Source of the DNA: Leifsonia sp. CL147
Lineage (GTDB): Bacteria > Actinomycetota > Actinomycetes > Actinomycetales > Microbacteriaceae
Length of the DNA: 59,326 bases
Direction: 5' to 3'
Assembly (NCBI RefSeq): GCF_900114565.1
Contig: NZ_FOTM01000024.1
Span: 1-59,326, forward strand
How positions within the stretch are numbered: position 1 is the first letter of the stretch; each line of letters starts with the position of its first letter. Below the pieces are notes generated by a model that was not told where the DNA came from, ran no database searches, and saw nothing but the letters and a program-made list of their open reading frames with translations. This document shows positions 1-59,326 of this stretch, piece after piece. The translations under genes were made by a program, and so were the position numbers.

Positions 1-306
1 CAACTGCCAACACCAGGCTGTTGCGCGGCGGAAGGTGCGCCCGCTGTCCCCGGTGAGCTCGGACTGGGACGCCTTCCCGGTCAGCCAGGTCAGGAACCGG
101 CGCAACTGCTCCCGCTGGCTCACGTCGGCCCGGCGACGCACCGAGGACGCCCCGCAGTTCCGGCACCGCCAGCGTTGCGTCCCGGACGGGTGACGGCCAT
201 TCTTCACCAGCTGTGTCCCGCATACCATGCAGGAGGTCTGATTCACGGGAAGGTCCACGACTAAGGATCGCGGACCATGACCACCCCGATCCTCCCGCGT
301 AATCAC
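1..306 (-). CDS. IS1249-family transposase, N-terminal 102 codons (partial)
   Basis: Only the N-terminal part of the transposase lies in the window; the gene runs off the left edge. It includes the zinc-ribbon cysteines (C26, C29, C48, C51) expected to bind DNA. It differs from the copy at 58179-59324 at one codon, number 21, which is GTG (Val) here and TCG (Ser) there, a two-base change. I chose the GTG at 304-306 because it is the first start in the open frame; the GTG created at codon 21 could be an alternative. The catalytic DDE residues lie outside the visible part, so I cannot say whether this copy is intact. Confidence 0.85.
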   Translation of the reverse strand, partial: MITREDRGGHGPRSLVVDLPVNQTSCMVCGTQLVKNGRHPSGTQRWRCRNCGASSVRRRADVSQREQLRRFLTWLTGKASQSELTGDSGRTFRRATAWCWQL

Positions 307-323
307 GCGGCCAGATCAAGATC

Positions 324-347
324 CCATCCACTCTTTTTGGCCTATAA
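324..347. repeat. Terminal inverted repeat of the IS (outer end, left copy)
   Basis: The outermost bases, read inward on the minus strand, begin TTATAGGCCAAAAAGAGTGG and match 58145-58168 over 24 bases with no mismatch. Identity stops one base either side, so 24 bp is the repeat length supported here. Confidence 0.88.
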
Positions 348-565
348 CCCCCATCTGCCCACATCTGATTTCGTCGCTGCTCGATAGCGACGCGATCGCC
401 GCTAAACACGCCGTACAGACGGCTCACGCCGTCGATGTTCCGGCTCGCCGAAATCCTGGGTTGCCACTTCGCCAGATGGTGACCTCCTCGCCGTTAACCA
501 CGGGAACTTTTCCGTACTCGTTCTCGTGTACTTCGCCGCAGCGTGCGCGGAAATCGGGGGCGTGG

Positions 566-571
566 GATAAT
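566..571 (+). promoter_or_regulatory. -10 box for the MNT/HEPN operon, probably leaderless
   Basis: A GATAAT hexamer ends seven bases before the ATG at 579. There is no Shine-Dalgarno sequence in front of that ATG, so transcription probably starts at or next to the start codon, as is common in actinobacteria. The -35 region is not clear. Confidence 0.5.
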
Positions 572-578
572 TCGTGCC

Positions 579-884
579 ATGATCACCGCGGTCCCAGTCG
601 ATGTGCATGCGATCGCTCGCGCGTGTGAAGAACATGGAGTCAAGCGGCTTCGCATCTTCGGGTCGGTGCTCGGCGACAAGTTTGACCGCGAGACGAGTGA
701 CGTCGATTTCCTCGTCGACTTCTTGCCCGGACGCGGTGGCCTGTTCCACGACTACTTCGACTTGAAGGAAGATCTGGAGCGGATCGTGGGCCGCGGCGTC
801 GACCTGGTCGACGCGGGCGCCGTACGCAATCCCTACTTCGCGCGGTCGGCCTTCGGCAGTGCCGAGGAGCTCTATGCTGCCTGA
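579..884 (+). CDS. MNT-domain nucleotidyltransferase antitoxin (MntA-like)
   Basis: A 101-residue minimal nucleotidyltransferase. The family motif GS-x10-DxD is present: G29-S30 in RIFGSVLGD, then D41 and D43 in SDVDFLVDF. In characterised HEPN/MNT modules (type VII toxin-antitoxin) this protein inactivates the HEPN RNase by adding AMP to a tyrosine near its active site. The ATG at 579 is preferred over upstream in-frame codons because homology begins there and a -10 box sits just upstream. The gene overlaps the HEPN gene by 11 bp, so the pair is translationally coupled. A degraded second copy lies at 1469-1634. Activity and target are inferred from the family. Confidence 0.88.
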   Translation: MITAVPVDVHAIARACEEHGVKRLRIFGSVLGDKFDRETSDVDFLVDFLPGRGGLFHDYFDLKEDLERIVGRGVDLVDAGAVRNPYFARSAFGSAEELYAA

Positions 885-1260
885 GTCGCCGGCGTTCCTT
901 TGGGATGCGCGCGAGGCCGCGACGAAAGCCGCATCCGTCGAACAGGGTCACGGGCAGGCCGAGTATCTGGGCGACTGGGTGCTTCAAGCCGCCGTCGAAC
1001 GGCAACTCGAAATCCTCGGTGAGGCGCTCAAGAATCTGCGCTCGGCGGACGCTGAGACAGCGGCTCGGATCCCAAACGTTCACGCGATCATCGGGACGCG
1101 AAACATCCTTGTGCACGCGTATGCGCAGGTGGATCAGCAGCGAGTGTGGGAGATCCTGACGGACGACCTCCCCGAGCTGATCCCAGTGCTCGAAAGCTTG
1201 CTCGCCGAAGTCGATGAGACGGAGTTGTCGCTCCAAGACGATGCCGGCCCAAGCGCGTAG
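874..1260 (+). CDS. HEPN-domain RNase toxin (HepT-like, DUF86)
   Basis: A 128-residue, largely helical protein with the HepT catalytic motif RNxxxHxY at R76-N77, H81 and Y83 (RNILVHAY). In the family, the Arg and His form the ribonuclease site of a homodimer and the Tyr is the residue AMPylated by the partner MntA. The ATG at 874 lies inside the end of the MNT gene, which fixes the pair as an operon. The long segment 'VERQLEILGEALKNL' is typical of DUF86. All key residues are kept, so the toxin looks active. Its position between an IS end and a tRNA-like scar suggests it is part of a mobile region. Confidence 0.88.
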   Translation: MLPESPAFLWDAREAATKAASVEQGHGQAEYLGDWVLQAAVERQLEILGEALKNLRSADAETAARIPNVHAIIGTRNILVHAYAQVDQQRVWEILTDDLPELIPVLESLLAEVDETELSLQDDAGPSA

Positions 1261-1397
1261 GCCCAAGACTTTTCCAGCGTGCCCACATTTGCCCACAACC
1301 GCTTGAGGTCGTGTGAGACCCAAACGAGCTCTAGTCAACCAAATGGCGCGTAATTCCGCGGATTTTCACGCGTACGGACCCCTTCGGCGGCCCGTAT

Positions 1398-1425
1398 CCG
1401 GGTTCAAGTCCCTGGGGGCGCACCA
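1398..1425 (+). other. tRNA 3'-end-like fragment (T-arm to CCA), possible att scar
   Basis: The stretch contains GGTTCAAGTCC, a good match to the tRNA T-loop (B-box) consensus, followed by GGGGGCGCACCA, which looks like an acceptor 3' strand ending in CCA. No matching 5' acceptor strand, D-arm or anticodon arm is found in the 75 bases upstream, so this is not a whole tRNA. Integrases often use tRNA 3' ends as attachment sites and leave such copies behind. The T-stem has one mismatch. Confidence 0.5.
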
Positions 1426-1468
1426 CACACCGCGAGGTGGCGAGAAGCCCCCGGTCCACAATTTCGCC

Positions 1469-1634
1469 ATGATCACCGCCGTGCCAGTAGATGCGCAGGC
1501 GATCGTCCGCTCGTGCGAAGCACATGGAGTCGAACGGCTTCGCATTTTCGGGTCCGTGCTCGGCGACAAGTGGGTCGCGGGATCGACCTGGTCGACGCCG
1601 GCGCAGTGGGCAATCCCTACTTCGCGCGGTCGGC
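1469..1634 (+). pseudogene. Second MNT nucleotidyltransferase copy, internally deleted
   Basis: The sequence from the ATG at 1469 repeats the first MNT gene almost codon for codon (MITAVPVDAQAIVRSCEAHG) up to VLGDK. It then jumps to the equivalent of base 786 of the first copy (RGIDLVDAGAV region) and stays similar until about 1634. The missing piece corresponds to about 106 bp, so the frame is lost and the catalytic DxD is gone. A shared GT at the join suggests deletion by microhomology. No HEPN gene follows. The copy cannot make a working enzyme. Confidence 0.8.
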
Positions 1635-1654
1635 TGGGATGGGCGCGGGCGCGG

Positions 1655-2119
1655 TCAGGTGCCGCGCTCCCGGGAGAGCACGTCATACATGGCCCAATAT
1701 TCGATGCCCGGGTTGCAGTTGTAGATGCGCGCCTCCGACCAGTCTGCGGAGAATTTTCCGTAGCCGTCCGTGAGGGTGTATTTGGAGTTGGCGAATGTGA
1801 TTTCGAAGCTGTAATCATCCACTTTCCGCCACGTAACGGAGCCGGTATAGCGCTTCTCAGTGGAAACCTCGATACACACGTTATCGGCCAGTTTCGGATG
1901 CCCCTGTGGAATGTTTTCGGCGTAGCCAAAGCCGTTCGGATCTAGCCCCAAGGACATCGGCTGGGTAGGTTTTGTCCTGGTGTGATGCTTCTCGTTGTAG
2001 AGGGTTCCGCCGTCCCAGGAAATTACCTCTTTGAATAGGGGCGCGGAGCACCCTGCGAGTGAGAAACACATGACTGCTGCGGCAAGCAGCAGTCCCGATC
2101 TACCCAAATACTTTCGCAT
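1655..2119 (-). CDS. Lipoprotein beside LXG toxin, candidate immunity protein
   Basis: A 154-residue secreted lipoprotein. It has a basic start (MRKYLGRSG), a hydrophobic stretch and a lipobox (SLAGC, Cys24). The mature part contains three cysteines and several aromatic residues but matches no family I recognise. The ATG at 2119 is chosen because it gives the signal peptide directly. It lies 7 bp downstream of the LXG toxin gene and is the last gene of that operon. Immunity proteins usually sit there, and toxins acting outside the cytoplasm are commonly neutralised by membrane or lipid-anchored proteins. Immunity function is therefore an inference from position and localisation. Confidence 0.7.
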   Translation of the reverse strand: MRKYLGRSGLLLAAAVMCFSLAGCSAPLFKEVISWDGGTLYNEKHHTRTKPTQPMSLGLDPNGFGYAENIPQGHPKLADNVCIEVSTEKRYTGSVTWRKVDDYSFEITFANSKYTLTDGYGKFSADWSEARIYNCNPGIEYWAMYDVLSRERGT

Positions 2120-2126
2120 TGGCGGT

Positions 2127-3440
2127 CTACTCGAACAGCTTCGCATTCGCCAACTCCTCGAAATACTTCTCTTTGGTGAGTGTCCCGTTCGGATATTTCT
2201 TATACAGCTCGAAACCGAACGCTACGGCTCGATCATCCAGCTCATCGTGGTTCACCCCTGCGTTGACTCCGGCGGCATTCCCGCTGTTCGCACCCTTCAG
2301 CGCGGTCTCGAGGTCGACGCCCCAGAGGCCGAGCATGATGCCGTAATTCACATTTCCGAAAACATCCGACCGGACATCCCTTCCCTGCTCGTCGCGGAGG
2401 TCGAAGGCACCGGGTGCCGGGTGATACTCCTCATCCAGGTAGCGTTTCATGTCCCAATCACCCCAGGTCTTGAACTTCTCAAGAAATATCTCACCGCCTG
2501 CAAAAGCAACCCAGCCGTGCTGTTTCAAATAGTCCAAGGCAGCACCTAGGGCGCCGACCGGGTTACCGTCGACCTTGTACACCATGGCGTTTCGAAGCAT
2601 GGAGTTGAACAGCCTGGGGTCCTCAAGCGCGAGCCAACGCAGCTGCTGCCCCTCTTCGGAGGCGAGCCACTCCAGGAGCTTGTCGTAGCTGAGGTTCGAG
2701 GCAAACTCCAACGAGTGGTATACGCCGTCGGCGTCAGGAGCGTGGTCGTTGGTGGAAATCTTGGCCTCAAGCAGCGCTTGAATGAGCAGAAGGTTCACGC
2801 CGTTCGTGTAGTAGCTGCCATCGGTCTCGACCGCAACCTTGTTGAGCTCAGTAGCGGCCTGGGTGGCGAGTTTCATGACCTGCAAGCTGTCAGAGAAGTA
2901 GTTCGAGACGTCGGCCACGAACCACTCAAGTTTCGCGATCTTCTTTTCAAGCAGGTCAATCTCGATTCCGACCTGCGCTTTGAGCTGCTCAAGTACCTGA
3001 CTCTGATGCATCAAGTTGCCCGTGTCGTCAAAGCCCGGGTACAGACCGTTCGCCTGAGTGAATAGATCCTTGTTCTGTTCGATCTGCTGTTCGATGAGCC
3101 GGAGTTGATCTTCTGAATCCCGCAGGGCTTGTTTGAGGTCGTCATGGTCAAGGTCACCCTCCTCCGCCACAACGGAGTGTGCGTACTCGTACGACGCAAG
3201 CTCAGCCTGAAGATCGTCAACAGCCTGGCTGAGTTTCGTGATCGCCGGGATGATGAGTTCACAGAACAGGCCCCGCCCGGCCGTGAATGCGGCCCCCTGC
3301 AGCACGCCAGCATCGAGCTGACCGATCAGATGCCGTGACCCGGCATGTAGGCGATCGATGATCGCGTTCACGTTGGTGAGGTTGTTGCGCATGGCGCTGA
3401 TGAGGTTGGTCGAATCAGCGACGTCGAACTTCACTCCCAT
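2127..3440 (-). CDS. LXG-type type VII secretion toxin with type-44-like C-terminus
   Basis: A 437-residue polymorphic toxin candidate. Residues 1 to about 215 form a helical, coiled-coil-rich targeting domain of the LXG kind, with no signal peptide. Residues of about 285-425 resemble polymorphic toxin domain type 44, with WGDWDMK near 326-332, SDVFGNVNYG near 358-367 and ELDDRAVAFG near 400-409. The Asp-rich conserved blocks suggest a catalytic site, but the reaction is not known to me. Its start overlaps the preceding helical partner gene by 10 bp and a lipoprotein gene follows. The order small helical protein, small helical protein, LXG toxin, immunity candidate matches LXG loci in Firmicutes. 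No ESX secretion genes are in the window. Confidence 0.78.
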   Translation of the reverse strand: MGVKFDVADSTNLISAMRNNLTNVNAIIDRLHAGSRHLIGQLDAGVLQGAAFTAGRGLFCELIIPAITKLSQAVDDLQAELASYEYAHSVVAEEGDLDHDDLKQALRDSEDQLRLIEQQIEQNKDLFTQANGLYPGFDDTGNLMHQSQVLEQLKAQVGIEIDLLEKKIAKLEWFVADVSNYFSDSLQVMKLATQAATELNKVAVETDGSYYTNGVNLLLIQALLEAKISTNDHAPDADGVYHSLEFASNLSYDKLLEWLASEEGQQLRWLALEDPRLFNSMLRNAMVYKVDGNPVGALGAALDYLKQHGWVAFAGGEIFLEKFKTWGDWDMKRYLDEEYHPAPGAFDLRDEQGRDVRSDVFGNVNYGIMLGLWGVDLETALKGANSGNAAGVNAGVNHDELDDRAVAFGFELYKKYPNGTLTKEKYFEELANAKLFE

Positions 3441-3793
3441 GGCAACGCACCCTTATCGCGAATCAGTCTCTGTCTTTCATCATCGAGGGACTGCCGCACC
3501 TGCGAACTCGCCCACTCAAGCTCGTCGACCGACTCTTCAACGTATCGGTCAACCTGAAACAGAAGGTCCTGTCGCGCCTCGAGCTCTCGGTGCGCGGCGA
3601 TACTGCCAGACCGCAGGTTCTCGTGGAGTGACGATTCCCTTCGGCGGGCCACCGAATGGAACTGTTCGTGAAAGGTCTCCAGCGAGCGCTGGTAGCTGTT
3701 CCGAAGTTCGGAGAACTCGTCTTCTCGCTGTTCGATCCGCGCGATCTGAGCGGTCAGCTCGAAACGTTCATTCGCGCTCCTATCGCCACTCAC
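3431..3793 (-). CDS. Small helical LXG partner, Lap2/DUF3958-like
   Basis: A 120-residue, highly charged, almost entirely helical protein with no signal peptide. In LXG loci such proteins (Lap2, DUF3958) bind the helical targeting domain of the toxin and help present it to the type VII machinery. I chose the GTG at 3793 rather than the ATG five codons upstream. The GTG overlaps the previous stop codon as GTGA, and a GGGAGGA ribosome site lies at the right distance before it. The family assignment rests on size, composition and operon position, because sequence similarity is weak. Confidence 0.65.
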   Translation of the reverse strand: MSGDRSANERFELTAQIARIEQREDEFSELRNSYQRSLETFHEQFHSVARRRESSLHENLRSGSIAAHRELEARQDLLFQVDRYVEESVDELEWASSQVRQSLDDERQRLIRDKGALPWE

Positions 3794-4074
3794 CGTGCGT
3801 CCTCCCATCGTTCGGCGTCTGCAACATCACGCTTCTCGATACTGCTGGCAAGTTCCGGGAACTTGTTCGCTTGCCCCAACACGGCGGCACAGAATTGGCT
3901 GACCGTCTGGAACATCTGGTTCGTGACATCACGGCCCGCGCTCATCCCAGGGATGCCGCTGGTGGAACCGAAGCTGACCTGCTGGTCGGCATACCCGGAT
4001 GTGTCGATACTCACCAGCTCATTAACAGCGGCATCGGCATCGGCGGTACTCGAACTGATCTTCCCTGAAGACAT
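3790..4074 (-). CDS. Small helical LXG partner, Lap1/TIGR04197-like
   Basis: A 94-residue protein beginning MSSGKISSSTADADAAVNEL and ending in a helical segment with SSIEKRDVADAER. It resembles the small type VII effectors of the TIGR04197/DUF3130 group (Lap1) that pair with LXG toxins. The ATG at 4074 is preceded by AAGGAG at good spacing, whereas the upstream in-frame ATG at 4137 has no such site. It is the first gene of a four-gene operon running 4074 to 1655, with all internal junctions overlapping or within a few bases. The role as an export chaperone is inferred from the family. Confidence 0.65.
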   Translation of the reverse strand: MSSGKISSSTADADAAVNELVSIDTSGYADQQVSFGSTSGIPGMSAGRDVTNQMFQTVSQFCAAVLGQANKFPELASSIEKRDVADAERWEDAR

Positions 4075-4532
4075 ATCCGCTCCTTCTTCGATCTGATGTG
4101 ACATGGACGCCAAGGCACTCGTCGGACAGCCCTGCAAGAAAATCCCTTTCGTTCGTCATCGAACGCGCGGGCCGCTCCCTTGCTCGCATGGCGGAGAGTG
4201 CGCTATTGGGGATGTCTCGTCAACTACGTAGACGAGGCTGAGTGCGGATCGTGACAGAACTTCCGGGCGTTTGCGCACTCTTTGTCCGTATATCGTTGGG
4301 CGGTCAGCCAGATGCATCTCATGGAGGACGCGCATGGCGCGCTGAAGAGATCAGTTCCGTCGGCCCATTCTTCTTCGGCCTTGCCCCGCTGATCGTCCCG
4401 AATTCTGCTGCTGATAAACCTGGCAGGAGTTTCCGATCCCGCCGGGATGCGTTTTCGACGTTCCACGAATCCAGGGATGGTCGCGGCGCGCTGCCCTACC
4501 GACTTCCGAAGCTGAGCCCCTAAGTTCGTAGC
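4075..4532. other. Intergenic stretch, no gene supported
   Basis: This 458-bp gap separates the minus-strand LXG operon from a plus-strand gene. It should hold the LXG operon promoter, but I see no convincing -35/-10 pair. Short open frames here lack ribosome sites and recognisable protein features. TAAGTT at 4522-4527 could be a -10 box for the leaderless start at 4533. Confidence 0.5.
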
Positions 4533-4961
4533 ATGGCGCAGTCCTGGTGGAAGACTCCTCCGATCGCCCTCGCGATCGTCTTCGGACTGTGCGGGATGCT
4601 GGCGGGGGGACTCGCGCTTCTGAATGCGCTGTCGGCTGCTCCGGTCCCGCGTGGCCCGGTCCCGGGCGCCGGCGCGACACTCTCCTCGACCGCGCATACC
4701 TACATGGAGGCGGCGAAGCACACCGACTGCGGGATGACCCGCGCTCTCACGACCTCTAACACGACGGCGTGGTGCGACCGCCCGAGGCTGCTCTCGTATA
4801 CGTTTCTCGGCCGCTCCGGCGACGATGGCCAGTGCATGGGGTACTCGATCACCACGGATACCGGCCTCGATGGCACCGACCAGGGTGGAACCGAAGGGTG
4901 GTCGTTCTGCTACCGCCAGACGAAGGCCGGCTGGCGGCTCTGGGATCAGGGCCAGGGCTGA
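4533..4961 (+). CDS. Hypothetical membrane-anchored secreted protein
   Basis: A 142-residue protein with one N-terminal hydrophobic helix (about residues 11-35, IALAIVFGLCGMLAGGLALL) and a small extracytoplasmic domain. The domain has four cysteines (in HTDCG, AWCDR, GQCMG and SFCYR) that could form two disulfides, and the segment 'AHTYMEAAKHTDCGMTRALT' resembles the first helix of NTF2-like or DUF4878-like domains. No catalytic motif is visible. The ATG follows a possible -10 box by five bases with no ribosome site, so the transcript may be leaderless. Function unknown. Confidence 0.65.
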   Translation: MAQSWWKTPPIALAIVFGLCGMLAGGLALLNALSAAPVPRGPVPGAGATLSSTAHTYMEAAKHTDCGMTRALTTSNTTAWCDRPRLLSYTFLGRSGDDGQCMGYSITTDTGLDGTDQGGTEGWSFCYRQTKAGWRLWDQGQG

Positions 4962-5028
4962 AACGACGCATAACGCTGCCGCCACGTAGATCGTCCCCGT
5001 CCCGAGGACGTGACTCCGTGTCGCCGGC

Positions 5029-5805
5029 TCAGTGGGTCTCCCAACGGAACCAGCGGATACCGAGGAACGCGAAGACGACGACGTAGCCGAGGCACGCAAT
5101 GAGTGCGTACCCATCCTGATCGGCCCACCCGGCTCCCGTCAGAGCGTCGGAGAACAACGTCATGAGTGCTCCGACCGGGGACCAGGCCGCGATCGACTTC
5201 ATCGTGTCGCCGAGGATGCCCGAAGAGCCGACGAGCCCGAGCAGGACCAGGATGACGAAAAGGATCCGGCCGATCGCGTTGATCGCGGTCGTCGAGGGCA
5301 CCAGTGCGACCAGCGCCTGTCCGATGGAGAGGAACATGGCGGCGCCGAGGACGGCGACGGCGAGGGCCAATGCATACTGACCAGGACTCGGAGTCAAACC
5401 GTGCAGGGCGGCGCCGACGGTGACCACAATGATGGAGGCGATGAGGTTGGATGCGATCTGCACGCAGAGTCGACTGGTCATGATGGTCCATGTCGGCGCC
5501 GGGCTCACACGGAGCCGTTGCAGGACGCCCACTTCCCGGTCATGCGCGAGGGTCAGGCTGTAACCGAGGAGGCAGGAGGTGATCAGGCCGAGGGTGAGGG
5601 CCAGCCCGATGATGATGGCTGGCGAGCCCAGCCGGGATCCGGCCTTCCCCAGCGTTGTGGCGATCAGGATCACGATGGGAAGGACCAGACTCAGAACGGT
5701 CGCGACAGTGCTTCGGAGGAGCACGATCGTGTCCGCGCGGAGCAGCGAGCGGAGTGCGAGGCCGATCGGGGGGCGGGCGAAGGCGGTCTCAGTCACGGAT
5801 CTCAC
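5029..5805 (-). CDS. ABC-2 type exporter permease
   Basis: A 258-residue integral membrane protein with about six hydrophobic segments. It has the layout of ABC-2 permeases, including the conserved 'EVGVLQRLRVSPAP' stretch found between the second and third helices of drug and polysaccharide exporters. It overlaps the upstream ATPase gene by 17 bp on the same strand, so the two make one exporter half each, probably dimerising as 2+2. The substrate cannot be read from sequence. DrrB-type antibiotic or lipid export is a common role for this family. Confidence 0.88.
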   Translation of the reverse strand: MRSVTETAFARPPIGLALRSLLRADTIVLLRSTVATVLSLVLPIVILIATTLGKAGSRLGSPAIIIGLALTLGLITSCLLGYSLTLAHDREVGVLQRLRVSPAPTWTIMTSRLCVQIASNLIASIIVVTVGAALHGLTPSPGQYALALAVAVLGAAMFLSIGQALVALVPSTTAINAIGRILFVILVLLGLVGSSGILGDTMKSIAAWSPVGALMTLFSDALTGAGWADQDGYALIACLGYVVVFAFLGIRWFRWETH

Positions 5806-6601
5806 TTCCCGTCAGCCCGATGAAGACATCTTCCAGCGTCACTGCCCCGTGGGCGACTTCGAGGACACGCGGATCGTTCTGGTGTTTCGCGATCAGGTCG
5901 GCTGGGGTGCCGAGCGTCAGCAGAGTCCCATGATCGATGATCGCGACACGATCGCAGACCGCCTGAGCCTCCTCCATCGAGTGCGTCGTCAGAAGAATGC
6001 TGCTGCCCTCCCCGCGCAGTTGCTCGATGCGGCGCCACAGGCCTCGTCTCGACTGCGGGTCGAGCCCCGCGGTCGGTTCGTCGAGCAGCAGCAGGAGCGG
6101 ATCGTGGATCGTCGCGATGTGGAGAGCCAGCCGCTGCTGCTGACCTCCGGAGAGCTGCTTGAATCGCTTGCCCCTGTCCTCCTCCAGCCCGATGGCTTGG
6201 AGGCTGTCTGCGATCCTGTCGCGTGTCAGCCGCACCCCGTAGAGGCCGCCGTAGAGCCGCGCGATCTGCTCGATGCTCAGTTCCGGCTGGAAACTGGACG
6301 TCTGCAGTTGAACACCGAGGCGCGCTTTCGTATCCAGCGGATTCTTGCGCGCGTCGACGCCATCCACCAGCACCTGCCCCGACCTGGGCTTCACCAGCCC
6401 CTCGATCGCGCTGAGCGTGCTCGTCTTTCCCGCACCGTTGGGGCCGAGGAGGCCGAAGATCTCGCCCCTCTCGATCTCGAAGCTGACGCCGCGGACCGCG
6501 GTTCGCTGCTGATAGGCGACAGTGAGGTCGTCGACCTGCAACGCTGGTGATCGCGGCGGGACGGCTTCCGGTGTAGATGGCGGTTGATCCGATTCACTCA
6601 C
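5789..6601 (-). CDS. ABC exporter ATP-binding protein
   Basis: A 270-residue ATPase with Walker A GPNGAGKT, Q-loop in GVQLQ, signature LSGGQQQR, Walker B LLLLLDEPTAGLD and the switch histidine in TTHSMEEA. It has a proline-rich N-terminal extension of about 20 residues and a short C-terminal tail, as in DrrA-like proteins. It is the first gene of a two-gene operon with the ABC-2 permease. ATP hydrolysis by this subunit would drive export through the permease; the cargo is unknown. Confidence 0.92.
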   Translation of the reverse strand: MSESDQPPSTPEAVPPRSPALQVDDLTVAYQQRTAVRGVSFEIERGEIFGLLGPNGAGKTSTLSAIEGLVKPRSGQVLVDGVDARKNPLDTKARLGVQLQTSSFQPELSIEQIARLYGGLYGVRLTRDRIADSLQAIGLEEDRGKRFKQLSGGQQQRLALHIATIHDPLLLLLDEPTAGLDPQSRRGLWRRIEQLRGEGSSILLTTHSMEEAQAVCDRVAIIDHGTLLTLGTPADLIAKHQNDPRVLEVAHGAVTLEDVFIGLTGSEIRD

Positions 6602-6879
6602 AACGCCAGTGTGGCGGCACCTGATCGGTCGGGCGATGACCGAACCCTATGGATCTCATGAGAAACGGTCGTGGGAAGCGGCAGGGTCCCGAGCACCGGG
6701 GATGAGGCGGGTCGTGGTGCGTCCGGGTCGCCGCCGACCGGCAGTGCGACATCGTGAATCTCACGCATGCGAACATGATCGATGTGCGCGCGCAGCTTCG
6801 TGACGAGCATGGCGGCGGAGACCGGTGCGACCGTTGACGTCGACGATGAATCACATCCGACGACTTGGAGAGCCTCCAC

Positions 6880-7170
6880 ATGGGACGACAGATGGTCATT
6901 GCAACAGCGATTCTTCTCGGATTGCTCAATCTCGCCATCGGGCTGTTCTACGCCCTGTGGTCGATCGCCGACGATGGGGCCGCCGCCCGGACGGAACTGC
7001 ACGGTTTCGACCCGAGCCAGCTTCTGCCGAACGACGGCCTCTTCTGGCTGACCGCCAATGTGTCCATTGCTCTGCTGGTGACCGTGGATGTGTTCGTGAT
7101 CCTCCTCTTGGTGCGCCTAGCGCGGCAGGGCTCGATAGAAACCCGCCGTGTCGACGCGCACGCCGGCTGA
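6880..7170 (+). CDS. Small two-helix membrane protein, unknown function
   Basis: A 96-residue protein with two predicted membrane helices (about residues 5-26 and 58-82) and an outside loop between them. I chose the ATG at 6880, which has GGAGAG seven bases upstream, over the TTG at 6865. It stands alone and converges with the next membrane protein gene; a short CCCGC/GCGGG hairpin (7171-7185) between them may stop transcription from both sides. I recognise no family. Confidence 0.6.
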   Translation: MGRQMVIATAILLGLLNLAIGLFYALWSIADDGAAARTELHGFDPSQLLPNDGLFWLTANVSIALLVTVDVFVILLLVRLARQGSIETRRVDAHAG

Positions 7171-7176
7171 CCCGCT

Positions 7177-7818
7177 TCAGGCGGGCAGCATCCCGATCGC
7201 CCAAGCGGCGAATCCGACAAGCACAAGCACACCGGCACATGTGAGCAGTAACCAGAGCAGGCCGAGAAGATACTCGCCACCCGCTCTGAGAAGTCCGTCC
7301 GTTGTGCGTGGCCCGACCAGTCGGTCGACCCTGGATCGGCCTCCGACGGAGAACAGCCCTGCCAGCACCAGGAGCCGACACCGGCGATCGACCACGAACG
7401 CTCCGTAGGTCGTTCCCGATCGTCCGAGGACCCGGAAGCGGATGATGAGGGCACGCGGCAGCCGGATCCGGCGACGACCGATGACGGTTTGGGCGACCAA
7501 TTCGTCGCCGTCCCGCCACGACGATTGCGGGGATGCCGCGAGCCCGCAGATCCACTGACCGAAGAGCGCGGTGAAGAGAAGGAGTCCAAGAGTGACGTTG
7601 GGGAGCCAATTTCTCGGGGACCCCGTCGGATCCCATCCCTGTGCTGTCCACCATGGATGAGTCAGCCAGCTCGTGACGACCGCCGCGATGGTGACGACGA
7701 CGAGTGCCCGCCCGGCCCGGATCCCGGCGATGGTCCATCCGGGCAGGGGTGGACGGCCGAGGGAGGTTGCAGCGTCCGACGCCGGCAACTCCGAGTGGTG
7801 AGGGTCTGTCTTCTCCAT
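7177..7818 (-). CDS. Membrane protein with possible PH-like middle domain
   Basis: A 213-residue protein with hydrophobic segments near the N-terminus (VVVTIAAVVTSW), the middle (NVTLGLLLFTALFGQW) and the C-terminus (LLGLLWLLLTCAGVLVLVG). The part between the last two is basic and strand-rich (VIGRRRIRLPRALIIRFRV), resembling a bacterial PH-like domain. The ATG at 7818 is chosen over one 11 codons upstream, but neither has a strong ribosome site. Function unknown. Confidence 0.55.
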   Translation of the reverse strand: MEKTDPHHSELPASDAATSLGRPPLPGWTIAGIRAGRALVVVTIAAVVTSWLTHPWWTAQGWDPTGSPRNWLPNVTLGLLLFTALFGQWICGLAASPQSSWRDGDELVAQTVIGRRRIRLPRALIIRFRVLGRSGTTYGAFVVDRRCRLLVLAGLFSVGGRSRVDRLVGPRTTDGLLRAGGEYLLGLLWLLLTCAGVLVLVGFAAWAIGMLPA

Positions 7819-7918
7819 TGCAACGTCGATCTTGGCAGATGGACAAGCCACCCTCTCCGCGCGGCCCGGAGCGGAACGGGTAGTCTATGGATTTGATCCG
7901 CCACCCGGGAGGTGACTC

Positions 7919-9067
7919 ATCCGTAATCGAGAACTGGACGCGCTTCGCGGCCTGGCCGCAGTGTCGGTTCTGCTTTATCACGTGTTCGCGCTCAATTGGT
8001 CGACTCTGCAAGACGGCGTCTACCTCAAGCCCGCCGCGAATCCGCTCGCCAACCTCCTGATCTTCTCGCCGCTCCACGTCGTGTGGCTCGGCGCTGAGGC
8101 CGTCTTCTTGTTCTTCGTTCTGTCCGGATTCGTCCTGGTGAAGGCGGCGACACGTCCCGAGTTCTCGTGGCCGGCGTACTACCCGAGCCGGATCGTTCGG
8201 TTGTACGGTCCCGTGCTCGGCGCGATTGTGCTCGCGTGGCTGGGCTACGTCCTTCTTCCGCACACGGTGCAGCCTGGTGCTTCACCACAGATCGCCGGCT
8301 TGCCGACCACCTACTCGCTGACAGACATCCTTCACGACGCCACCCTCCTCGGCGGAACCAGCAACGCCATCGGCACGCTGTGGTCCTTGCAGTGGGAGGT
8401 CGTGTTCTCGCTCGCTCTGCCGGCCTACCTGCTCCTGGTCCGGCGGTACCCGATCCCCGCATCCATCATCGCGCTGGCCGTCTGCTTGCTCGGGTGGGCC
8501 AACGGCGACCTCGCGACCAGCTACCTGCCGATGTTCTTCTTCGGGGCGCTCCTCGCGCAGTACTGGGACCGGGTCACACGGGCGTTTCGCTTCCTCACGA
8601 GCGGTCGCTGGTATGCGCATCCGGCCGGCGTGGTCTTGACGGTCCTCGCTGTCACGGCGATGACGTCCTACTTCGTCCTCGGCCGGTCGTTGGAGCATCA
8701 CGGTATCCCTGCCCGGGTCGCCACGATACCGATTGTGCTGGTGGGCATCGTGCTCCTGGTCGTCCTGGGGACCCAATGGCGACCGCTGAGTCGCCTCCTC
8801 ACGACGCGGGTGCTGCTCTTCCTCGGGACGATCTCCTTCAGCCTGTATCTCGTCCACCGGCCCATCATGATCGCCGTCGCATTCCTCATGGGGACGGGAC
8901 TCGTCCCTGCCGTGGTGACCGCCGTCGTCGCCATCGCCGTTGCGACGGGCTTCTACTTCGCAGCCGAGCGGCCCATCCACCGGCTGTCGCAACGCATCGC
9001 ACGCTCGGTGCGCGCCGGTGAGGCTGTCCCGGCCCGCGAGCGCGCCCTCGTCGACGCGAAGGAATAG
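7919..9067 (+). CDS. Acyltransferase-3 family membrane protein, apparent ATC start
   Basis: An integral membrane acyltransferase of the OafA/acyltransferase-3 family, which moves acyl groups onto sugars of cell-surface polymers. The family N-terminus is present as RNRELDALRGLAAVSVLLYH, but its codons lie upstream of the first usual start (GTG at 7961), which would cut the motif in half. In frame, a stop occurs at 7913-7915 and no ATG, GTG or TTG follows before the motif. ATC at 7919-7921 has GGGAGGTGA ideally placed in front of it, so I start the gene there. About ten membrane helices follow, and the later family block FLGTISFSLYLVHRP is intact. A base error at 7921 (true ATG) is the main alternative. 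Confidence 0.8.
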   Translation: MRNRELDALRGLAAVSVLLYHVFALNWSTLQDGVYLKPAANPLANLLIFSPLHVVWLGAEAVFLFFVLSGFVLVKAATRPEFSWPAYYPSRIVRLYGPVLGAIVLAWLGYVLLPHTVQPGASPQIAGLPTTYSLTDILHDATLLGGTSNAIGTLWSLQWEVVFSLALPAYLLLVRRYPIPASIIALAVCLLGWANGDLATSYLPMFFFGALLAQYWDRVTRAFRFLTSGRWYAHPAGVVLTVLAVTAMTSYFVLGRSLEHHGIPARVATIPIVLVGIVLLVVLGTQWRPLSRLLTTRVLLFLGTISFSLYLVHRPIMIAVAFLMGTGLVPAVVTAVVAIAVATGFYFAAERPIHRLSQRIARSVRAGEAVPARERALVDAKE

Positions 9068-9131
9068 CCCGCGCTTCGCAGAGCAGGCAGGAATTCGCGC
9101 GAGGGGAACGGGCCCGCGATCGGTCCTGAGC

Positions 9132-9467
9132 TCAGGCCTCCGCGGAGGCCGGCGTGCGGCCGCGGCCGCGCTTGCGGACCTCGCGCAGCACGATCTGCTC
9201 CGGGCAGACCGTGGAGAGGAAGTCGCCGACGGAGAGCGCGAGCCGATCCGTGACGAGGGAGTAGAGGATGCGGTTCCCGTCGCGGCGCTCGGCGACGAGG
9301 CCCGCCTGGCGGAGCACGCCGAGGTGGCGCGAGATGGTCGGACCGGTGGCGCTGAAGCGCGCGGCGATCTCGCCGGCGGGGAGTTCGCCGTCCTTCAGGT
9401 CTTGCAGGATCTGACGCCGGGTCGGGTGGGCGAGAGCGGCGAAGATCTCGGTCGCGCTGTCGGTCAT
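9132..9467 (-). CDS. ArsR-family transcriptional repressor
   Basis: A 111-residue winged-helix protein. ALAHPTRRQILQDLKDGELP and the recognition helix in SATGPTISRHLGVLRQAGLV are typical of ArsR regulators, close to the SdpR subgroup. The metal-binding ELCVCDL motif of true ArsR/SmtB sensors is absent, so the signal is probably not a metal. It is transcribed away from the SDR gene at 9534, and two overlapping palindromes lie between them. It likely represses itself and the neighbour. Confidence 0.88.
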   Translation of the reverse strand: MTDSATEIFAALAHPTRRQILQDLKDGELPAGEIAARFSATGPTISRHLGVLRQAGLVAERRDGNRILYSLVTDRLALSVGDFLSTVCPEQIVLREVRKRGRGRTPASAEA

Positions 9468-9480
9468 GGTTGCAATATAG

Positions 9481-9509
9481 CACTATAGCTAGATAGTGTT
9501 TAGCTATCT
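9481..9509. promoter_or_regulatory. Overlapping palindromes, probable ArsR operator
   Basis: CACTAT-N6-ATAGTG (9481-9498) and AGATAG-N7-CTATCT (9491-9509) overlap in an AT-rich spot between the divergent ArsR and SDR starts. Spacing and symmetry fit binding of winged-helix dimers that would cover both promoters. Confidence 0.65.
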
Positions 9510-9533
9510 TGCTCATAAGCGAAGGAGTGCAAC

Positions 9534-10439
9534 GTGCGTATAGCCATCACCGGGGGTACCGGATTCGTCGGGCGACACCTCGCTCAGAGCCTCGACGCGG
9601 CGGAAACGGTCGTGGTGTCCCGGCGTACCGGCGTGCGGATCGACGACGTGGATGCGCTCGCAGCGGCCTTCGCGGGCTGCGATGCGGTCGCTCACTGCGC
9701 GGGCATCAATCGGGAGATCGGCGACCAGACGTTCCAGAGTGTGCACGTCGACGGGACGCGCGCGGTCGTCGAGGCGGCACGGCGGGCAGGGGTGAAGCGG
9801 ATCGTCATGGTCAGCTTCCTTCGGGCGCGGCCCGACTGCGGATCGCCCTACCACGAGACCAAGTGGGCCGCGGAGGAGCTGATCCGGAACTCGGGACTGG
9901 ATCACACAATCCTCAAGTTCGGCATGATCTACGGTCCGGGCGACCATATGGTCGACCACGTGACCCGGGCCGTGCGGACGCTGCCCGTCTTCGGAACGGT
10001 CGGGTTTCATGAGCGGACGGTTCGCCCGACGCCGGTCGAGGATGCGGTCGACGTGCTGCGCGCCGCCCTGGAGGGTCGCATCCCGGAGCCGACGGTCGCC
10101 GTCATGGGGGCCGACGAGCTGACACTCGGCGAGGCTGTGAGGCAGATCGCTCGGGTGGCCGGACGCCGGCCGGTGTTCCTTCCGATCCCGGTCTGGACGA
10201 TCCAGGCGCTCGCCCAGCTGACGGAGTGGACGATGGTGGTCCCGCTCGTGGCGAAGGCGCAGGCCCGCATGCTGGCGGAGGGCGTCAGCGAAGCTGCACC
10301 GCCCGCCCCCGAGCTTCCCGCGGACCTCCGCCCATCGCGGGCGTTCGACGACGAGCGGATCCGCGCGGCGCTGCCCGTCGGAGGGTTCGGTCTCGGCGAC
10401 CTGCGTGCTGCGCGGTGGTGGACCGCGCGGCGAGCGTAG
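9534..10439 (+). CDS. NAD(P)-binding atypical SDR (NmrA/epimerase-like)
   Basis: A 301-residue Rossmann protein with the nucleotide motif GGTGFVG at residues 7-13 and the extended-SDR layout. The catalytic-type YHETKWAAEEL segment (Y-x3-K) is present. A C-terminal domain with PTPVEDAVDVLRAAL and 'TLGEAVRQIARVAGRRP' resembles NDUFA9/NmrA-like reductases or sensors. The GTG at 9534 has GAAGGAG upstream. It is divergent from the ArsR gene and probably repressed by it, as often seen for ArsR-SDR pairs in actinobacteria. The substrate is unknown. Confidence 0.82.
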   Translation: MRIAITGGTGFVGRHLAQSLDAAETVVVSRRTGVRIDDVDALAAAFAGCDAVAHCAGINREIGDQTFQSVHVDGTRAVVEAARRAGVKRIVMVSFLRARPDCGSPYHETKWAAEELIRNSGLDHTILKFGMIYGPGDHMVDHVTRAVRTLPVFGTVGFHERTVRPTPVEDAVDVLRAALEGRIPEPTVAVMGADELTLGEAVRQIARVAGRRPVFLPIPVWTIQALAQLTEWTMVVPLVAKAQARMLAEGVSEAAPPAPELPADLRPSRAFDDERIRAALPVGGFGLGDLRAARWWTARRA

Positions 10440-10530
10440 GCCGCGGCGCGGCCGCAGGGCCTCGGGTCGCCGCGCCGCCGCGCCGCCGGGCCGCCGTGGC
10501 GCCGCGCCGCCCGCCTCGAGCCTCGGGCCC

Positions 10531-10594
10531 CGCCCAAGTGCTCGTTGTTGCGCGGTCGCACGGCGTGTCGACTGCAACAACGAGCACTTCGGCG
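10531..10594. repeat. 64-bp hairpin repeat, copy A
   Basis: The 16-base arms AAGTGCTCGTTGTTGC (10536-10551) and GCAACAACGAGCACTT (10574-10589) are perfect complements, extended outward by CGCC/GGCG. The loop contains GGCGTGTCG. The same 64-bp design occurs four more times at 31462-31970. It lies between two convergent genes, followed by a long G-rich tract (10590-10672), and may act as a terminator for both. Confidence 0.8.
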
Positions 10595-10672
10595 GGAAGG
10601 GGACGGGGGCGGGACGGAAGGGGAGGGACGGGACGGGCCGGGCGGGACGGGCCGGCCGGGACGGGGCCGCAG

Positions 10673-11515
10673 CTAGCGGTCTCGGGCCAGGACGGAGAAG
10701 TCGCTCTCGCCGAGGCCGGCGTCGATGGCGCGGTGCAGCTCGGCGGCGACGAGCGCGGCCGCGGGGAGCGGACTATCGGCCGTTGCGAGGATCAGGCGCA
10801 GGTCCTTGGCCAGGAGGGCGGCCGAGAACTGGGTGTCGCCGAAGTCGCCGGAGGCGATCACGGGACCTTTCATCCCGGCGATGGAGGCGATCGTCGTGAG
10901 CGGGAGCACCGAGAGCACCTCGTCGGCGGAGAGTCCTCCCGTCGTGCCGAGCCGGAGGGTCTCGCTGAGCGCTTCGGTCGAGATGGCGAGGGCCAGGTTG
11001 GCGACGAGCTTCGCCACGGCGGCCTGTGCGGGGGAGTCGAAGGTGAGTAGCTTGTCGGGGTCGGCCCAGAGGATAACGACATTGCGTGCCTCGCGCACGG
11101 CATCCTTCCGGCCGCCGATCAGCACCGCCAGGCGGCCGGCGCGGGCGGGAGCGAGGGAGCCGATCACCGGGGAGTGGACGTAGCGCACCCCGGTCGAGGA
11201 CGCCCAGGCGTCGAATTCGGCGGCGTCCGAGGGCGCCACCGTCGTGAGGTCGATCCAGAGGGCGCCCGGGGGAATCGGGAGGGACGGCTGGACGATCGTC
11301 TCGCGGACCGCCTCCGGACCGAACAGCACGCTGACCACGACCTCCGCCCCCTCGACGGCCTCCGCGGCGGTTGCGGCGATCCGGGCTCCGCGCCGGCCGA
11401 CGGCCTCGGTCGGGCCCGGGGAGCGGTTCCAGGCGGTGACGCGATGGCCCGCGTCGATCAGGTGGGGGACCAGCTCGCGACCCATGCGTCCGAGCCCGAG
11501 GAAGGCGATGTCCAT
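10673..11515 (-). CDS. NAD(P)-dependent beta-hydroxyacid dehydrogenase family protein
   Basis: A 280-residue protein of the 3-hydroxyisobutyrate dehydrogenase family. The N-terminal Rossmann motif is GLGRMG (residues 7-12). The substrate-binding block is altered (SPVIGSLAPARAGRLAVLIGG against the usual DAPVSGG...A..G.L). The catalytic lysine position is in AAVAKLVANLAL, and the C-terminal LLAKDLRL helix is typical. The ATG at 11515 gives the normal N-terminus. The gene sits alone, convergent with the SDR gene across the hairpin repeat. The substrate is not predictable; glyoxylate/succinic-semialdehyde reductase or imine-reductase-like activity is possible. Confidence 0.85.
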   Translation of the reverse strand: MDIAFLGLGRMGRELVPHLIDAGHRVTAWNRSPGPTEAVGRRGARIAATAAEAVEGAEVVVSVLFGPEAVRETIVQPSLPIPPGALWIDLTTVAPSDAAEFDAWASSTGVRYVHSPVIGSLAPARAGRLAVLIGGRKDAVREARNVVILWADPDKLLTFDSPAQAAVAKLVANLALAISTEALSETLRLGTTGGLSADEVLSVLPLTTIASIAGMKGPVIASGDFGDTQFSAALLAKDLRLILATADSPLPAAALVAAELHRAIDAGLGESDFSVLARDR

Positions 11516-11564
11516 GCACCCCACTGTGCGCCTCGCACCGAGCGGGAGGAAGGGGGGCGGGGGA

Positions 11565-12803
11565 TCAGCCCGCCGCCGGCCCGCCCGCCGCCGCGTCGCG
11601 GCGACGGAGCAGGAACGCCCGCTCCGGCTCGCTGCCGCAGAGGGAGGCGGCAACCCCGTACTCGTCCGCTGCCTCCTCGCCGCGTCCCGCCTGCAGCAGA
11701 AGTCCCGCCCGGATACCGTGCAGCAGGTAGAAGCCTTCCAGCTCCTCGCGCAGTGGCTCGATCGCCGCGAGTCCCGCCTCCGGCCCATCGACCTCGGCGA
11801 CCGCGACCGCTCGGTTCAGCGCCACGACGGGCGTGGGGGAGGCGCGCAGCAGCTGGTCGTAGAGGGCGACGATCTGCTGCCAGTCCGTTTCCTCAGCGGT
11901 TGGGGAGTCATCGTGCACTGCCTGGATGGCGGCCTGCAGCTGGAACGGACCGGGCCGTCCCCGCAGCAGGCACGCGCGTACGAGAGCATGGCCCTCGGCG
12001 ATCAGCTCGGTGTTCCAGAGGGCCCGGTCCTGCTCGGGGAGCGGGATCAGGGCACCGGCGGCATCCACGCGGGCGGCCCGCCGCGCATCCACCAGCAGCA
12101 GCAGCGCCAGGAGGCCGATCACCTCCTCCTCGTCCGGAAGGAGGGAGCGGAGCGCCCGCGCCAGCCGGATCGCCTCGTCGCACAGCTCCTCGCGCATGAG
12201 CCGGTCGCCCGCGCTCGCCGCATATCCTTCGCTGAACACGAGGTACAGCACCGAGAGCACCGAGCCCAGCCGGGCCGGCAGATCGCGACTCGACGGGATG
12301 CGGTACGGGATGCGCGCATCGCGGATCTTCGCCTTCGCCCGCGAGATGCGCTGGGCCATGGTCGGCTCGGGGACGAGGAACGCACGGGCGACCTCGGCGG
12401 TGGTGAGGCCGCCGAGGAGCCGCAGCGTCAGCGCGACGCGCGCCTCGGGTGACAGCGCCGGGTGGCAGCAGGTGAAGATGAGGCGCAGGCGGTCGTCCGG
12501 GATGTCGTCCGACGACGACTCCGGCGGCTCGGCCGTGAGCTGACGCACGAGCTCCGCCTCCGCCTCCTTGCCGCGGCCGACCGTCTCGCGCCGTAGGCGG
12601 TCGATGGCACGGCGGCGTGCGGTGGTGATGATCCATCCGGCCGGCGCCGGCACTCCGTCGCGCGGCCAGCGCTCGACCGCGACGGCGAACGCCTCCTGCA
12701 CCGCGTCCTCCGCGCGGTCGAGGTCGCCGAGGCTCCGGTACAGCACGGAGACGGCACGGCCGTACTGCTCCCGGAACTCTCGCGCGACGGCGGCCTCGTC
12801 CAT
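11565..12803 (-). CDS. ECF sigma factor with C-terminal extension (ECF42 type)
   Basis: A 412-residue sigma factor. Residues 1 to about 170 hold sigma region 2 (LGDLDRAEDAVQEAFAVAVERWP) and region 4 (LTTAEVARAFLVPEPTMAQRISRAKAKI). The long C-terminal part, with FSEGYAASAGDRLMREELCDEAIRLARAL and a helical 'VALNRAVAVAEVDGPEAGLAAI' block, is the DUF6596/TPR-like extension of ECF42 sigma factors. These have no membrane anti-sigma factor and pair with DGPF (YciI-like) proteins, exactly as here: the partner gene ends 17 bp upstream. The ATG at 12803 gives the usual N-terminus. The family is thought to sense conditions through the extension. Confidence 0.9.
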   Translation of the reverse strand: MDEAAVAREFREQYGRAVSVLYRSLGDLDRAEDAVQEAFAVAVERWPRDGVPAPAGWIITTARRRAIDRLRRETVGRGKEAEAELVRQLTAEPPESSSDDIPDDRLRLIFTCCHPALSPEARVALTLRLLGGLTTAEVARAFLVPEPTMAQRISRAKAKIRDARIPYRIPSSRDLPARLGSVLSVLYLVFSEGYAASAGDRLMREELCDEAIRLARALRSLLPDEEEVIGLLALLLLVDARRAARVDAAGALIPLPEQDRALWNTELIAEGHALVRACLLRGRPGPFQLQAAIQAVHDDSPTAEETDWQQIVALYDQLLRASPTPVVALNRAVAVAEVDGPEAGLAAIEPLREELEGFYLLHGIRAGLLLQAGRGEEAADEYGVAASLCGSEPERAFLLRRRDAAAGGPAAG

Positions 12804-12820
12804 GCGGCTGTCGGTGTCCG

Positions 12821-13162
12821 TCAGCCCGCGAACGGACGCACTTCGATGGGCAGGGTCGTGGCGAGCGCGACCCGGCGCCCCCACTCGAGCGCCGCATCCA
12901 GGTCGGGCACGTCGACGATCGTGAAGCCGCCGAGGTGCTCCTTGCCCTCGGCGAACGGACCGTCGGTGAGCAGGACCTCCCCGTGCGCAGGCCGGAGCAC
13001 CGTCGCGGACGACGGCGGCATCAGCCCCTCCGAGAACACCCACACGCCGGCGGAGCGCATCTCGGCGTTCACGGCGTTCACGTCTCGTTCGATCCGGGAC
13101 ATCACCTCCGGCTCCGGGATGGGGCCGTCGGGCTGGTACACGCTGAGCAGGTACTGGGTCAT
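12821..13162 (-). CDS. DGPF/YciI-like protein, partner of ECF42 sigma factor
   Basis: A 113-residue YCII-fold protein with the diagnostic motif LLTDGPFAEGKEHLGGF and the C-terminal ALEWGRR helix. Its gene comes directly before the ECF42 sigma factor on the same strand, 17 bp apart, a pairing conserved across actinobacteria and proteobacteria. DGPF genes are typical targets or partners of ECF42 factors. No enzyme activity is established that I can name. Confidence 0.9.
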   Translation of the reverse strand: MTQYLLSVYQPDGPIPEPEVMSRIERDVNAVNAEMRSAGVWVFSEGLMPPSSATVLRPAHGEVLLTDGPFAEGKEHLGGFTIVDVPDLDAALEWGRRVALATTLPIEVRPFAG

Positions 13163-13234
13163 GATGGTGATCCTCTCCGGACGCCGGTCGGGGAAGTGGA
13201 TGGCGTTCTCGCCGTCTACACGAACGGCCTGACC

Positions 13235-14305
13235 CTAATTCGACACGTCGTGCTCCAGAAGCGCCACTCCGATCTTCGAGTCGGCCATCCCGTAGAAGAC
13301 CCAGTCGCGGCCGTCCACGGTCTCGATCGCCGTCGGAAAGACCACGTTCGGCACGATCCCGCTCCGCTCGTCCTCGGTCTCGGCCGCCAGCAGCGGCTCA
13401 CGCGTACGGTCGAGCACCCGCCACGGCTCGTCTGCGTCGAGGATCATCGCGCCTGCGGAGTAGTTGACGTTCTTCTGCTGGTCGACTCCCGGTTCCAGCC
13501 GGCCCGTGACGCCGTGGTGGAGCAGCAGCCAGCCTTCCGGTACGCGGCGGGGAGCAGGTCCCGCACCGATCTTGAGCTCCTCGAACGGGAACTCGGAACC
13601 GGCGAGGAACCGGTTCTGCCGCCAGCGGGTCAGCTCCCGGAGGTCGCTCTGCACAGCAGCGAGCGGGAGGAACGCGATCCAGATGCTCGGCCGCGTCTCT
13701 CCTCCTCCTGCGACGGCGGGTGGATGCTCGCCCTCCCCGGCCCGGATCCCGCCGAGGTCCCACACCGGCCGGTGCAACACGGCCAGGCTCGGGGTGCCGT
13801 CCGGCGCCCTGACCGGCTCGGGGAAGAAGACCGTGTCCTTGTTGTGGAACAGGCTCAGGTCCATCCCGAGCTCGTCGTCGTACTCGAACGAGACGGGCCC
13901 GAGCCTCCGCCAGGCGCGGAGGTCGTCCGAGACGGCGACCGCGGTGCGGGGGCCGAGGGGACCGTAGGACACGTACGTCATCACGTGCAGTCCGAGCGAC
14001 GGGATGAACGTGGTGCGCGGGTCCTCCACGCCGGCGTTCGTCCGCCCCCGCTCGAACGGCCGGTCGGGCTCGAGCACGACGCCCTGCCGCTCGACGGCGA
14101 CCGGCACGCCGGCCTCCAGCACCACCCGGGCGAGGCCCACGCGGGAGACGTTGCCCTCGGCCACCAGCCGGGGGAGCAGGTACAGCTCTCCGTCGGGGCC
14201 GCGGCCGGAGGCCGGATTGAGCACGCCCTCCGCTTCGAGCGGGTCGCCGGGGGCAGGCGTCATGATGACGCCCGCGCGCGAGAGCCGATACGGAAATGCG
14301 GTCAT
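13235..14305 (-). CDS. GH130-type glycoside phosphorylase/hydrolase (second of pair)
   Basis: A 356-residue five-bladed beta-propeller enzyme of the GH130 kind. Family blocks include NPASGRGPDGELYLLPRL, the 'AGVEDPRTTFI' strand with the catalytic-type Asp, and HHGVTGR near residue 270. GH130 enzymes mostly phosphorolyse or hydrolyse beta-mannosides; the exact linkage cannot be told from the sequence. The start overlaps the stop of the upstream paralogue as ATGA, so the two are co-translated. It is the last gene of the sugar cluster, next to an ABC importer, so it probably acts in the cytoplasm on imported oligosaccharides. Confidence 0.85.
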   Translation of the reverse strand: MTAFPYRLSRAGVIMTPAPGDPLEAEGVLNPASGRGPDGELYLLPRLVAEGNVSRVGLARVVLEAGVPVAVERQGVVLEPDRPFERGRTNAGVEDPRTTFIPSLGLHVMTYVSYGPLGPRTAVAVSDDLRAWRRLGPVSFEYDDELGMDLSLFHNKDTVFFPEPVRAPDGTPSLAVLHRPVWDLGGIRAGEGEHPPAVAGGGETRPSIWIAFLPLAAVQSDLRELTRWRQNRFLAGSEFPFEELKIGAGPAPRRVPEGWLLLHHGVTGRLEPGVDQQKNVNYSAGAMILDADEPWRVLDRTREPLLAAETEDERSGIVPNVVFPTAIETVDGRDWVFYGMADSKIGVALLEHDVSN

Positions 14306-15327
14306 GCGTCCACCTCCCGGTAGAAGTACAGTTCGCGGAGGCCGGCGGGCGCATCCCAGCCCTGCGCGTACGACCACCGACCGCCCAGCCTCTGGAGGCC
14401 GCCCCAGGCGAGCGAGCCTCCCCGGCTGAGCTCTCGCTGGGCGAACGGGTCGTCGAGACGGTAGAGCGCTTGGGCGGCGGCGAAATCGCCGTCCTCGTCC
14501 GCGTAGAAGAAGTCGAGCACGAGGCGGTCGTCCGCGACGACAGCGCAGGCGACCTCGAACAGGGAGCCGGCCAGCGGCGACAGGTCGAGGTACGGCTGCA
14601 CCTCGAACCGCCAGTCCAGGCCGTCCGAGGACCGTCCGATGGTGGGGCGGCCACCGCATCCCTCCGAGAGGAACATCAGGTAGTCGCCGCCGATCCGCAC
14701 CGCCCGGCCGTGCTCGTCGCGCGGGACGACGGCTCCCTTCGCCCAGTACTCGGAAACGTCGTGGGGAACCACGAGCCCACGCTTCTCCCAGTGCTCGAGG
14801 TCGTCGGAGACGGCGGACAGGATGTCCACCGCGATGGTGCCGTCCTCCCGGCGCCAGATGGCGTTGTAGAACAGGACGTAGCCGTCGTCGAGCGCGTAGA
14901 CCTTCGGATCCTCGCAGCCGAGCGTCTCGTTCGCCAAGGTGGGGTAGATCAGCGGATTGGCGGGGGAGTCGTGCCACTCGCCGTCGCGGCGCACGGCGTG
15001 GCCGATCCGGCTGGCCGTGGACTCCTTCCGCGGCGACGCGCGGTAGAAGAGGTGCAGCTCGTCGCCCCGCTCGATGACCGTCGGGTTGAAGATCGAGTCG
15101 CTCGTCCATCCCACCCCCGTCGGGTCGTCCCACTGACCCTCCAGACGGAAGGTGAGCTCGTCGTCGCGGACGAACGGTCCGATCGCCCAGCCGGGGCGCT
15201 CGCCGTAGTGCGCCGAGAACTGGTCGGTGGAGATGCGGTCGGTGAGGGCGTTCGTGTGCGCGAGCGCCTCGCGGTAGCTGGCCAGCAGAGCGTCGTGCTC
15301 GGCGGGCGCGGTGGGGAGCGTGTCCAT
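14302..15327 (-). CDS. GH130/GH43-like beta-propeller glycosidase (first of pair)
   Basis: A 341-residue beta-propeller protein. Segments such as SIFNPTVIERGDELHLFYRA, NETLGCEDPKVYALDDGYVLFYNA and YWAKGAVVPRDEHGRA resemble GH130 and related DUF377-type glycosidases, and the acidic residue in CEDPKV matches the position of the catalytic Asp. There is no signal peptide, so it is cytoplasmic. It lies 32 bp after the MalG-like permease and overlaps the next GH130 gene by 4 bp. It probably works with that enzyme on the same imported glycan. Confidence 0.78.
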   Translation of the reverse strand: MDTLPTAPAEHDALLASYREALAHTNALTDRISTDQFSAHYGERPGWAIGPFVRDDELTFRLEGQWDDPTGVGWTSDSIFNPTVIERGDELHLFYRASPRKESTASRIGHAVRRDGEWHDSPANPLIYPTLANETLGCEDPKVYALDDGYVLFYNAIWRREDGTIAVDILSAVSDDLEHWEKRGLVVPHDVSEYWAKGAVVPRDEHGRAVRIGGDYLMFLSEGCGGRPTIGRSSDGLDWRFEVQPYLDLSPLAGSLFEVACAVVADDRLVLDFFYADEDGDFAAAQALYRLDDPFAQRELSRGGSLAWGGLQRLGGRWSYAQGWDAPAGLRELYFYREVDA

Positions 15328-15359
15328 GGTTCCTTGGATGTTCGAGAAGCGGATGCGAC

Positions 15360-16289
15360 TCAGCCCTTGACGGACGAGCCCAGGTCGGTCGAGGTGAAGT
15401 AGCGCTGGAACACGATGAACAGCACCACGACCGGGGCTGCCAGCACCACCGCGCCGGAGAGGATGGCGCCGTACGGGTTCGCCGTCGAGCCGGCCACCGT
15501 CGAGATGTAGTTCGCCAGCGAGACGGCCAGCGGCTGCAGGCTCGCCTCCTTCGTGATCAGGAACGGCCAGAGGAACTCGTTCCACGGGCCGATGAAGGTC
15601 AGCAGCAGGACCGTCACGAGAGCGGGCCGGACGAGCGGCAGCGCGACGCGCCACAGCAGCCGGAACTCGCCCGCGCCATCCACCCGTGCAGCGTCGAACA
15701 GCTCGCGCGGGAGCTGCAGGAAGTACTGCCGGAAGATGAGGACGGCCGCCGAGTTGATCGCGAACGGCAGGATCATCCCGAGGTAGTTGTCGGCGAGTCC
15801 GTAGTTGCGGGCGATGAGCACGTACAGCGGGATCATCAGCAGCTGGAACGGGACGGTCTGCACCAGCAGCGCCAGCGCGAAGGTGACGCCGCGTCCCCTC
15901 CACTGCAGCACGGCCAGGGAGTAGCCCGCGAGGACGCCGAACACGACGGTGAACAGCAGCACGCCGCCGGTGAAGATCCCGGAGTTCACCAGCCCGGTGA
16001 GCAGGTTGATGCGGGAGTTGATCTGCACATAGTTGTTCAGGGTCAGGTTCGCGGGGTTGGGGAAGGCTCCGGCGACGGAGGTGTCCGGCGCGTTCTGCAA
16101 CGACCCGACCAGCATGTAGTAGAAGGGGAAGAGGAAGGCGATCGCGCCGATGGTGAGTACGATGCCCTGCAGGATGGCCTGTCCGCGGGTCAGCCGGCGT
16201 GGCGTCCCCAGGTCGCGGCGCCCTCGGCCGGGACGCCGCCCCGGCCGGCGGCCTCCGCCGCGCGGCGTCGTGGTGGTCTCTGCGGTCAT
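15360..16289 (-). CDS. Sugar ABC transporter permease, MalG-like
   Basis: A 309-residue permease with six membrane helices and the EAA loop AARVDGAGEFRLLWRVALPL that contacts the ATPase. The ATG at 16289 overlaps the stop of the MalF-like gene as ATGA and has GGGAGG upstream; an in-frame ATG 13 codons earlier would overlap more. With the adjacent permease and binding protein it forms a carbohydrate (CUT1) importer. No ATPase gene is present in the cluster, so a shared MsiK-type ATPase elsewhere probably energises it. Confidence 0.92.
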   Translation of the reverse strand: MTAETTTTPRGGGRRPGRRPGRGRRDLGTPRRLTRGQAILQGIVLTIGAIAFLFPFYYMLVGSLQNAPDTSVAGAFPNPANLTLNNYVQINSRINLLTGLVNSGIFTGGVLLFTVVFGVLAGYSLAVLQWRGRGVTFALALLVQTVPFQLLMIPLYVLIARNYGLADNYLGMILPFAINSAAVLIFRQYFLQLPRELFDAARVDGAGEFRLLWRVALPLVRPALVTVLLLTFIGPWNEFLWPFLITKEASLQPLAVSLANYISTVAGSTANPYGAILSGAVVLAAPVVVLFIVFQRYFTSTDLGSSVKG

Positions 16290-17263
16290 GATTCGTTCCT
16301 CCCACCGACGAAGCGGTTCTGCAGCCATCCGATGATGAGCACGCCGATCACGAGGAGGACCCCGATGGCGCTGGCGTACCCCGGGTGACCCTGCTGGATG
16401 CCCTGCTGGTAGATCAGCAGCACCGGCGAGGTCGAGCGTCCCTCCGGCCCGCCGCCGCCGGTCAGCAGGTACGGCTCGGTGAACAGGTTGGCCCCGGTGA
16501 TCGTGGCCAGCAGCAGCACCAGCACGGTCGCGGGCCGAACGCCCGGAAGGGTCACGGAGAAGAACTGCCGCACCTTTCCGGCTCCGTCAGTCGCGGCCGA
16601 CTCGTACAGCTCGGTCGGCACGTTCTGGAGCGCGGCCAAGTACAGCAGGATGTAGAACCCCAGGCCTTTCCAGGTGACGTAGATCGCGATCGACGGCATG
16701 GCCAGCGCCGGGTTGGAGAGCCAGCTGGGGCTCGGAGCCAGCGGCCCGAGCAGCTGATTGACGAGTCCGCTCTGCCCGAACAGGAACAGCCAGACCGCGA
16801 TCGTCGCGACACTGGCCGTGACGTACGGCACGTAGTAGCTCACGCGCAGGAACGTCCGGAACCGGACGATGCTGTTGAGCCCGGAGGCCAGCAGCAGGGC
16901 GAGCACCACGGTGAGCGGAACGTTGATGATCAGGAAGATCCCGACGTTCACGAACGACTGCAGCACGGCCGGGTCGCTGAATGCCTGGGTGTAGTTGGCG
17001 AGCCCCACGAACGGCCGGTCGACGTTCGCGCCCGGCGCTGCGAAGAAGTAGTCGAAGAACGACATGTACACCGAGAAGCAGAGCGGGAACGCGAAGATCG
17101 CGATCACGAAGACCAGGTACGGCGCGCTGAACAGCCAGCCCAGTGGGTTGGTTCCCAGGATGCGCTGCACGAGCGGGCGCCGGTGCTGGCGCCCCCTCCC
17201 GGCGGCGGGCGCGGTGCCCGCCGCCGGGCGTGCGGCCGAGGGGCCGCGGACCGAAGTGCTCAT
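16286..17263 (-). CDS. Sugar ABC transporter permease, MalF-like
   Basis: A 325-residue permease with an extended Ala/Pro/Arg-rich N-terminus, six membrane helices and the EAA loop YESAATDGAGKVRQFFSVTLP. It pairs with the MalG-like permease downstream (4-bp overlap) and follows the solute-binding protein by 6 bp. This is the standard CUT1 order: binding protein, MalF, MalG. Confidence 0.92.
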   Translation of the reverse strand: MSTSVRGPSAARPAAGTAPAAGRGRQHRRPLVQRILGTNPLGWLFSAPYLVFVIAIFAFPLCFSVYMSFFDYFFAAPGANVDRPFVGLANYTQAFSDPAVLQSFVNVGIFLIINVPLTVVLALLLASGLNSIVRFRTFLRVSYYVPYVTASVATIAVWLFLFGQSGLVNQLLGPLAPSPSWLSNPALAMPSIAIYVTWKGLGFYILLYLAALQNVPTELYESAATDGAGKVRQFFSVTLPGVRPATVLVLLLATITGANLFTEPYLLTGGGGPEGRSTSPVLLIYQQGIQQGHPGYASAIGVLLVIGVLIIGWLQNRFVGGRNES

Positions 17264-17269
17264 GGCCGG

Positions 17270-18592
17270 CTACTTCTGGGCCTGGAGCCGGTCGATCTTG
17301 TCCGCGGCGGCCTTGAACGCATCCTCGACCGTGCCAGTGCCGTTCACCACCGACTTCGTGTAGGCGTCCCGGAGGGCCTGCATCTGGGCGATCGTGTTGG
17401 TGCCGGTCGGGTCATCGACCGTGCGGGCGCTCTGCGCTCCGAACTCCTTGTACGCGGGATGCGACGAGAAGTACGAGGAGTACGTCGAGGCCAGGTCGGT
17501 GCGGATCGGCATCTGGCCGGTGACATCCAGCAGCTTGCCGTCCTGCGCCTTGCTGGTCGCGAACTTGATCACGTCCCACGCCGTGCCCTGGTTCTTGCAC
17601 GAGGTGTACATGCCGATGTTCTTGGCGTCCGGGAAGGTGTAGGTCTGGTCGGCCGGCTTGCCGTCCTTGGTCGGGACGGGGACGGATCCCCATTGCACCT
17701 TGTTCCCGTAGTACGCGATCGCCCACGGTCCGACGATCGCCATCGCGGACTTTCCGTCGGCGAAGGCATCGCCCTGGTACTGCTCCTTGCCGGCGAGGCC
17801 GTCGCTGTAGATCGTCTTCCAGAAGTTCGCCACGTCGAGCGCGTCAGAGCTGGTGATGGCCGCCTTGCCGTTGTCGATGAAGGTCTTGCCTCCGGTCTGT
17901 GCTGCCAGGAGCGGCAGGTAGTCGAAGTTCACCTGGAAGAACTCGCTGGTCGGCGCCGGGTAGATGGCGTACGGAGCGGCTCCGGAGGACTTGATCTTCT
18001 GCGCGGTCGCCAGGAAGTCGGCGTAGGTCGACAGCTTCGGGTTGGCCGGATCGAGCCCGGCCTTCTGGAAGATCGCCTTGTTGTAGAAGATCATGACGGG
18101 GTTCTGCTTCCACGGCATCTGGTAGTAGTCGCCGTTGGGGGACTTGTACTGCTTGGCCGCATCCCCGCTGCGCGCCTCGATGTAGCCGGCGCCGTCCGAG
18201 AACTTCGACAGGTCGACGAGGCCGCCCTGCTTCTGCCACTGGCCGGTGGCGGCGGGAAGGTTGTTGAACACGAGACAGGGGGTCGTGCCGGCCGTGATCG
18301 CCGCGCCGATGACCTCCTCGGTGCTCTTACCGGCGGGAACCTCCTGTGCCTTGATCTGCTCCTTGGGATGCGCGGAGTTCCAGTCCGCGACCATCGCCTT
18401 GCCCCACTGCACCTCCTGGGTGTTGTTCGAGTACCAGATGGTGATCGGTCCGTGCGCCTTCATGGCGTCGGTGGCGCCCCCGCCGCTTCCGCTGCACGCG
18501 GCGAGCGTTGCGGCGATCAGACCGGCTGTGATGAGGGAGGCGGCGGCTCTGCCCCTTCGCAGGTTCTTCCGCCGCAGGATGTTGTCGTGCAT
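17270..18592 (-). CDS. Sugar ABC transporter solute-binding lipoprotein
   Basis: A 440-residue extracellular binding protein. The signal peptide has a twin-arginine-like basic start and a lipobox (TLAAC, Cys about 33), followed by a Ser/Gly linker. The body has family-1 solute-binding features such as GPITIWYSNNTQEVQWGKAM and PVPTKDGKPADQTYTFP. It delivers oligosaccharides to the two permeases immediately downstream. The 65-bp gap after the LacI gene contains a GCTCGGC/GCCGAGC hairpin (18631-18652) that may adjust or protect the downstream mRNA. Confidence 0.93.
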   Translation of the reverse strand: MHDNILRRKNLRRGRAAASLITAGLIAATLAACSGSGGGATDAMKAHGPITIWYSNNTQEVQWGKAMVADWNSAHPKEQIKAQEVPAGKSTEEVIGAAITAGTTPCLVFNNLPAATGQWQKQGGLVDLSKFSDGAGYIEARSGDAAKQYKSPNGDYYQMPWKQNPVMIFYNKAIFQKAGLDPANPKLSTYADFLATAQKIKSSGAAPYAIYPAPTSEFFQVNFDYLPLLAAQTGGKTFIDNGKAAITSSDALDVANFWKTIYSDGLAGKEQYQGDAFADGKSAMAIVGPWAIAYYGNKVQWGSVPVPTKDGKPADQTYTFPDAKNIGMYTSCKNQGTAWDVIKFATSKAQDGKLLDVTGQMPIRTDLASTYSSYFSSHPAYKEFGAQSARTVDDPTGTNTIAQMQALRDAYTKSVVNGTGTVEDAFKAAADKIDRLQAQK

Positions 18593-18657
18593 GATGTGCC
18601 TTTCGGTGGGCCGTTCGGCCCGGTGGTTCAGCTCGGCGTGGTGCAGCCGAGCGCTGT

Positions 18658-19674
18658 TCAGCCCGCCGGTGGTGCGGTGGATGCTCGCACCATCAGCCGG
18701 GCCGGGGGGAGCGCGACATCGCCCGACTCGCCGTCCTCCACCAGCCGCAGCAGTGCGGTGGCGGCGGCGACTCCCCAGCCGGCCGGGTCGTTGTCGAGCG
18801 TTGTGAGGGACGGGTAGACGAACGACCCGATCTGGGAGCCGTCCAGCCCGGTGATCGAGAGATCGGCCGGCAGGTCGAGCCCTCGTTCGTGCGCGACGCC
18901 CATCCCGGCGATCGCCATCGGGTCGTTCCCGTAGACGATCGCGGTCGGGCGGTCCTCCCTCTCGAGCAGGGCCTTCGTGGCCTCTGCACCCTGCTCGGGA
19001 GAGAAGTCTGTGGGGACGACGAGCGGCGTCAGCCCGGCGGCGTGCGCGATGCGCTCGAAGCGCTCGCGCCGGCGCAGGCCGTGCAGCATCCGCTCGTCGC
19101 CGGAGACGTGGGCGATCCGTCGATGGCCGAGGCCCACCAGATGGGCGACGAGGTCGTCGATGCCCGCGTCGTAGTCGCGGGTGATGACGGGGAACGGGCT
19201 CCCGCCGAGCGGCTCGCCGAGCGACACCGCGAACGAGCCGAGCCGCTCGATCAACGGGATGCGCTCATCCTCGGCGAGCAGGTCGGTGAGGAGGAAGCCG
19301 TCGACGCGCTTGTCGGCGGCGAGCCGCTCGTACGCGCGCTCCTCGGCCGTGCGGTCCGGCACGACGGTCAGGACGAGCACGTTCCCGCGCTCGGAGAGCA
19401 CCGTCTCAACGCCCGCGATGAACGCCGCGAAGAACGGGTCGACCTCGATGGTCCGCGGCTCCCGCCGCAGTACCAGGCCGAGCGCGTAGGCGCGGCGCGT
19501 GGTGAGGCCGCGGGCGCCCGGGTTGGGGGTCCAGCCGAGCGAGCGGGCGGTCTGCAGGATGCGCTCCCGCGTCTCGCTGGCGACCCCGGGCCGTGCGTTC
19601 AGCGTGAGCGAGACGAGGGACTTGCTGACGCCCGCGGCGCGGGCGACATCGTTGATGGTGACGTTGGCGTTCAT
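18658..19674 (-). CDS. LacI-family transcriptional regulator of glycan cluster
   Basis: A 338-residue repressor with an N-terminal LacI helix-turn-helix (VTINDVARAAGVSKSLVSLTLN) and hinge, then a periplasmic-binding-protein-like sensor domain. It lies between a secreted glycan-active protein and the ABC importer genes on the same strand, so it is probably a local regulator that responds to the imported sugar. A 12-bp perfect palindrome of LacI type lies upstream of the first gene of the cluster (21858-21869). Confidence 0.92.
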   Translation of the reverse strand: MNANVTINDVARAAGVSKSLVSLTLNARPGVASETRERILQTARSLGWTPNPGARGLTTRRAYALGLVLRREPRTIEVDPFFAAFIAGVETVLSERGNVLVLTVVPDRTAEERAYERLAADKRVDGFLLTDLLAEDERIPLIERLGSFAVSLGEPLGGSPFPVITRDYDAGIDDLVAHLVGLGHRRIAHVSGDERMLHGLRRRERFERIAHAAGLTPLVVPTDFSPEQGAEATKALLEREDRPTAIVYGNDPMAIAGMGVAHERGLDLPADLSITGLDGSQIGSFVYPSLTTLDNDPAGWGVAAATALLRLVEDGESGDVALPPARLMVRASTAPPAG

Positions 19675-19684
19675 GCGTCCATCC

Positions 19685-21772
19685 TCATCGCGTGCTCGCC
19701 GTCACGAAGCCACCGGGCGGGACGATGACGATGGAGTGGCCGCCGCGGGTCTGGGGCTGGCCGAACTGACGGCCGGTCGAGTCGTAGCTCGTCACCGTGA
19801 CCGGACCCGTCGCGTCGAGCCGCTGGGAGACCGGCAGGTCCGTGGAGTTCACGTAGACGTCGAGCGCGCTGCTCCCGGCAAGGCCCAGGTGGGAGACGAT
19901 CGGCTGCAGGAGCACCGCATCCAGTCGTGCCGTACCGGAGACCCGGGCCGTGACCGCGGTGGCCTGCGCCGGGACGGCGACGGGGAGCGTCTGCGGAAGC
20001 AGGAACACCGGGCTGGGGGCGATGCCCTGTTCGGCCGGCCGGACGTTGTCCGTACCGCCGAGCGGCAGGGCCACCCGTCCTACGGTGGCGGTCCAGGAGG
20101 TGGTGCCTGCGTCGGTCGGGTCCTCCGGCCCGAGATCGGCGATGGGCAGGACGCGCAGGGCAGGATGGCCGGCGGGGAGCTGCAGCGTCACGGACGAGCC
20201 GTCGCCCGCCTGCAGGTAGGCGCCGCCCGACCAGTTGGCCGATCCGGTCCACGCCGAGGGAGGCGTGACCGTCGTGACCGGACCGGTCGTTGTTCCGCTC
20301 TCGGCTTCGACCACGCTGAGCCCGGAGGCCGCGGTCGTGCGGGTGAAGGAGGTCGCTGCGCGCGCGATGGCGGGATGCGCATCCAGCGCGAGCATGCTCA
20401 GCTCGGTGTGGATGACGGACTCGGCGCCGCAATTGCGGTTGACCGTTCCGTCGCCCGCGATGCCGTCGACGCAGACCCCGGTCGCCGGGTCGTAGGCCGG
20501 CACACCGGCCCGGTTCGCACCGAAATACCAGGCGGCCTGGGCGCCGGCGAGGGCAGCGAGCCCCGTGGCGCCGGTCGCATCGGCTGCGGCCACAAGCCCC
20601 TCGAGCCGCGAGTCGACGCCGTAGGCGATCTGGGTGCGATCGGCCGGTGTCGGAGTCCACCCGTTGTCGGGCCCTCCGGTCGCCAGCAGCTGTGCCGTGA
20701 ACTGAGCGAGATCGGTCGTCGCCGCGCGCTGCACGGAGGCATCGCCGAGCACTCCGGAGGCGGCGGTCAGGGCTGCGGGCTCCATCCCGGCCCAGGCGTG
20801 CCAGAACGTCGGCGAGTTCGCCTCAGGAAGGAGCGCGCCGAACGGCCACTGGCCGACTCCGCCGCTCTGCAGCTCCGCGATCCCGGCGGCGTAGTGGGCG
20901 AGCGCGGTCCGTGCCTCGGTGTCGCCGGGTTCGACGGCGGCGTAGGCGCTCAGCCCGAGGACGGCCTCGGCGGTGGCCCCTGCGCTTCCGACGATCAGCC
21001 AGCCGGGAACCGTCACGCCGTTCGCCACCTCGGTTTTCGGATACTGCCCGAGCGACTGGCGCTCGAGAGCCGAGAGCGCCAGGTGCAGCCGGTCGCGGAG
21101 GAACGTCGCGAACCCGGGGTCGGCCGAACGGAAGCCGGCGTATCCCTCGCCCAGCGCCCACACCGTGCGGGCGAGCCAGAACGACTCCGCGGAGTCGGAC
21201 GGGTCGGGCAGCTCCTTCGGGATGGCCGACGGGTTCAGCGTCCCGTCGTGCTGCTGCCAGAGCACGACGTTGCCGGCATTCGGGCCGTCGGAGGTCTGCA
21301 GGTAGGTGAGCGACCGGAGCAGCTGGTAGGCCGTCGTCCGGCTCGATGCAGTGCCGTTCTGCTTCCAGTCGCGCAGGTAGACGACCGCCGCGCGCGAGAT
21401 GTCGTCGGCGTCGTAGGCGCCCTGCGCGTACCAGCCGCGCGCCGGGTCGGTGATCGGACCCCCGCCGACCCGGCGGAAGGTGCCGTCGCTCTGCCGATCG
21501 GCGTAGACCCAGGGCGCGCGGGCGACCGGCTCCTCCGCGGCCCGGTACGTGGTGTGGCCGGCGACGCCGGGGAGTAGGGGCACCTCGTCGAGCAGGAAGT
21601 CCAGGTGGGCGAGGTTGGTCAGCTTCGAGGTGGAGGCGGCGGCGCGCTCACCTGCACTCGCCGCAGCGACTGCAGTCGCGTGCGCGGGGAGGACCGCCGC
21701 CGTCAGGGCGAGAGAGGCGCCCAGGGCAAGGGCGGCCGCGGCCCTCGGCATCGTCTGTACTCGGTTGCGCAT
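19685..21772 (-). CDS. Secreted protein with (alpha/alpha)-toroid-like glycan-active domain
   Basis: A 695-residue exported protein. It has a signal peptide of about 30 residues (ending near AHATAVAA), then a helical-repeat region to about residue 450 with WLARTVWALGEGYAGF, FWHAWAGMEPAAL and WYFGANRAGVPAYDPATG, which resembles six-hairpin glycosidases and lyases. The last 240 residues are beta-rich and could be carbohydrate-binding. I cannot assign a GH family. Being upstream of the LacI gene and importer on the same strand, it probably releases the oligosaccharides they handle. An acid/base pair is not obvious to me. Confidence 0.65.
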   Translation of the reverse strand: MRNRVQTMPRAAAALALGASLALTAAVLPAHATAVAAASAGERAAASTSKLTNLAHLDFLLDEVPLLPGVAGHTTYRAAEEPVARAPWVYADRQSDGTFRRVGGGPITDPARGWYAQGAYDADDISRAAVVYLRDWKQNGTASSRTTAYQLLRSLTYLQTSDGPNAGNVVLWQQHDGTLNPSAIPKELPDPSDSAESFWLARTVWALGEGYAGFRSADPGFATFLRDRLHLALSALERQSLGQYPKTEVANGVTVPGWLIVGSAGATAEAVLGLSAYAAVEPGDTEARTALAHYAAGIAELQSGGVGQWPFGALLPEANSPTFWHAWAGMEPAALTAASGVLGDASVQRAATTDLAQFTAQLLATGGPDNGWTPTPADRTQIAYGVDSRLEGLVAAADATGATGLAALAGAQAAWYFGANRAGVPAYDPATGVCVDGIAGDGTVNRNCGAESVIHTELSMLALDAHPAIARAATSFTRTTAASGLSVVEAESGTTTGPVTTVTPPSAWTGSANWSGGAYLQAGDGSSVTLQLPAGHPALRVLPIADLGPEDPTDAGTTSWTATVGRVALPLGGTDNVRPAEQGIAPSPVFLLPQTLPVAVPAQATAVTARVSGTARLDAVLLQPIVSHLGLAGSSALDVYVNSTDLPVSQRLDATGPVTVTSYDSTGRQFGQPQTRGGHSIVIVPPGGFVTASTR

Positions 21773-21857
21773 CGTTGCGACCCCTCATGCTCGTCGTTCT
21801 CGGTGCCGGCTCGCGGGCTGCCTCGAGGCTTTTCACGCTCAGCCACGAGCTGTCATC

Positions 21858-21869
21858 TAAACCGGTTTA
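21858..21869. promoter_or_regulatory. LacI-type operator palindrome
   Basis: TAAACCGGTTTA is a perfect 12-bp palindrome with the central CG step typical of LacI-family operators, 86 bp upstream of the minus-strand gene starting at 21772. It would control the whole cluster that runs from 21772 to 13235 if this is one transcript. Confidence 0.75.
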
Positions 21870-22025
21870 AAGGACGGTAGGCCTCGATCCCGGAAATGTC
21901 AACGCGAGGGCACGCCCGTCACGTTCGTGCTACTGCCGCGTCTACAGGTACTGACGGGCCTGTGCACCTTCTGGTCACGGATGGTCGTTGTGGTCTCGGT
22001 GTTCGACGTCGACGAAAGAATGCGA

Positions 22026-22415
22026 ATGCGTGTAGCTCGTCTCATAGCGGTCCTGGCTCTGAGCGCCATGTTGGTCGTGACTTCGGCCGCATGCTCATTG
22101 ATTGGAGATCGCCTGGCGCCCCCGGACCCGCCGAATCGGGAACCACAACGAGAGTCGGCGCTGGCATTCCGGGAGTGGCAGCCGGACGTCGAGAAGGTAC
22201 TTTTCACCCGCGGGGGCGATCGGCCGGGGCTCGGTGCGTCCTGGCGTGTCAATGCGGTCGCCACGGTGAGCGGTGTGGAGTACCAGGTGATCATCGGCCC
22301 AGACATCGGGCCGGCTTTCGTCGGCATCGGCGTGCCACCTGAAGCGCCCACCACGACTCCATCTGGCCCGTTGACGGTGACCTATAGCGATGGAACGCGG
22401 GAGGTCATCGGATGA
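22026..22415 (+). CDS. Lipoprotein, immunity candidate, copy 1
   Basis: A 129-residue lipoprotein with signal peptide and lipobox TSAAC, then a small domain with the segment GASWRVNAVATVSGVEYQVI, which could fold as a cystatin-like sheet. It is a paralogue of the lipoprotein at 22651-23046. The ATG at 22026 is the one that aligns with the paralogue's start; an ATG two codons earlier is also possible. A 4-bp overlap joins it to a lipase fragment. By analogy with TilA lipoproteins that protect against the type VII lipase toxin TslA in Staphylococcus aureus, it may neutralise a lipase toxin. That analogy rests on gene order and localisation, not on sequence identity. Confidence 0.65.
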   Translation: MRVARLIAVLALSAMLVVTSAACSLIGDRLAPPDPPNREPQRESALAFREWQPDVEKVLFTRGGDRPGLGASWRVNAVATVSGVEYQVIIGPDIGPAFVGIGVPPEAPTTTPSGPLTVTYSDGTREVIG

Positions 22416-22495
22416 CGGCGTCTCAGGAGTACGTGCATATTGCCAACGAGGCGTACAAAGTTGACCGGTTGAGGCAGGACCTGCGCCTGGGCGCG
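22412..22495 (+). pseudogene. Lipase gene remnant, copy 1 (first ~27 codons)
   Basis: The frame opens MTASQEYVHIANEAYKVDRL, matching MTTAEEYVDIANEAYLVDPL of the second copy, and overlaps the lipoprotein stop by 4 bp in the same way. After about 27 codons the match ends and the frame runs into the upstream region of the second unit. The Ser nucleophile region is missing, so no enzyme can be made. Confidence 0.75.
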
Positions 22496-22650
22496 GGACG
22501 GCCGGGCCACGATCACGCGAATGTCAACAAGCGAGCATGTCCGTCACGTTCGCGCCGATGCCGCGTCCTCGTGTTAGTGAGAGGTCCGTGCGGCTTCCGG
22601 CCACGGATGGTCGTCGTGTCGCGGTGTTCGACATCGAACGAAGGAAGCGA

Positions 22651-23046
22651 ATGCGAATTGCTCGTCTCGTACAAGTCTTGGCGCTGAGCGCCCTGTTGGT
22701 CGTGAGTTCGACGGCCTGCTCGTTGATTGGAGATCGCCTCATGAGTCCGGACCCTTCAAACAAGGAACTGCAGAGAGAAACGGCGGTGGTGTATCGCAAT
22801 GAGTGGCAGCCGGTTGTCGAGAAGATCCGCTTCACACAAGAGGGCGATAGGCCCGGGTTTGGCGCATCTTGGAGCGTCAATGCTGTCGCAACCGTTCTTG
22901 GTGTGGAGTACCAGGTGATAATCGGCCCGGACATCGGTCCAGCATACGTGGGAGGGAGCGATGTCCCGCCGGAGTCGCCCCCCACGACTCCATCTGGCCC
23001 GTTGACGGTGATCTATAGCGACGGGACCACGGAGGTCATCGAATGA
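22651..23046 (+). CDS. Lipoprotein, immunity candidate, copy 2
   Basis: A 131-residue lipoprotein with lipobox SSTAC and a mature domain containing FTQEGDRPGFGASWSVNAVA and VEYQVIIGPDIGPAYVG. The ATG at 22651 has GAAGGAAG upstream. It is a paralogue of copy 1 and overlaps the following lipase gene by 4 bp, which suggests the two proteins are made together. A lipid-anchored protein on the outer face of the membrane is the expected place for immunity against a lipase that attacks membrane lipids. Function is inferred. Confidence 0.68.
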   Translation: MRIARLVQVLALSALLVVSSTACSLIGDRLMSPDPSNKELQRETAVVYRNEWQPVVEKIRFTQEGDRPGFGASWSVNAVATVLGVEYQVIIGPDIGPAYVGGSDVPPESPPTTPSGPLTVIYSDGTTEVIE

Positions 23047-23630
23047 CGACGGCCGAGGAGTACGTGGATATTGCTAATGAGGCCTACTTGGTGGACCCGC
23101 TTCGGCGAGATCCTCCGCTAGCGAAAGGGGAGAATTTCTACGCTGGTAGTGGCGCGAACAAGCAGCGGTATGAAGTGATCGATACCGAGGACAATCCGGT
23201 GAACGGGTTCCAGGCGATGGCAGTCGTCCCGGTTGTGAATGGCGTCCCGGACATGTCGCAGATCATTGTGACGTATGCGGGCACGAACCCGGACCATCGC
23301 GCCGACGTTCTCGCCGACGTCGAGTCGGTCGTGGGCAATCAGCAGGTGATCGGATCACAGATCGACGACGCCGAGCGGTTCGCGGACAGAGTCAGGCGGG
23401 CGAACCCGGGCGCATCGATCACGACGTCAGGGCATTCGCTGGGCGCATTCCTGGCCATGCTGATTGCGGCGGAGCACCGGTGGCACTCGACGACGTTCAA
23501 CGGCCCCGATCCGTGGGAGAGGCTCTCGCCGGAGGCGAAAGCCTGGTTGCAGAGCGAGCTCGCAGCCGGCCACAAGCCCCTGCACAACTACGTCAACGAA
23601 TGGGATCGTGACCTACAGATCTCTCGGTGA
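23043..23630 (+). CDS. Lipase-like alpha/beta hydrolase, C-terminally truncated
   Basis: A 195-residue class-3-lipase-like domain without a signal peptide. It has the oxyanion strand IIVTYAGTNP (74-83), the nucleophile elbow TSGHSLGAF with Ser132, and a candidate catalytic Asp188 in VNEWDRD. The frame ends seven residues later, before any His that could complete the triad, so the enzyme is probably dead. Directly after, a different frame codes for a coiled coil (23608-23943). In the TslA toxins of type VII systems a lipase domain comes first and a helical targeting domain second. A deletion plus frameshift in such a gene would give exactly this arrangement. Confidence 0.65.
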   Translation: MTTAEEYVDIANEAYLVDPLRRDPPLAKGENFYAGSGANKQRYEVIDTEDNPVNGFQAMAVVPVVNGVPDMSQIIVTYAGTNPDHRADVLADVESVVGNQQVIGSQIDDAERFADRVRRANPGASITTSGHSLGAFLAMLIAAEHRWHSTTFNGPDPWERLSPEAKAWLQSELAAGHKPLHNYVNEWDRDLQISR

Positions 23631-23943
23631 GCTCGAGGACGCCCAGGACCAGATTCGAGCGACCGCGCAGCGGCGCATCGAACTCGCGGATGAATACGTC
23701 GCGCACTACCGCTCGCGGATCCACCTGGTTCAGGAGAGCTTCTATGAACTCAGCGCCCGCCAGGGCATCGCGGACGACCCGGGCTTCCGCGCGGAACTCC
23801 AGCGCATCTCCGATCTGACCGACCAAACCGTGCGCTCCGCCGGGCACAGGATCGCCGAGCTCGAAGAGGACTACGAGGCCATGATGCGGCAGCACGCACT
23901 GGAGCGGGACAGCTTCATCGAGGAGCAACGACGAGAGGAGTGA
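23608..23943 (+). CDS. Coiled-coil protein, possibly detached C-terminus of the lipase
   Basis: A 111-residue, highly charged helical protein (ELEDAQDQIRATAQRRIELA to ALERDSFIEEQRREE). The start is uncertain: GTG at 23608 is in frame but lacks a ribosome site and overlaps the lipase end by 23 bp. Two readings fit: a separate small helical partner like the Lap/Tla proteins of type VII toxins, or the helical C-terminal part of the lipase toxin put out of frame by a deletion. No signal peptide or enzyme motif is seen. Confidence 0.5.
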   Translation: MTYRSLGELEDAQDQIRATAQRRIELADEYVAHYRSRIHLVQESFYELSARQGIADDPGFRAELQRISDLTDQTVRSAGHRIAELEEDYEAMMRQHALERDSFIEEQRREE

Positions 23944-24054
23944 ACCGTGGCTCCCGGAATGTCGGCCAGAGACTTGTGAACCCGCCTGCCGGACGACGAG
24001 ACTGGCCGCACCGCAACCGACCACGCCCATCGCCGGGGCTGAAGGAGGACCACT

Positions 24055-25176
24055 GTGGAATACAAGGACATTCCCACCAAGGCCGACGTCGAACGGATCG
24101 CCGCGTTGCGCCATCCCGGTTGCGTGAGCATCTACCTGCCCACCGGAACGACGCCCGCGGAGGCGGACCGGGCGCGGATCGAGCTGAAGAATCATCTGAC
24201 CGCAGCCGAGCGCGCGCTGGAGAAGCTGGGTGTGCCGCGCTCGCGCATCCAGGGCGTGCAGACCGAGGGGCAGCGCATCCTCGACGACCGCGACTTCTGG
24301 CGCTACCAGTCCCGGTCGCTCGCCGTGTTCCTCGACGGCGACCTGGCCGAGACCTTCCGTCTTCCGAACCGGCTCGGCACCGCCTGCGAGGTCGCCGATC
24401 GCTTCTACGTCAAGCCGCTGCTGCGGACGCTGACCTTCCCCCAGTCCGCCCTCATCCTGGCCCTCGCCGGCAACTCGGTGCGCCTGCTGCACCTCACTCC
24501 GGACCGGCCGCCGGAGCGTATGGACGTGCCCGGGATGCCGCGCGATGTCGCCGACGCCATAGGCAAGACCTCGGTCAGCGGACGGCAGGCCGAGGGGCGC
24601 ATCCAGGGATCGGAGGGCCAGAAGGTCCGGATGCTGGAGTACGTGCAGGCGATCGAGCGCGCGCTGCATCCCGTGCTCGCGAATTCGTCGGAGCCGCTGA
24701 TCCTCGCCGCCGCCGAACCGCTCTCCGGCATCTTCCGGGGAGCGAGCGACCACCCCCGGCTGGTCGCGGAAGTCATCGCGGGCAACCCGGAGGAGAAGAC
24801 CGACGAGGAGCTCGCAGCGGCCGCCCGCGGAGTGCTCGACCGGCTGTACGCCGGCAAGGTGGCGGCCCTCCGGGACGGGTACGAGTCACGGATCGCCGCG
24901 GGCACCGCCCTCGTCGACCTCAGCGATATCGCCCGGGCGGCGACGTTCGGCGCCGTCGAGTCGCTCGTCATCGACATCGACCGCCGGGTGCCGGGCACCA
25001 TCGACGACGAGACGGGGGCGGTCGAGTTCGCGGACGACGACGGCACCGGTGACTACGGAGTGGTGGACGAGATCCTGCGACGGGCACTGGCCTCGAAGGC
25101 GAAGGTGTATGCGCTGCGGGCCGAGGACATACCGGGCGGGGGAGCGGCCGCGGCAGCCGTGCGTTACCCGGTCTGA
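24055..25176 (+). CDS. baeRF-family (archaeo-eukaryotic release-factor-like) protein
   Basis: A 373-residue protein resembling bacterial members of the eRF1-like superfamily (baeRF). Segments include CVSIYLPTGTTPAEADRARIELKN near the start, SLAVFLDGDLAETFRLPNRL, FYVKPLLRTL and a C-terminal 'VDEILRRALASKAKVYALR'. Proteins of this group are proposed to act on ribosomes, for example in hibernation or rescue, but a role for this subgroup is not established. The GTG at 24055 has a strong AAGGAGG site. It stands alone on the plus strand. Confidence 0.7.
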   Translation: MEYKDIPTKADVERIAALRHPGCVSIYLPTGTTPAEADRARIELKNHLTAAERALEKLGVPRSRIQGVQTEGQRILDDRDFWRYQSRSLAVFLDGDLAETFRLPNRLGTACEVADRFYVKPLLRTLTFPQSALILALAGNSVRLLHLTPDRPPERMDVPGMPRDVADAIGKTSVSGRQAEGRIQGSEGQKVRMLEYVQAIERALHPVLANSSEPLILAAAEPLSGIFRGASDHPRLVAEVIAGNPEEKTDEELAAAARGVLDRLYAGKVAALRDGYESRIAAGTALVDLSDIARAATFGAVESLVIDIDRRVPGTIDDETGAVEFADDDGTGDYGVVDEILRRALASKAKVYALRAEDIPGGGAAAAAVRYPV

Positions 25177-25230
25177 GCGGCGAACCACCGGTCGATCCGG
25201 CGGTCGCTGCGGCTTCCGGGGCCGCCCCGG

Positions 25231-25728
25231 CTACGGCCGCAACGCGAGCACCAGCAGCTCCTGAACCCCGGCGAGCCAGTCGTATACCGCGCGCTGCATG
25301 GCCGACTCCTCATCGTGGATGTGGCCCTCGTCGCCGTCCTCGTGGATGCCGAGCCGCGAGGCGAGCACGAGGCGCACATCCGTGATCGTGCGCAGCCAGG
25401 CCGACGCCTGGTCCTCGTCCAGGACGACGCGGACGGCATGGTCCGACGGCGCCGCGAGCGAATCCATCAGCACCCGGGCGTTCCGCTCCTTGCGATCAGC
25501 GAGGCCGGCCGCAGTGAAGCGCCGGAACTCCGCCGATGCCTCGGGGTCGTCCGGGTAGGCGTCCGGCAGCAGGCGGCGCAGCGCGGGGTCCGTCTCGCCG
25601 TTCTCCGTCGCGGCTGCCGCCCGAGCGAGTTCCACCGCCTCCTCGGCGAGCGAGAGCAGCAGCTGTGCCTCCGCCGGCTGGAAGGAGGCGCTCACCCGGC
25701 CGTCGCGGCGTCGCCGGAACGGAGTCAC
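25231..25728 (-). CDS. DUF2017 protein, partner gene of clpS
   Basis: A 165-residue protein of the actinobacterial DUF2017 family, recognised by its consistent position after clpS and by '[31 protein letters not shown]'. The GTG at 25728 overlaps the clpS stop as GTGA. Its function is unknown; constant pairing with clpS suggests a link to ClpAP/ClpCP proteolysis or adaptor control. Confidence 0.85.
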
Positions 25729-26015
25729 GCGTCCGCCTTGGTGAGCGTCGCCCACAGCCCGTACTCGTGCATCGCCTCCACGTGCCGCTCCATCTCCTCG
25801 CGCGTCCCCGTCGCCACGACCGCCCGGCCCTCGGTGTGCACCATCATCATCAGCCGCTCGGCCTCGCGTCGCGGAAAGCCGAAGTACGTCTGGAACACGT
25901 AGGTCACGTAGCTCATCAGGTTGACCGGATCGTTCCAGACGATGGTGACCCAGGGGGAGCCGAGCTCCAGCAGCTCGTCGGTCCTCGTCTCCTCGAGGGT
26001 GCCGGCGTCCGTCAT
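25725..26015 (-). CDS. clpS: ClpS adaptor protein
   Basis: A 96-residue adaptor that delivers N-degron substrates to the Clp protease. The core '[20 protein letters not shown]' matches the ClpS VxLxNDxxxxxxYV pattern, and the later [12 protein letters not shown] helix is typical. The ATG at 26015 overlaps the stop of the GH15 gene by one base (TGATG), and the stop overlaps the DUF2017 start. Binding-pocket residues Asn-Asp and Met are present. Confidence 0.93.
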
Positions 26016-27802
26016 CACAGTCCCGGCCAGAGCGGCAGCCCGCCGATCGCGTCGGCCGCACGGACGAGCGCGAGGTGCGTCAGGGCCTGCGGTGTGTTCC
26101 CGGCGTGGGAGCGCCCCTCGACGTCGTATTCCTCCGAGAGCATACCGACGTCGTTCGCGAGCCCGACGAGCCGGTCCATCAGCGCGGTGGCGTCTGCGAG
26201 CCGGTCCGAGCGGGCGTACTGCTCGACCAGCCAGAACGAGCACGCGAGGAAGGGATGCTCGCCCGGCGGCAGCCCGTCCACCCCGGTCTCGGTGCGGTAG
26301 CGCAGCAGCAGGCCGTCCCGCAGCAGGTCCTCCTCGAGCGCCTTGACCGTGCCGAGCATCCGCGGGTCCTCGGCGTCCACGAAGCCGACCTGCACCAGCT
26401 GGAGGAGGGACGCATCCACCTCGGTCGTGCCGTAGTGCTGCACGTAGGTTCCGCGGTGGGGGTCCCAGCCGTTCATCTCGATGTCGGCCCGGATCGCGTC
26501 CCGCTCGCGCTTCCAGCGCTCGACCGGCCCTTCGAGCCCGTCCAGCTCGACGCCGCGGACCGCGCAGTCGAACGCGGCCCAGACGAGCGCGCGGGAGTGC
26601 GTGAAGTGCTGCGGGACATCCCGGATCTCCCAGATGCCGTGATCCGGCTCCCGCCAGTGCTGCTCCAGGTACCCCATCAGCGCCCGCTGCAGCGCCCAGG
26701 AGAACCGCGTCTCCACGTTGCCGGCGCGCCGGCCGTGGTCGAGCGCCAGCATCACCGCACCGATCACGTCCGCCTGGAACTGGGTGGATGCCTCGTTGCC
26801 GATCCGCACCGGCCGCGCACCCTGGTAGCCGGGCAGGGCGGTGACGATCCGTTCGGCGAGATCCCGTTCGCCGGCCAGGCCGTACATGATCTGGACGTCG
26901 CCCGGGTCTCCCGCGATCGCGCGCAGCAGCCAGTCGCGCCAGTGGTCCACCGTGTCGTTGTAGCCGTGGGTGAGGAGCACGCCGATGGTGAGGGACGCAT
27001 CCCGCAGCCACACGAACCGGTAGTCCCAGTTGCGCTCGCCTCCGAACGCCTCCGGAAGGGAGGTCGTGGCCGCCGCGACGATACCGCCGGTCTCCAGGTG
27101 GGTCAGGGCGCGCAGCAGGATGAGCGACCGCACGACCTCGTCGCGGTACGGTCCCTCGTGCGCGCAGGTGGCGGCCCAGGCCGTCCACCACTCGCGTGTG
27201 CGCTGGAGGGAGGCCTCGACATCGAGGGCCGCCGGAGCGTCACGGTGCGACGGGTACCAGGTCATCGTCAGGTCGACGGTCTCGCCGGGGCCGACCGTGA
27301 ACTCGCCCTGGTGCGAGTGGTTGGCGGCGTGCAGCTGAGCGCCGCGGACCACGATGGCATCCGGGCCGGCGACGGCGACGATCGCCGGCCTGTGCTCGCC
27401 CTTCAGCTGGCGCACCCAGGGGATGGCGGTCGCGTAGCCGAAGCGGATGCGCAGGTCCTGCCGCATGCGCACCTTCCCCCGCACCCCGCGGACCCGTCGC
27501 ACGATGTCGGCCCGGTGGTCGTTCATCGGCATCGCATCCGTGACCTCGACCTCGCCGTCGGCGGTCCTCCAGCGGGTCACGAGGATCATCGTGTCCCTCT
27601 CGTAATGGCGCGTGCTGGACGCTGTCGCATCCACCGGCGCCACCAGCCAGCGGCCGTGGTCCTCTGTCCCCAGGAGCGCCCCGAAGGTCGAGCGGGAGTC
27701 GTAGCGGGGCAGGCACGCCCAGTCGATGCTCCCGTCCTTCCCCACGAGCGCCCCGGTGAAGCAGTCACTGATCAGGGCGTAATCCTCGATGGGGAGCGAC
27801 AT
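26015..27802 (-). CDS. GH15 family glycoside hydrolase (trehalase/glucoamylase-like)
   Basis: A 595-residue cytoplasmic enzyme with an N-terminal beta domain ([31 protein letters not shown]) and an (alpha/alpha)6 catalytic domain. Characteristic blocks are [20 protein letters not shown], with the conserved Arg-Asp pair, and [18 protein letters not shown] near the C-terminus. Actinobacterial members include the trehalase of mycobacteria. Trehalase or alpha-glucosidase are the likely activities, and otsAB for trehalose synthesis lies 11 kb away. The ATG at 27802 is chosen because homology starts there; CATACT just upstream suggests a leaderless transcript. It is divergent from zwf. Confidence 0.87.
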
Positions 27803-27831
27803 ATTCCCAGTATGGACGTACTGTGATCGGC

Positions 27832-29208
27832 ATGACGCAGTCCGTGAGCACTCTGGTGATTCTCGGAGCATCGGGCGATCTCACGTCACGACTCCTCCTC
27901 CCGGCCATCGGGCAGCTCCTCACCGATCAGCCGGAGCGCGCGTTCACCCTGATCGGCGCGAGCAGCGACGCCCTGGACGACGACACCTGGCGCGCCCGCG
28001 TCCGGGAGTCGTTCGCCACGGTGGAGGCGAAGGGCGCAGCGGTCGACCGCCTGCTGAAGGAGACCCGGTACGTCGAGGCGGACGCGACCAGCGCCCACGA
28101 CCTCCAGGCGCTGCTCTCCGGTGTGGAGGGCGTGCCTGCCCTGTACTTCGCCCTCCCTCCCGCGATCACCGCGAAGGCGTGCGACGCGCTCGGCACGTTC
28201 GACCTCCCCGCAGGGCTGACGCTGGCGCTGGAGAAGCCGTTCGGCACCGACCGGGAAAGCGCGATCCGCCTCAACGAGCGGCTGGCCCGCCTGGTACCCG
28301 AGGACCAGATCCATCGCGTCGACCACTTCCTCGGCCGGTCGAGCGTGCTCAACATCCTCGGGCTGCGGTTCGCCAACAGCATCCTGGAGCCGCTCTGGGA
28401 CGGCCTGCACATCCAGCGCGTCGACATCCTCTACGACGAGACGCTGGCCCTGGAGGGACGCGCGCGCTACTACGACACCGCCGGAGCCCTGATGGACATG
28501 ATCCAGAGCCACCTGCTGCAGGTGATGTCGGTGCTCGGGATGGAGCCGCCGTCGACGCTCGGCGCGCGCGACCTGCGGGATGCGAAGGGGCTGGTCCTGC
28601 GCGCCACCCGCGTCTGGGACGACGACCCCGTGACCGCCAGCCGGCGCGCCCGCTACGCGGCGGGGGAGATCGAGGGCAGGAAGCTCCCTGCCTACGCGGA
28701 CGAAGAGGGCGTCGATCCCTCCCGCCAGACCGAGACTCTCGCCGAGGTGACGCTGCAGATCGATACGTGGCGGTGGAAGGGCGTGCCGTTCACCCTCCGG
28801 TCGGGGAAGGCGCTCGGGAGCCGGCGGCGCGAGATGGTCGTCACCTTCGCACCGGCGCAGCACGTCCCGAGCGGGCTGACCGGGACGACCGAGCCGGCCA
28901 AGCTGCGCCTCCTGTTCGCTCCGGACGCGTTGTCGCTCGAGGTCAACATCAACGGGACGGACGACCCGTTCGGGCTGGAACGCGCATCCCTCACGGCCGA
29001 CTTCGGGCCCGGCGCCCTGCTGGCCTACGGCGAGGTGCTGGAAGGCATTCTGGATGGCGACCCCTCGCTGTCGGTCCGGGCCGACACGGCGGTGGAGTGC
29101 TGGCGGATCGTGGAGCCGGTCCTGGCCGCCTGGCGCGAGGGGCGCGTCCCGCTGGAGGAGTACCCGGCGGGGTCGGAGGGTCCGGACGGCTGGGCCGGGC
29201 TGGGCTGA
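27832..29208 (+). CDS. zwf: Glucose-6-phosphate dehydrogenase
   Basis: A 458-residue enzyme of the oxidative pentose phosphate pathway that makes 6-phosphogluconolactone and NADPH. It has the nucleotide motif GASGDLTSR, the EKPFG block and the active-site sequence RVDHFLGR (family RIDHYLGK). I prefer the ATG at 27832 over the GTG at 27823: TACTGT ends seven bases upstream and there is no ribosome site, which fits a leaderless start. It is shorter than the usual 490-510 residues and not next to tal, opcA or pgl, so it may be a second Zwf paralogue. Confidence 0.9.
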   Translation: MTQSVSTLVILGASGDLTSRLLLPAIGQLLTDQPERAFTLIGASSDALDDDTWRARVRESFATVEAKGAAVDRLLKETRYVEADATSAHDLQALLSGVEGVPALYFALPPAITAKACDALGTFDLPAGLTLALEKPFGTDRESAIRLNERLARLVPEDQIHRVDHFLGRSSVLNILGLRFANSILEPLWDGLHIQRVDILYDETLALEGRARYYDTAGALMDMIQSHLLQVMSVLGMEPPSTLGARDLRDAKGLVLRATRVWDDDPVTASRRARYAAGEIEGRKLPAYADEEGVDPSRQTETLAEVTLQIDTWRWKGVPFTLRSGKALGSRRREMVVTFAPAQHVPSGLTGTTEPAKLRLLFAPDALSLEVNINGTDDPFGLERASLTADFGPGALLAYGEVLEGILDGDPSLSVRADTAVECWRIVEPVLAAWREGRVPLEEYPAGSEGPDGWAGLG

Positions 29209-29271
29209 CAGCTCGGAGGACCGGGTCGTGGGACGGTCAGGCCCAGGTCCTGGTCGGTACGGCGGGGTCGG

Positions 29272-29781
29272 TCAGGCCGCGGTGCGCTGCGAGACGAGCG
29301 GGAACTCGCCGGTGACGGGCTTGCGCAGGTCCGTCCACTGGGTGATGGGCGCGGGCTCCCAGGCCATCGCGGCCGGCTCGGCCACGGCCTGTGCGGGCTC
29401 GGCGGGAGTCTCGGCAACGGCAGCGGCCGGCTCGGCCGGCTCCGCCTCGCTCGCGGTGGCGACGGCCGGCGCCTCCACCGGGGCGGGGGCGTCCCTGAGG
29501 ACCGGCGCGAGGTGCTGCGGCTCGGAGAGCGACTCGCCCGTCTCGATCCGACGGCGTGCCTCGGCGATCGCGGCGGCGATGCCGACCGAGACGGACTGCG
29601 CGAGGATCGAGTGGAAGATGGTGTCGGTGTCGTCCAGGGCGCGGCGGACGACGGTCCACTCGCCGTCCGCGCCGATGAGCTCGGCCACCTTCGTGTGCAC
29701 GAGCTCGAGGATCTGAGCGTCCGTCAGCTGAGGGACCGGTGCCACCGGCACTGCCGCGGCATGCCGCCTACGACCAAACAT
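29272..29781 (-). CDS. Hypothetical protein with Ala/Glu/Pro-rich tail
   Basis: A 169-residue protein. The first 85 residues (LTDAQILELVHTKVAELIGADGEWTVVRRA...IFHSILAQSVSVGIAAAIAEARRRIE) look folded and helical; the rest is a low-complexity Ala/Pro/Glu-rich linker ending in TGEFPLVSQ. No membrane helix or enzyme motif is present. The ATG at 29781 starts MFGRRRHAAA. I know no function. Confidence 0.6.
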   Translation of the reverse strand: MFGRRRHAAAVPVAPVPQLTDAQILELVHTKVAELIGADGEWTVVRRALDDTDTIFHSILAQSVSVGIAAAIAEARRRIETGESLSEPQHLAPVLRDAPAPVEAPAVATASEAEPAEPAAAVAETPAEPAQAVAEPAAMAWEPAPITQWTDLRKPVTGEFPLVSQRTAA

Positions 29782-29889
29782 CGCGCATCCCCTTCCAGGT
29801 TCACCTGAATACAAGTGTCCTGGACGGAGACGCCGCCAACCCGCCGGACACGCCGGGAGATTCGGCGGAAATCAGCGGAAATCAGCGGG

Positions 29890-30108
29890 TCAACGGCCCT
29901 TTCGGGCCTCCACCGACCGGGACTCGCGCTCGGACGCCTCCCGGGACTCGTCCAGCACGGCTCCGATCGCGAGGGCCAGCGAGATCGCCGCGTTCACCCA
30001 CATCAGCGGGACGCGCCAATCCCTCGGGCCCTTCCTGGAGGCCTGGATGGTGGTCCACAGACCGATGGCCGCGCTGATGATCGCGCCGTTGAAGAGGTAC
30101 TTGCGCAT
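29890..30108 (-). CDS. Small membrane protein
   Basis: A 72-residue protein with two hydrophobic helices (residues 6-20 and 33-50) and a charged C-terminus rich in Arg and Glu. It lies divergent from the permease at 30171. AAGGAACAG occurs in front of the ATG. No family is recognised, but small proteins of this kind are common in Microbacteriaceae. Confidence 0.6.
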   Translation of the reverse strand: MRKYLFNGAIISAAIGLWTTIQASRKGPRDWRVPLMWVNAAISLALAIGAVLDESREASERESRSVEARKGR

Positions 30109-30170
30109 CCTGTTCCTTCCGGTTCCCTCCCGTAGCGTAGGCTTCCCCGGGCCGGAATGGGAGGAGGAGG

Positions 30171-31325
30171 ATGCGCACAGCGATCGTGGGCGTCGCGCTC
30201 CTCGTGCTCGGCGGAACAGCCGTCGCCACCGGCCTGCTTCCCGTCTCGGACGCGGTCGTCCTCTGGAATCGTGTCTGGCCCATCCTGCTGTTCGTCGTCG
30301 CGATCACGGTGGTCACGGAGCTCGCGGCCGAGGCCGGGGTGTTCACGGTGCTGGCCCAGGAGACCGCCCGCTGGGGCCGGGGACGCGCGTGGCTGCTCTG
30401 GCTGCTCGTGGTGATCGTCGCGGCACTCAGCACGGTGTTCCTGTCGCTCGACACCACGGCGGTCCTGCTCACTCCCGTCGTGATCGTCATGGCGCGTCAC
30501 GCGGGCCTCAACCCGCTCCCGTTCGCGCTGACGACCGTGTGGATGGCGAACGCCGGCTCGCTGCTCCTCCCGGTATCCAACCTGACGAACCTGCTGGCCC
30601 AGCATGCGATGGGCGACCCGTCCCCGGTCGCCTTCGCTGGGCTCATGCTGGCGCCCGCGGTCGTTGCCATGGTCGTGCCGATGGTCGTGGTGTTCGTGGT
30701 CGCCCGGCGCTTCCTGCTGGTCCGCTACGACACGGGGGACGGAGACGGCATCGAGGATCCCGTGCTGTTCTGGACATCGGGTGGGGTGGTCGTCGCGCTC
30801 ATCCCGCTGCTGGTGTCCGGACTCCCGGTCTGGCTGCCCGCGAGTGCGGCCGCGGTCGCGCTCCTGGCGCTGTTCCTGGTGCGCCGGCGCGGGGTGCTGC
30901 GGTTCGGCCTCCTGCCGTGGCAGCTGGTGCTGCTCGCGTCCGGGCTGTTCCTGTTCATCCAGGCACTTCAGACGGCGGGTCTCGGGATGCTGATGGCCAC
31001 CATCTCGGGTTCGGGCGAATCGCCGCTGGCCCTGCTGCGCCTCTCGCTGACGGGGCTGATCGGCGCGAACGCGATCGACAACCTCCCCGCCTACCTCGCG
31101 CTGGAGCCGGCGGCCGGCAGCCCCGTCCGGCTGGCCGCACTGCTGATCGGAGTGAACGCCGGCCCGCTGATCACGCCGTGGGCGTCGCTCGCGACCCTGC
31201 TCTGGCACCAGCGCCTGACCTCGTTCGCGGTCGAGATCCGGTGGAGCCGCTATATGCTCCTCGGCCTCGTCGTCGCGCCGGTCACGGTCCTCCTCGCGAC
31301 CCTGGCCCTCGCCGCGACCGTCTAG
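30171..31325 (+). CDS. ArsB/SLC13-type ion permease
   Basis: A 384-residue membrane protein with about ten helices, in the ion-transporter superfamily that includes ArsB and citrate or divalent-anion permeases. The segment SLDTTAVLLTPVVIVMARHAGLNPLPFALTTVWMANAGSLLLPVSNLTNLL is the first of the two conserved substrate-binding hairpins; the second is near GANAIDNLPAYLALEPAAG. No arsenic genes are nearby, so the ion is open. The ATG has GGGAGGAGG upstream. Confidence 0.82.
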   Translation: MRTAIVGVALLVLGGTAVATGLLPVSDAVVLWNRVWPILLFVVAITVVTELAAEAGVFTVLAQETARWGRGRAWLLWLLVVIVAALSTVFLSLDTTAVLLTPVVIVMARHAGLNPLPFALTTVWMANAGSLLLPVSNLTNLLAQHAMGDPSPVAFAGLMLAPAVVAMVVPMVVVFVVARRFLLVRYDTGDGDGIEDPVLFWTSGGVVVALIPLLVSGLPVWLPASAAAVALLALFLVRRRGVLRFGLLPWQLVLLASGLFLFIQALQTAGLGMLMATISGSGESPLALLRLSLTGLIGANAIDNLPAYLALEPAAGSPVRLAALLIGVNAGPLITPWASLATLLWHQRLTSFAVEIRWSRYMLLGLVVAPVTVLLATLALAATV

Positions 31326-31461
31326 CCTGCGCCGCCCCCTTCCCGTCCGCCTCCGCCTCCCCGCCTCCGACCCTCCGCCTCCCCGCCTCCCCGCCTTCCC
31401 GCCTTCCCGCCTCCCGGCCTCCCGGCCTCCCGGCCTTCCGACCCCCTCCGCACCTCCATCC

Positions 31462-31525
31462 CGCCGAGGTGCTCGTTGTTGCAGGCGCCAGCGGCGTGTC
31501 GGGTGCAACTTCGAGCACCTCGGCG
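31462..31525. repeat. 64-bp hairpin repeat, copy B
   Basis: Arms CGCCGAGGTGCTCG and CGAGCACCTCGGCG are complementary, extended inward by TGCA-type pairing with a two-base mismatch. The loop ends GGCGTGTCGGG as in the other copies. Confidence 0.8.
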
Positions 31526-31599
31526 TGGGCCCGTTCCCCGAGAGGGGCATTCCCCGGACCGTTCACCCCGGAGGGCCCTTGCCGCTCCCGGTCCCATTT

Positions 31600-31663
31600 C
31601 GCCGAGGTGCTCGTTGTTGCAGGCGTCGGCGGCGTGTCGGGTGCAACAACGAGCACTTCGGCG
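31600..31663. repeat. 64-bp hairpin repeat, copy C
   Basis: Here the inner arms pair fully (GCTCGTTGTTGCA with TGCAACAACGAGC); one outer pair is changed (AGGTGC against GCACTT gives a G-T pair). Copy C is 138 bp after copy B. Confidence 0.8.
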
Positions 31664-31738
31664 TGGGCCGTTCCCCGAGAGGGGCATTCTCCGGACCGTT
31701 CACCCCGGAGGGGCCCCTTGCCCTTCCCGGTCCCATTT

Positions 31739-31802
31739 CGCCGAGGTGCTCGTTGTTGCAGGCGCCAGCGGCGTGTCGGGTGCAACTTCGAGCACCTCGG
31801 CG
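31739..31802. repeat. 64-bp hairpin repeat, copy D
   Basis: Identical to copy B over its arms and loop, including the same two-base inner mismatch, so B and D are probably the most recent duplicates. It lies 139 bp after copy C. Confidence 0.8.
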
Positions 31803-31845
31803 AGGGCAGTTCCCGGAGAGAGCTGTTCCGGAGCGGGCGTTCCCG

Positions 31846-31875
31846 GGAGGCCCCTCCCCCCGGGGAGGGGCCTCC
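31846..31875. repeat. 30-bp near-perfect cruciform palindrome
   Basis: GGAGGCCCCTCCCC and GGGGAGGGGCCTCC are perfect 14-base complements around a two-base centre. Such a short loop favours cruciform DNA or a very stable RNA stem. Confidence 0.8.
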
Positions 31876-31906
31876 GCAACTCCGATCCTGTTCCCGGCCT
31901 CCATCC

Positions 31907-31970
31907 CGCCGAGGTGCTCGTTGTTGCAGGCGTCGGCGGCGTGTCGGGTGCGACTTCGAGCACCTCGGCG
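31907..31970. repeat. 64-bp hairpin repeat, copy E
   Basis: Same outer arms as copies B and D, with an extra inner change (GTGCGACTTCGAGC). Followed directly by the G-rich tract. Confidence 0.8.
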
Positions 31971-32068
31971 GGGTGGGCGGGAGGAACGGGAGGGGCGGGA
32001 GGGGCGGGATGGGCGGGGCGCGAGGGAGGGGAGACGAGTGAGGCGGTGACGGGTGAGGGGGTGGGGCG

Positions 32069-33943
32069 CTACTCGGCGGGGAGGAGCTGCGCGGCGCGCA
32101 CGACGCGTCGGTGTGCGACCGCGATGAGCGCGAGCGCGAAGCCGGATGCGGCCCAGAGCAGTAGGCCTCCGAGGCCGCGCCAGGCGTCCGCGCTGCCGTC
32201 GATGGCACCCTGCAGCGCGGTGATCGCCGGCGAGGTCGGCAGCCATCCCAACGCCGCGCCGAAGAAGCCGGGCGCCGTGGAGACGATCCCCGACGCGAGC
32301 GTCACCACGACGACGAGCATGGACAGGAACCGCCCGACTCCGCCGAGCAGGGCGGCCAGCCCGTGGTTGACCGCTGCGAAGGCGATCCCGACGGCGACCG
32401 CCACCCCGGCGAATCCGAACCAGTGGCCGACGTCCAGACCGAGCGCCGGGGCCATGACCGCAGCCACGAGGCCGCCCTGGATGGCGCCGACCGCCGCCGC
32501 CGGCGCGAAGCCGTCGAGTGCGATCCGTCCGGCACTGCGCGAGGTGAGCAGCGCACGCCGCGACAGCGCCTGAAGGACCAGGAAGGTCGCCAGTGCACCG
32601 AGCCACAGGGCCACCGAAGCGAACAGCGGGATGCTGGAGGTCCCGAACGCCGTGGTGCCGGAGGCCTTCTGTGCCACGGGCTCGGCCGCGACCTTGGCGA
32701 GACTGGTGCGGTCTCCGCTGTCGTAGCTCGGCAACTGTGCGACGGCGGTGTGCAGGCCGGACGCCAGCGAAGCGCTGCCCGACGCCGACTGATCGGCGCC
32801 GGACGCGAGTGCCGGGATCCCGCCGCTCAGCTGCTGAACGCCGGTCGCCAGCTGCCGTGCGCCGTCCGCCGACTGGGATGCGCCGGAGGCCAGCTGCGCT
32901 GCTCCCGACGCCGACTGCGACACGCCGCCGGTGTACTGCCCGAGTTGTGTCGCGAAGCTCTGGCTGCCCGAGGAGAGGCCAGCGGCGTACGCCTGCGCCG
33001 TGTTCAGATCGGTGAGCTGCGCCTTGAGCTGAGCGCACAGCGCGGCAACCGCGGGGTCGGCCGGGGGAGCGCAGTTCTGCGCGACCGCCGCGTTGATCCC
33101 GTTTGTGGCGGCCGTCAGGTGCGAGGACGTCGTCGCCGCCGTCCCGGCGAGCTGCTGCGCCCCGCCCTGAACGGCCGTCCCGCTCGAGGCGAGGGTGCCG
33201 AGGCCGTTCGCGAGGCCCGACGCGCCGTCGGACAGCGTCGAGATCCCGTCTGCGAGCGAGGAAGCGCCGGTCGACAGCTGCGCCGCTCCGTCTGCCAGCT
33301 GATGGGTTCCGCTCGCGAGCTGCGTCAGCCCTCCGGAGAGCTTGTCTGCGCCGGTGGCCGCCGTGTTCAACCGGCCGCCGAGCGTGTTAAAGCCGACGTA
33401 GACGTTCGCGATGTAGGTGGAGGTGAGCTGCTTGTTGAGCACCGAGGTCGCCGTCGTGGTCACCGCCTGGCTGATCGCCGGATCGACCAGCTTCGCCTGC
33501 GGGCTGGTGCGCACGTCGATCGTCGCCTGCCTCGCGTCGCCAGGCGTCCCCGCGATGGAGGTCGCCGCCTTCGAGAAGTTCTTCGGGATGGTGACCACGG
33601 ACACGTACTCGCCGCTGCTGACGCCCTGGTCGGCATCCTTCTGGTCGGTCAGGACCCACGTGAAGTTCTCGTTCTTCGAGTCGAGCAGTCCGGCGGCGAG
33701 CTGGCGGCCGAGCGGCACCGTCTGGCCGTTCACCGTCACGGGAGTGTCGAGGTTCACCACGGCGGCCTTGACATCGTGCAGACGATCGGTGGGGTTCCAC
33801 AGCGCCCAGACGAGCAGCCCTCCGATCGTGATGGGGACGAGCAGGATGCCGGCGATGGTCAGCCAGGTCACCCGCTTGTCGGAGCGGAGGCGCTCCAGCG
33901 AGAACAGCGAGCGCGGCCGGCGGAGGCGGGAGGAAGTGGTCAT
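32069..33943 (-). CDS. YhgE/Pip-domain membrane protein
   Basis: A 624-residue protein with one N-terminal membrane helix (TWLTIAGILLVPITIGGLLVW), a long extracytoplasmic part and five or so C-terminal helices. The middle carries many short repeats of the pattern LasG (LSGGLTQLASGTHQLADGAA and similar), typical of YhgE/Pip proteins. Relatives include EsaA of type VII systems and ABC-2-like transport proteins. It overlaps the MMPL gene by 4 bp (ATGA), so it probably assists export by the MMPL protein. Both are likely repressed by the divergent TetR. Confidence 0.88.
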   Translation of the reverse strand: MTTSSRLRRPRSLFSLERLRSDKRVTWLTIAGILLVPITIGGLLVWALWNPTDRLHDVKAAVVNLDTPVTVNGQTVPLGRQLAAGLLDSKNENFTWVLTDQKDADQGVSSGEYVSVVTIPKNFSKAATSIAGTPGDARQATIDVRTSPQAKLVDPAISQAVTTTATSVLNKQLTSTYIANVYVGFNTLGGRLNTAATGADKLSGGLTQLASGTHQLADGAAQLSTGASSLADGISTLSDGASGLANGLGTLASSGTAVQGGAQQLAGTAATTSSHLTAATNGINAAVAQNCAPPADPAVAALCAQLKAQLTDLNTAQAYAAGLSSGSQSFATQLGQYTGGVSQSASGAAQLASGASQSADGARQLATGVQQLSGGIPALASGADQSASGSASLASGLHTAVAQLPSYDSGDRTSLAKVAAEPVAQKASGTTAFGTSSIPLFASVALWLGALATFLVLQALSRRALLTSRSAGRIALDGFAPAAAVGAIQGGLVAAVMAPALGLDVGHWFGFAGVAVAVGIAFAAVNHGLAALLGGVGRFLSMLVVVVTLASGIVSTAPGFFGAALGWLPTSPAITALQGAIDGSADAWRGLGGLLLWAASGFALALIAVAHRRVVRAAQLLPAE

Positions 33944-36870
33944 CGGGCGTTCGCCTTCTCGAGGTGGGCGCCGTGCTCGGCGAGGTCGGAATCGGTGGGT
34001 TCGTCCAGTGCTGTGGACCGCTGCGCGACGGTTCGCTCCCGGTCGTCCAGGTCGAGGATGGCCGGCTCTGCGGTCTCCGGGAGGAGGTCATCGAGCCGCG
34101 AGGGATCGACGCAGCCGACGGCGAGCGCAAACGGCCGCCCCTCGACCCGGGCGCGGCTGAGCGCAGCCGTCAGCTCTGCCCGGATGCGCCGCCGCTCGAC
34201 GGGATCGGTCAGCGTGTCGACGGCGTCCAGCGCCACGAGCTGCGGGCGCCCGGCCAGCGCCCGGCGCAGATCGTCCACGGGGGTCTCGGCCGCATCCAGC
34301 CGGACCACGGCCGTCCGCGAGCGGACCGCCGCCCCGCGCGTCGGGAGCACGAAGCCCGCGACCTTCACCGTGCCGGAGTCGACGGGCGTCCGTGCGGTGA
34401 TCGCCATGAGCACAGCGGCCGCGGCCGTGCGGTCGTCACCGCGCACCACGAGCACCTCCCCGTCGGAGAGCCGGAATGACACGTCACCGACCAGCCGCCG
34501 GCTCCGCGCGCTGACGCCCAGCCCGTCCGCGGCCGCAACGATCCGGGCGACGTCGGTGGGCCAGTTCGCGAGCTCGAGCTCCTTCTGCAGGCCGTCGCCT
34601 TCCACATCGAACGAGGGGAGGATGCGGTCGAGCCAGCGGGGCATCCACCAGGCCTTGTCGCCGAGAAGCTGGAGGATCGCGGGCACGAGGGTCATCCGGA
34701 CGATGAACGCGTCGACGAACACCCCGACCGCGAGGCCGAGCGCGATCGGCTTGATCGACGCGTCGCCCTCCGGCACGAACGCGGCGAACACCGAGATCAT
34801 GATGACGGCGGCCGCGGTCACGACCTTCGCAGAGCTCACGAACCCGCTCCGGATGGCGCGGCGCGCGTCGCCGCCGTGCACGAAGTCCTCGCGGATGCGG
34901 CTGACCAGGAACACCTCGTAGTCCATCGCCAGCCCGAACAGCACGCCCATCAGGATGATCGGCATGAACGAGATGATCGGCCCGGTCTTGTCGACATGGA
35001 GCGCATCGCCGAACCAGCCCCACTCGAACACCACGGTCACGGCGCCGAACGCCGCACCGACGGAGAGCAGGTAGCCGAGGGCTGCCTTGATCGGCACCGC
35101 GATCGAGCGGAACACCATGGTGAGCAGGATCAGGGACAGACCGACGACGAGGAGGCCGAAGGGGAGCAGTGCTCCCGCCAGCCGCGAGGATACGTCGATC
35201 TGCGCGGCGGTGTTCCCGGTCACCTTGAGGTCGACGCCGTACTGGTCGAGGAAGTGCTGATGCTTCCCGCGGAGCTCGGCCACCAGGGCGGCCGTCTTCT
35301 GGTCGTCGGGACCGGTCGTCGGGACGACCTGCACGATGCCGGTATCGGCGGTCGCGTTGGGAACAGCGAGCGGGACGGAGGCGACGCCCGGCAGCCGGGA
35401 GATCTCGTGGCCGATCTTCGTCATCAGTCCGACCGGATCGGTGCTCGAGATGATCGAGCCCGTCACGATCAGCGGGCCGTTGTAGCCGGGACCGAAGTGG
35501 TCGGACACCAGGTCGTAGGCGACCCGCGCCGGCGTTCCCTCGGGCTGCGACCCGGCATCGGGCAGCGCCAGGCGCAACTGGAGCGCCGGGATGGCCGCCA
35601 CCCCGAGCGCGACGATCACGGCGACGATCGTGACGATCGGAAACCGCGTGACAGCGCGCACCCAGCCCCGGAAGAACCCGGGGGGGATGTCGGCTTTCGC
35701 GGCATGCGCGAAGGAGTGGGCGGGGGTGCCGGCCGGCTCGGCGGACCCGGCCGCGGTCGTGGCGGCGGGCGCCGCCGGGGATGCCGGCACGTCGGTCGCC
35801 GCCGCTGCCGTCGCTCGCCTCCGGGCCGCCCGCGCAGCCTTCCGGCGCCCGGGCGTCAGCCGCGCTCCTGCGAAGCCGAGCATCGCGGGCGTGAGCGTCA
35901 GTGCCACGAGCACGGCGACCGCCACGCCGACCGACGCGGCGATGCCCATCGTGGTGAGGAACGGGATGTTCGCCACGGCCAGTCCGGCCAGCGCGATGAT
36001 CACGGTGATCCCGGCGAACAGCACCGCGGATCCGGCAGTCGCAACGGAGCGTGCGGCCGACTCCGCCGGAGGCACGCCTGCCTTCAGCTGGGCCTGGTGA
36101 CGGGAGATGATGAACAGCGAGTAGTCGATCCCGACGGCGAGGCCCAGCATCAGGGCGAGCATCGGGGTGGTCGACGAGATCGAGCCGAAGAGCGTCGCGA
36201 TGAAGATCAGGCACATCGAGATGGCCACACCGAGAAGGGCCGTGAGGAGCGGCATCCCGGCCGCCAGGAACGAGCCGAACGTGAGGATGAGCACCACGAG
36301 CGCGACTCCAACGCCGATGAGCTCGATGAGGGACAGGGAGGGCAGGTTCTGCGAGAACAACTGACCCCCGAGCGCCGACTTCGAACCGTCCGGGAGCTGC
36401 TTCGCGAGGTCGGCTCCCGCATCCTTCAGGGCGGTCTTGGTCGCATCCGTCACCGTGGTCATCTGGCCCGTGAGCTGGACCGTCACGATGGCCGCCGAGC
36501 GGTCGCCGGAGATCAGGTTCTTGACCTGAGCGGAATAGGGGGAGCTGACGCCCGAGACGCCGTCGACCTTCTTCAGCACTCCGACGACGTGTTCGACCGG
36601 CTGCCTCATGTCGCTGTCATCGACTGTCCGGCCCTCGGGCGCCACGACGACGAGCTGCGCACTCGTGCCGCTGACCTGCGGGAACGTGCGACTCAGCGTG
36701 TCGAGCGCTTCCTGCGACTCCGTGCCGGGGATGCTGAAACTGTTGTCCGTGCCCTGGTTGAACAGGAGCGCGCCGCCGCCGAGAAGGGCCAGGAGCCCGA
36801 TCCAGACGATGACGACGAGGGTGCGGGCTCGGTAGGCCCACCGGCCGACCGAATACAGAAGCGAGGACAC
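33940..36870 (-). CDS. MMPL exporter with degenerate ABC-ATPase-like C-terminus
   Basis: A 976-residue RND/MMPL transporter with two repeats of about six membrane helices and two large outside loops (residues about 40-190 and 450-590). Such proteins export lipids or drugs using the proton gradient. The last 219 residues, after WWMPRWLDRIL, look like an ABC ATPase fold. VSFRLSDGEVLVVRGDDR aligns with the Walker A region but has GDDRTAAAA in place of GxxGxGK(S/T), and PQLVALDAVDTLTDP resembles Walker B without the catalytic Glu. It is therefore unlikely to hydrolyse ATP. The gene lies across twin TetR operators from its presumed regulator. Confidence 0.87.
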   Translation of the reverse strand: MSSLLYSVGRWAYRARTLVVIVWIGLLALLGGGALLFNQGTDNSFSIPGTESQEALDTLSRTFPQVSGTSAQLVVVAPEGRTVDDSDMRQPVEHVVGVLKKVDGVSGVSSPYSAQVKNLISGDRSAAIVTVQLTGQMTTVTDATKTALKDAGADLAKQLPDGSKSALGGQLFSQNLPSLSLIELIGVGVALVVLILTFGSFLAAGMPLLTALLGVAISMCLIFIATLFGSISSTTPMLALMLGLAVGIDYSLFIISRHQAQLKAGVPPAESAARSVATAGSAVLFAGITVIIALAGLAVANIPFLTTMGIAASVGVAVAVLVALTLTPAMLGFAGARLTPGRRKAARAARRRATAAAATDVPASPAAPAATTAAGSAEPAGTPAHSFAHAAKADIPPGFFRGWVRAVTRFPIVTIVAVIVALGVAAIPALQLRLALPDAGSQPEGTPARVAYDLVSDHFGPGYNGPLIVTGSIISSTDPVGLMTKIGHEISRLPGVASVPLAVPNATADTGIVQVVPTTGPDDQKTAALVAELRGKHQHFLDQYGVDLKVTGNTAAQIDVSSRLAGALLPFGLLVVGLSLILLTMVFRSIAVPIKAALGYLLSVGAAFGAVTVVFEWGWFGDALHVDKTGPIISFMPIILMGVLFGLAMDYEVFLVSRIREDFVHGGDARRAIRSGFVSSAKVVTAAAVIMISVFAAFVPEGDASIKPIALGLAVGVFVDAFIVRMTLVPAILQLLGDKAWWMPRWLDRILPSFDVEGDGLQKELELANWPTDVARIVAAADGLGVSARSRRLVGDVSFRLSDGEVLVVRGDDRTAAAAVLMAITARTPVDSGTVKVAGFVLPTRGAAVRSRTAVVRLDAAETPVDDLRRALAGRPQLVALDAVDTLTDPVERRRIRAELTAALSRARVEGRPFALAVGCVDPSRLDDLLPETAEPAILDLDDRERTVAQRSTALDEPTDSDLAEHGAHLEKANAR

Positions 36871-36914
36871 GCGTTCTCCAGTGATTGACTATCGAGGATG
36901 ATCAAAGAATTTTC

Positions 36915-36930
36915 GATACACCCTTGTATC
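36915..36930. promoter_or_regulatory. TetR operator, site 1
   Basis: GATACA-CCCT-TGTATC, a perfect palindrome with 6-base arms, 45 bp upstream of the MMPL start. A matching site lies 33 bp further on. Confidence 0.82.
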
Positions 36931-36947
36931 CGTACATGACCGTATCG

Positions 36948-36963
36948 GATACACTTCTGTATC
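36948..36963. promoter_or_regulatory. TetR operator, site 2
   Basis: GATACA-CTTC-TGTATC repeats the arms of site 1 exactly with a different 4-base spacer. The 33-bp centre distance is about three helical turns, so both dimers would bind the same DNA face. Confidence 0.82.
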
Positions 36964-36990
36964 GGAAGCTCGATTCAGGAAGGTTTCAGC

Positions 36991-37677
36991 TTGGAACGCA
37001 CGACTCTCAGTGACGGCGTGACCGAAGACGGCCGCGAGGACGGCCCCACGGAGTCCGCCCGCCGTCGGCGCACCCGCACCCGCCTGCTCGATGCGGCCTT
37101 CGAGGTGTTCGCCGAGGAGGGTGTGCGGGCCGCCAGCGTCGAGACCATCGCCGAAGCCGCCGGCTTCACCCGCGGCGCGTTCTACTCGAACTTCTCGAGC
37201 AAGGAGGAGCTGTTCTTCGCTCTCATGGAGCGCGAGAAGGCCATGCGCGTGGAGCAGCTCGTCACCGGCGTCGACCAGTTCCTCACACCCCTGGTCGGGG
37301 ACGAGGGGGCGGAACTGGGGGATGAGGACGTCCTGCAGACGATCAGCCGCATCCTGGAGCTGCAGTCCGACGACCGCCGGTGGTGGCTCGTGCAGGCCGA
37401 GTTCCAGCTCATGGCACTGCGCGATCACTCGATCGCCGCCGATTACCTGCGCTACCACGACGAGTTCTTCTCCGAGCTCACCGAGATCGTCGTGGCGGCG
37501 CTGGCGAGCGCACGGCGCCGATTCACGATCGACGCGGGGGAAGCCGTCCGCGTCATCGCCGAGCTCTGTGCCAGCGGTGAAGCGCGGGCAGTGCTCTCCG
37601 GAGACCAGCGGTCGTTCACGGCGCGGCTCTCGGAGTCGGTCCCGGCCATCCTGCTCGCACTCACCGAGCGCACCTGA
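36991..37677 (+). CDS. TetR-family repressor of MMPL/YhgE operon
   Basis: A 228-residue TetR regulator. The N-terminal DNA-binding part is RTRLLDAAFEVFAEEGVRAASVETIAEAAGFTRGAFYSNFSSKEELF, with a clear recognition helix. The TTG at 36991 follows GGAAGG and gives the usual extension. It is divergent from the MMPL-YhgE operon, with two identical-arm palindromes between them. It probably represses both and is released by a hydrophobic substrate of the pump. Confidence 0.9.
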   Translation: MERTTLSDGVTEDGREDGPTESARRRRTRTRLLDAAFEVFAEEGVRAASVETIAEAAGFTRGAFYSNFSSKEELFFALMEREKAMRVEQLVTGVDQFLTPLVGDEGAELGDEDVLQTISRILELQSDDRRWWLVQAEFQLMALRDHSIAADYLRYHDEFFSELTEIVVAALASARRRFTIDAGEAVRVIAELCASGEARAVLSGDQRSFTARLSESVPAILLALTERT

Positions 37678-37781
37678 ACGGGGAGCCGCGTGCGCGCCGA
37701 GCGGGCCGCGTGCGGGCCGAGCGGGCAGCCTCCCGTGGCCGTTTGAGCGTTCGTCAAGCGTGGGCCGCTAGCATCTGAGGG

Positions 37782-38687
37782 ATGCGAGCCGAAGGATCCC
37801 GGACACCCCGTGCGGCACGCGTTCCGCGTCTGCTCCGTGCCGCCGCGGTGATCGCCTCGGCCGCCTGCATCGCCCTGCTGAGCGGATGCTCGGGCTCGCC
37901 GACGAGCGCCCAGAGACCGCAGGCTCCCGCCACCGACGTCCCGGCGCCCACATCCACGCCCGACCCGTTCCACACGGAGCCGCTCACCCCGCTCACCCGG
38001 TATGTGGCGCTGGGCGACTCCTTCGCGGCCGGACTGGGCGCCGGTGCGGAGAAGGGCGGCTGCCGGCTCAGCCCGTACAGCTATCCGTCCGTGTTCGCCC
38101 GGCGTTCCGGCGTGGACCTGATCGTCAACGCCGCCTGCGCCGGCGCCACCACCTCCGACCTGCTGAAGCACCAGCTGATCGCCCTCGACGAGCGGACCGA
38201 TCTCGTCACGGTGAGCATCGGCGGGAACGACCTCGGCGTGCAGGCGATCGCAGCGGACTGCGCCGCAGGCAAGGCGGCGGCCTGCCGGAACGAGGTGACG
38301 GCGGCTCTCTCCCTCCTCAACGTCCTGCCCGACCGCCTGACCACGGTCTACAGCGCCATCGCTCAGGCCGCGCCGAACGCACGCATCGTGGTGACCGGCT
38401 ACACCCTGCTGTACGACGCCTCCGATCCGAACGCGAAAGACTTCGGGACCGCGGCGGCGATCAACGCGGCGACGCTCGGGCTCAACGAGGTCGTCCGCCA
38501 GGCGGTGGACCAGCAGCGGAGCGCCGGGAAGCCGATGACGTACCTCCCGGTCGACTTCGCGGGACACGCGATCGGCGACCGTAAGCCCTGGCTCAACACG
38601 ACCGGCCCCGACGTGTTCCATCCCACGGCGGCCGGCTACGCGGAGTACGCCGCACGACTCGTCCAGCTGCTCGGCACGGCGAAGTAG
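37782..38687 (+). CDS. SGNH/GDSL-family lipoprotein esterase
   Basis: A 301-residue secreted hydrolase. The signal peptide ends in a lipobox (LLSGC, Cys about 37), then a Pro/Thr-rich linker leads to the catalytic domain. SGNH blocks are present: GDSFAAGLG (block I, nucleophile Ser), the Gly of block II, SIGGNDLG (block III, Asn) and GPDVFHPTAAGY (block V, Asp and His). It probably cleaves lipids or acetylated surface sugars. It is a single gene; GAGGG lies just upstream of the ATG. Confidence 0.9.
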   Translation: MRAEGSRTPRAARVPRLLRAAAVIASAACIALLSGCSGSPTSAQRPQAPATDVPAPTSTPDPFHTEPLTPLTRYVALGDSFAAGLGAGAEKGGCRLSPYSYPSVFARRSGVDLIVNAACAGATTSDLLKHQLIALDERTDLVTVSIGGNDLGVQAIAADCAAGKAAACRNEVTAALSLLNVLPDRLTTVYSAIAQAAPNARIVVTGYTLLYDASDPNAKDFGTAAAINAATLGLNEVVRQAVDQQRSAGKPMTYLPVDFAGHAIGDRKPWLNTTGPDVFHPTAAGYAEYAARLVQLLGTAK

Positions 38688-38788
38688 CCCCTCCCGGGTC
38701 CCGCGGGCCGCGCGTCGGAGCCGCCTGGGAGGACGCTGGTACCCTGGCTGGTGTCCACGTCCCGACCCTTCGAGGGAGTTGACCCACC

Positions 38789-40357
38789 ATCACAGCGACG
38801 CCTGACACGCCGCCCGCCACCGCGCCGGACCACGATGCGCCGCACGCCGACGCGCCGCAGACCGAGCAGTACGACCTGGTCATCGTGTCCAACCGCCTGC
38901 CCGTCGACCGTGTGGTCGACGACACCGGGAAGTCCGACTGGCGGCCGTCCCCCGGCGGGCTGGTGGCGGCGCTCGAGCCCGTCATGCGCGCGAAGGACGG
39001 CGTCTGGATCGGGTGGGCGGGTGTCGCCGGCGAGCAGATCGAGCCGTTCGAGGCGGGCGGGATCAGCATCGTGCCGGTGCCGCTGTCCGAGGAGGAGCTC
39101 CAGCGCTATTACGAGGGCTTCTCCAACGACACCCTGTGGCCGCTGTATCACGATGTGATCGCCCAGCCGAGCTACCACCGGGAGTGGTGGGACAGCTACG
39201 TGAACGTGAACCGCCGGTTCGCGCGGGCGGCGGCCTCCGCATCCGCGAAGGGCGCCGTGGTCTGGGTGCACGACTACCAGCTGCAGCTGGTGCCGGCCAT
39301 GCTGCGCGAGTTGCGGCCGGATCTGGTGATCGGCTTCTTCAACCACATCCCCTTCCCGCCGTACGGCATCTACTCGCAGCTGCCGTGGCGCCGCCAGATC
39401 ATCGACGGGCTTCTGGGCGCGGACGTCATCGGCTTCCAGCGGGTCGCCGACGCCGGCAACTTCTCCCGGGCGGTGCGCCGTCTGAAGGGCTTCGAGACGC
39501 GCGGGCCGATCATCGAAGTGCCCATCGACGGAGACGACCCGGAGGCCGGATCGCACCGGCACGTCACCACGGGCCGCCGGGGCGGGCTGGTGCGCACGGT
39601 TCTGGCGCGCGCCTTCCCGATCTCGATCGATGTCGACCAGTACCAGTCGCTCGCGCGGCGACCCGAGATCCAGGCGCGGGCGCGGGAGATCCGCGCGGAG
39701 CTCGGCAACCCCGAGAAGATCATGCTCGGTGTCGACCGGCTCGATTACACGAAGGGGATCGGCCACCGCCTCACCGCTTTCGGCGAGCTCCTCGAGGAGG
39801 GCCGGCTGAAGGCGGAGGACGTGACGCTCGTCCAGGTCGCGAGCCCCAGCCGGGAGCGGGTCGAGACCTACCGGCAGCTCCGGGACGAGATCGAGCTGAC
39901 CGTCGGCCGCGTCAATGGGGACTACTCCACGCTCGGGCACACCGCCATCGCCTACCTCCATCACGGCTACCCGCGGGAGGAGATGGTCGCGCTCTACCTG
40001 GCCGCCGACGTGATGCTCGTGACGGCACTGCGCGACGGGATGAACCTGGTCGCCAAGGAGTACGTCGCAACCCGCGTCGACGAGGACGGCGTGCTCGTGC
40101 TCAGCGAGTTCGCGGGGGCCTCGGATGAGCTCCGGCAGGCGCTCCTGATCAACCCCCACGATATCGAGGGTCTCAAGGAGACCGTGCTGCAGGCGCTGGC
40201 CATGCCACGACGCGACCGCAACCGCCGGATGCGCGCCCTGCGCAAGAAGGTGCTCACCAACGACGTCGCCCGCTGGTCCGCATCGTTCCTCGACGCCCTG
40301 ACGCGCAGCGCGCACGGCGACCACCCCTTGCAGAACCCGCCCGTGAACCGGCGCTGA
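38789..40357 (+). CDS. otsA: Trehalose-6-phosphate synthase, apparent ATC start
   Basis: A GT20 enzyme that joins UDP- or GDP-glucose to glucose-6-phosphate. Visible blocks include YDLVIVSNRLPVDR, PSPGGLVAAL, VWVHDYQLQLVPAML, GVDRLDYTKGI and ALRDGMNLVAKEYV. The first standard start (GTG 38885) would remove the first beta strand (DLVIV) that precedes SNR. In frame, TGA stands at 38780 and only ATC at 38789 follows a ribosome site (GAGGGAG), giving an N-terminal tail ITATPDTPPATAPDH. I start there; a base error at 38791 is the alternative. otsB follows after 40 bp. Confidence 0.88.
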   Translation: MTATPDTPPATAPDHDAPHADAPQTEQYDLVIVSNRLPVDRVVDDTGKSDWRPSPGGLVAALEPVMRAKDGVWIGWAGVAGEQIEPFEAGGISIVPVPLSEEELQRYYEGFSNDTLWPLYHDVIAQPSYHREWWDSYVNVNRRFARAAASASAKGAVVWVHDYQLQLVPAMLRELRPDLVIGFFNHIPFPPYGIYSQLPWRRQIIDGLLGADVIGFQRVADAGNFSRAVRRLKGFETRGPIIEVPIDGDDPEAGSHRHVTTGRRGGLVRTVLARAFPISIDVDQYQSLARRPEIQARAREIRAELGNPEKIMLGVDRLDYTKGIGHRLTAFGELLEEGRLKAEDVTLVQVASPSRERVETYRQLRDEIELTVGRVNGDYSTLGHTAIAYLHHGYPREEMVALYLAADVMLVTALRDGMNLVAKEYVATRVDEDGVLVLSEFAGASDELRQALLINPHDIEGLKETVLQALAMPRRDRNRRMRALRKKVLTNDVARWSASFLDALTRSAHGDHPLQNPPVNRR

Positions 40358-40397
40358 GCCGCCCTTCCCGTCCTCCTAATCCCCACGCGAAAGACGC

Positions 40398-41225
40398 ATG
40401 ATCGACACCGCCCCGCACCACCTCCCGCCCGCTTCCGCGATCGCCCTCGCCTCCGCCCTGCGCGAGCTTGCAGCGACCGAGCGGCTGCTGCTCGCCCTGG
40501 ATTTCGACGGGACGCTGGCTCCCCTCGTGGATGTGCCGCGCGGCGCTCGCGCCCTGCCCGCGGCGAAAGCTGCGCTCGACCGTCTGGAGCGGCTGCCCCG
40601 CACCTGGGTCGGGTACGTCTCCGGCCGCCCGCTGACCAGCCTCGAGATCGTGACCGAGGCCGACGAGGATGCGCTGCTGATCGGTTCGCACGGGGTCGAG
40701 ACGCGCCTGGGCCGCGACGGCGTCTCGATCGACCTGGCGGACGCCGAGAAGAAGACGATGGCCCGGCTGGGCGAGGTGCTCCAGGGTCTCGTCGACGGCA
40801 TCCCCGGCGCGAAGCTCGAGACCAAGCCGGTCGGCTTCGGCGTGCATTACCGCAAGGTGCCGGGCGACCGGGGAGCCGAGGTGGTCCGCCGAGCGCGGGA
40901 GGCCGCGGCGACGGTGAGCCACGACCTCACCATCCGCGACGGCAAGGACATCATCGAGTTCTCGGTGCGCGGCGCGCACAAGGGCGAAGGCGTCGATCGG
41001 CTGCGCAGCTACACGCAGGCGACCGGCGTGCTGTTCGCCGGCGACGACGTCACCGACGAGGACGGCTTCCGCGTGCTCCGTCCGGCGCAGGGCGATGTCG
41101 GCATCAAGGTCGGCGAGGGGCAGACGGCCGCGCAGTTCCGGGTCGCCGACGAGCCGGCCATCGCCACGCTCCTCGGGATGCTCGCCGACGCGCGCGAGGC
41201 GCACGTCCAGTCGTCCACAGACTGA
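40398..41225 (+). CDS. otsB: Trehalose-6-phosphate phosphatase
   Basis: A 275-residue HAD-superfamily phosphatase that completes trehalose synthesis. HAD motif I is ALDFDGTLAPL (nucleophile Asp and Asp+2), motif II is the Ser of VSGRP, and motif IV is FAGDDVTDEDGF. KPVGFGVHYRK is the family substrate-recognition block. It directly follows otsA on the same strand, forming an otsAB operon used for osmotic and drought tolerance. Confidence 0.94.
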   Translation: MIDTAPHHLPPASAIALASALRELAATERLLLALDFDGTLAPLVDVPRGARALPAAKAALDRLERLPRTWVGYVSGRPLTSLEIVTEADEDALLIGSHGVETRLGRDGVSIDLADAEKKTMARLGEVLQGLVDGIPGAKLETKPVGFGVHYRKVPGDRGAEVVRRAREAAATVSHDLTIRDGKDIIEFSVRGAHKGEGVDRLRSYTQATGVLFAGDDVTDEDGFRVLRPAQGDVGIKVGEGQTAAQFRVADEPAIATLLGMLADAREAHVQSSTD

Positions 41226-41284
41226 GGACGCCGCCGGTTCTCCACCGGTATCGGCACATGGTCCGGCGGGCATTCGAGACGTCC

Positions 41285-41290
41285 TAGAGT
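41285..41290 (+). promoter_or_regulatory. -10 box of ilvD, leaderless start
   Basis: TAGAGT ends six bases before the ilvD ATG and no ribosome site is present, so transcription probably starts at the start codon. The -35 region is not clear. Confidence 0.5.
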
Positions 41291-41296
41291 TGTTCC

Positions 41297-42991
41297 ATGC
41301 CAGAAGTCGATTGGAAGCCGCGTTCGCGCGTCGTCACGGACGGGATCGAAGCCACCACCAGCCGCGGGATGCTCCGCGCCGTCGGTATGGGGGACGAAGA
41401 CTGGGAGAAGCCGCAGATCGGCATCGCCTCCTCCTGGAACGAGATCACGCCATGCAACCTCTCGCTGGACCGCCTTGCGCAGGGCGCCAAGGAGGGCGTG
41501 CACGCGGGTGGCGGCTATCCGCTCCAGTTCGGCACCATCTCCGTCTCCGACGGCATCTCGATGGGCCACGAGGGGATGCACTTCTCGCTCGTCTCGCGTG
41601 AGGTCATCGCCGACTCGGTCGAGACCGTGATGATGGCCGAGCGCCTCGACGGCACGGTCCTGCTCGCCGGCTGCGACAAGTCGCTTCCGGGCATGCTGAT
41701 GGCGGCGGCCCGTCTCGACCTCTCCGCCGTGTTCCTCTACGCCGGCTCCATCGCTCCCGGCTGGGTCAAGCTCTCGGACGGCACCGAGAAGGACGTCACG
41801 ATCATCGACTCCTTCGAGGCGGTCGGCGCGTGCAAGGCCGGCAAGATGAGCGAAGAGGACCTCAAGCGCATCGAGTGCGCCATCGCCCCCGGCGAGGGCG
41901 CCTGCGGCGGCATGTACACCGCGAACACCATGGCCTCGGTCGCCGAGGCGCTCGGGATGAGCCTGCCCGGCTCGGCCGCGCCGCCCTCGGCGGACCGCCG
42001 CCGCGACTACTACGCGCACCGCTCCGGCGAGGCCGTGGTGAACCTGCTGCGGAAGGGCATCACCGCCCGCGACATCCTCACCAAGAAGGCGTTCGAGAAC
42101 GCGATCGCCGTCGCGATGGCCTTCGGTGGCTCGACCAACGTCGTCCTGCACCTGCTGGCGATCGCTCACGAGGCCGAGGTCGACCTCACGATCGACGACT
42201 TCAACCGCATCGGCGACAAGGTGCCGCACATCGGCGACCTCAAGCCGTTCGGCAAGTACGTCATGAACGATGTGGACCGCCACGGCGGTGTCCCGGTGGT
42301 GATGAAGGCGCTGCTCGACGCCGGGCTCCTGCACGGCGACTGCCTGACGGTGACGGGGAAGACCGTGGCCGAGAACCTGGCCGAGATCAACCCGCCTGCA
42401 CCCGACGGCGAGGTGATGCGGCCGCTCGACAACCCCATCCACCCCACGGGCGGCATCACCATCCTCAAGGGCTCGCTGGCACCGGACGGCGCCGTCGTCA
42501 AGACGGCCGGCTTCGACGCCGAGGTCTTCGAGGGCCCGGCACGCGTGTTCGAGCGCGAGCGCGAGGCGATGGATGCCCTCACCGAGGGCCGCATCTACGC
42601 CGGCGATGTGGTCATCATCCGGTACGAGGGCCCGAAGGGCGGCCCGGGGATGCGCGAGATGCTCGCCATCACGGCTGCCATCAAGGGCGCAGGGCTCGGC
42701 AAGGATGTACTACTATTGACGGACGGACGATTCTCAGGCGGCACAACCGGCCTGTGCATCGGCCACATAGCACCCGAAGCGGTGGACGCAGGTCCCATCG
42801 CCTTCGTGCGCGATGGTGATCTGATACGGGTCGATATCGCGGCTCGCTCCCTCGACCTACTTGTCGACGAGTCAGAGCTGACCGCCCGCCGTGAAGGCTG
42901 GGCGCCTCTTCCTCCGCGCTATACCCGTGGCGTTCTCGCGAAGTTCTCCAAGCTCGTGCGCTCCGCTGCAGAAGGAGCCGTGACGGGCTGA
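41297..42991 (+). CDS. ilvD: Dihydroxy-acid dehydratase
   Basis: A 564-residue iron-sulfur enzyme that dehydrates 2,3-dihydroxy acids to 2-keto acids in valine and isoleucine synthesis. Cluster and metal ligands lie in GCDKSLPG and [24 protein letters not shown] is the conserved C-terminal block that also holds the catalytic Ser. It is the first gene of a block with ilvB, ilvN and ilvC, 53 bp before ilvB. Length is normal for the family. Confidence 0.96.
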
Positions 42992-43044
42992 GGCTTCGCC
43001 CCAGCACCGCTTCCACCACTTCGTACGTAAGGGACTGATAAGGC

Positions 43045-46426
<3,382 letters not shown>

Positions 46427-46454
46427 TCACGGCTCCCGCCGCGCATTAGTCTCG

Positions 46455-46483
46455 GGGTGCCGCACGCGCTGCGTGCGGCACCC
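46455..46483 (+). terminator. Terminator of the ilvBNC operon
   Basis: A 13-base perfect stem (GGGTGCCGCACGC with GCGTGCGGCACCC) and a 3-base loop, 28 bp after the ilvC stop. The T-run is weak (TTCT), as is common in actinobacteria. Confidence 0.75.
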
Positions 46484-46501
46484 TTCTGCGTGAGGAGCCC
46501 C

Positions 46502-47233
46502 ATGGGAATCGCCGTCGAGATCGCCGTCCAGGACCTGGCCGGGGTGCGGGTGGCCCTCGCCGAGGGCGCGGACCGCGTCGAGCTGTGCAGTGCGCTCGGG
46601 CTGGGCGGACTCACGCCGTCGGCCGCGCTCGTCTCGGCCGCCGTCAGGGAGGCCCGGACCCAGGGCCGCGACCGGTTCGTGCAGGTGCTCGTCCGTCCGC
46701 GCGGCGGTGGGTTCCTCTACGACGCCGACGAGCTGGCCCTGATCCTCGCCGACGTGCGGTTCGCCCGGGAGGCCGGCGCTGCGGGCGTCGTCGTCGGCGC
46801 GCTCACCGAACACGGAGGCGTCGACACGGAGGCGCTCCGACGCATCGTCGCGGAGGCGGGGCCGCTGGAGGTCACCTTCCATCGCGCGCTCGACGTCGTC
46901 GAGCATCCCCTCGACGCCGCCGAGGTGCTCGTCCAGCTCGGAGTCACCCGCGTGCTCAGCTCGGGCGGTGCGGCGCGCAGCATCGACGGCATCCACGTTC
47001 TCCGTGCGCTTTCCGAACGCTTCTCCGGGCGGCTCGAGGTCATGGCGGGCGGGGGAGTGCGGGTGGCGGACATTCCCGCGCTGGCGCGCGGCGGACTGGA
47101 TGCGGTGCACCTGTCGGCCCGGGACACGGTCCGCGGGACACCGAGCGGGCCGGGCGGCGGGGATGCGGCCTACGACATCACCGACCCGGCGATCGTCCGG
47201 GCCGCTCTGGCCGCCGCGTCCCTGATCCGCTGA
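46502..47233 (+). CDS. cutC: CutC-family protein
   Basis: A 243-residue TIM-barrel protein of the CutC family. Recognisable blocks are GADRVELCSALGLGGLTPS, VLVRPRGGGFLYDADE, VTFHRALDVV and VLSSGGAARSIDGI. The family was named for copper tolerance, but a direct copper role is uncertain. The ATG at 46502 has GAGGAG upstream and lies just after the ilv terminator, so it probably has its own promoter or depends on read-through. Confidence 0.9.
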   Translation: MGIAVEIAVQDLAGVRVALAEGADRVELCSALGLGGLTPSAALVSAAVREARTQGRDRFVQVLVRPRGGGFLYDADELALILADVRFAREAGAAGVVVGALTEHGGVDTEALRRIVAEAGPLEVTFHRALDVVEHPLDAAEVLVQLGVTRVLSSGGAARSIDGIHVLRALSERFSGRLEVMAGGGVRVADIPALARGGLDAVHLSARDTVRGTPSGPGGGDAAYDITDPAIVRAALAAASLIR

Positions 47234-47315
47234 CGACGGGAACCGCGCATCCGTCCACAGGGGCGGCCTGTCCACATCCGGCGTAACGCGGCGAAAGGCG
47301 GCGGTGGCCGCCCGC

Positions 47316-47321
47316 TAGAGT
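47316..47321 (+). promoter_or_regulatory. Probable -10 box of serA
   Basis: TAGAGT, the same hexamer found before ilvD and the tRNA-Gln gene, lies 75 bp upstream of the serA start, leaving a 5' leader of about 70 bases. The leader shows no obvious riboswitch. Confidence 0.45.
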
Positions 47322-47396
47322 TAACCCGTTCGGCGCCCCATCGACCGTGGCGCACCTCCTCCCAAGCCAGCCTCGCACTTCGTAAGGATCTGCCAC

Positions 47397-48989
47397 GTGA
47401 CAAAGCCGGTCGTCCTGATCGCCGAAGAACTTTCGCCCGCCACCGTCGACGCCCTCGGGCCTGACTTCGAGATCCGATCGGTGGATGGGACCGACCGTCC
47501 CGCGCTCCTCTCCGCTGTCGCGGACGCCGACGCGATCCTCGTCCGTTCTGCCACCAAGGTCGATGCCGAGGTCCTGGGCGCGGCTCCCGTCCTCAAAGTG
47601 ATCGCGCGCGCCGGTGTCGGGCTCGACAACGTCGACATCAAGACCGCGACCAGCGCCGGCGTGATGGTCGTCAATGCGCCGACCTCGAACATCATCTCGG
47701 CCGCGGAGCTGACCGTCGGCCACATCCTGAGCCTCGCCCGTCACATCCCCGCCGCGCACAGCGCGCTCGCCCAGGGGCAGTGGAAGCGCTCGAAGTACAG
47801 CGGCGTCGAGCTGTACGAGAAGACCATCGGCATCATCGGGCTCGGCCGCATCGGTGCGCTCATCACGGCGCGCCTGCAGTCGTTCGGCACGAACGTGATC
47901 GCCTACGACCCGTACGTGACGAGCGCCCGGGCGCAGCAGCTCGGCGTCCAGCTGGTCACGCTGGAAGAACTGCTCGCGCAGTCCGACTTCATCACCATCC
48001 ACATGCCCAAGACGCCGGAGACCACCGGCATGATCTCCGACGACCAGCTGGCGCTGATGAAGCCGACGGCCTTCATCGTGAACGTCGCGCGGGGCGGGCT
48101 CATCGACGAGGACGCGCTGTACCGCGCGCTCACGACGGGCACGATCGCCGGCGCCGGGCTCGACGTCTTCGTCTCGGAGCCGCCGCAGGAGTCCCCGCTG
48201 CTCGCGCTCGAGAACGTCGTCGTCACCCCGCACCTCGGCGCCTCCACCGACGAGGCCCAGGAGAAAGCGGGCGTCTCGGTCGCGCGTTCCGTCCGCCTCG
48301 CGCTCTCGGGCGAGCTCGTCCCCGACGCGGTGAACGTCGCCGGCGGTGTCATCGACCCGTACGTGCGCCCGGGCATCCCGCTCGTCGAGAAGCTCGGTCA
48401 GGTGTTCTCCGGCCTGGCCGGCAGCCCGGTCACCAGCGTCGACGTGGAGGTCCGCGGCGAGCTGGCCGACTACGACGTCAGCGTGCTGAAGCTCGCGGCG
48501 CTCAAGGGCATCTTCACGAACATCGTCAGCGAGACCGTGTCGTACGTGAATGCGCCGCTGCTCGCCGACCAGCGCGGCATCGAGGTCCGCCTCATCACCG
48601 ACTCGGTCAGCGAGGAGTACCGCAACCTGATCACCCTGCGGGGCGCCCTGAGCGACGGCTCGCAGATCTCGGTGTCCGGGACGCTCACCGGCCCGAAGCA
48701 GATCGAGAAGATCGTCGAGATCAACGGCTACGACGTGGAGGTCCCCGTCGCGGAGCACCTCGTGGTCATGGTCTACGACGACCGTCCGGGGATCGTGGCC
48801 GTCTACGGCCGCGAGTTCGGCGAGGCGGCCATCAACATCGCGGGCATGCAGGTCGCGCGGACCTCGGCCGGCGGCAAGGCGCTCAGCGTCCTCACCGTCG
48901 ACTCGCGCGTGCCCGACGGCCTGCTCGAGAAGGTGCGCCTCGCGATCGACGCCGACCTGATGCAGGAGATCGACATCACCGAGTCCTGA
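47397..48989 (+). CDS. serA: D-3-phosphoglycerate dehydrogenase
   Basis: A 530-residue enzyme for the first step of serine synthesis, in the long (type I) form used by actinobacteria. The NAD motif is GLGRIGALITARL. Catalytic Arg, Glu and His lie in the VARGGLID and PHLGAST regions. An intervening domain (KLGQVFSGLAGSPVTSVDVEVRGEL) and a C-terminal ACT domain (VMVYDDRPGIVAVYGREFGE) allow serine feedback. The GTG start is used. It stands 163 bp after cutC. Confidence 0.96.
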   Translation: MTKPVVLIAEELSPATVDALGPDFEIRSVDGTDRPALLSAVADADAILVRSATKVDAEVLGAAPVLKVIARAGVGLDNVDIKTATSAGVMVVNAPTSNIISAAELTVGHILSLARHIPAAHSALAQGQWKRSKYSGVELYEKTIGIIGLGRIGALITARLQSFGTNVIAYDPYVTSARAQQLGVQLVTLEELLAQSDFITIHMPKTPETTGMISDDQLALMKPTAFIVNVARGGLIDEDALYRALTTGTIAGAGLDVFVSEPPQESPLLALENVVVTPHLGASTDEAQEKAGVSVARSVRLALSGELVPDAVNVAGGVIDPYVRPGIPLVEKLGQVFSGLAGSPVTSVDVEVRGELADYDVSVLKLAALKGIFTNIVSETVSYVNAPLLADQRGIEVRLITDSVSEEYRNLITLRGALSDGSQISVSGTLTGPKQIEKIVEINGYDVEVPVAEHLVVMVYDDRPGIVAVYGREFGEAAINIAGMQVARTSAGGKALSVLTVDSRVPDGLLEKVRLAIDADLMQEIDITES

Positions 48990-49071
48990 CGGCTCGAGCA
49001 GGCGGGGCGGCGGCAAGCCGCCTCGCCGGCGTACCGCTGCGGCCACCGGACGCCGGGTTCGGCTGCCCGGC

Positions 49072-49638
49072 TCAGCTCCCTTCGGCGAACCGGCGGATGA
49101 GGGCGACCAGGTCGTCGATGTCCGTCTCGTCGCGGAGGACGCTGTTGGTCGCGGGCAGAAGCGCCGTGTTGTAGTACATCCCGTCGCCGATGAGCATGAT
49201 CGTGCGAGCGATCAGCGGATCGCCGACGGCCTCCTGGAGCACCTCCAGCCAGCGCCGCTGGGCGCCGGCGAGCGCATCCCGTGCCCGGGGATCGGCCGCC
49301 TGCGCCAGCCGGGCGATGGCGACGATCGCCCGCTCGAAGCGGGAGTCGGTCGGGATGGAGGTGCGGAGGAAGTAGTCGACCGGCCCGTTCTCGGCCGCCC
49401 GCATCCGCGAGACGTCCTCGTCGATGAGAGCCGCGAAGCGTTCCAGCACGCCCGTGGTCAACGCCTCCTTGGAGGCGAAGTGGTAGAGCAGCCCACCCTT
49501 GGAGACTCCGGCGCGCGCAGCGACCGCATCCAGGGTCGCCGCCCGTTCGCTCTGCTCGGCGAGGAGTTCCTCGTACGCGTCCAGCACCCGGTCCCGGGCG
49601 GTCCCGGAGGGAGTGGCGGGCGGTGCGACGAGGGCCAT
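49072..49638 (-). CDS. TetR-family repressor of MFS efflux gene
   Basis: A 188-residue TetR protein. DNA-binding part: ARDRVLDAYEELLAEQSERAATLDAVAARAGVSKGGLLYHFASKEAL. It is divergent from the MFS transporter at 49692, and a 24-bp palindrome lies in the 53-bp gap. It probably represses the transporter and itself until a substrate binds. Confidence 0.92.
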   Translation of the reverse strand: MALVAPPATPSGTARDRVLDAYEELLAEQSERAATLDAVAARAGVSKGGLLYHFASKEALTTGVLERFAALIDEDVSRMRAAENGPVDYFLRTSIPTDSRFERAIVAIARLAQAADPRARDALAGAQRRWLEVLQEAVGDPLIARTIMLIGDGMYYNTALLPATNSVLRDETDIDDLVALIRRFAEGS

Positions 49639-49661
49639 GACGCCATGCTAGCCGTCTTGCC

Positions 49662-49685
49662 ACTGTACCGTCTGGACGGTACAGT
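49662..49685. promoter_or_regulatory. TetR operator, 24-bp palindrome
   Basis: ACTGTACCGTC-TG-GACGGTACAGT: two perfect 11-base arms around a two-base centre, ending six bases before the MFS start codon. A bound repressor would block both divergent promoters. Confidence 0.88.
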
Positions 49686-49691
49686 TATGGG

Positions 49692-51227
49692 ATGTCCGCC
49701 TCCGTCGTCCAGACCCCCACCGCGACGTCCGCGGGGAGCCGCGCCGGGGCGCGCGGCTGGGCGGCGCTCGCAGTCCTCATGCTCCCGACCCTGCTCGTCT
49801 CGGTCGACAACACCGTGCTCAGCTTCGCCCTTCCGTCCATCTCCGAGGCACTCCAGCCGTCCGCGACCGGGATGCTGTGGATCGTCGACGTCTACCCGCT
49901 CGTCCTCGCCGGACTCCTCGTCGCGATGGGGAGCCTCGGCGACCGGATCGGCCGCCGCCGTCTGCTGCTGATCGGCGCCACCGGCTTCGCCGCCGTTTCG
50001 GTCCTGGCCGCCTTCGCGCCGACGGCCGAACTTCTGATCGCCGCACGCGCCTCCCTCGGTGTCTTCGGCGCCATGCTGATGCCGTCGACGCTGTCCCTGC
50101 TGCGCAGCGTCTTCGCCGACCGTGAGCAGCGTCGGCTCGCCATCGCGATCTGGGCATCGGGCTTCGCGGCGGGCTCCGCCCTGGGGCCGATCGTCGGCGG
50201 CGTGCTGCTCGAGCACTTCCCGTGGGGCGCGGTCTTCCTGCTCGCGGTGCCGGTCCTCATCCCGCTGCTGGTCCTCGCCCCGCTGCTCGTACGCGAGTCG
50301 CGCGACCCGCTGCCCGGACCGGTGGACGTTCCGAGCATCCTCTTCTCGCTACTCACGATGGCGCCCATCGTCTACGGCATCAAGGCGCTCGCGGTCGACG
50401 GATTCTCCGTCGTCGCCGTCTGCGCGATCGGAGTCGGCGCCGTCTCCGGAACGCTCTTCGTGCGCCGCCAGCTGCGCCGGCCGGTGCCGATGCTCGACAT
50501 GAGGCTGTTCGGCCGCCCGGCATTCAGCGGGGCGGTCGTCGTCAACCTCCTGAGCGTGGTCTCGCTGGTCGGCTTCCTGTTCTTCGTCTCCCAGCACCTG
50601 CAGCTCGTGCTCGGGCTGACGCCCATCCGATCGGGATTCGTGCTCGTGCCGGGGCTCGTCACCATGATCGTCGCCGGCCTCGTGGTGGTGCCGATCGCGC
50701 GGCGGATCCGGCCGGGAGCAGTGATCGCCGGAGGCCTGACCCTGTCTGCGGGCGGCTACCTCCTGGTGGCGCTGAGCGGTGGGGGAGCGCCGTGGGCTGT
50801 GCTGCTCGCGGCGTTCGTGCTGCTCGGCGCGGGGATCGGAGCAGCGGAGACCGTCTCGAACGAGCTCGTCATCTCGACCGCACCTGCGGCGAAAGCGGGT
50901 GCGGCCTCCGCCGTGTCCGAGACCGCGTACGAGCTGGGAGCGGTGCTCGGCACCGCGACCCTCGGCACCCTCATCACCGCCTCGTACCGGGCAGCGCTCG
51001 TCGTCCCACCGGGCCTCACCCCGGGACAGGCCGACGCGGCAGGCCAGACACTGGGCGGCGCGGTCACAGTGGCCGGCACGCTGCCGGGACCGGTGGGCGA
51101 ACAGCTGCTGGCGTCCGCGCGGGCGGCCTTCGACAGCGGGGTCGGGGTCACCTCGGTGATCGGCATCGGGCTCGTCGCGGCAGCGGCGGTCGTCGCGCTG
51201 GTGACCCTGCGTCGTGTCCGCTCGTGA
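49692..51227 (+). CDS. MFS drug exporter, DHA2/QacA-like (14 helices)
   Basis: A 511-residue transporter with about 14 membrane helices. Motif A is GSLGDRIGRRRLLLIG, the early helix has DNTVLSFALPSISEAL, and motif C-like Gly/Pro pattern occurs in GFAAGSALGPIVGGVLLEHF. DHA2 members expel cationic drugs and dyes in exchange for protons. It is divergent from its presumed TetR regulator. The pair sits between serA and leuB, interrupting an otherwise amino-acid-synthesis block. Confidence 0.92.
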   Translation: MSASVVQTPTATSAGSRAGARGWAALAVLMLPTLLVSVDNTVLSFALPSISEALQPSATGMLWIVDVYPLVLAGLLVAMGSLGDRIGRRRLLLIGATGFAAVSVLAAFAPTAELLIAARASLGVFGAMLMPSTLSLLRSVFADREQRRLAIAIWASGFAAGSALGPIVGGVLLEHFPWGAVFLLAVPVLIPLLVLAPLLVRESRDPLPGPVDVPSILFSLLTMAPIVYGIKALAVDGFSVVAVCAIGVGAVSGTLFVRRQLRRPVPMLDMRLFGRPAFSGAVVVNLLSVVSLVGFLFFVSQHLQLVLGLTPIRSGFVLVPGLVTMIVAGLVVVPIARRIRPGAVIAGGLTLSAGGYLLVALSGGGAPWAVLLAAFVLLGAGIGAAETVSNELVISTAPAAKAGAASAVSETAYELGAVLGTATLGTLITASYRAALVVPPGLTPGQADAAGQTLGGAVTVAGTLPGPVGEQLLASARAAFDSGVGVTSVIGIGLVAAAAVVALVTLRRVRS

Positions 51228-51260
51228 TCCAGCGCTGACCGCCTCCTGACCGCCTCCCGG

Positions 51261-51315
51261 CCCGGCTGCCGACCCGACTCCCGACCCGGCTGCCGACCCG
51301 ACTCCCGGCAGCCGG
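51261..51315. repeat. Two 24-bp direct repeats forming a hairpin
   Basis: Two tandem units starting CCCGGCTGCCGACCCGACTC (51261 and 51285) differ at the last base only. CCGGCTGCC at 51286-51294 also pairs with GGCAGCCGG at 51307-51315. The structure lies after the MFS gene and may serve as its terminator. Confidence 0.6.
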
Positions 51316-51380
51316 TGGAGGTCGCGGCGCGGCGATAGGGTGGCAGTACCGGTTCGCCCATCGATCAGCGCAGGAGTGTC

Positions 51381-52436
51381 ATGTCCCGTTCCGTCAAGCT
51401 CGCCGTCATCCCTGGGGACGGGATCGGTCCGGAGGTCATCGCCGAGGCCGTCAAAGTTCTGGATGCGGTGACCGGCGCGAGCGGGCTGGAGTTCGAGAAG
51501 ACGCACTTCTCCCTCGGAGCCGATCGCTATCTGGCGACCGGCGACGTGCTGACGGACGACGACCTCGAGGCGATCGCGAGCCACGACGCGATCCTGCTCG
51601 GCGCGGTCGGCGGCAGACCGGGCGACCCACGGCTGACCGGTGCGAACATCGAGCGCGGGCTGCTGCTGAAGCTGCGCTTCTCGCTCGACCACTACGTGAA
51701 CCTGCGCCCCACGACGCTGTTCCCGGGCATCTCCAGCCCGCTCGCCGACCCGGGCGAGGTCGACTTCGTCGTCGTGCGGGAGGGCACGGAAGGCCCGTAT
51801 GTCGGCAACGGCGGCGCCATCCGTCAGGGAACCCCGCACGAGATCGCCAACGAGGTCTCCGTGAACACCGCCTACGGCGTCGAGCGCGTCGTCCGCTACG
51901 CCTTCGAGCAGGCCGAGCAGCGCAGGCGGAAGCTCACCCTCGTCCACAAGACCAACGTGCTCACCTTCGCAGGCGGTCTCTGGAAGCGGATCGTGGATGC
52001 GGTGGCCGCCGAGCACCCGGATGTCGCGGTGGACTACCTCCACGTCGACGCTGCGACCATCTTCCTGGTCACGGATCCTGCTAGATTCGATGTGATCGTC
52101 ACGGACAACCTCTTCGGCGACATCCTCACCGACCTCGCGGCCGCGATCAGCGGCGGTATCGGGCTGGCGGCCTCCGGCAACATCAATCCGGCCGGGGCCT
52201 TCCCGAGCATGTTCGAGCCGGTTCACGGATCGGCCCCCGACATCGCCGGCCAGCAGAAGGCCGACCCCACCGCCGCGATCCTCTCGACGGCGCTCCTGCT
52301 CCGCCACCTGGGCGAACCGGAGCTCGCCGAGCGGGTCGAGTCCGCGGTGACGGCCGACCTCGCCGCCCGCACGGGCGCGTCGCGAACCACCGCCGAGATC
52401 GGCGACGCGATCGCCGCTCGTGTGGCGCAGAATTGA
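51381..52436 (+). CDS. leuB: 3-isopropylmalate dehydrogenase
   Basis: A 351-residue NAD-dependent enzyme of leucine synthesis. Blocks include [17 protein letters not shown] at the start, the substrate-binding [28 protein letters not shown], the catalytic '[10 protein letters not shown]' Lys and [19 protein letters not shown] with metal-binding Asp residues. The GAGTGTC-type spacing before the ATG includes AGGAG. ilvE follows after 25 bp, so the two are probably one operon. Confidence 0.95.
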
Positions 52437-52461
52437 TTCACCGTCGCGTAAAGGACCTGTC

Positions 52462-53592
52462 ATGACCTCGACCAGCATCTCCCTCACCAGTGGACCCACC
52501 GATACCTCGGGCCTTCTGTGGAACGTCAGCCGCAACGAAGCCGCCCGCGATGCCGCAGCGCGCGCCGAGATCCTCGCCGATCCCGGCTTCGGCAACTACT
52601 TCACCGACCACATGGTCGACATCTGCTGGTCCGCGAAGGGAGGCTGGCACCGGCCGCGCGTCTCGCCGTACGGTCCGATCTCGCTGGAGCCCTCGGCCGC
52701 TGTGCTCCACTACGCGCAGGAGATCTTCGAGGGACTCAAGGCGTACCGCCACGAGGACGGCTCGATCCGGGCGTTCCGCCCCGAGGCGAACGCCGCCCGC
52801 ATGCAGCGCTCCGCCCACCGGCTCGCGCTGCCGGAGCTCCCGGTCGAGCACTTCCTCGACTCGCTCAAGCAGCTGATCGCCGTCGACGCCGACTGGGTGC
52901 CGGATGCGGCGGAGATGAGCCTCTACCTGCGCCCGTTCATGTTCGCGAAGGAGGCGTTCCTCGGGGTGCGTCCTGCGAACAAGGTCGCGTACTACCTGAT
53001 CGCCAGCCCGGCCGGAGCGTACTTCCCGAGCGGCGTCGCTCCCGTCTCCATCTGGCTGTCGGACCACTGGTCGCGTGCGGGCCGCGGCGGCACGGGCGCG
53101 GCGAAGACCGGCGGCAACTACGCCTCCAGCCTGCTCCCGCAGGCCGAAGCGTACGAGCACGGCTGCGCGCAGGTGCTCTTCCTCGACTCGGTCGAGGGGA
53201 AGTACCTCGAGGAGCTCGGTGGGATGAACGTGGTGCTGGTCAAGAAGGACGGCACCCTGGTCACTCCCGAGTCCGACAGCATCCTCGAGGGCATCACCCT
53301 CGACTCGGTGCTGCAGCTGGCGCGCGACCGCGGCCACGCGGTGGAGCGCCGCCGGGTCACGATCGACGAGTGGCGCGACGGCGTCGAGAGCGGGGACGTC
53401 GTCGAGGTCTTCGCCTGCGGCACGGCCGCGGTGATCACGCCGATCGGCGAGCTCAAGTCGGACACCTTCACCGTCGGCGACATCACGGCGCCTCCCGGCG
53501 AGCTGACCATGTCACTGCGCAAAGAGCTCACCGACATCCAGTACGGCCGTCTCCACGACCGCCACAACTGGATGTACCGCCTCGACGCGTAG
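52462..53592 (+). CDS. ilvE: Branched-chain amino acid aminotransferase
   Basis: A 376-residue class IV PLP aminotransferase that carries out the last step for valine, leucine and isoleucine. HYAQEIFEGLKAYRHEDGSI, the PLP lysine region 'GAAKTGGNYASSLLPQ' and VLFLDSVEGKYLEELGGMN are typical of the longer actinobacterial form. The ATG at 52462 has AAAGGAC upstream; upstream in-frame starts lie within the leuB end. A 20-bp perfect hairpin follows 45 bp after the stop. Confidence 0.95.
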   Translation: MTSTSISLTSGPTDTSGLLWNVSRNEAARDAAARAEILADPGFGNYFTDHMVDICWSAKGGWHRPRVSPYGPISLEPSAAVLHYAQEIFEGLKAYRHEDGSIRAFRPEANAARMQRSAHRLALPELPVEHFLDSLKQLIAVDADWVPDAAEMSLYLRPFMFAKEAFLGVRPANKVAYYLIASPAGAYFPSGVAPVSIWLSDHWSRAGRGGTGAAKTGGNYASSLLPQAEAYEHGCAQVLFLDSVEGKYLEELGGMNVVLVKKDGTLVTPESDSILEGITLDSVLQLARDRGHAVERRRVTIDEWRDGVESGDVVEVFACGTAAVITPIGELKSDTFTVGDITAPPGELTMSLRKELTDIQYGRLHDRHNWMYRLDA

Positions 53593-53637
53593 CCGGCGCA
53601 AACGGAGGAGTTCTCCTCGGCAGAGCCCGCGATGGTA

Positions 53638-53688
53638 CGGAAACGGAGGGGATGCGGCCGGCGACGGCCCGCATCCCCTCCGTTTCCG
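53638..53688. terminator. 20-bp perfect-stem hairpin after ilvE
   Basis: The arms at 53638-53657 (CGGAAACGGAGGGGATGCGG) and 53669-53688 are perfect complements with an 11-base loop. No T-run follows; instead a G-rich tandem repeat begins three bases later. It probably ends or stabilises the leuB-ilvE transcript. Confidence 0.7.
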
Positions 53689-53691
53689 TCG

Positions 53692-53761
53692 TGGGGGAGA
53701 CCGGGTGGGGGAGACCGGGTGGGGGAGACCGGGTGGGGGAGACCGGGTGGGGGAGACCGGG
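53692..53761 (+). repeat. 14-bp tandem repeat, five exact copies
   Basis: TGGGGGAGACCGGG is repeated five times without change (53692-53761). Each unit has G5 and G3 runs, so the strand could form G-quadruplexes. It lies between the ilvE hairpin and the next start codon at 53802, within the promoter region of the PanE-like gene. Copy number may vary between strains. Confidence 0.93.
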
Positions 53762-53801
53762 ACGATCGCCGGCTCCCTTTCCGCCGCAGTAGGGTCGAAG
53801 C

Positions 53802-54677
53802 ATGGGTGATGAGACAGTGTTCGCAGTGGTCGGGCCGGGCGCGGTCGGCGGCCTGCTCGCCTGGCTGCTGCAGCGCGCCGGGCACGAGGTCGTCGCCGTC
53901 GGCCGCCCGGCCACGGTCGACGCGATCAACCGCGACGGGATCGAGGTCCGCAGCGAGTCCTTCGGCGACAGCGTTCAACGGATCCGGGCGCTGACCGAGG
54001 TCCCGGCCGGGGCGAGCGTCATCCTGGCGACCAAGGCGTACGGGCTGGATGATGTCCTCCCCGGGATCGTCGCAGCACGGCCCTCCGAGGTGCTCTCGTT
54101 CCTCAACGGCATCGAGCACATGGCTCCGCTCCGCGCGGCCCTTTCGGACGTGCCGGTCGCGGGCGCATCCATCACGGTCTCGGCGCTGCGCGCATCCCCG
54201 ACGGTGATCGACCACCGCAGCCCGTTCGTCCGCATCGAGGTTCCGGAGGCCGCGGCCGGCTTCGCCTCGGTGGGTGCGCTCACGGACGCCGGGCCGAGCG
54301 TCCGGGCCGGCGGCAGCGAGGCCGAGGTTCTGTGGGCGAAGTTCCGCCTGCTCGCCTCCCTCGCACTGCTCACGTCGTACTGGCGGCAGCCCGCCGGCGA
54401 AGCGCTCAGCGAGGACCCGGAGCTCACCGAGGCCGTCGTCGCCGAGATCGTGGCGTGCTCGACCGCTGAGGGAGTGCCCGCGTCGGAGCTCGAGCTGATC
54501 CGCATCCTGCGCAGCGTGCCGGGCGGGATGCGCACCTCCCTCCAGGAGGACCTCGCGGCCGGCGCGCCGAGTGAGCTGGATGCCCTCGGCGGCGCACTGC
54601 TCCGCGTTGGCGAGCGGCACGGCATCCCCACTCCGGCCCTCTCGCGTATCGTCGCGGCGCTAGGCTCGAACGCGTGA
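53802..54677 (+). CDS. Ketopantoate reductase family (PanE-like) dehydrogenase
   Basis: A 291-residue NADPH-dependent reductase. The N-terminal motif is VVGPGAVGGLLAWLLQ. The family Lys is in ILATKAYGLDD, SFLNGIEHM corresponds to the QNGxxN block, and VLWAKFRLLASLALLTSY to the C-terminal active-site helix. Classic PanE keeps Asn and Glu that are altered here, so it may act on another 2-keto acid. The stop overlaps the FAH-family gene (GTGA). Confidence 0.82.
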   Translation: MGDETVFAVVGPGAVGGLLAWLLQRAGHEVVAVGRPATVDAINRDGIEVRSESFGDSVQRIRALTEVPAGASVILATKAYGLDDVLPGIVAARPSEVLSFLNGIEHMAPLRAALSDVPVAGASITVSALRASPTVIDHRSPFVRIEVPEAAAGFASVGALTDAGPSVRAGGSEAEVLWAKFRLLASLALLTSYWRQPAGEALSEDPELTEAVVAEIVACSTAEGVPASELELIRILRSVPGGMRTSLQEDLAAGAPSELDALGGALLRVGERHGIPTPALSRIVAALGSNA

Positions 54678-55459
54678 AGATCGCACGTTTCAGCCACACT
54701 CGCGACGGTTCCAGCTCCCCATCGATCGACTACGGCATCGTGGATGAGGACGCCCTCGTGGTTCTCGCGGGCGACCCGATGTTCGTGGGCTTCGAGACCA
54801 CCGGCGAGCGCGTCCCGCTCGGCAAGGTCGGCTCGCTGCTCGCGCCGGTCATCCCGCGCTCGAAGGTGGTCGCCGTGGGCAAGAACTATCGCGAGCACGC
54901 TGCCGAGATGGGCGGCGAGGCGCCGGGAGAACCGCTGCTCTTCCTCAAGCCCAACACCGCCGTGATCGGTCTGGGCGACGCGATCGTCGTGCCGGCGCAG
55001 TCGGAGCGCGTCGACTACGAGGGCGAGCTCGCCGTCGTGATCGGGAAGATCGCCCGCCACGTCGCTGCCGAGAACGCCGCGGAGCACATCTTCGGCTACA
55101 CCGTGGCGAACGACGTCACCGCCCGCGACCTCCAGGAGAAGGACGGACAGTGGACGCGCGCGAAGGGCTTCGACACCTTCTGTCCGCTCGGCCCGGTCAT
55201 CGAGACCGAGCTCCCGCCGGACGCCATGCTGCGGACGCGCCTCAACGGCGAACTCAAGCAGGAGGCGCCGATCTCCGACATGGTGCACGACATCCCGTCG
55301 ATCATCGCGTATGCGTCGAGCGTGTTCACGCTGCTGCCGGGGGACGTCATCCTGACCGGGACCCCGTCCGGAATCGGTCGGATGGTGCCCGGCGACACCG
55401 TCGAGGTGGAGGTCGAGGGCGTCGGTTCGCTGGTCAACCCGGTGCGCGCCCCGAAGTAG
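54674..55459 (+). CDS. Fumarylacetoacetate hydrolase family protein
   Basis: A 261-residue metal-dependent hydrolase or decarboxylase. VVAVGKNYREHAAEMG, the metal-binding 'VDYEGELAVVIGKIA' (Glu-x-Glu) and NDVTARDLQEKDGQWTRAKGFDTFCPLGP are family hallmarks; the C-terminal 'GDVILTGTPSGIG' completes the site. Substrates in the family range from acylpyruvates to oxaloacetate. The GTG start overlaps the PanE-like gene by 4 bp. gltX follows after 24 bp, a common order in Microbacteriaceae. Confidence 0.92.
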   Translation: MKIARFSHTRDGSSSPSIDYGIVDEDALVVLAGDPMFVGFETTGERVPLGKVGSLLAPVIPRSKVVAVGKNYREHAAEMGGEAPGEPLLFLKPNTAVIGLGDAIVVPAQSERVDYEGELAVVIGKIARHVAAENAAEHIFGYTVANDVTARDLQEKDGQWTRAKGFDTFCPLGPVIETELPPDAMLRTRLNGELKQEAPISDMVHDIPSIIAYASSVFTLLPGDVILTGTPSGIGRMVPGDTVEVEVEGVGSLVNPVRAPK

Positions 55460-55483
55460 CGGCCCCGGTAGGATCGGACACGT

Positions 55484-57001
55484 ATGTCTGACTCGATCGC
55501 TCATCCCTTCTCCACGGCCGAGGGCTCGGACGTGCGCGTCCGTTTCTGCCCCTCGCCGACCGGTACGCCGCACGTCGGCCTGATCCGCACCGCGCTGTTC
55601 AACTGGGCGTACGCCCGGCACACGGGCGGCACCATGGTGTTCCGCATCGAGGACACCGACGCGGCGCGCGACAGCGAAGAGAGCTACCAGCAGATTCTGG
55701 ATGCGCTCCGCTGGCTGCGGCTGGACTGGGACGAGGGCGTCGACGTCGGCGGCCCGAACGGCCCGTATCGGCAGTCGCAGCGCTACGACATCTATCGCGA
55801 GCTCATCCAGAAGCTCCGCGAGTCCGGCCACATCTATGAGAGCTTCGCGACGGCCGAGGAGATCGAGGCGCGCAACGTCAGCCTCGGACGCGACCCGAAG
55901 CTCGGCTACGACAACTTCGAGCGCGACCTCACGGACGAGCAGAAGGCGGCCTACCGCGCCGAGGGCCGCGAGCCGGCGCTGCGCCTGCGCGTCCCCGACG
56001 ACGACCTCAGCTTCGACGACCTGGTCCGCGGCGAGATCACCTTCAAGGCGGGGTCGTTCAGCGACTTCGTCGTGGTCCGGCCGAACGGGCATCCCCTCTA
56101 CACGTTCGTGAACCCGGTGGACGACGCCCTCATGGGGATCACGCACGTGCTCCGCGGCGAGGACCTGCTGTCGTCCACCCCGCGCCAGATCGCGCTGTAC
56201 CACGCGCTCATCGACATCGGCGTGACCACCTTCGTCCCGCTCTTCGGCCACCTTCCGTATGTCATGGGGGAGGGCAACCGCAAGCTGTCCAAGCGCGATC
56301 CGGAGTCGAACCTCTTCCTGCATCGCGAGCGCGGCTTCATCCACGAGGGCCTCGTGAACTACCTGGCCCTGCTGGGATGGTCGTTGACGCACGATCGGGA
56401 CGTCTTCTCGCTCGCGGAGATGGTGGCCGCCTTCGACGTGAGAGACGTCAACCCCAACCCGGCGCGCTTCGACCAGAAGAAGGCGGAGTCGATCAACGGC
56501 GACCACATCCGCCTGCTGGACGTGTCCGACTTCGCCGAGCGCACCATCCCGTACCTGGTGCATGCCGGCGTCGTGGAGGAGCCGCTGACGGCTGTGCAGC
56601 GCGAGGTGCTCGCCCAGGCGGCGCCGCTCGTCCAGGAGCGCGTGCAGTTGCTCAGCGAGACGCCCGGCATGCTCGGCTTCCTGTTCACGGACGCCGCCTC
56701 GCTCGTGGTCGAGGACGACGCCCGTGCCTCCCTGCCGGTGAACGCGGGCGAGGTGCTCGCCGCCTCCCTCAATGCGCTGGAGTTCGTACCGGAGTCCCAG
56801 TGGACGCATGACGCCATCGAGGCGGCGCTCCGGGACGCACTCATCGAGGGACTGGGCCTCAAGCCGCGGGTCGCCTTCGGGCCGCTGCGGGTGGCAGTCT
56901 CGGGCCGGCGGGTGTCGCCGCCGCTGTTCGAGTCCATGGAGATCCTCGGCAAGCCGGAGACCATCGCCCGCCTCGACCGGCTCTCGGCGGCGCTGGGGTA
57001 A
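55484..57001 (+). CDS. gltX: Glutamyl-tRNA synthetase
   Basis: A 505-residue class I synthetase. The HIGH-type motif is in [13 protein letters not shown] and the KMSKS-type motif is NRKLSKRDP. It has the full C-terminal anticodon-binding helical domain. It probably charges tRNA-Glu and, as in other actinobacteria, mischarges tRNA-Gln for the GatCAB route. A tRNA-Gln gene lies 1 kb downstream, which fits. Confidence 0.96.
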
Positions 57002-57006
57002 GTGTC

Positions 57007-57966
57007 GTGAGCGAGGATTCGGCGGGCACGGCAGAGTCGTTCGAGGTCGTCGTGATCGGCGGCGGCCCGGCCGGGTTGTCGGCCGCGCTGAACCTGGCGC
57101 GCGCACGGCGGCGGGTGCTCGTGGTGGACGGCAACCGTCCGCGTCACGCGGCGACCCTCGTCGCCCGCGGCTTCCTGACGCGGGACGGCATCGCGCCGCT
57201 CGAACTGCGCCGGATGGGTCGTGAGGAGGTCGACGCGTACGAGAACGCGTCGGTGGTCTTCGCCCAGGTCGGATCCGTCGCCGTCGAGGGTGACGGGTTC
57301 CGGGTCACCGCCCGGGGCGTCCGCGGCGGCTCCGATGTCGACGTCCGCACGGACGCGGTGCTGATCGCCACCGGCGTGACTGAGACCATGCCGGCCATCC
57401 CGAGCATCCGCGCGTACTACGGCACCCAGTTGCACAGCTGTGTCGAGTGCGACGGGTTCGAGAAGGCCGACAAGCCGCTCGCCCTGATCGGCGAGACCCA
57501 CGACCTGGCCGAGCGCGCGCTGCTGCTGACGCAGTGGACGGACGACCTCGTCGTCTTCACGAACGGCACGGATGCGGTCGGAGCGGGCGACGAGCGGATG
57601 CTCGCGCCGCTGGGCGTGCGCGTCGAGCGGCGCCGCATCGACGACGTCGTGGGCGAGAGGGGCGTCATGACGGGTGTCCGCCTCGAGGACGGCACGGTGA
57701 TCGAACGGGCGGGCGGCTTCATCCGTCCCATCTGGTCGCCTGCACTGTCGTTCGCCGACGGCCTGGACCTCGACCGGGACGACGAGGGCTATCTGGTCAC
57801 CGACGCGCACGGCCGCACGTCGCTGCCCGGAGTGTATGCGGCGGGGGAGACGACCGCCCCAGGCCCGCAGCAGCTGATCGTCGCCGCAGGCTCCGGCGCG
57901 GTGGTCGCGTCGGCCGTCAACCGCGACCTGATCGGCCTCTCGCTGGAGGGCGCGGCCGTTTTGTAG
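57007..57966 (+). CDS. Thioredoxin-reductase-like FAD protein
   Basis: A 319-residue flavoprotein. FAD motifs are present: VVVIGGGPAGLSAAL near the start and GVYAAGETT near the end. The redox pair is CVEC in LHSCVECDGF. The NAD(P)H-binding Gly-rich motif is poorly kept: ALIGETHDLAERAL replaces the GGGxSAxE pattern. It may therefore take electrons from another donor, such as ferredoxin, or act differently from TrxB. The GTG at 57007 begins five bases after gltX; the two may be co-transcribed. Confidence 0.85.
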   Translation: MSEDSAGTAESFEVVVIGGGPAGLSAALNLARARRRVLVVDGNRPRHAATLVARGFLTRDGIAPLELRRMGREEVDAYENASVVFAQVGSVAVEGDGFRVTARGVRGGSDVDVRTDAVLIATGVTETMPAIPSIRAYYGTQLHSCVECDGFEKADKPLALIGETHDLAERALLLTQWTDDLVVFTNGTDAVGAGDERMLAPLGVRVERRRIDDVVGERGVMTGVRLEDGTVIERAGGFIRPIWSPALSFADGLDLDRDDEGYLVTDAHGRTSLPGVYAAGETTAPGPQQLIVAAGSGAVVASAVNRDLIGLSLEGAAVL

Positions 57967-58001
57967 TCCCGCGCACGGGTAGGCTAGAGTTGGTTCTCGT
58001 G

Positions 58002-58019
58002 CCCGGACCGCGGTCCGGG
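58002..58019. promoter_or_regulatory. 18-bp perfect palindrome before tRNA-Gln
   Basis: CCCGGACCGCGGTCCGGG is a perfect palindrome ending four bases before the tRNA. A TAGAGT -10-like box lies at 57985-57990. It could end the flavoprotein transcript or mark the processing site of the tRNA leader. Confidence 0.55.
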
Positions 58020-58023
58020 GCAG

Positions 58024-58095
58024 TGGGGTATGGTGTAATTGGCAACACGGCTGATTCTGGTTCAGTTGTTCTTGGTTCGAGTCCAGGTACCCCAG
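58024..58095 (+). tRNA. tRNA-Gln (anticodon CTG)
   Basis: A full cloverleaf can be folded by eye: 7-bp acceptor stem TGGGGTA/TACCCCA, anticodon stem GCTGA/TCAGT with loop TTCTGGT and anticodon CTG at 58057-58059, and T-arm CTTGG/CCAGG with loop TTCGAGT. CCA is not encoded. The sequence is typical of actinobacterial tRNA-Gln. Confidence 0.95.
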
Positions 58096-58103
58096 CAGTA
58101 GAA

Positions 58104-58127
58104 GTCCCGGTTTTCCGGGGCTTTTTT
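58104..58127 (+). terminator. Rho-independent terminator of tRNA-Gln
   Basis: Stem GTCCCGG/CCGGGGC with a TTTT loop, followed by six T residues. It begins eight bases after the tRNA. It is the cleanest intrinsic terminator in the window. Confidence 0.9.
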
Positions 58128-58144
58128 GTTGCGTCCGCTTCGGC

Positions 58145-59326
58145 TTATAGGCCAAAAAGAGTGGATGGTGTGGGCGTGTCAGCTGTGGCCGGCCCAGCCT
58201 GATCGTGTCCAGAGGCCTTCTTCGGGGTTGAGGCCGGTGTCGTAGAGGGCTGGGCCGATGGGTTCGTCGTTGGCGCTGGTTGGTGGTGCTTGTTGTGGGA
58301 TGTGGGCGTGTTTGTGGGCGTGGTCGATGGTGATCTCGTGGAGGAGCAGGAACCATTCCACTGCTCGGCGGCGGTGGTGGATGGGCATGCCGCGGTGGTG
58401 TCGGAGCAGGTGCCGGATTTGGCTGTTGAGGCCTTCTAGGCGTGAGGTGGCGCGGGGGTTGCCGTGTTCGAGGTTGGTGAAGATGTGGCCGGCTTCGGCG
58501 GCTCTGTGCAGGATGCCCCAGGCGCGTCGGAGTTTGAGGTGGGTGTAGCCGAACTGGCCGTTGTCGTAGAGGGTTCGTTCGCGGGTGAGGTGTCCGAAGC
58601 GTTGCCACCACGCTTCCAGGGTGAGTCGCCAGGCGATAGCGGCGTCGATGTCGTGGATGGTGGTGAGGTTCAGGGCGATCTGTCGCAGTGCCCGCCCGGC
58701 TCGTAGGCGGGGGTTGCGGGTCAGTTCGCGGGTCACGTTCAGTTGCAGGTGGAAGATGCAGCGTTGGATGAGGGTGTCGGGCCAGGTGTTGGCCAGGGCG
58801 GAGCGGATTCCGGAGCCGCCGTCGGTGACGACCACTGCGGGTGGGGGGATCTGGGCGAACAGGGCCTCCCAGGCGGCGGTGGTCTCCCGGGCAGCCCATT
58901 GCCAGGCGATGACGGTGCCGGAGGAGGACTGGGCGATCAACAGGCACCAGGAGCCGATCCAGACACCATCGACCAGGACCGCATCATGAACCTCGCCGGT
59001 AACCGGCATCCGCGGCTCCAACTGCCAACACCAGGCTGTTGCGCGGCGGAAGGTGCGCCCGCTGTCCCCGGTGAGCTCGGACTGGGACGCCTTCCCGGTC
59101 AGCCAGGTCAGGAACCGGCGCAACTGCTCCCGCTGGCTCACGTCGGCCCGGCGACGCACCGAGGACGCCCCGCAGTTCCGGCACCGCCAGCGTTGCGTCC
59201 CGGACGGGTGACGGCCATTCTTCACCAGCTGTGTCCCGCATACCATGCAGGAGGTCTGATTCGAGGGAAGGTCCACGACTAAGGATCGCGGACCATGACC
59301 ACCCCGATCCTCCCGCGTAATCACGC
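58145..59326 (-). mobile_element. IS1249-like element, second copy (right end cut)
   Basis: The element begins with a terminal repeat at 58145-58168, 17 bp after the T-run of the tRNA terminator, and runs off the right edge. By comparison with the left copy only about 39 bp are missing. It holds one transposase gene. Its orientation is the same as the left copy. Confidence 0.9.
58179..59324 (-). CDS. IS1249-family transposase (IS256 superfamily)
   Basis: A 381-residue DDE transposase. A zinc ribbon (C26, C29, C48, C51) precedes the catalytic core. The triad is D119 (VLVDGVWIG), D168 (VVTDGGSGI) and E297 (LEGLNSQI), with the CxxH motif RCIFH at C189-H192 seen in this family. The frame is uninterrupted, so the copy looks active. 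The start is taken as GTG at 59324; a later start is possible because the zinc ribbon begins at codon 26. The gene reads toward the tRNA-Gln gene. Confidence 0.92.
   Translation of the reverse strand: MITREDRGGHGPRSLVVDLPSNQTSCMVCGTQLVKNGRHPSGTQRWRCRNCGASSVRRRADVSQREQLRRFLTWLTGKASQSELTGDSGRTFRRATAWCWQLEPRMPVTGEVHDAVLVDGVWIGSWCLLIAQSSSGTVIAWQWAARETTAAWEALFAQIPPPAVVVTDGGSGIRSALANTWPDTLIQRCIFHLQLNVTRELTRNPRLRAGRALRQIALNLTTIHDIDAAIAWRLTLEAWWQRFGHLTRERTLYDNGQFGYTHLKLRRAWGILHRAAEAGHIFTNLEHGNPRATSRLEGLNSQIRHLLRHHRGMPIHHRRRAVEWFLLLHEITIDHAHKHAHIPQQAPPTSANDEPIGPALYDTGLNPEEGLWTRSGWAGHS

What the first reader, a model, noticed from the sequence alone, without database searches (positions are those of the whole stretch)
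21896..23943. Actinobacterial locus resembling the TslA/TilA type VII lipase toxin-immunity system, in decay
Seen: two paralogous lipoproteins, each overlapping by 4 bp a lipase gene without signal peptide; the lipase (Ser132 in GHSLG, Asp188) is followed by a coiled coil in another frame. Known: in Staphylococcus aureus TslA has an N-terminal lipase and C-terminal helical LXG-like domain, protected by TilA lipoproteins often in several copies. Inferred: this is a distant version in a high-GC actinobacterium. Copy 1 of the lipase is cut after 27 codons and copy 2 lacks the catalytic His region, so the lipoproteins may persist as orphan immunity.
Basis: partly seen in the sequence, partly recalled or inferred. 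Interest (0 to 1): 0.82.

Follow-up and report, generated by a model that had tools for sequence, protein, structure and literature searches.

The report
Decayed lipase toxin with kept immunity
An actinobacterium (genus Leifsonia) carries a broken copy of a lipase toxin cassette of a kind known from Bacillota, with two intact presumed immunity lipoproteins beside it, and elsewhere in its genome has unbroken copies and the matching Bacillota-type secretion machine.

Summary
Two tandem units (21872-22486, 22496-23118; 77% alike) each hold a lipoprotein gene overlapping a lipase start by 4 bp. Lipase 1 is a stub; lipase 2 ends just after catalytic Asp188, where a deletion joins it to another gene. 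The 'coiled coil' is that separate gene, not the toxin's tail. The genome has two unbroken lipase paralogues with both downstream genes. In Leifsonia (13 of 28 genomes) the order is lipoprotein(s), ~410-aa lipase with helical C-terminus, two small genes: that of S. aureus tilA-tslA-tlaA1-tlaA2. The lipase is homologous by sequence to lipases of Listeria, Enterococcus and Lactococcus. EssC of the Bacillota type (T7SSb) is over its cut-off in all 13 cassette genomes and in 1 of the 15 others; in one genome the cassette lies inside the T7SSb locus. Best reading: a decayed type VII reverse-domain phospholipase toxin whose immunity lipoproteins are kept. Secretion, activity and immunity are inferred. 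The lipoproteins match neither DUF576 (TilA) nor DUF4467. New variant of a known kind: a Tsl-like cassette with T7SSb in Actinomycetota.

The parts
21872..22486 (+). tandem repeat unit 1: leader, lipoprotein gene 1, first ~25 codons of lipase 1
   Evidence: 472 of 613 aligned bases identical to unit 2
22026..22415 (+). lipoprotein 1 (presumed immunity); likely start ATG 22026 (upstream starts possible), lipid-acceptor Cys codon 22092
   Evidence: family alignment A6; dN/dS 0.16 against lipoprotein 2
22412..22486 (+). lipase 1 stub: 4-bp overlap with lipoprotein 1, homologous over ~25 codons only (open frame runs to 22687)
22496..23118 (+). tandem repeat unit 2
22651..23046 (+). lipoprotein 2 (presumed immunity); likely start ATG 22651, lipid-acceptor Cys codon 22717
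   Evidence: AlphaFold2 model of the mature part, mean pLDDT 82.1
23043..23630 (+). lipase 2, truncated: follows the family to codon 188 (23606), then 7 unrelated residues and a stop; keeps Ser132 and Asp188, lacks the His and the helical C-terminal part
   Evidence: NCBIfam SA1320_fam 55.8 bits, E 2.8e-15, under its cut-off of 230
23604..23610 (+). junction of the deletion that removed the second half of the lipase gene and small gene 1
   Evidence: where the homology of the lipase ends and that of small gene 2 begins
23608..23943 (+). small helical gene 2 (TlaA2-like by position), open from GTG 23608; the ATG start of its homologues is not there
   Evidence: 49% identity to the paralogue P0003 of the same genome

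Best explanation
[quoted passage not shown] In unbroken copies the lipase would bind two small helical partner proteins through its C-terminal helices, leave through the T7SSb machine of the same genome and attack phospholipids of neighbouring bacteria; the lipoprotein made from the gene just upstream would sit outside on the producer's membrane and block the lipase. In the window a tandem duplication of [lipoprotein + 5' end of the lipase] left a toxin stub, and a deletion removed the active-site His, the helices and small gene 1. Both lipoproteins stay open and probably protect against relatives that carry working copies. Shown: anatomy, homology, gene order, co-occurrence with T7SSb, past selection on the lipoproteins. 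Inferred: secretion, phospholipase activity, antibacterial action, immunity.
For: Same genome: unbroken lipase with both downstream genes on C24 (its lipoprotein is cut by the contig end) and on C20. In 27 full-length Leifsonia loci: lipoprotein directly upstream 27, small gene 1 25, small gene 2 24, more than one lipoprotein within 1.5 kb 14. Ser132/Asp188/His216 invariant in 19 of 19 rows from both phyla, against Ser164/Asp224/His251 of TslA (PMC10730906). Model: alpha/beta hydrolase to ~240, then long helices; PDB matches include a T6SS lipase effector, E 3.5e-5. Homologues in Listeria, Enterococcus, Lactococcus, with the lipoprotein family upstream in 6 of 34 Bacillota loci. EssC of T7SSb over cut-off in 13 of 13 cassette genomes and 1 of 15 others (Fisher p 7.5e-7), while the cassette label needs 9 changes on an rpoB tree, at least 4 on well-supported branches (shuffled mean 9.6). 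In G307 the cassette sits between yukD and esaA. Lipoprotein 1 against 2: dN/dS 0.16.
Against: No direct comparison with S. aureus TslA. The lipoproteins match no DUF576, DUF4467 or other Pfam model, and their model has no PDB match with E under 1. Leifsonia profiles of small genes 1 and 2 find nothing in the 34 Bacillota loci, so partner homology rests on position, size and predicted helices. 3 of 27 full-length lipases lack one or both partners. The helical part of the model has low confidence in places (pLDDT blocks 36-83). G304 has the T7SSb EssC but no lipase; in G125 EssC lies in two frames. EsaA was seen beside EssC in 10 of 14 loci only. dN/dS covers the whole time since duplication and does not show selection today. 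No activity or secretion data.
Confidence: 0.85

Rival explanations
1. The window locus is not decay but a working derivative: truncated lipase and small gene 2 are kept as an inactive decoy, a regulator or a recombination donor (a handle for swapping toxin halves).
For: Lipase fragment and small gene 2 show no raised dN/dS against the relatives compared (0.17-0.23 with six, 0.21-0.45 with four); stubs next to immunity genes recur in Leifsonia L053 and L054 and in seven of 34 Bacillota loci; small gene 2 stays open from a GTG.
Against: Recent breakage gives the same dN/dS; stubs differ in length; copy 2 has lost the catalytic His; unequal recombination leaves such pieces without any use.
Confidence: 0.1
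2. The unbroken lipases act on eukaryotes (plant, amoeba, nematode) or serve feeding, not bacterial rivals.
For: Some Leifsonia strains with the cassette come from plants by their names (Root227, Leaf336; record titles); lipases of this fold also serve such roles (general knowledge).
Against: A lipoprotein gene directly upstream in 27 of 27 loci, often in several copies, looks like self-protection; TslA, the closest studied relative in design, is antibacterial (PMC10730906, abstract and discussion).
Confidence: 0.08
3. An ordinary lipase with a lipoprotein foldase or anchor, unrelated to type VII secretion.
For: Pfam sees only generic lipase models under their cut-offs in the window copy and DUF6792, just over its cut-off (27.6 against 25), in the C24 lipase.
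Against: No signal peptide on the lipases (N-termini read by eye), helical C-terminus, two small genes in most loci, co-occurrence with T7SSb and one cassette inside the T7SSb locus.
Confidence: 0.04
4. Assembly artefact: similar paralogous cassettes were merged at the junction.
For: Other cassette copies lie at contig ends (C24, C22).
Against: The window pieces differ strongly from the C24 copy (lipase 51%, small gene 2 49% identical in protein), so a mix-up of reads is not expected; the contig runs through.
Confidence: 0.03

Closest known systems
TilA-TslA-TlaA1-TlaA2 of Staphylococcus aureus (Tsl1 family, PMC10730906; abstract, passages, sections 6-9 and 12 read)
   Same: Gene order; lipoprotein upstream, often in several copies; GXSXG lipase first, helical part last; similar triad spacing; two small genes downstream; extra and broken copies in one genome (TslB is frameshifted in commonly studied strains); link to T7SSb.
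   Different: Host is an actinobacterium; lipoprotein not detectably DUF576; window copy lacks His, helical part and small gene 1; direct alignment with TslA not made.
Lipase cassettes of Listeria, Lactococcus and Enterococcus found here (L060, L061, L063, L079, plasmid p14B4)
   Same: Sequence homology of the lipase (E 1e-37 to 4e-31, counted against the candidate stretches only) and of the lipoprotein in Lactococcus (E 3e-20); 4-bp overlap in Lactococcus, Listeria goaensis and E. rivorum; E. rivorum repeats [membrane protein + toxin stub] before the full lipase, as the window does.
   Different: The upstream protein seems to have a membrane helix rather than a lipobox in Listeria and Enterococcus (by eye); small genes not similar in sequence; on a mobilizable plasmid in Lactococcus lactis.
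T7SSb of Bacillota (EsxA, EssA, EsaB/YukD, EsaA, EssB, EssC)
   Same: In the window's genome EssC 1435.7 bits (cut-off 778.4), EssB 272.9 (229.75), EsaA 123 (122), YukD 42.5 (27), WXG100 70.9 (44.85) and DUF4176 46.8 (25) in one locus.
   Different: Found in Actinomycetota; EssA only weakly matched (15.9 bits, cut-off 32.45). PMC11217815 (abstract and passages read) assigns T7SSb to Bacillota and T7SSa and T7SSd to Actinomycetota.
tspA fragments in tsaI arrays and rhs partial copies (PMC9484751, passages read)
   Same: Pieces of a toxin gene among immunity genes, discussed there as material for recombination.
   Different: There a 3' piece; here 5' pieces, as expected for a toxin whose catalytic domain comes first.

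Membership tests
Tsl1 (TslA-type lipase) | GXSXG lipase domain with Ser-Asp-His triad at the N-terminus | tested here: met
   Met by unbroken relatives. Not met by the window copy, which lacks the His: it is filed as a relic, not as a working member
Tsl1 (TslA-type lipase) | Helical LXG-like part at the C-terminus | tested here: met
   Model of Leifsonia lipase L052: helices 286-336 and 364-407, pLDDT blocks 36-83 there; the G-X-L motif was not examined; absent from the window copy
Tsl1 (TslA-type lipase) | Four-gene order immunity-lipase-small-small | tested here: met
   24 of 27 full-length Leifsonia loci complete; the window lacks small gene 1
Tsl1 (TslA-type lipase) | Sequence homology to TslA | tested here: inconclusive
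   Homology to Listeria and Enterococcus lipases shown, genera in which the paper reports TslA homologues; S. aureus TslA itself not compared
Tsl1 (TslA-type lipase) | Small partners homologous to TlaA1 and TlaA2 | tested here: inconclusive
   Same position and size; Leifsonia profiles find nothing in 34 Bacillota loci; TlaA1/2 themselves not compared
Tsl1 (TslA-type lipase) | Export by T7SSb with both partners; phospholipase A activity | not testable with these tools
   Needs bench work; T7SSb genes are present
TilA / DUF576 lipoproteins | Match to the DUF576 (Csa/Lpl) or a tandem-lipoprotein model | tested here: not met
   0 Pfam families at E<=1 for both window lipoproteins; only a chance-level NCBIfam hit to another model
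DUF4467 lipoproteins | Profile match | tested here: not met
   0 Pfam families at E<=1
DUF4467 lipoproteins | Cystatin-like fold | tested here: inconclusive
   Model: one helix and five strands, pLDDT 82.1; best of 217 PDB matches has E 1.1; the second aligner was not available
T7SSb | EssC, EssB, EsaA, EsaB/YukD and WXG100 in one locus | tested here: met
   Window's genome, contig C36, all over their cut-offs
T7SSb | EssA | tested here: inconclusive
   A gene at the right place matches TIGR03927 with 15.9 bits, cut-off 32.45

The most novel reading that the evidence does not exclude
Leifsonia uses a Bacillota-type T7SSb, exchanged with Bacillota (Lactococcus relatives closest among those sampled), as a working antibacterial machine whose toxins include reverse-domain lipases; repeated tandem growth and exchange at the 5' end of the toxin gene, seen in both phyla as arrays of immunity gene plus toxin stub, is a general way for reverse-order toxins to gather immunity genes and swap catalytic halves. 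The window is one such array after losing its toxin.
Probability: 0.5. Interest if true: 0.78.

Novelty: new variant of a known kind. Interest (0 to 1): 0.62.

Why it matters
The 2023 TslA paper asks for further reverse-domain substrates, and the 2024 paper on T7SS variants says it is not known whether the actinobacterial T7SSa exports any. Here is a natural set: 27 full-length lipases in 13 species-level genomes of one actinobacterial genus, tied to a T7SSb that comes and goes with them across the tree. It offers a model outside Bacillota in which loss of essC, the need for the two small partners and the range of many paired lipoproteins can be tested, and it extends T7SSb beyond the phylum it is assigned to. 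The stub arrays suggest how immunity repertoires grow.

Tried and rejected
A scan of genome contigs with one lipase found no relative; an alignment of 20 of the 27 full-length lipases worked. Pfam and NCBIfam gave no match over cut-off for small genes or lipoproteins; the lipases hit SA1320_fam at 55.8-71.5 bits, all under its cut-off of 230, and the C24 lipase hits DUF6792 just over its cut-off. PDB by sequence: nothing for the lipase profile, one match at E 0.033 without a passing stretch for the lipoprotein profile, taken as chance. PDB by fold for the lipoprotein: nothing with E under 1. Contig ends C22 and C24 do not overlap; C22's copy is broken by what reads like an IS. Promoter and terminator scan of 21700-24100: nothing. 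Class sample, 394 genomes: besides the window's genome five weak matches to the lipase domain alone, taken as ordinary lipases. EccC by TIGR03924 matches all 28 genomes and does not tell T7SSb from other FtsK-type ATPases; TIGR03928 with its cut-off does. The first rpoB tree used wrong-strand ORFs for some genomes and was thrown away; one search replaces it (rpoB partial in G303 and G310; 8 of 25 branches open). In one search my EsxA query was out of frame, so its translation held stops; WXG100 claims rest. The EssC tree (rows with matches of 900 residues or less dropped) carries a long-branch warning, so direction and number of transfers stay open. Rows left out elsewhere: L013 (lipase split in two frames) from the count of 27; L064 from alignment A5 (20 prepared, 19 used).
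Full report
WHAT IS THERE. The window is contig C31 of a 3.78-Mb genome. Two lipoprotein genes (ends 22415 and 23046) each overlap by 4 bp the start of a lipase gene (22412, 23043). The two units form a head-to-tail tandem repeat, 21872-22486 and 22496-23118, with 472 of 613 aligned bases identical. The repeat unit holds a leader, the lipoprotein gene and the first ~25 codons of the lipase. Lipase 1 is only that stub. Lipase 2 follows its family to codon 188 (GAT at 23604-23606), then runs 7 unrelated residues and stops at 23630. It has the GHSLG serine and Asp188 but not the His.

THE COILED COIL IS A SEPARATE GENE. The same genome has unbroken paralogues. On contig C24 the order is lipoprotein (cut by the contig end), lipase of 406 aa, 111-aa protein, 113-aa protein. 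On C20 all four genes are present. The window's 'coiled coil' is the homologue of the 113-aa protein (49% identical), open from GTG 23608. So a deletion took the second half of the lipase gene and small gene 1 and left small gene 2 almost whole. A fourth copy, at the end of C22, breaks off after about 50 residues.

THE FAMILY IN LEIFSONIA. The 406-aa lipase matched 5 of 299 genomes of the family sample, the own one included and all in one genus, and 13 of 28 genomes of that genus. For 27 full-length lipases (a 28th, split in two frames in L013, was left out), a lipoprotein gene lies directly upstream in 27 of 27, small gene 1 follows in 25, small gene 2 in 24, and 14 have more than one lipoprotein within 1.5 kb. 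The incomplete loci are L027, L040 and L041. By a simple pattern 22 of the 27 adjacent lipoproteins have a lipobox; of the five without, one is cut by a contig end. The window's two read STAC and SAAC, which that pattern would not have taken.

RELATIVES IN BACILLOTA. An alignment of 20 lipases, used on the collection of 84,980 named species genomes, gave 50 loci: 10 Leifsonia, 34 Bacillota (Listeria, Lactococcus, Streptococcus, Enterococcus and others) and 6 others with weak lipase-only matches. Lipases of Listeria, Lactococcus, Enterococcus and Sporosarcina align with those of Leifsonia over their whole ~410 residues, with Ser, Asp and His invariant in 19 of 19 rows (a 20th, L064, was left out). 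The Leifsonia lipoprotein profile finds a match upstream of a lipase or lipase stub in 6 of 34 Bacillota loci: E 3e-20 in two Lactococcus, with the same 4-bp overlap, and only 1e-4 to 2e-3 in the other four. Profiles of the two small genes find nothing there, although two small genes do follow in Listeria goaensis and on a Lactococcus lactis plasmid, where a WXG100 gene also precedes the cassette. The 27 Leifsonia lipases form one side of a branch against 9 Bacillota ones (100/100).

TOXIN STUBS BESIDE IMMUNITY GENES RECUR. In Enterococcus rivorum the unit [membrane protein + ~90 codons of lipase] comes twice before the full gene. N-terminal lipase pieces of 28 to 130 residues lie upstream of a longer lipase in 2 of 10 named Leifsonia loci (L053, L054) and in seven Bacillota loci (L070, L074, L075, L076, L078, L079, L088) of 34. 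A fragment of another T7SS toxin gene, tspA, within its immunity cluster is on record (PMC9484751, passages read); that is a 3' piece. Here they are 5' pieces, which fits a toxin whose catalytic domain comes first and whose immunity gene lies upstream.

THE SECRETION MACHINE. The window's genome carries on C36 a WXG100 gene, a weak EssA match, YukD, EsaA (123 bits, cut-off 122), EssB (272.9, cut-off 229.75), EssC of the Bacillota model TIGR03928 (1435.7, cut-off 778.4) and DUF4176. EssC over that cut-off is found in 14 of 28 Leifsonia: the 13 with the lipase, plus G304; in G125 it lies in two frames. Fisher p is 7.5e-7. In the 14 fetched loci EssB and YukD lie beside EssC in 14, EsaA in 10; two of the four without EsaA run to a contig end. 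On an rpoB tree the cassette label needs 9 changes, at least 4 of them on well-supported branches, about as many as shuffled labels (mean 9.6), so the tie is not one clade counted many times. Outside Leifsonia, in the sample of 299 genomes of the family, one more is over the cut-off and one has the gene in two pieces, both of one other genus; neither matched the lipase. In G307 the cassette lies inside the T7SSb locus: esxA, essA, yukD, [lipoprotein, lipase, small 1, small 2], esaA on the other strand, essB, essC. I searched 13 genomes behind the Bacillota lipase loci, and 13 have EssC over the cut-off, one of them (G712) only as pieces. In the EssC tree the Leifsonia genes fall in two groups with Lactococcus between them (with a long-branch warning).

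HOW IT PROBABLY WORKS. The model of an unbroken Leifsonia lipase has an alpha/beta hydrolase to about residue 240 and then long helices; mean pLDDT is 75.4, with low stretches at 84-103 and 260-303. Four PDB matches have E under 0.001: a feruloyl esterase, two fungal lipases and a T6SS lipase effector in complex with its immunity protein (E 3.5e-5). TslA of S. aureus has the same plan, the triad Ser164/Asp224/His251, is exported efficiently by T7SSb only with its two small partners, and is inhibited by the lipoprotein TilA (PMC10730906). By that analogy the Leifsonia lipase is an antibacterial phospholipase and the lipoprotein its immunity protein. In the window only the lipoproteins, and nearly small gene 2, are still whole. 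Between the lipoproteins dN/dS is 0.16 over 129 codons, so both were kept as working proteins for most of the time since they split. Orphan immunity is then the natural reading; it is inferred.

WHAT IS AGAINST IT. The lipoproteins match no DUF576 or DUF4467 model and their predicted fold has no significant PDB partner, so they are not filed as TilA. Homology of the small genes to TlaA1 and TlaA2 is not shown. TslA itself was not compared. There is no activity, secretion or immunity assay. The locus is low in G+C for the window (62.6% against 68.9%) but not extreme: 74 of 1146 sliding stretches of its length are as low or lower.

NOVELTY. Papers were sought in one open-access library. In the listings and passages I saw, none reports a T7SSb or a TslA-like lipase in Leifsonia or another Microbacteriaceae. 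Of the three papers that hold both 'Leifsonia' and 'type VII secretion' I looked at passages of two: one lists T7SS proteins in Rathayibacter toxicus without a subtype, the other says Pontimonas has none; the third, on Corynebacterium, was not opened. PMC11217815 (abstract and passages) assigns T7SSb to Bacillota and says it is not known whether T7SSa exports reverse-order proteins. PMC12558993 (passages) mentions TslA only from Staphylococcus, Enterococcus and Listeria. Subscription papers and preprints were not searched.

Noticed in passing
L100 (G000:C36:68500-82792): Bacillota-type T7SSb locus in an actinobacterium, with DUF4176 downstream of essC.
   Followed up: yes
L101 (G000:C28:382500-402000): A second EssC-like ATPase below the T7SSb cut-off, with a WXG100 gene (C28:395011) and a kinase-like ORF at L101:15673-17304 (by eye); possibly the T7SSd kind. 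ATPases at about 500 bits are common in the family sample.
   Followed up: partly
L008:6874-7366 (G000:C22 end): A fourth lipase copy broken after ~50 residues by sequence that reads like an IS3-type element up to the contig end (by eye).
   Followed up: no
G221 and G263 (another genus of the family): T7SSb EssC over the cut-off (G221) or in two pieces (G263) without a lipase match; other toxins of that machine were not looked for.
   Followed up: no
L149 (Lactococcus lactis plasmid p14B4, 42870-54108): WXG100 - small gene - lipase - two small genes on a mobilizable plasmid, a possible route of transfer.
   Followed up: no
window 21880-23943: Locus G+C 62.6% against 68.9% for the window; the cassettes on C24 and C20 are at 63% and 62% against 71% around them.
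   Followed up: partly
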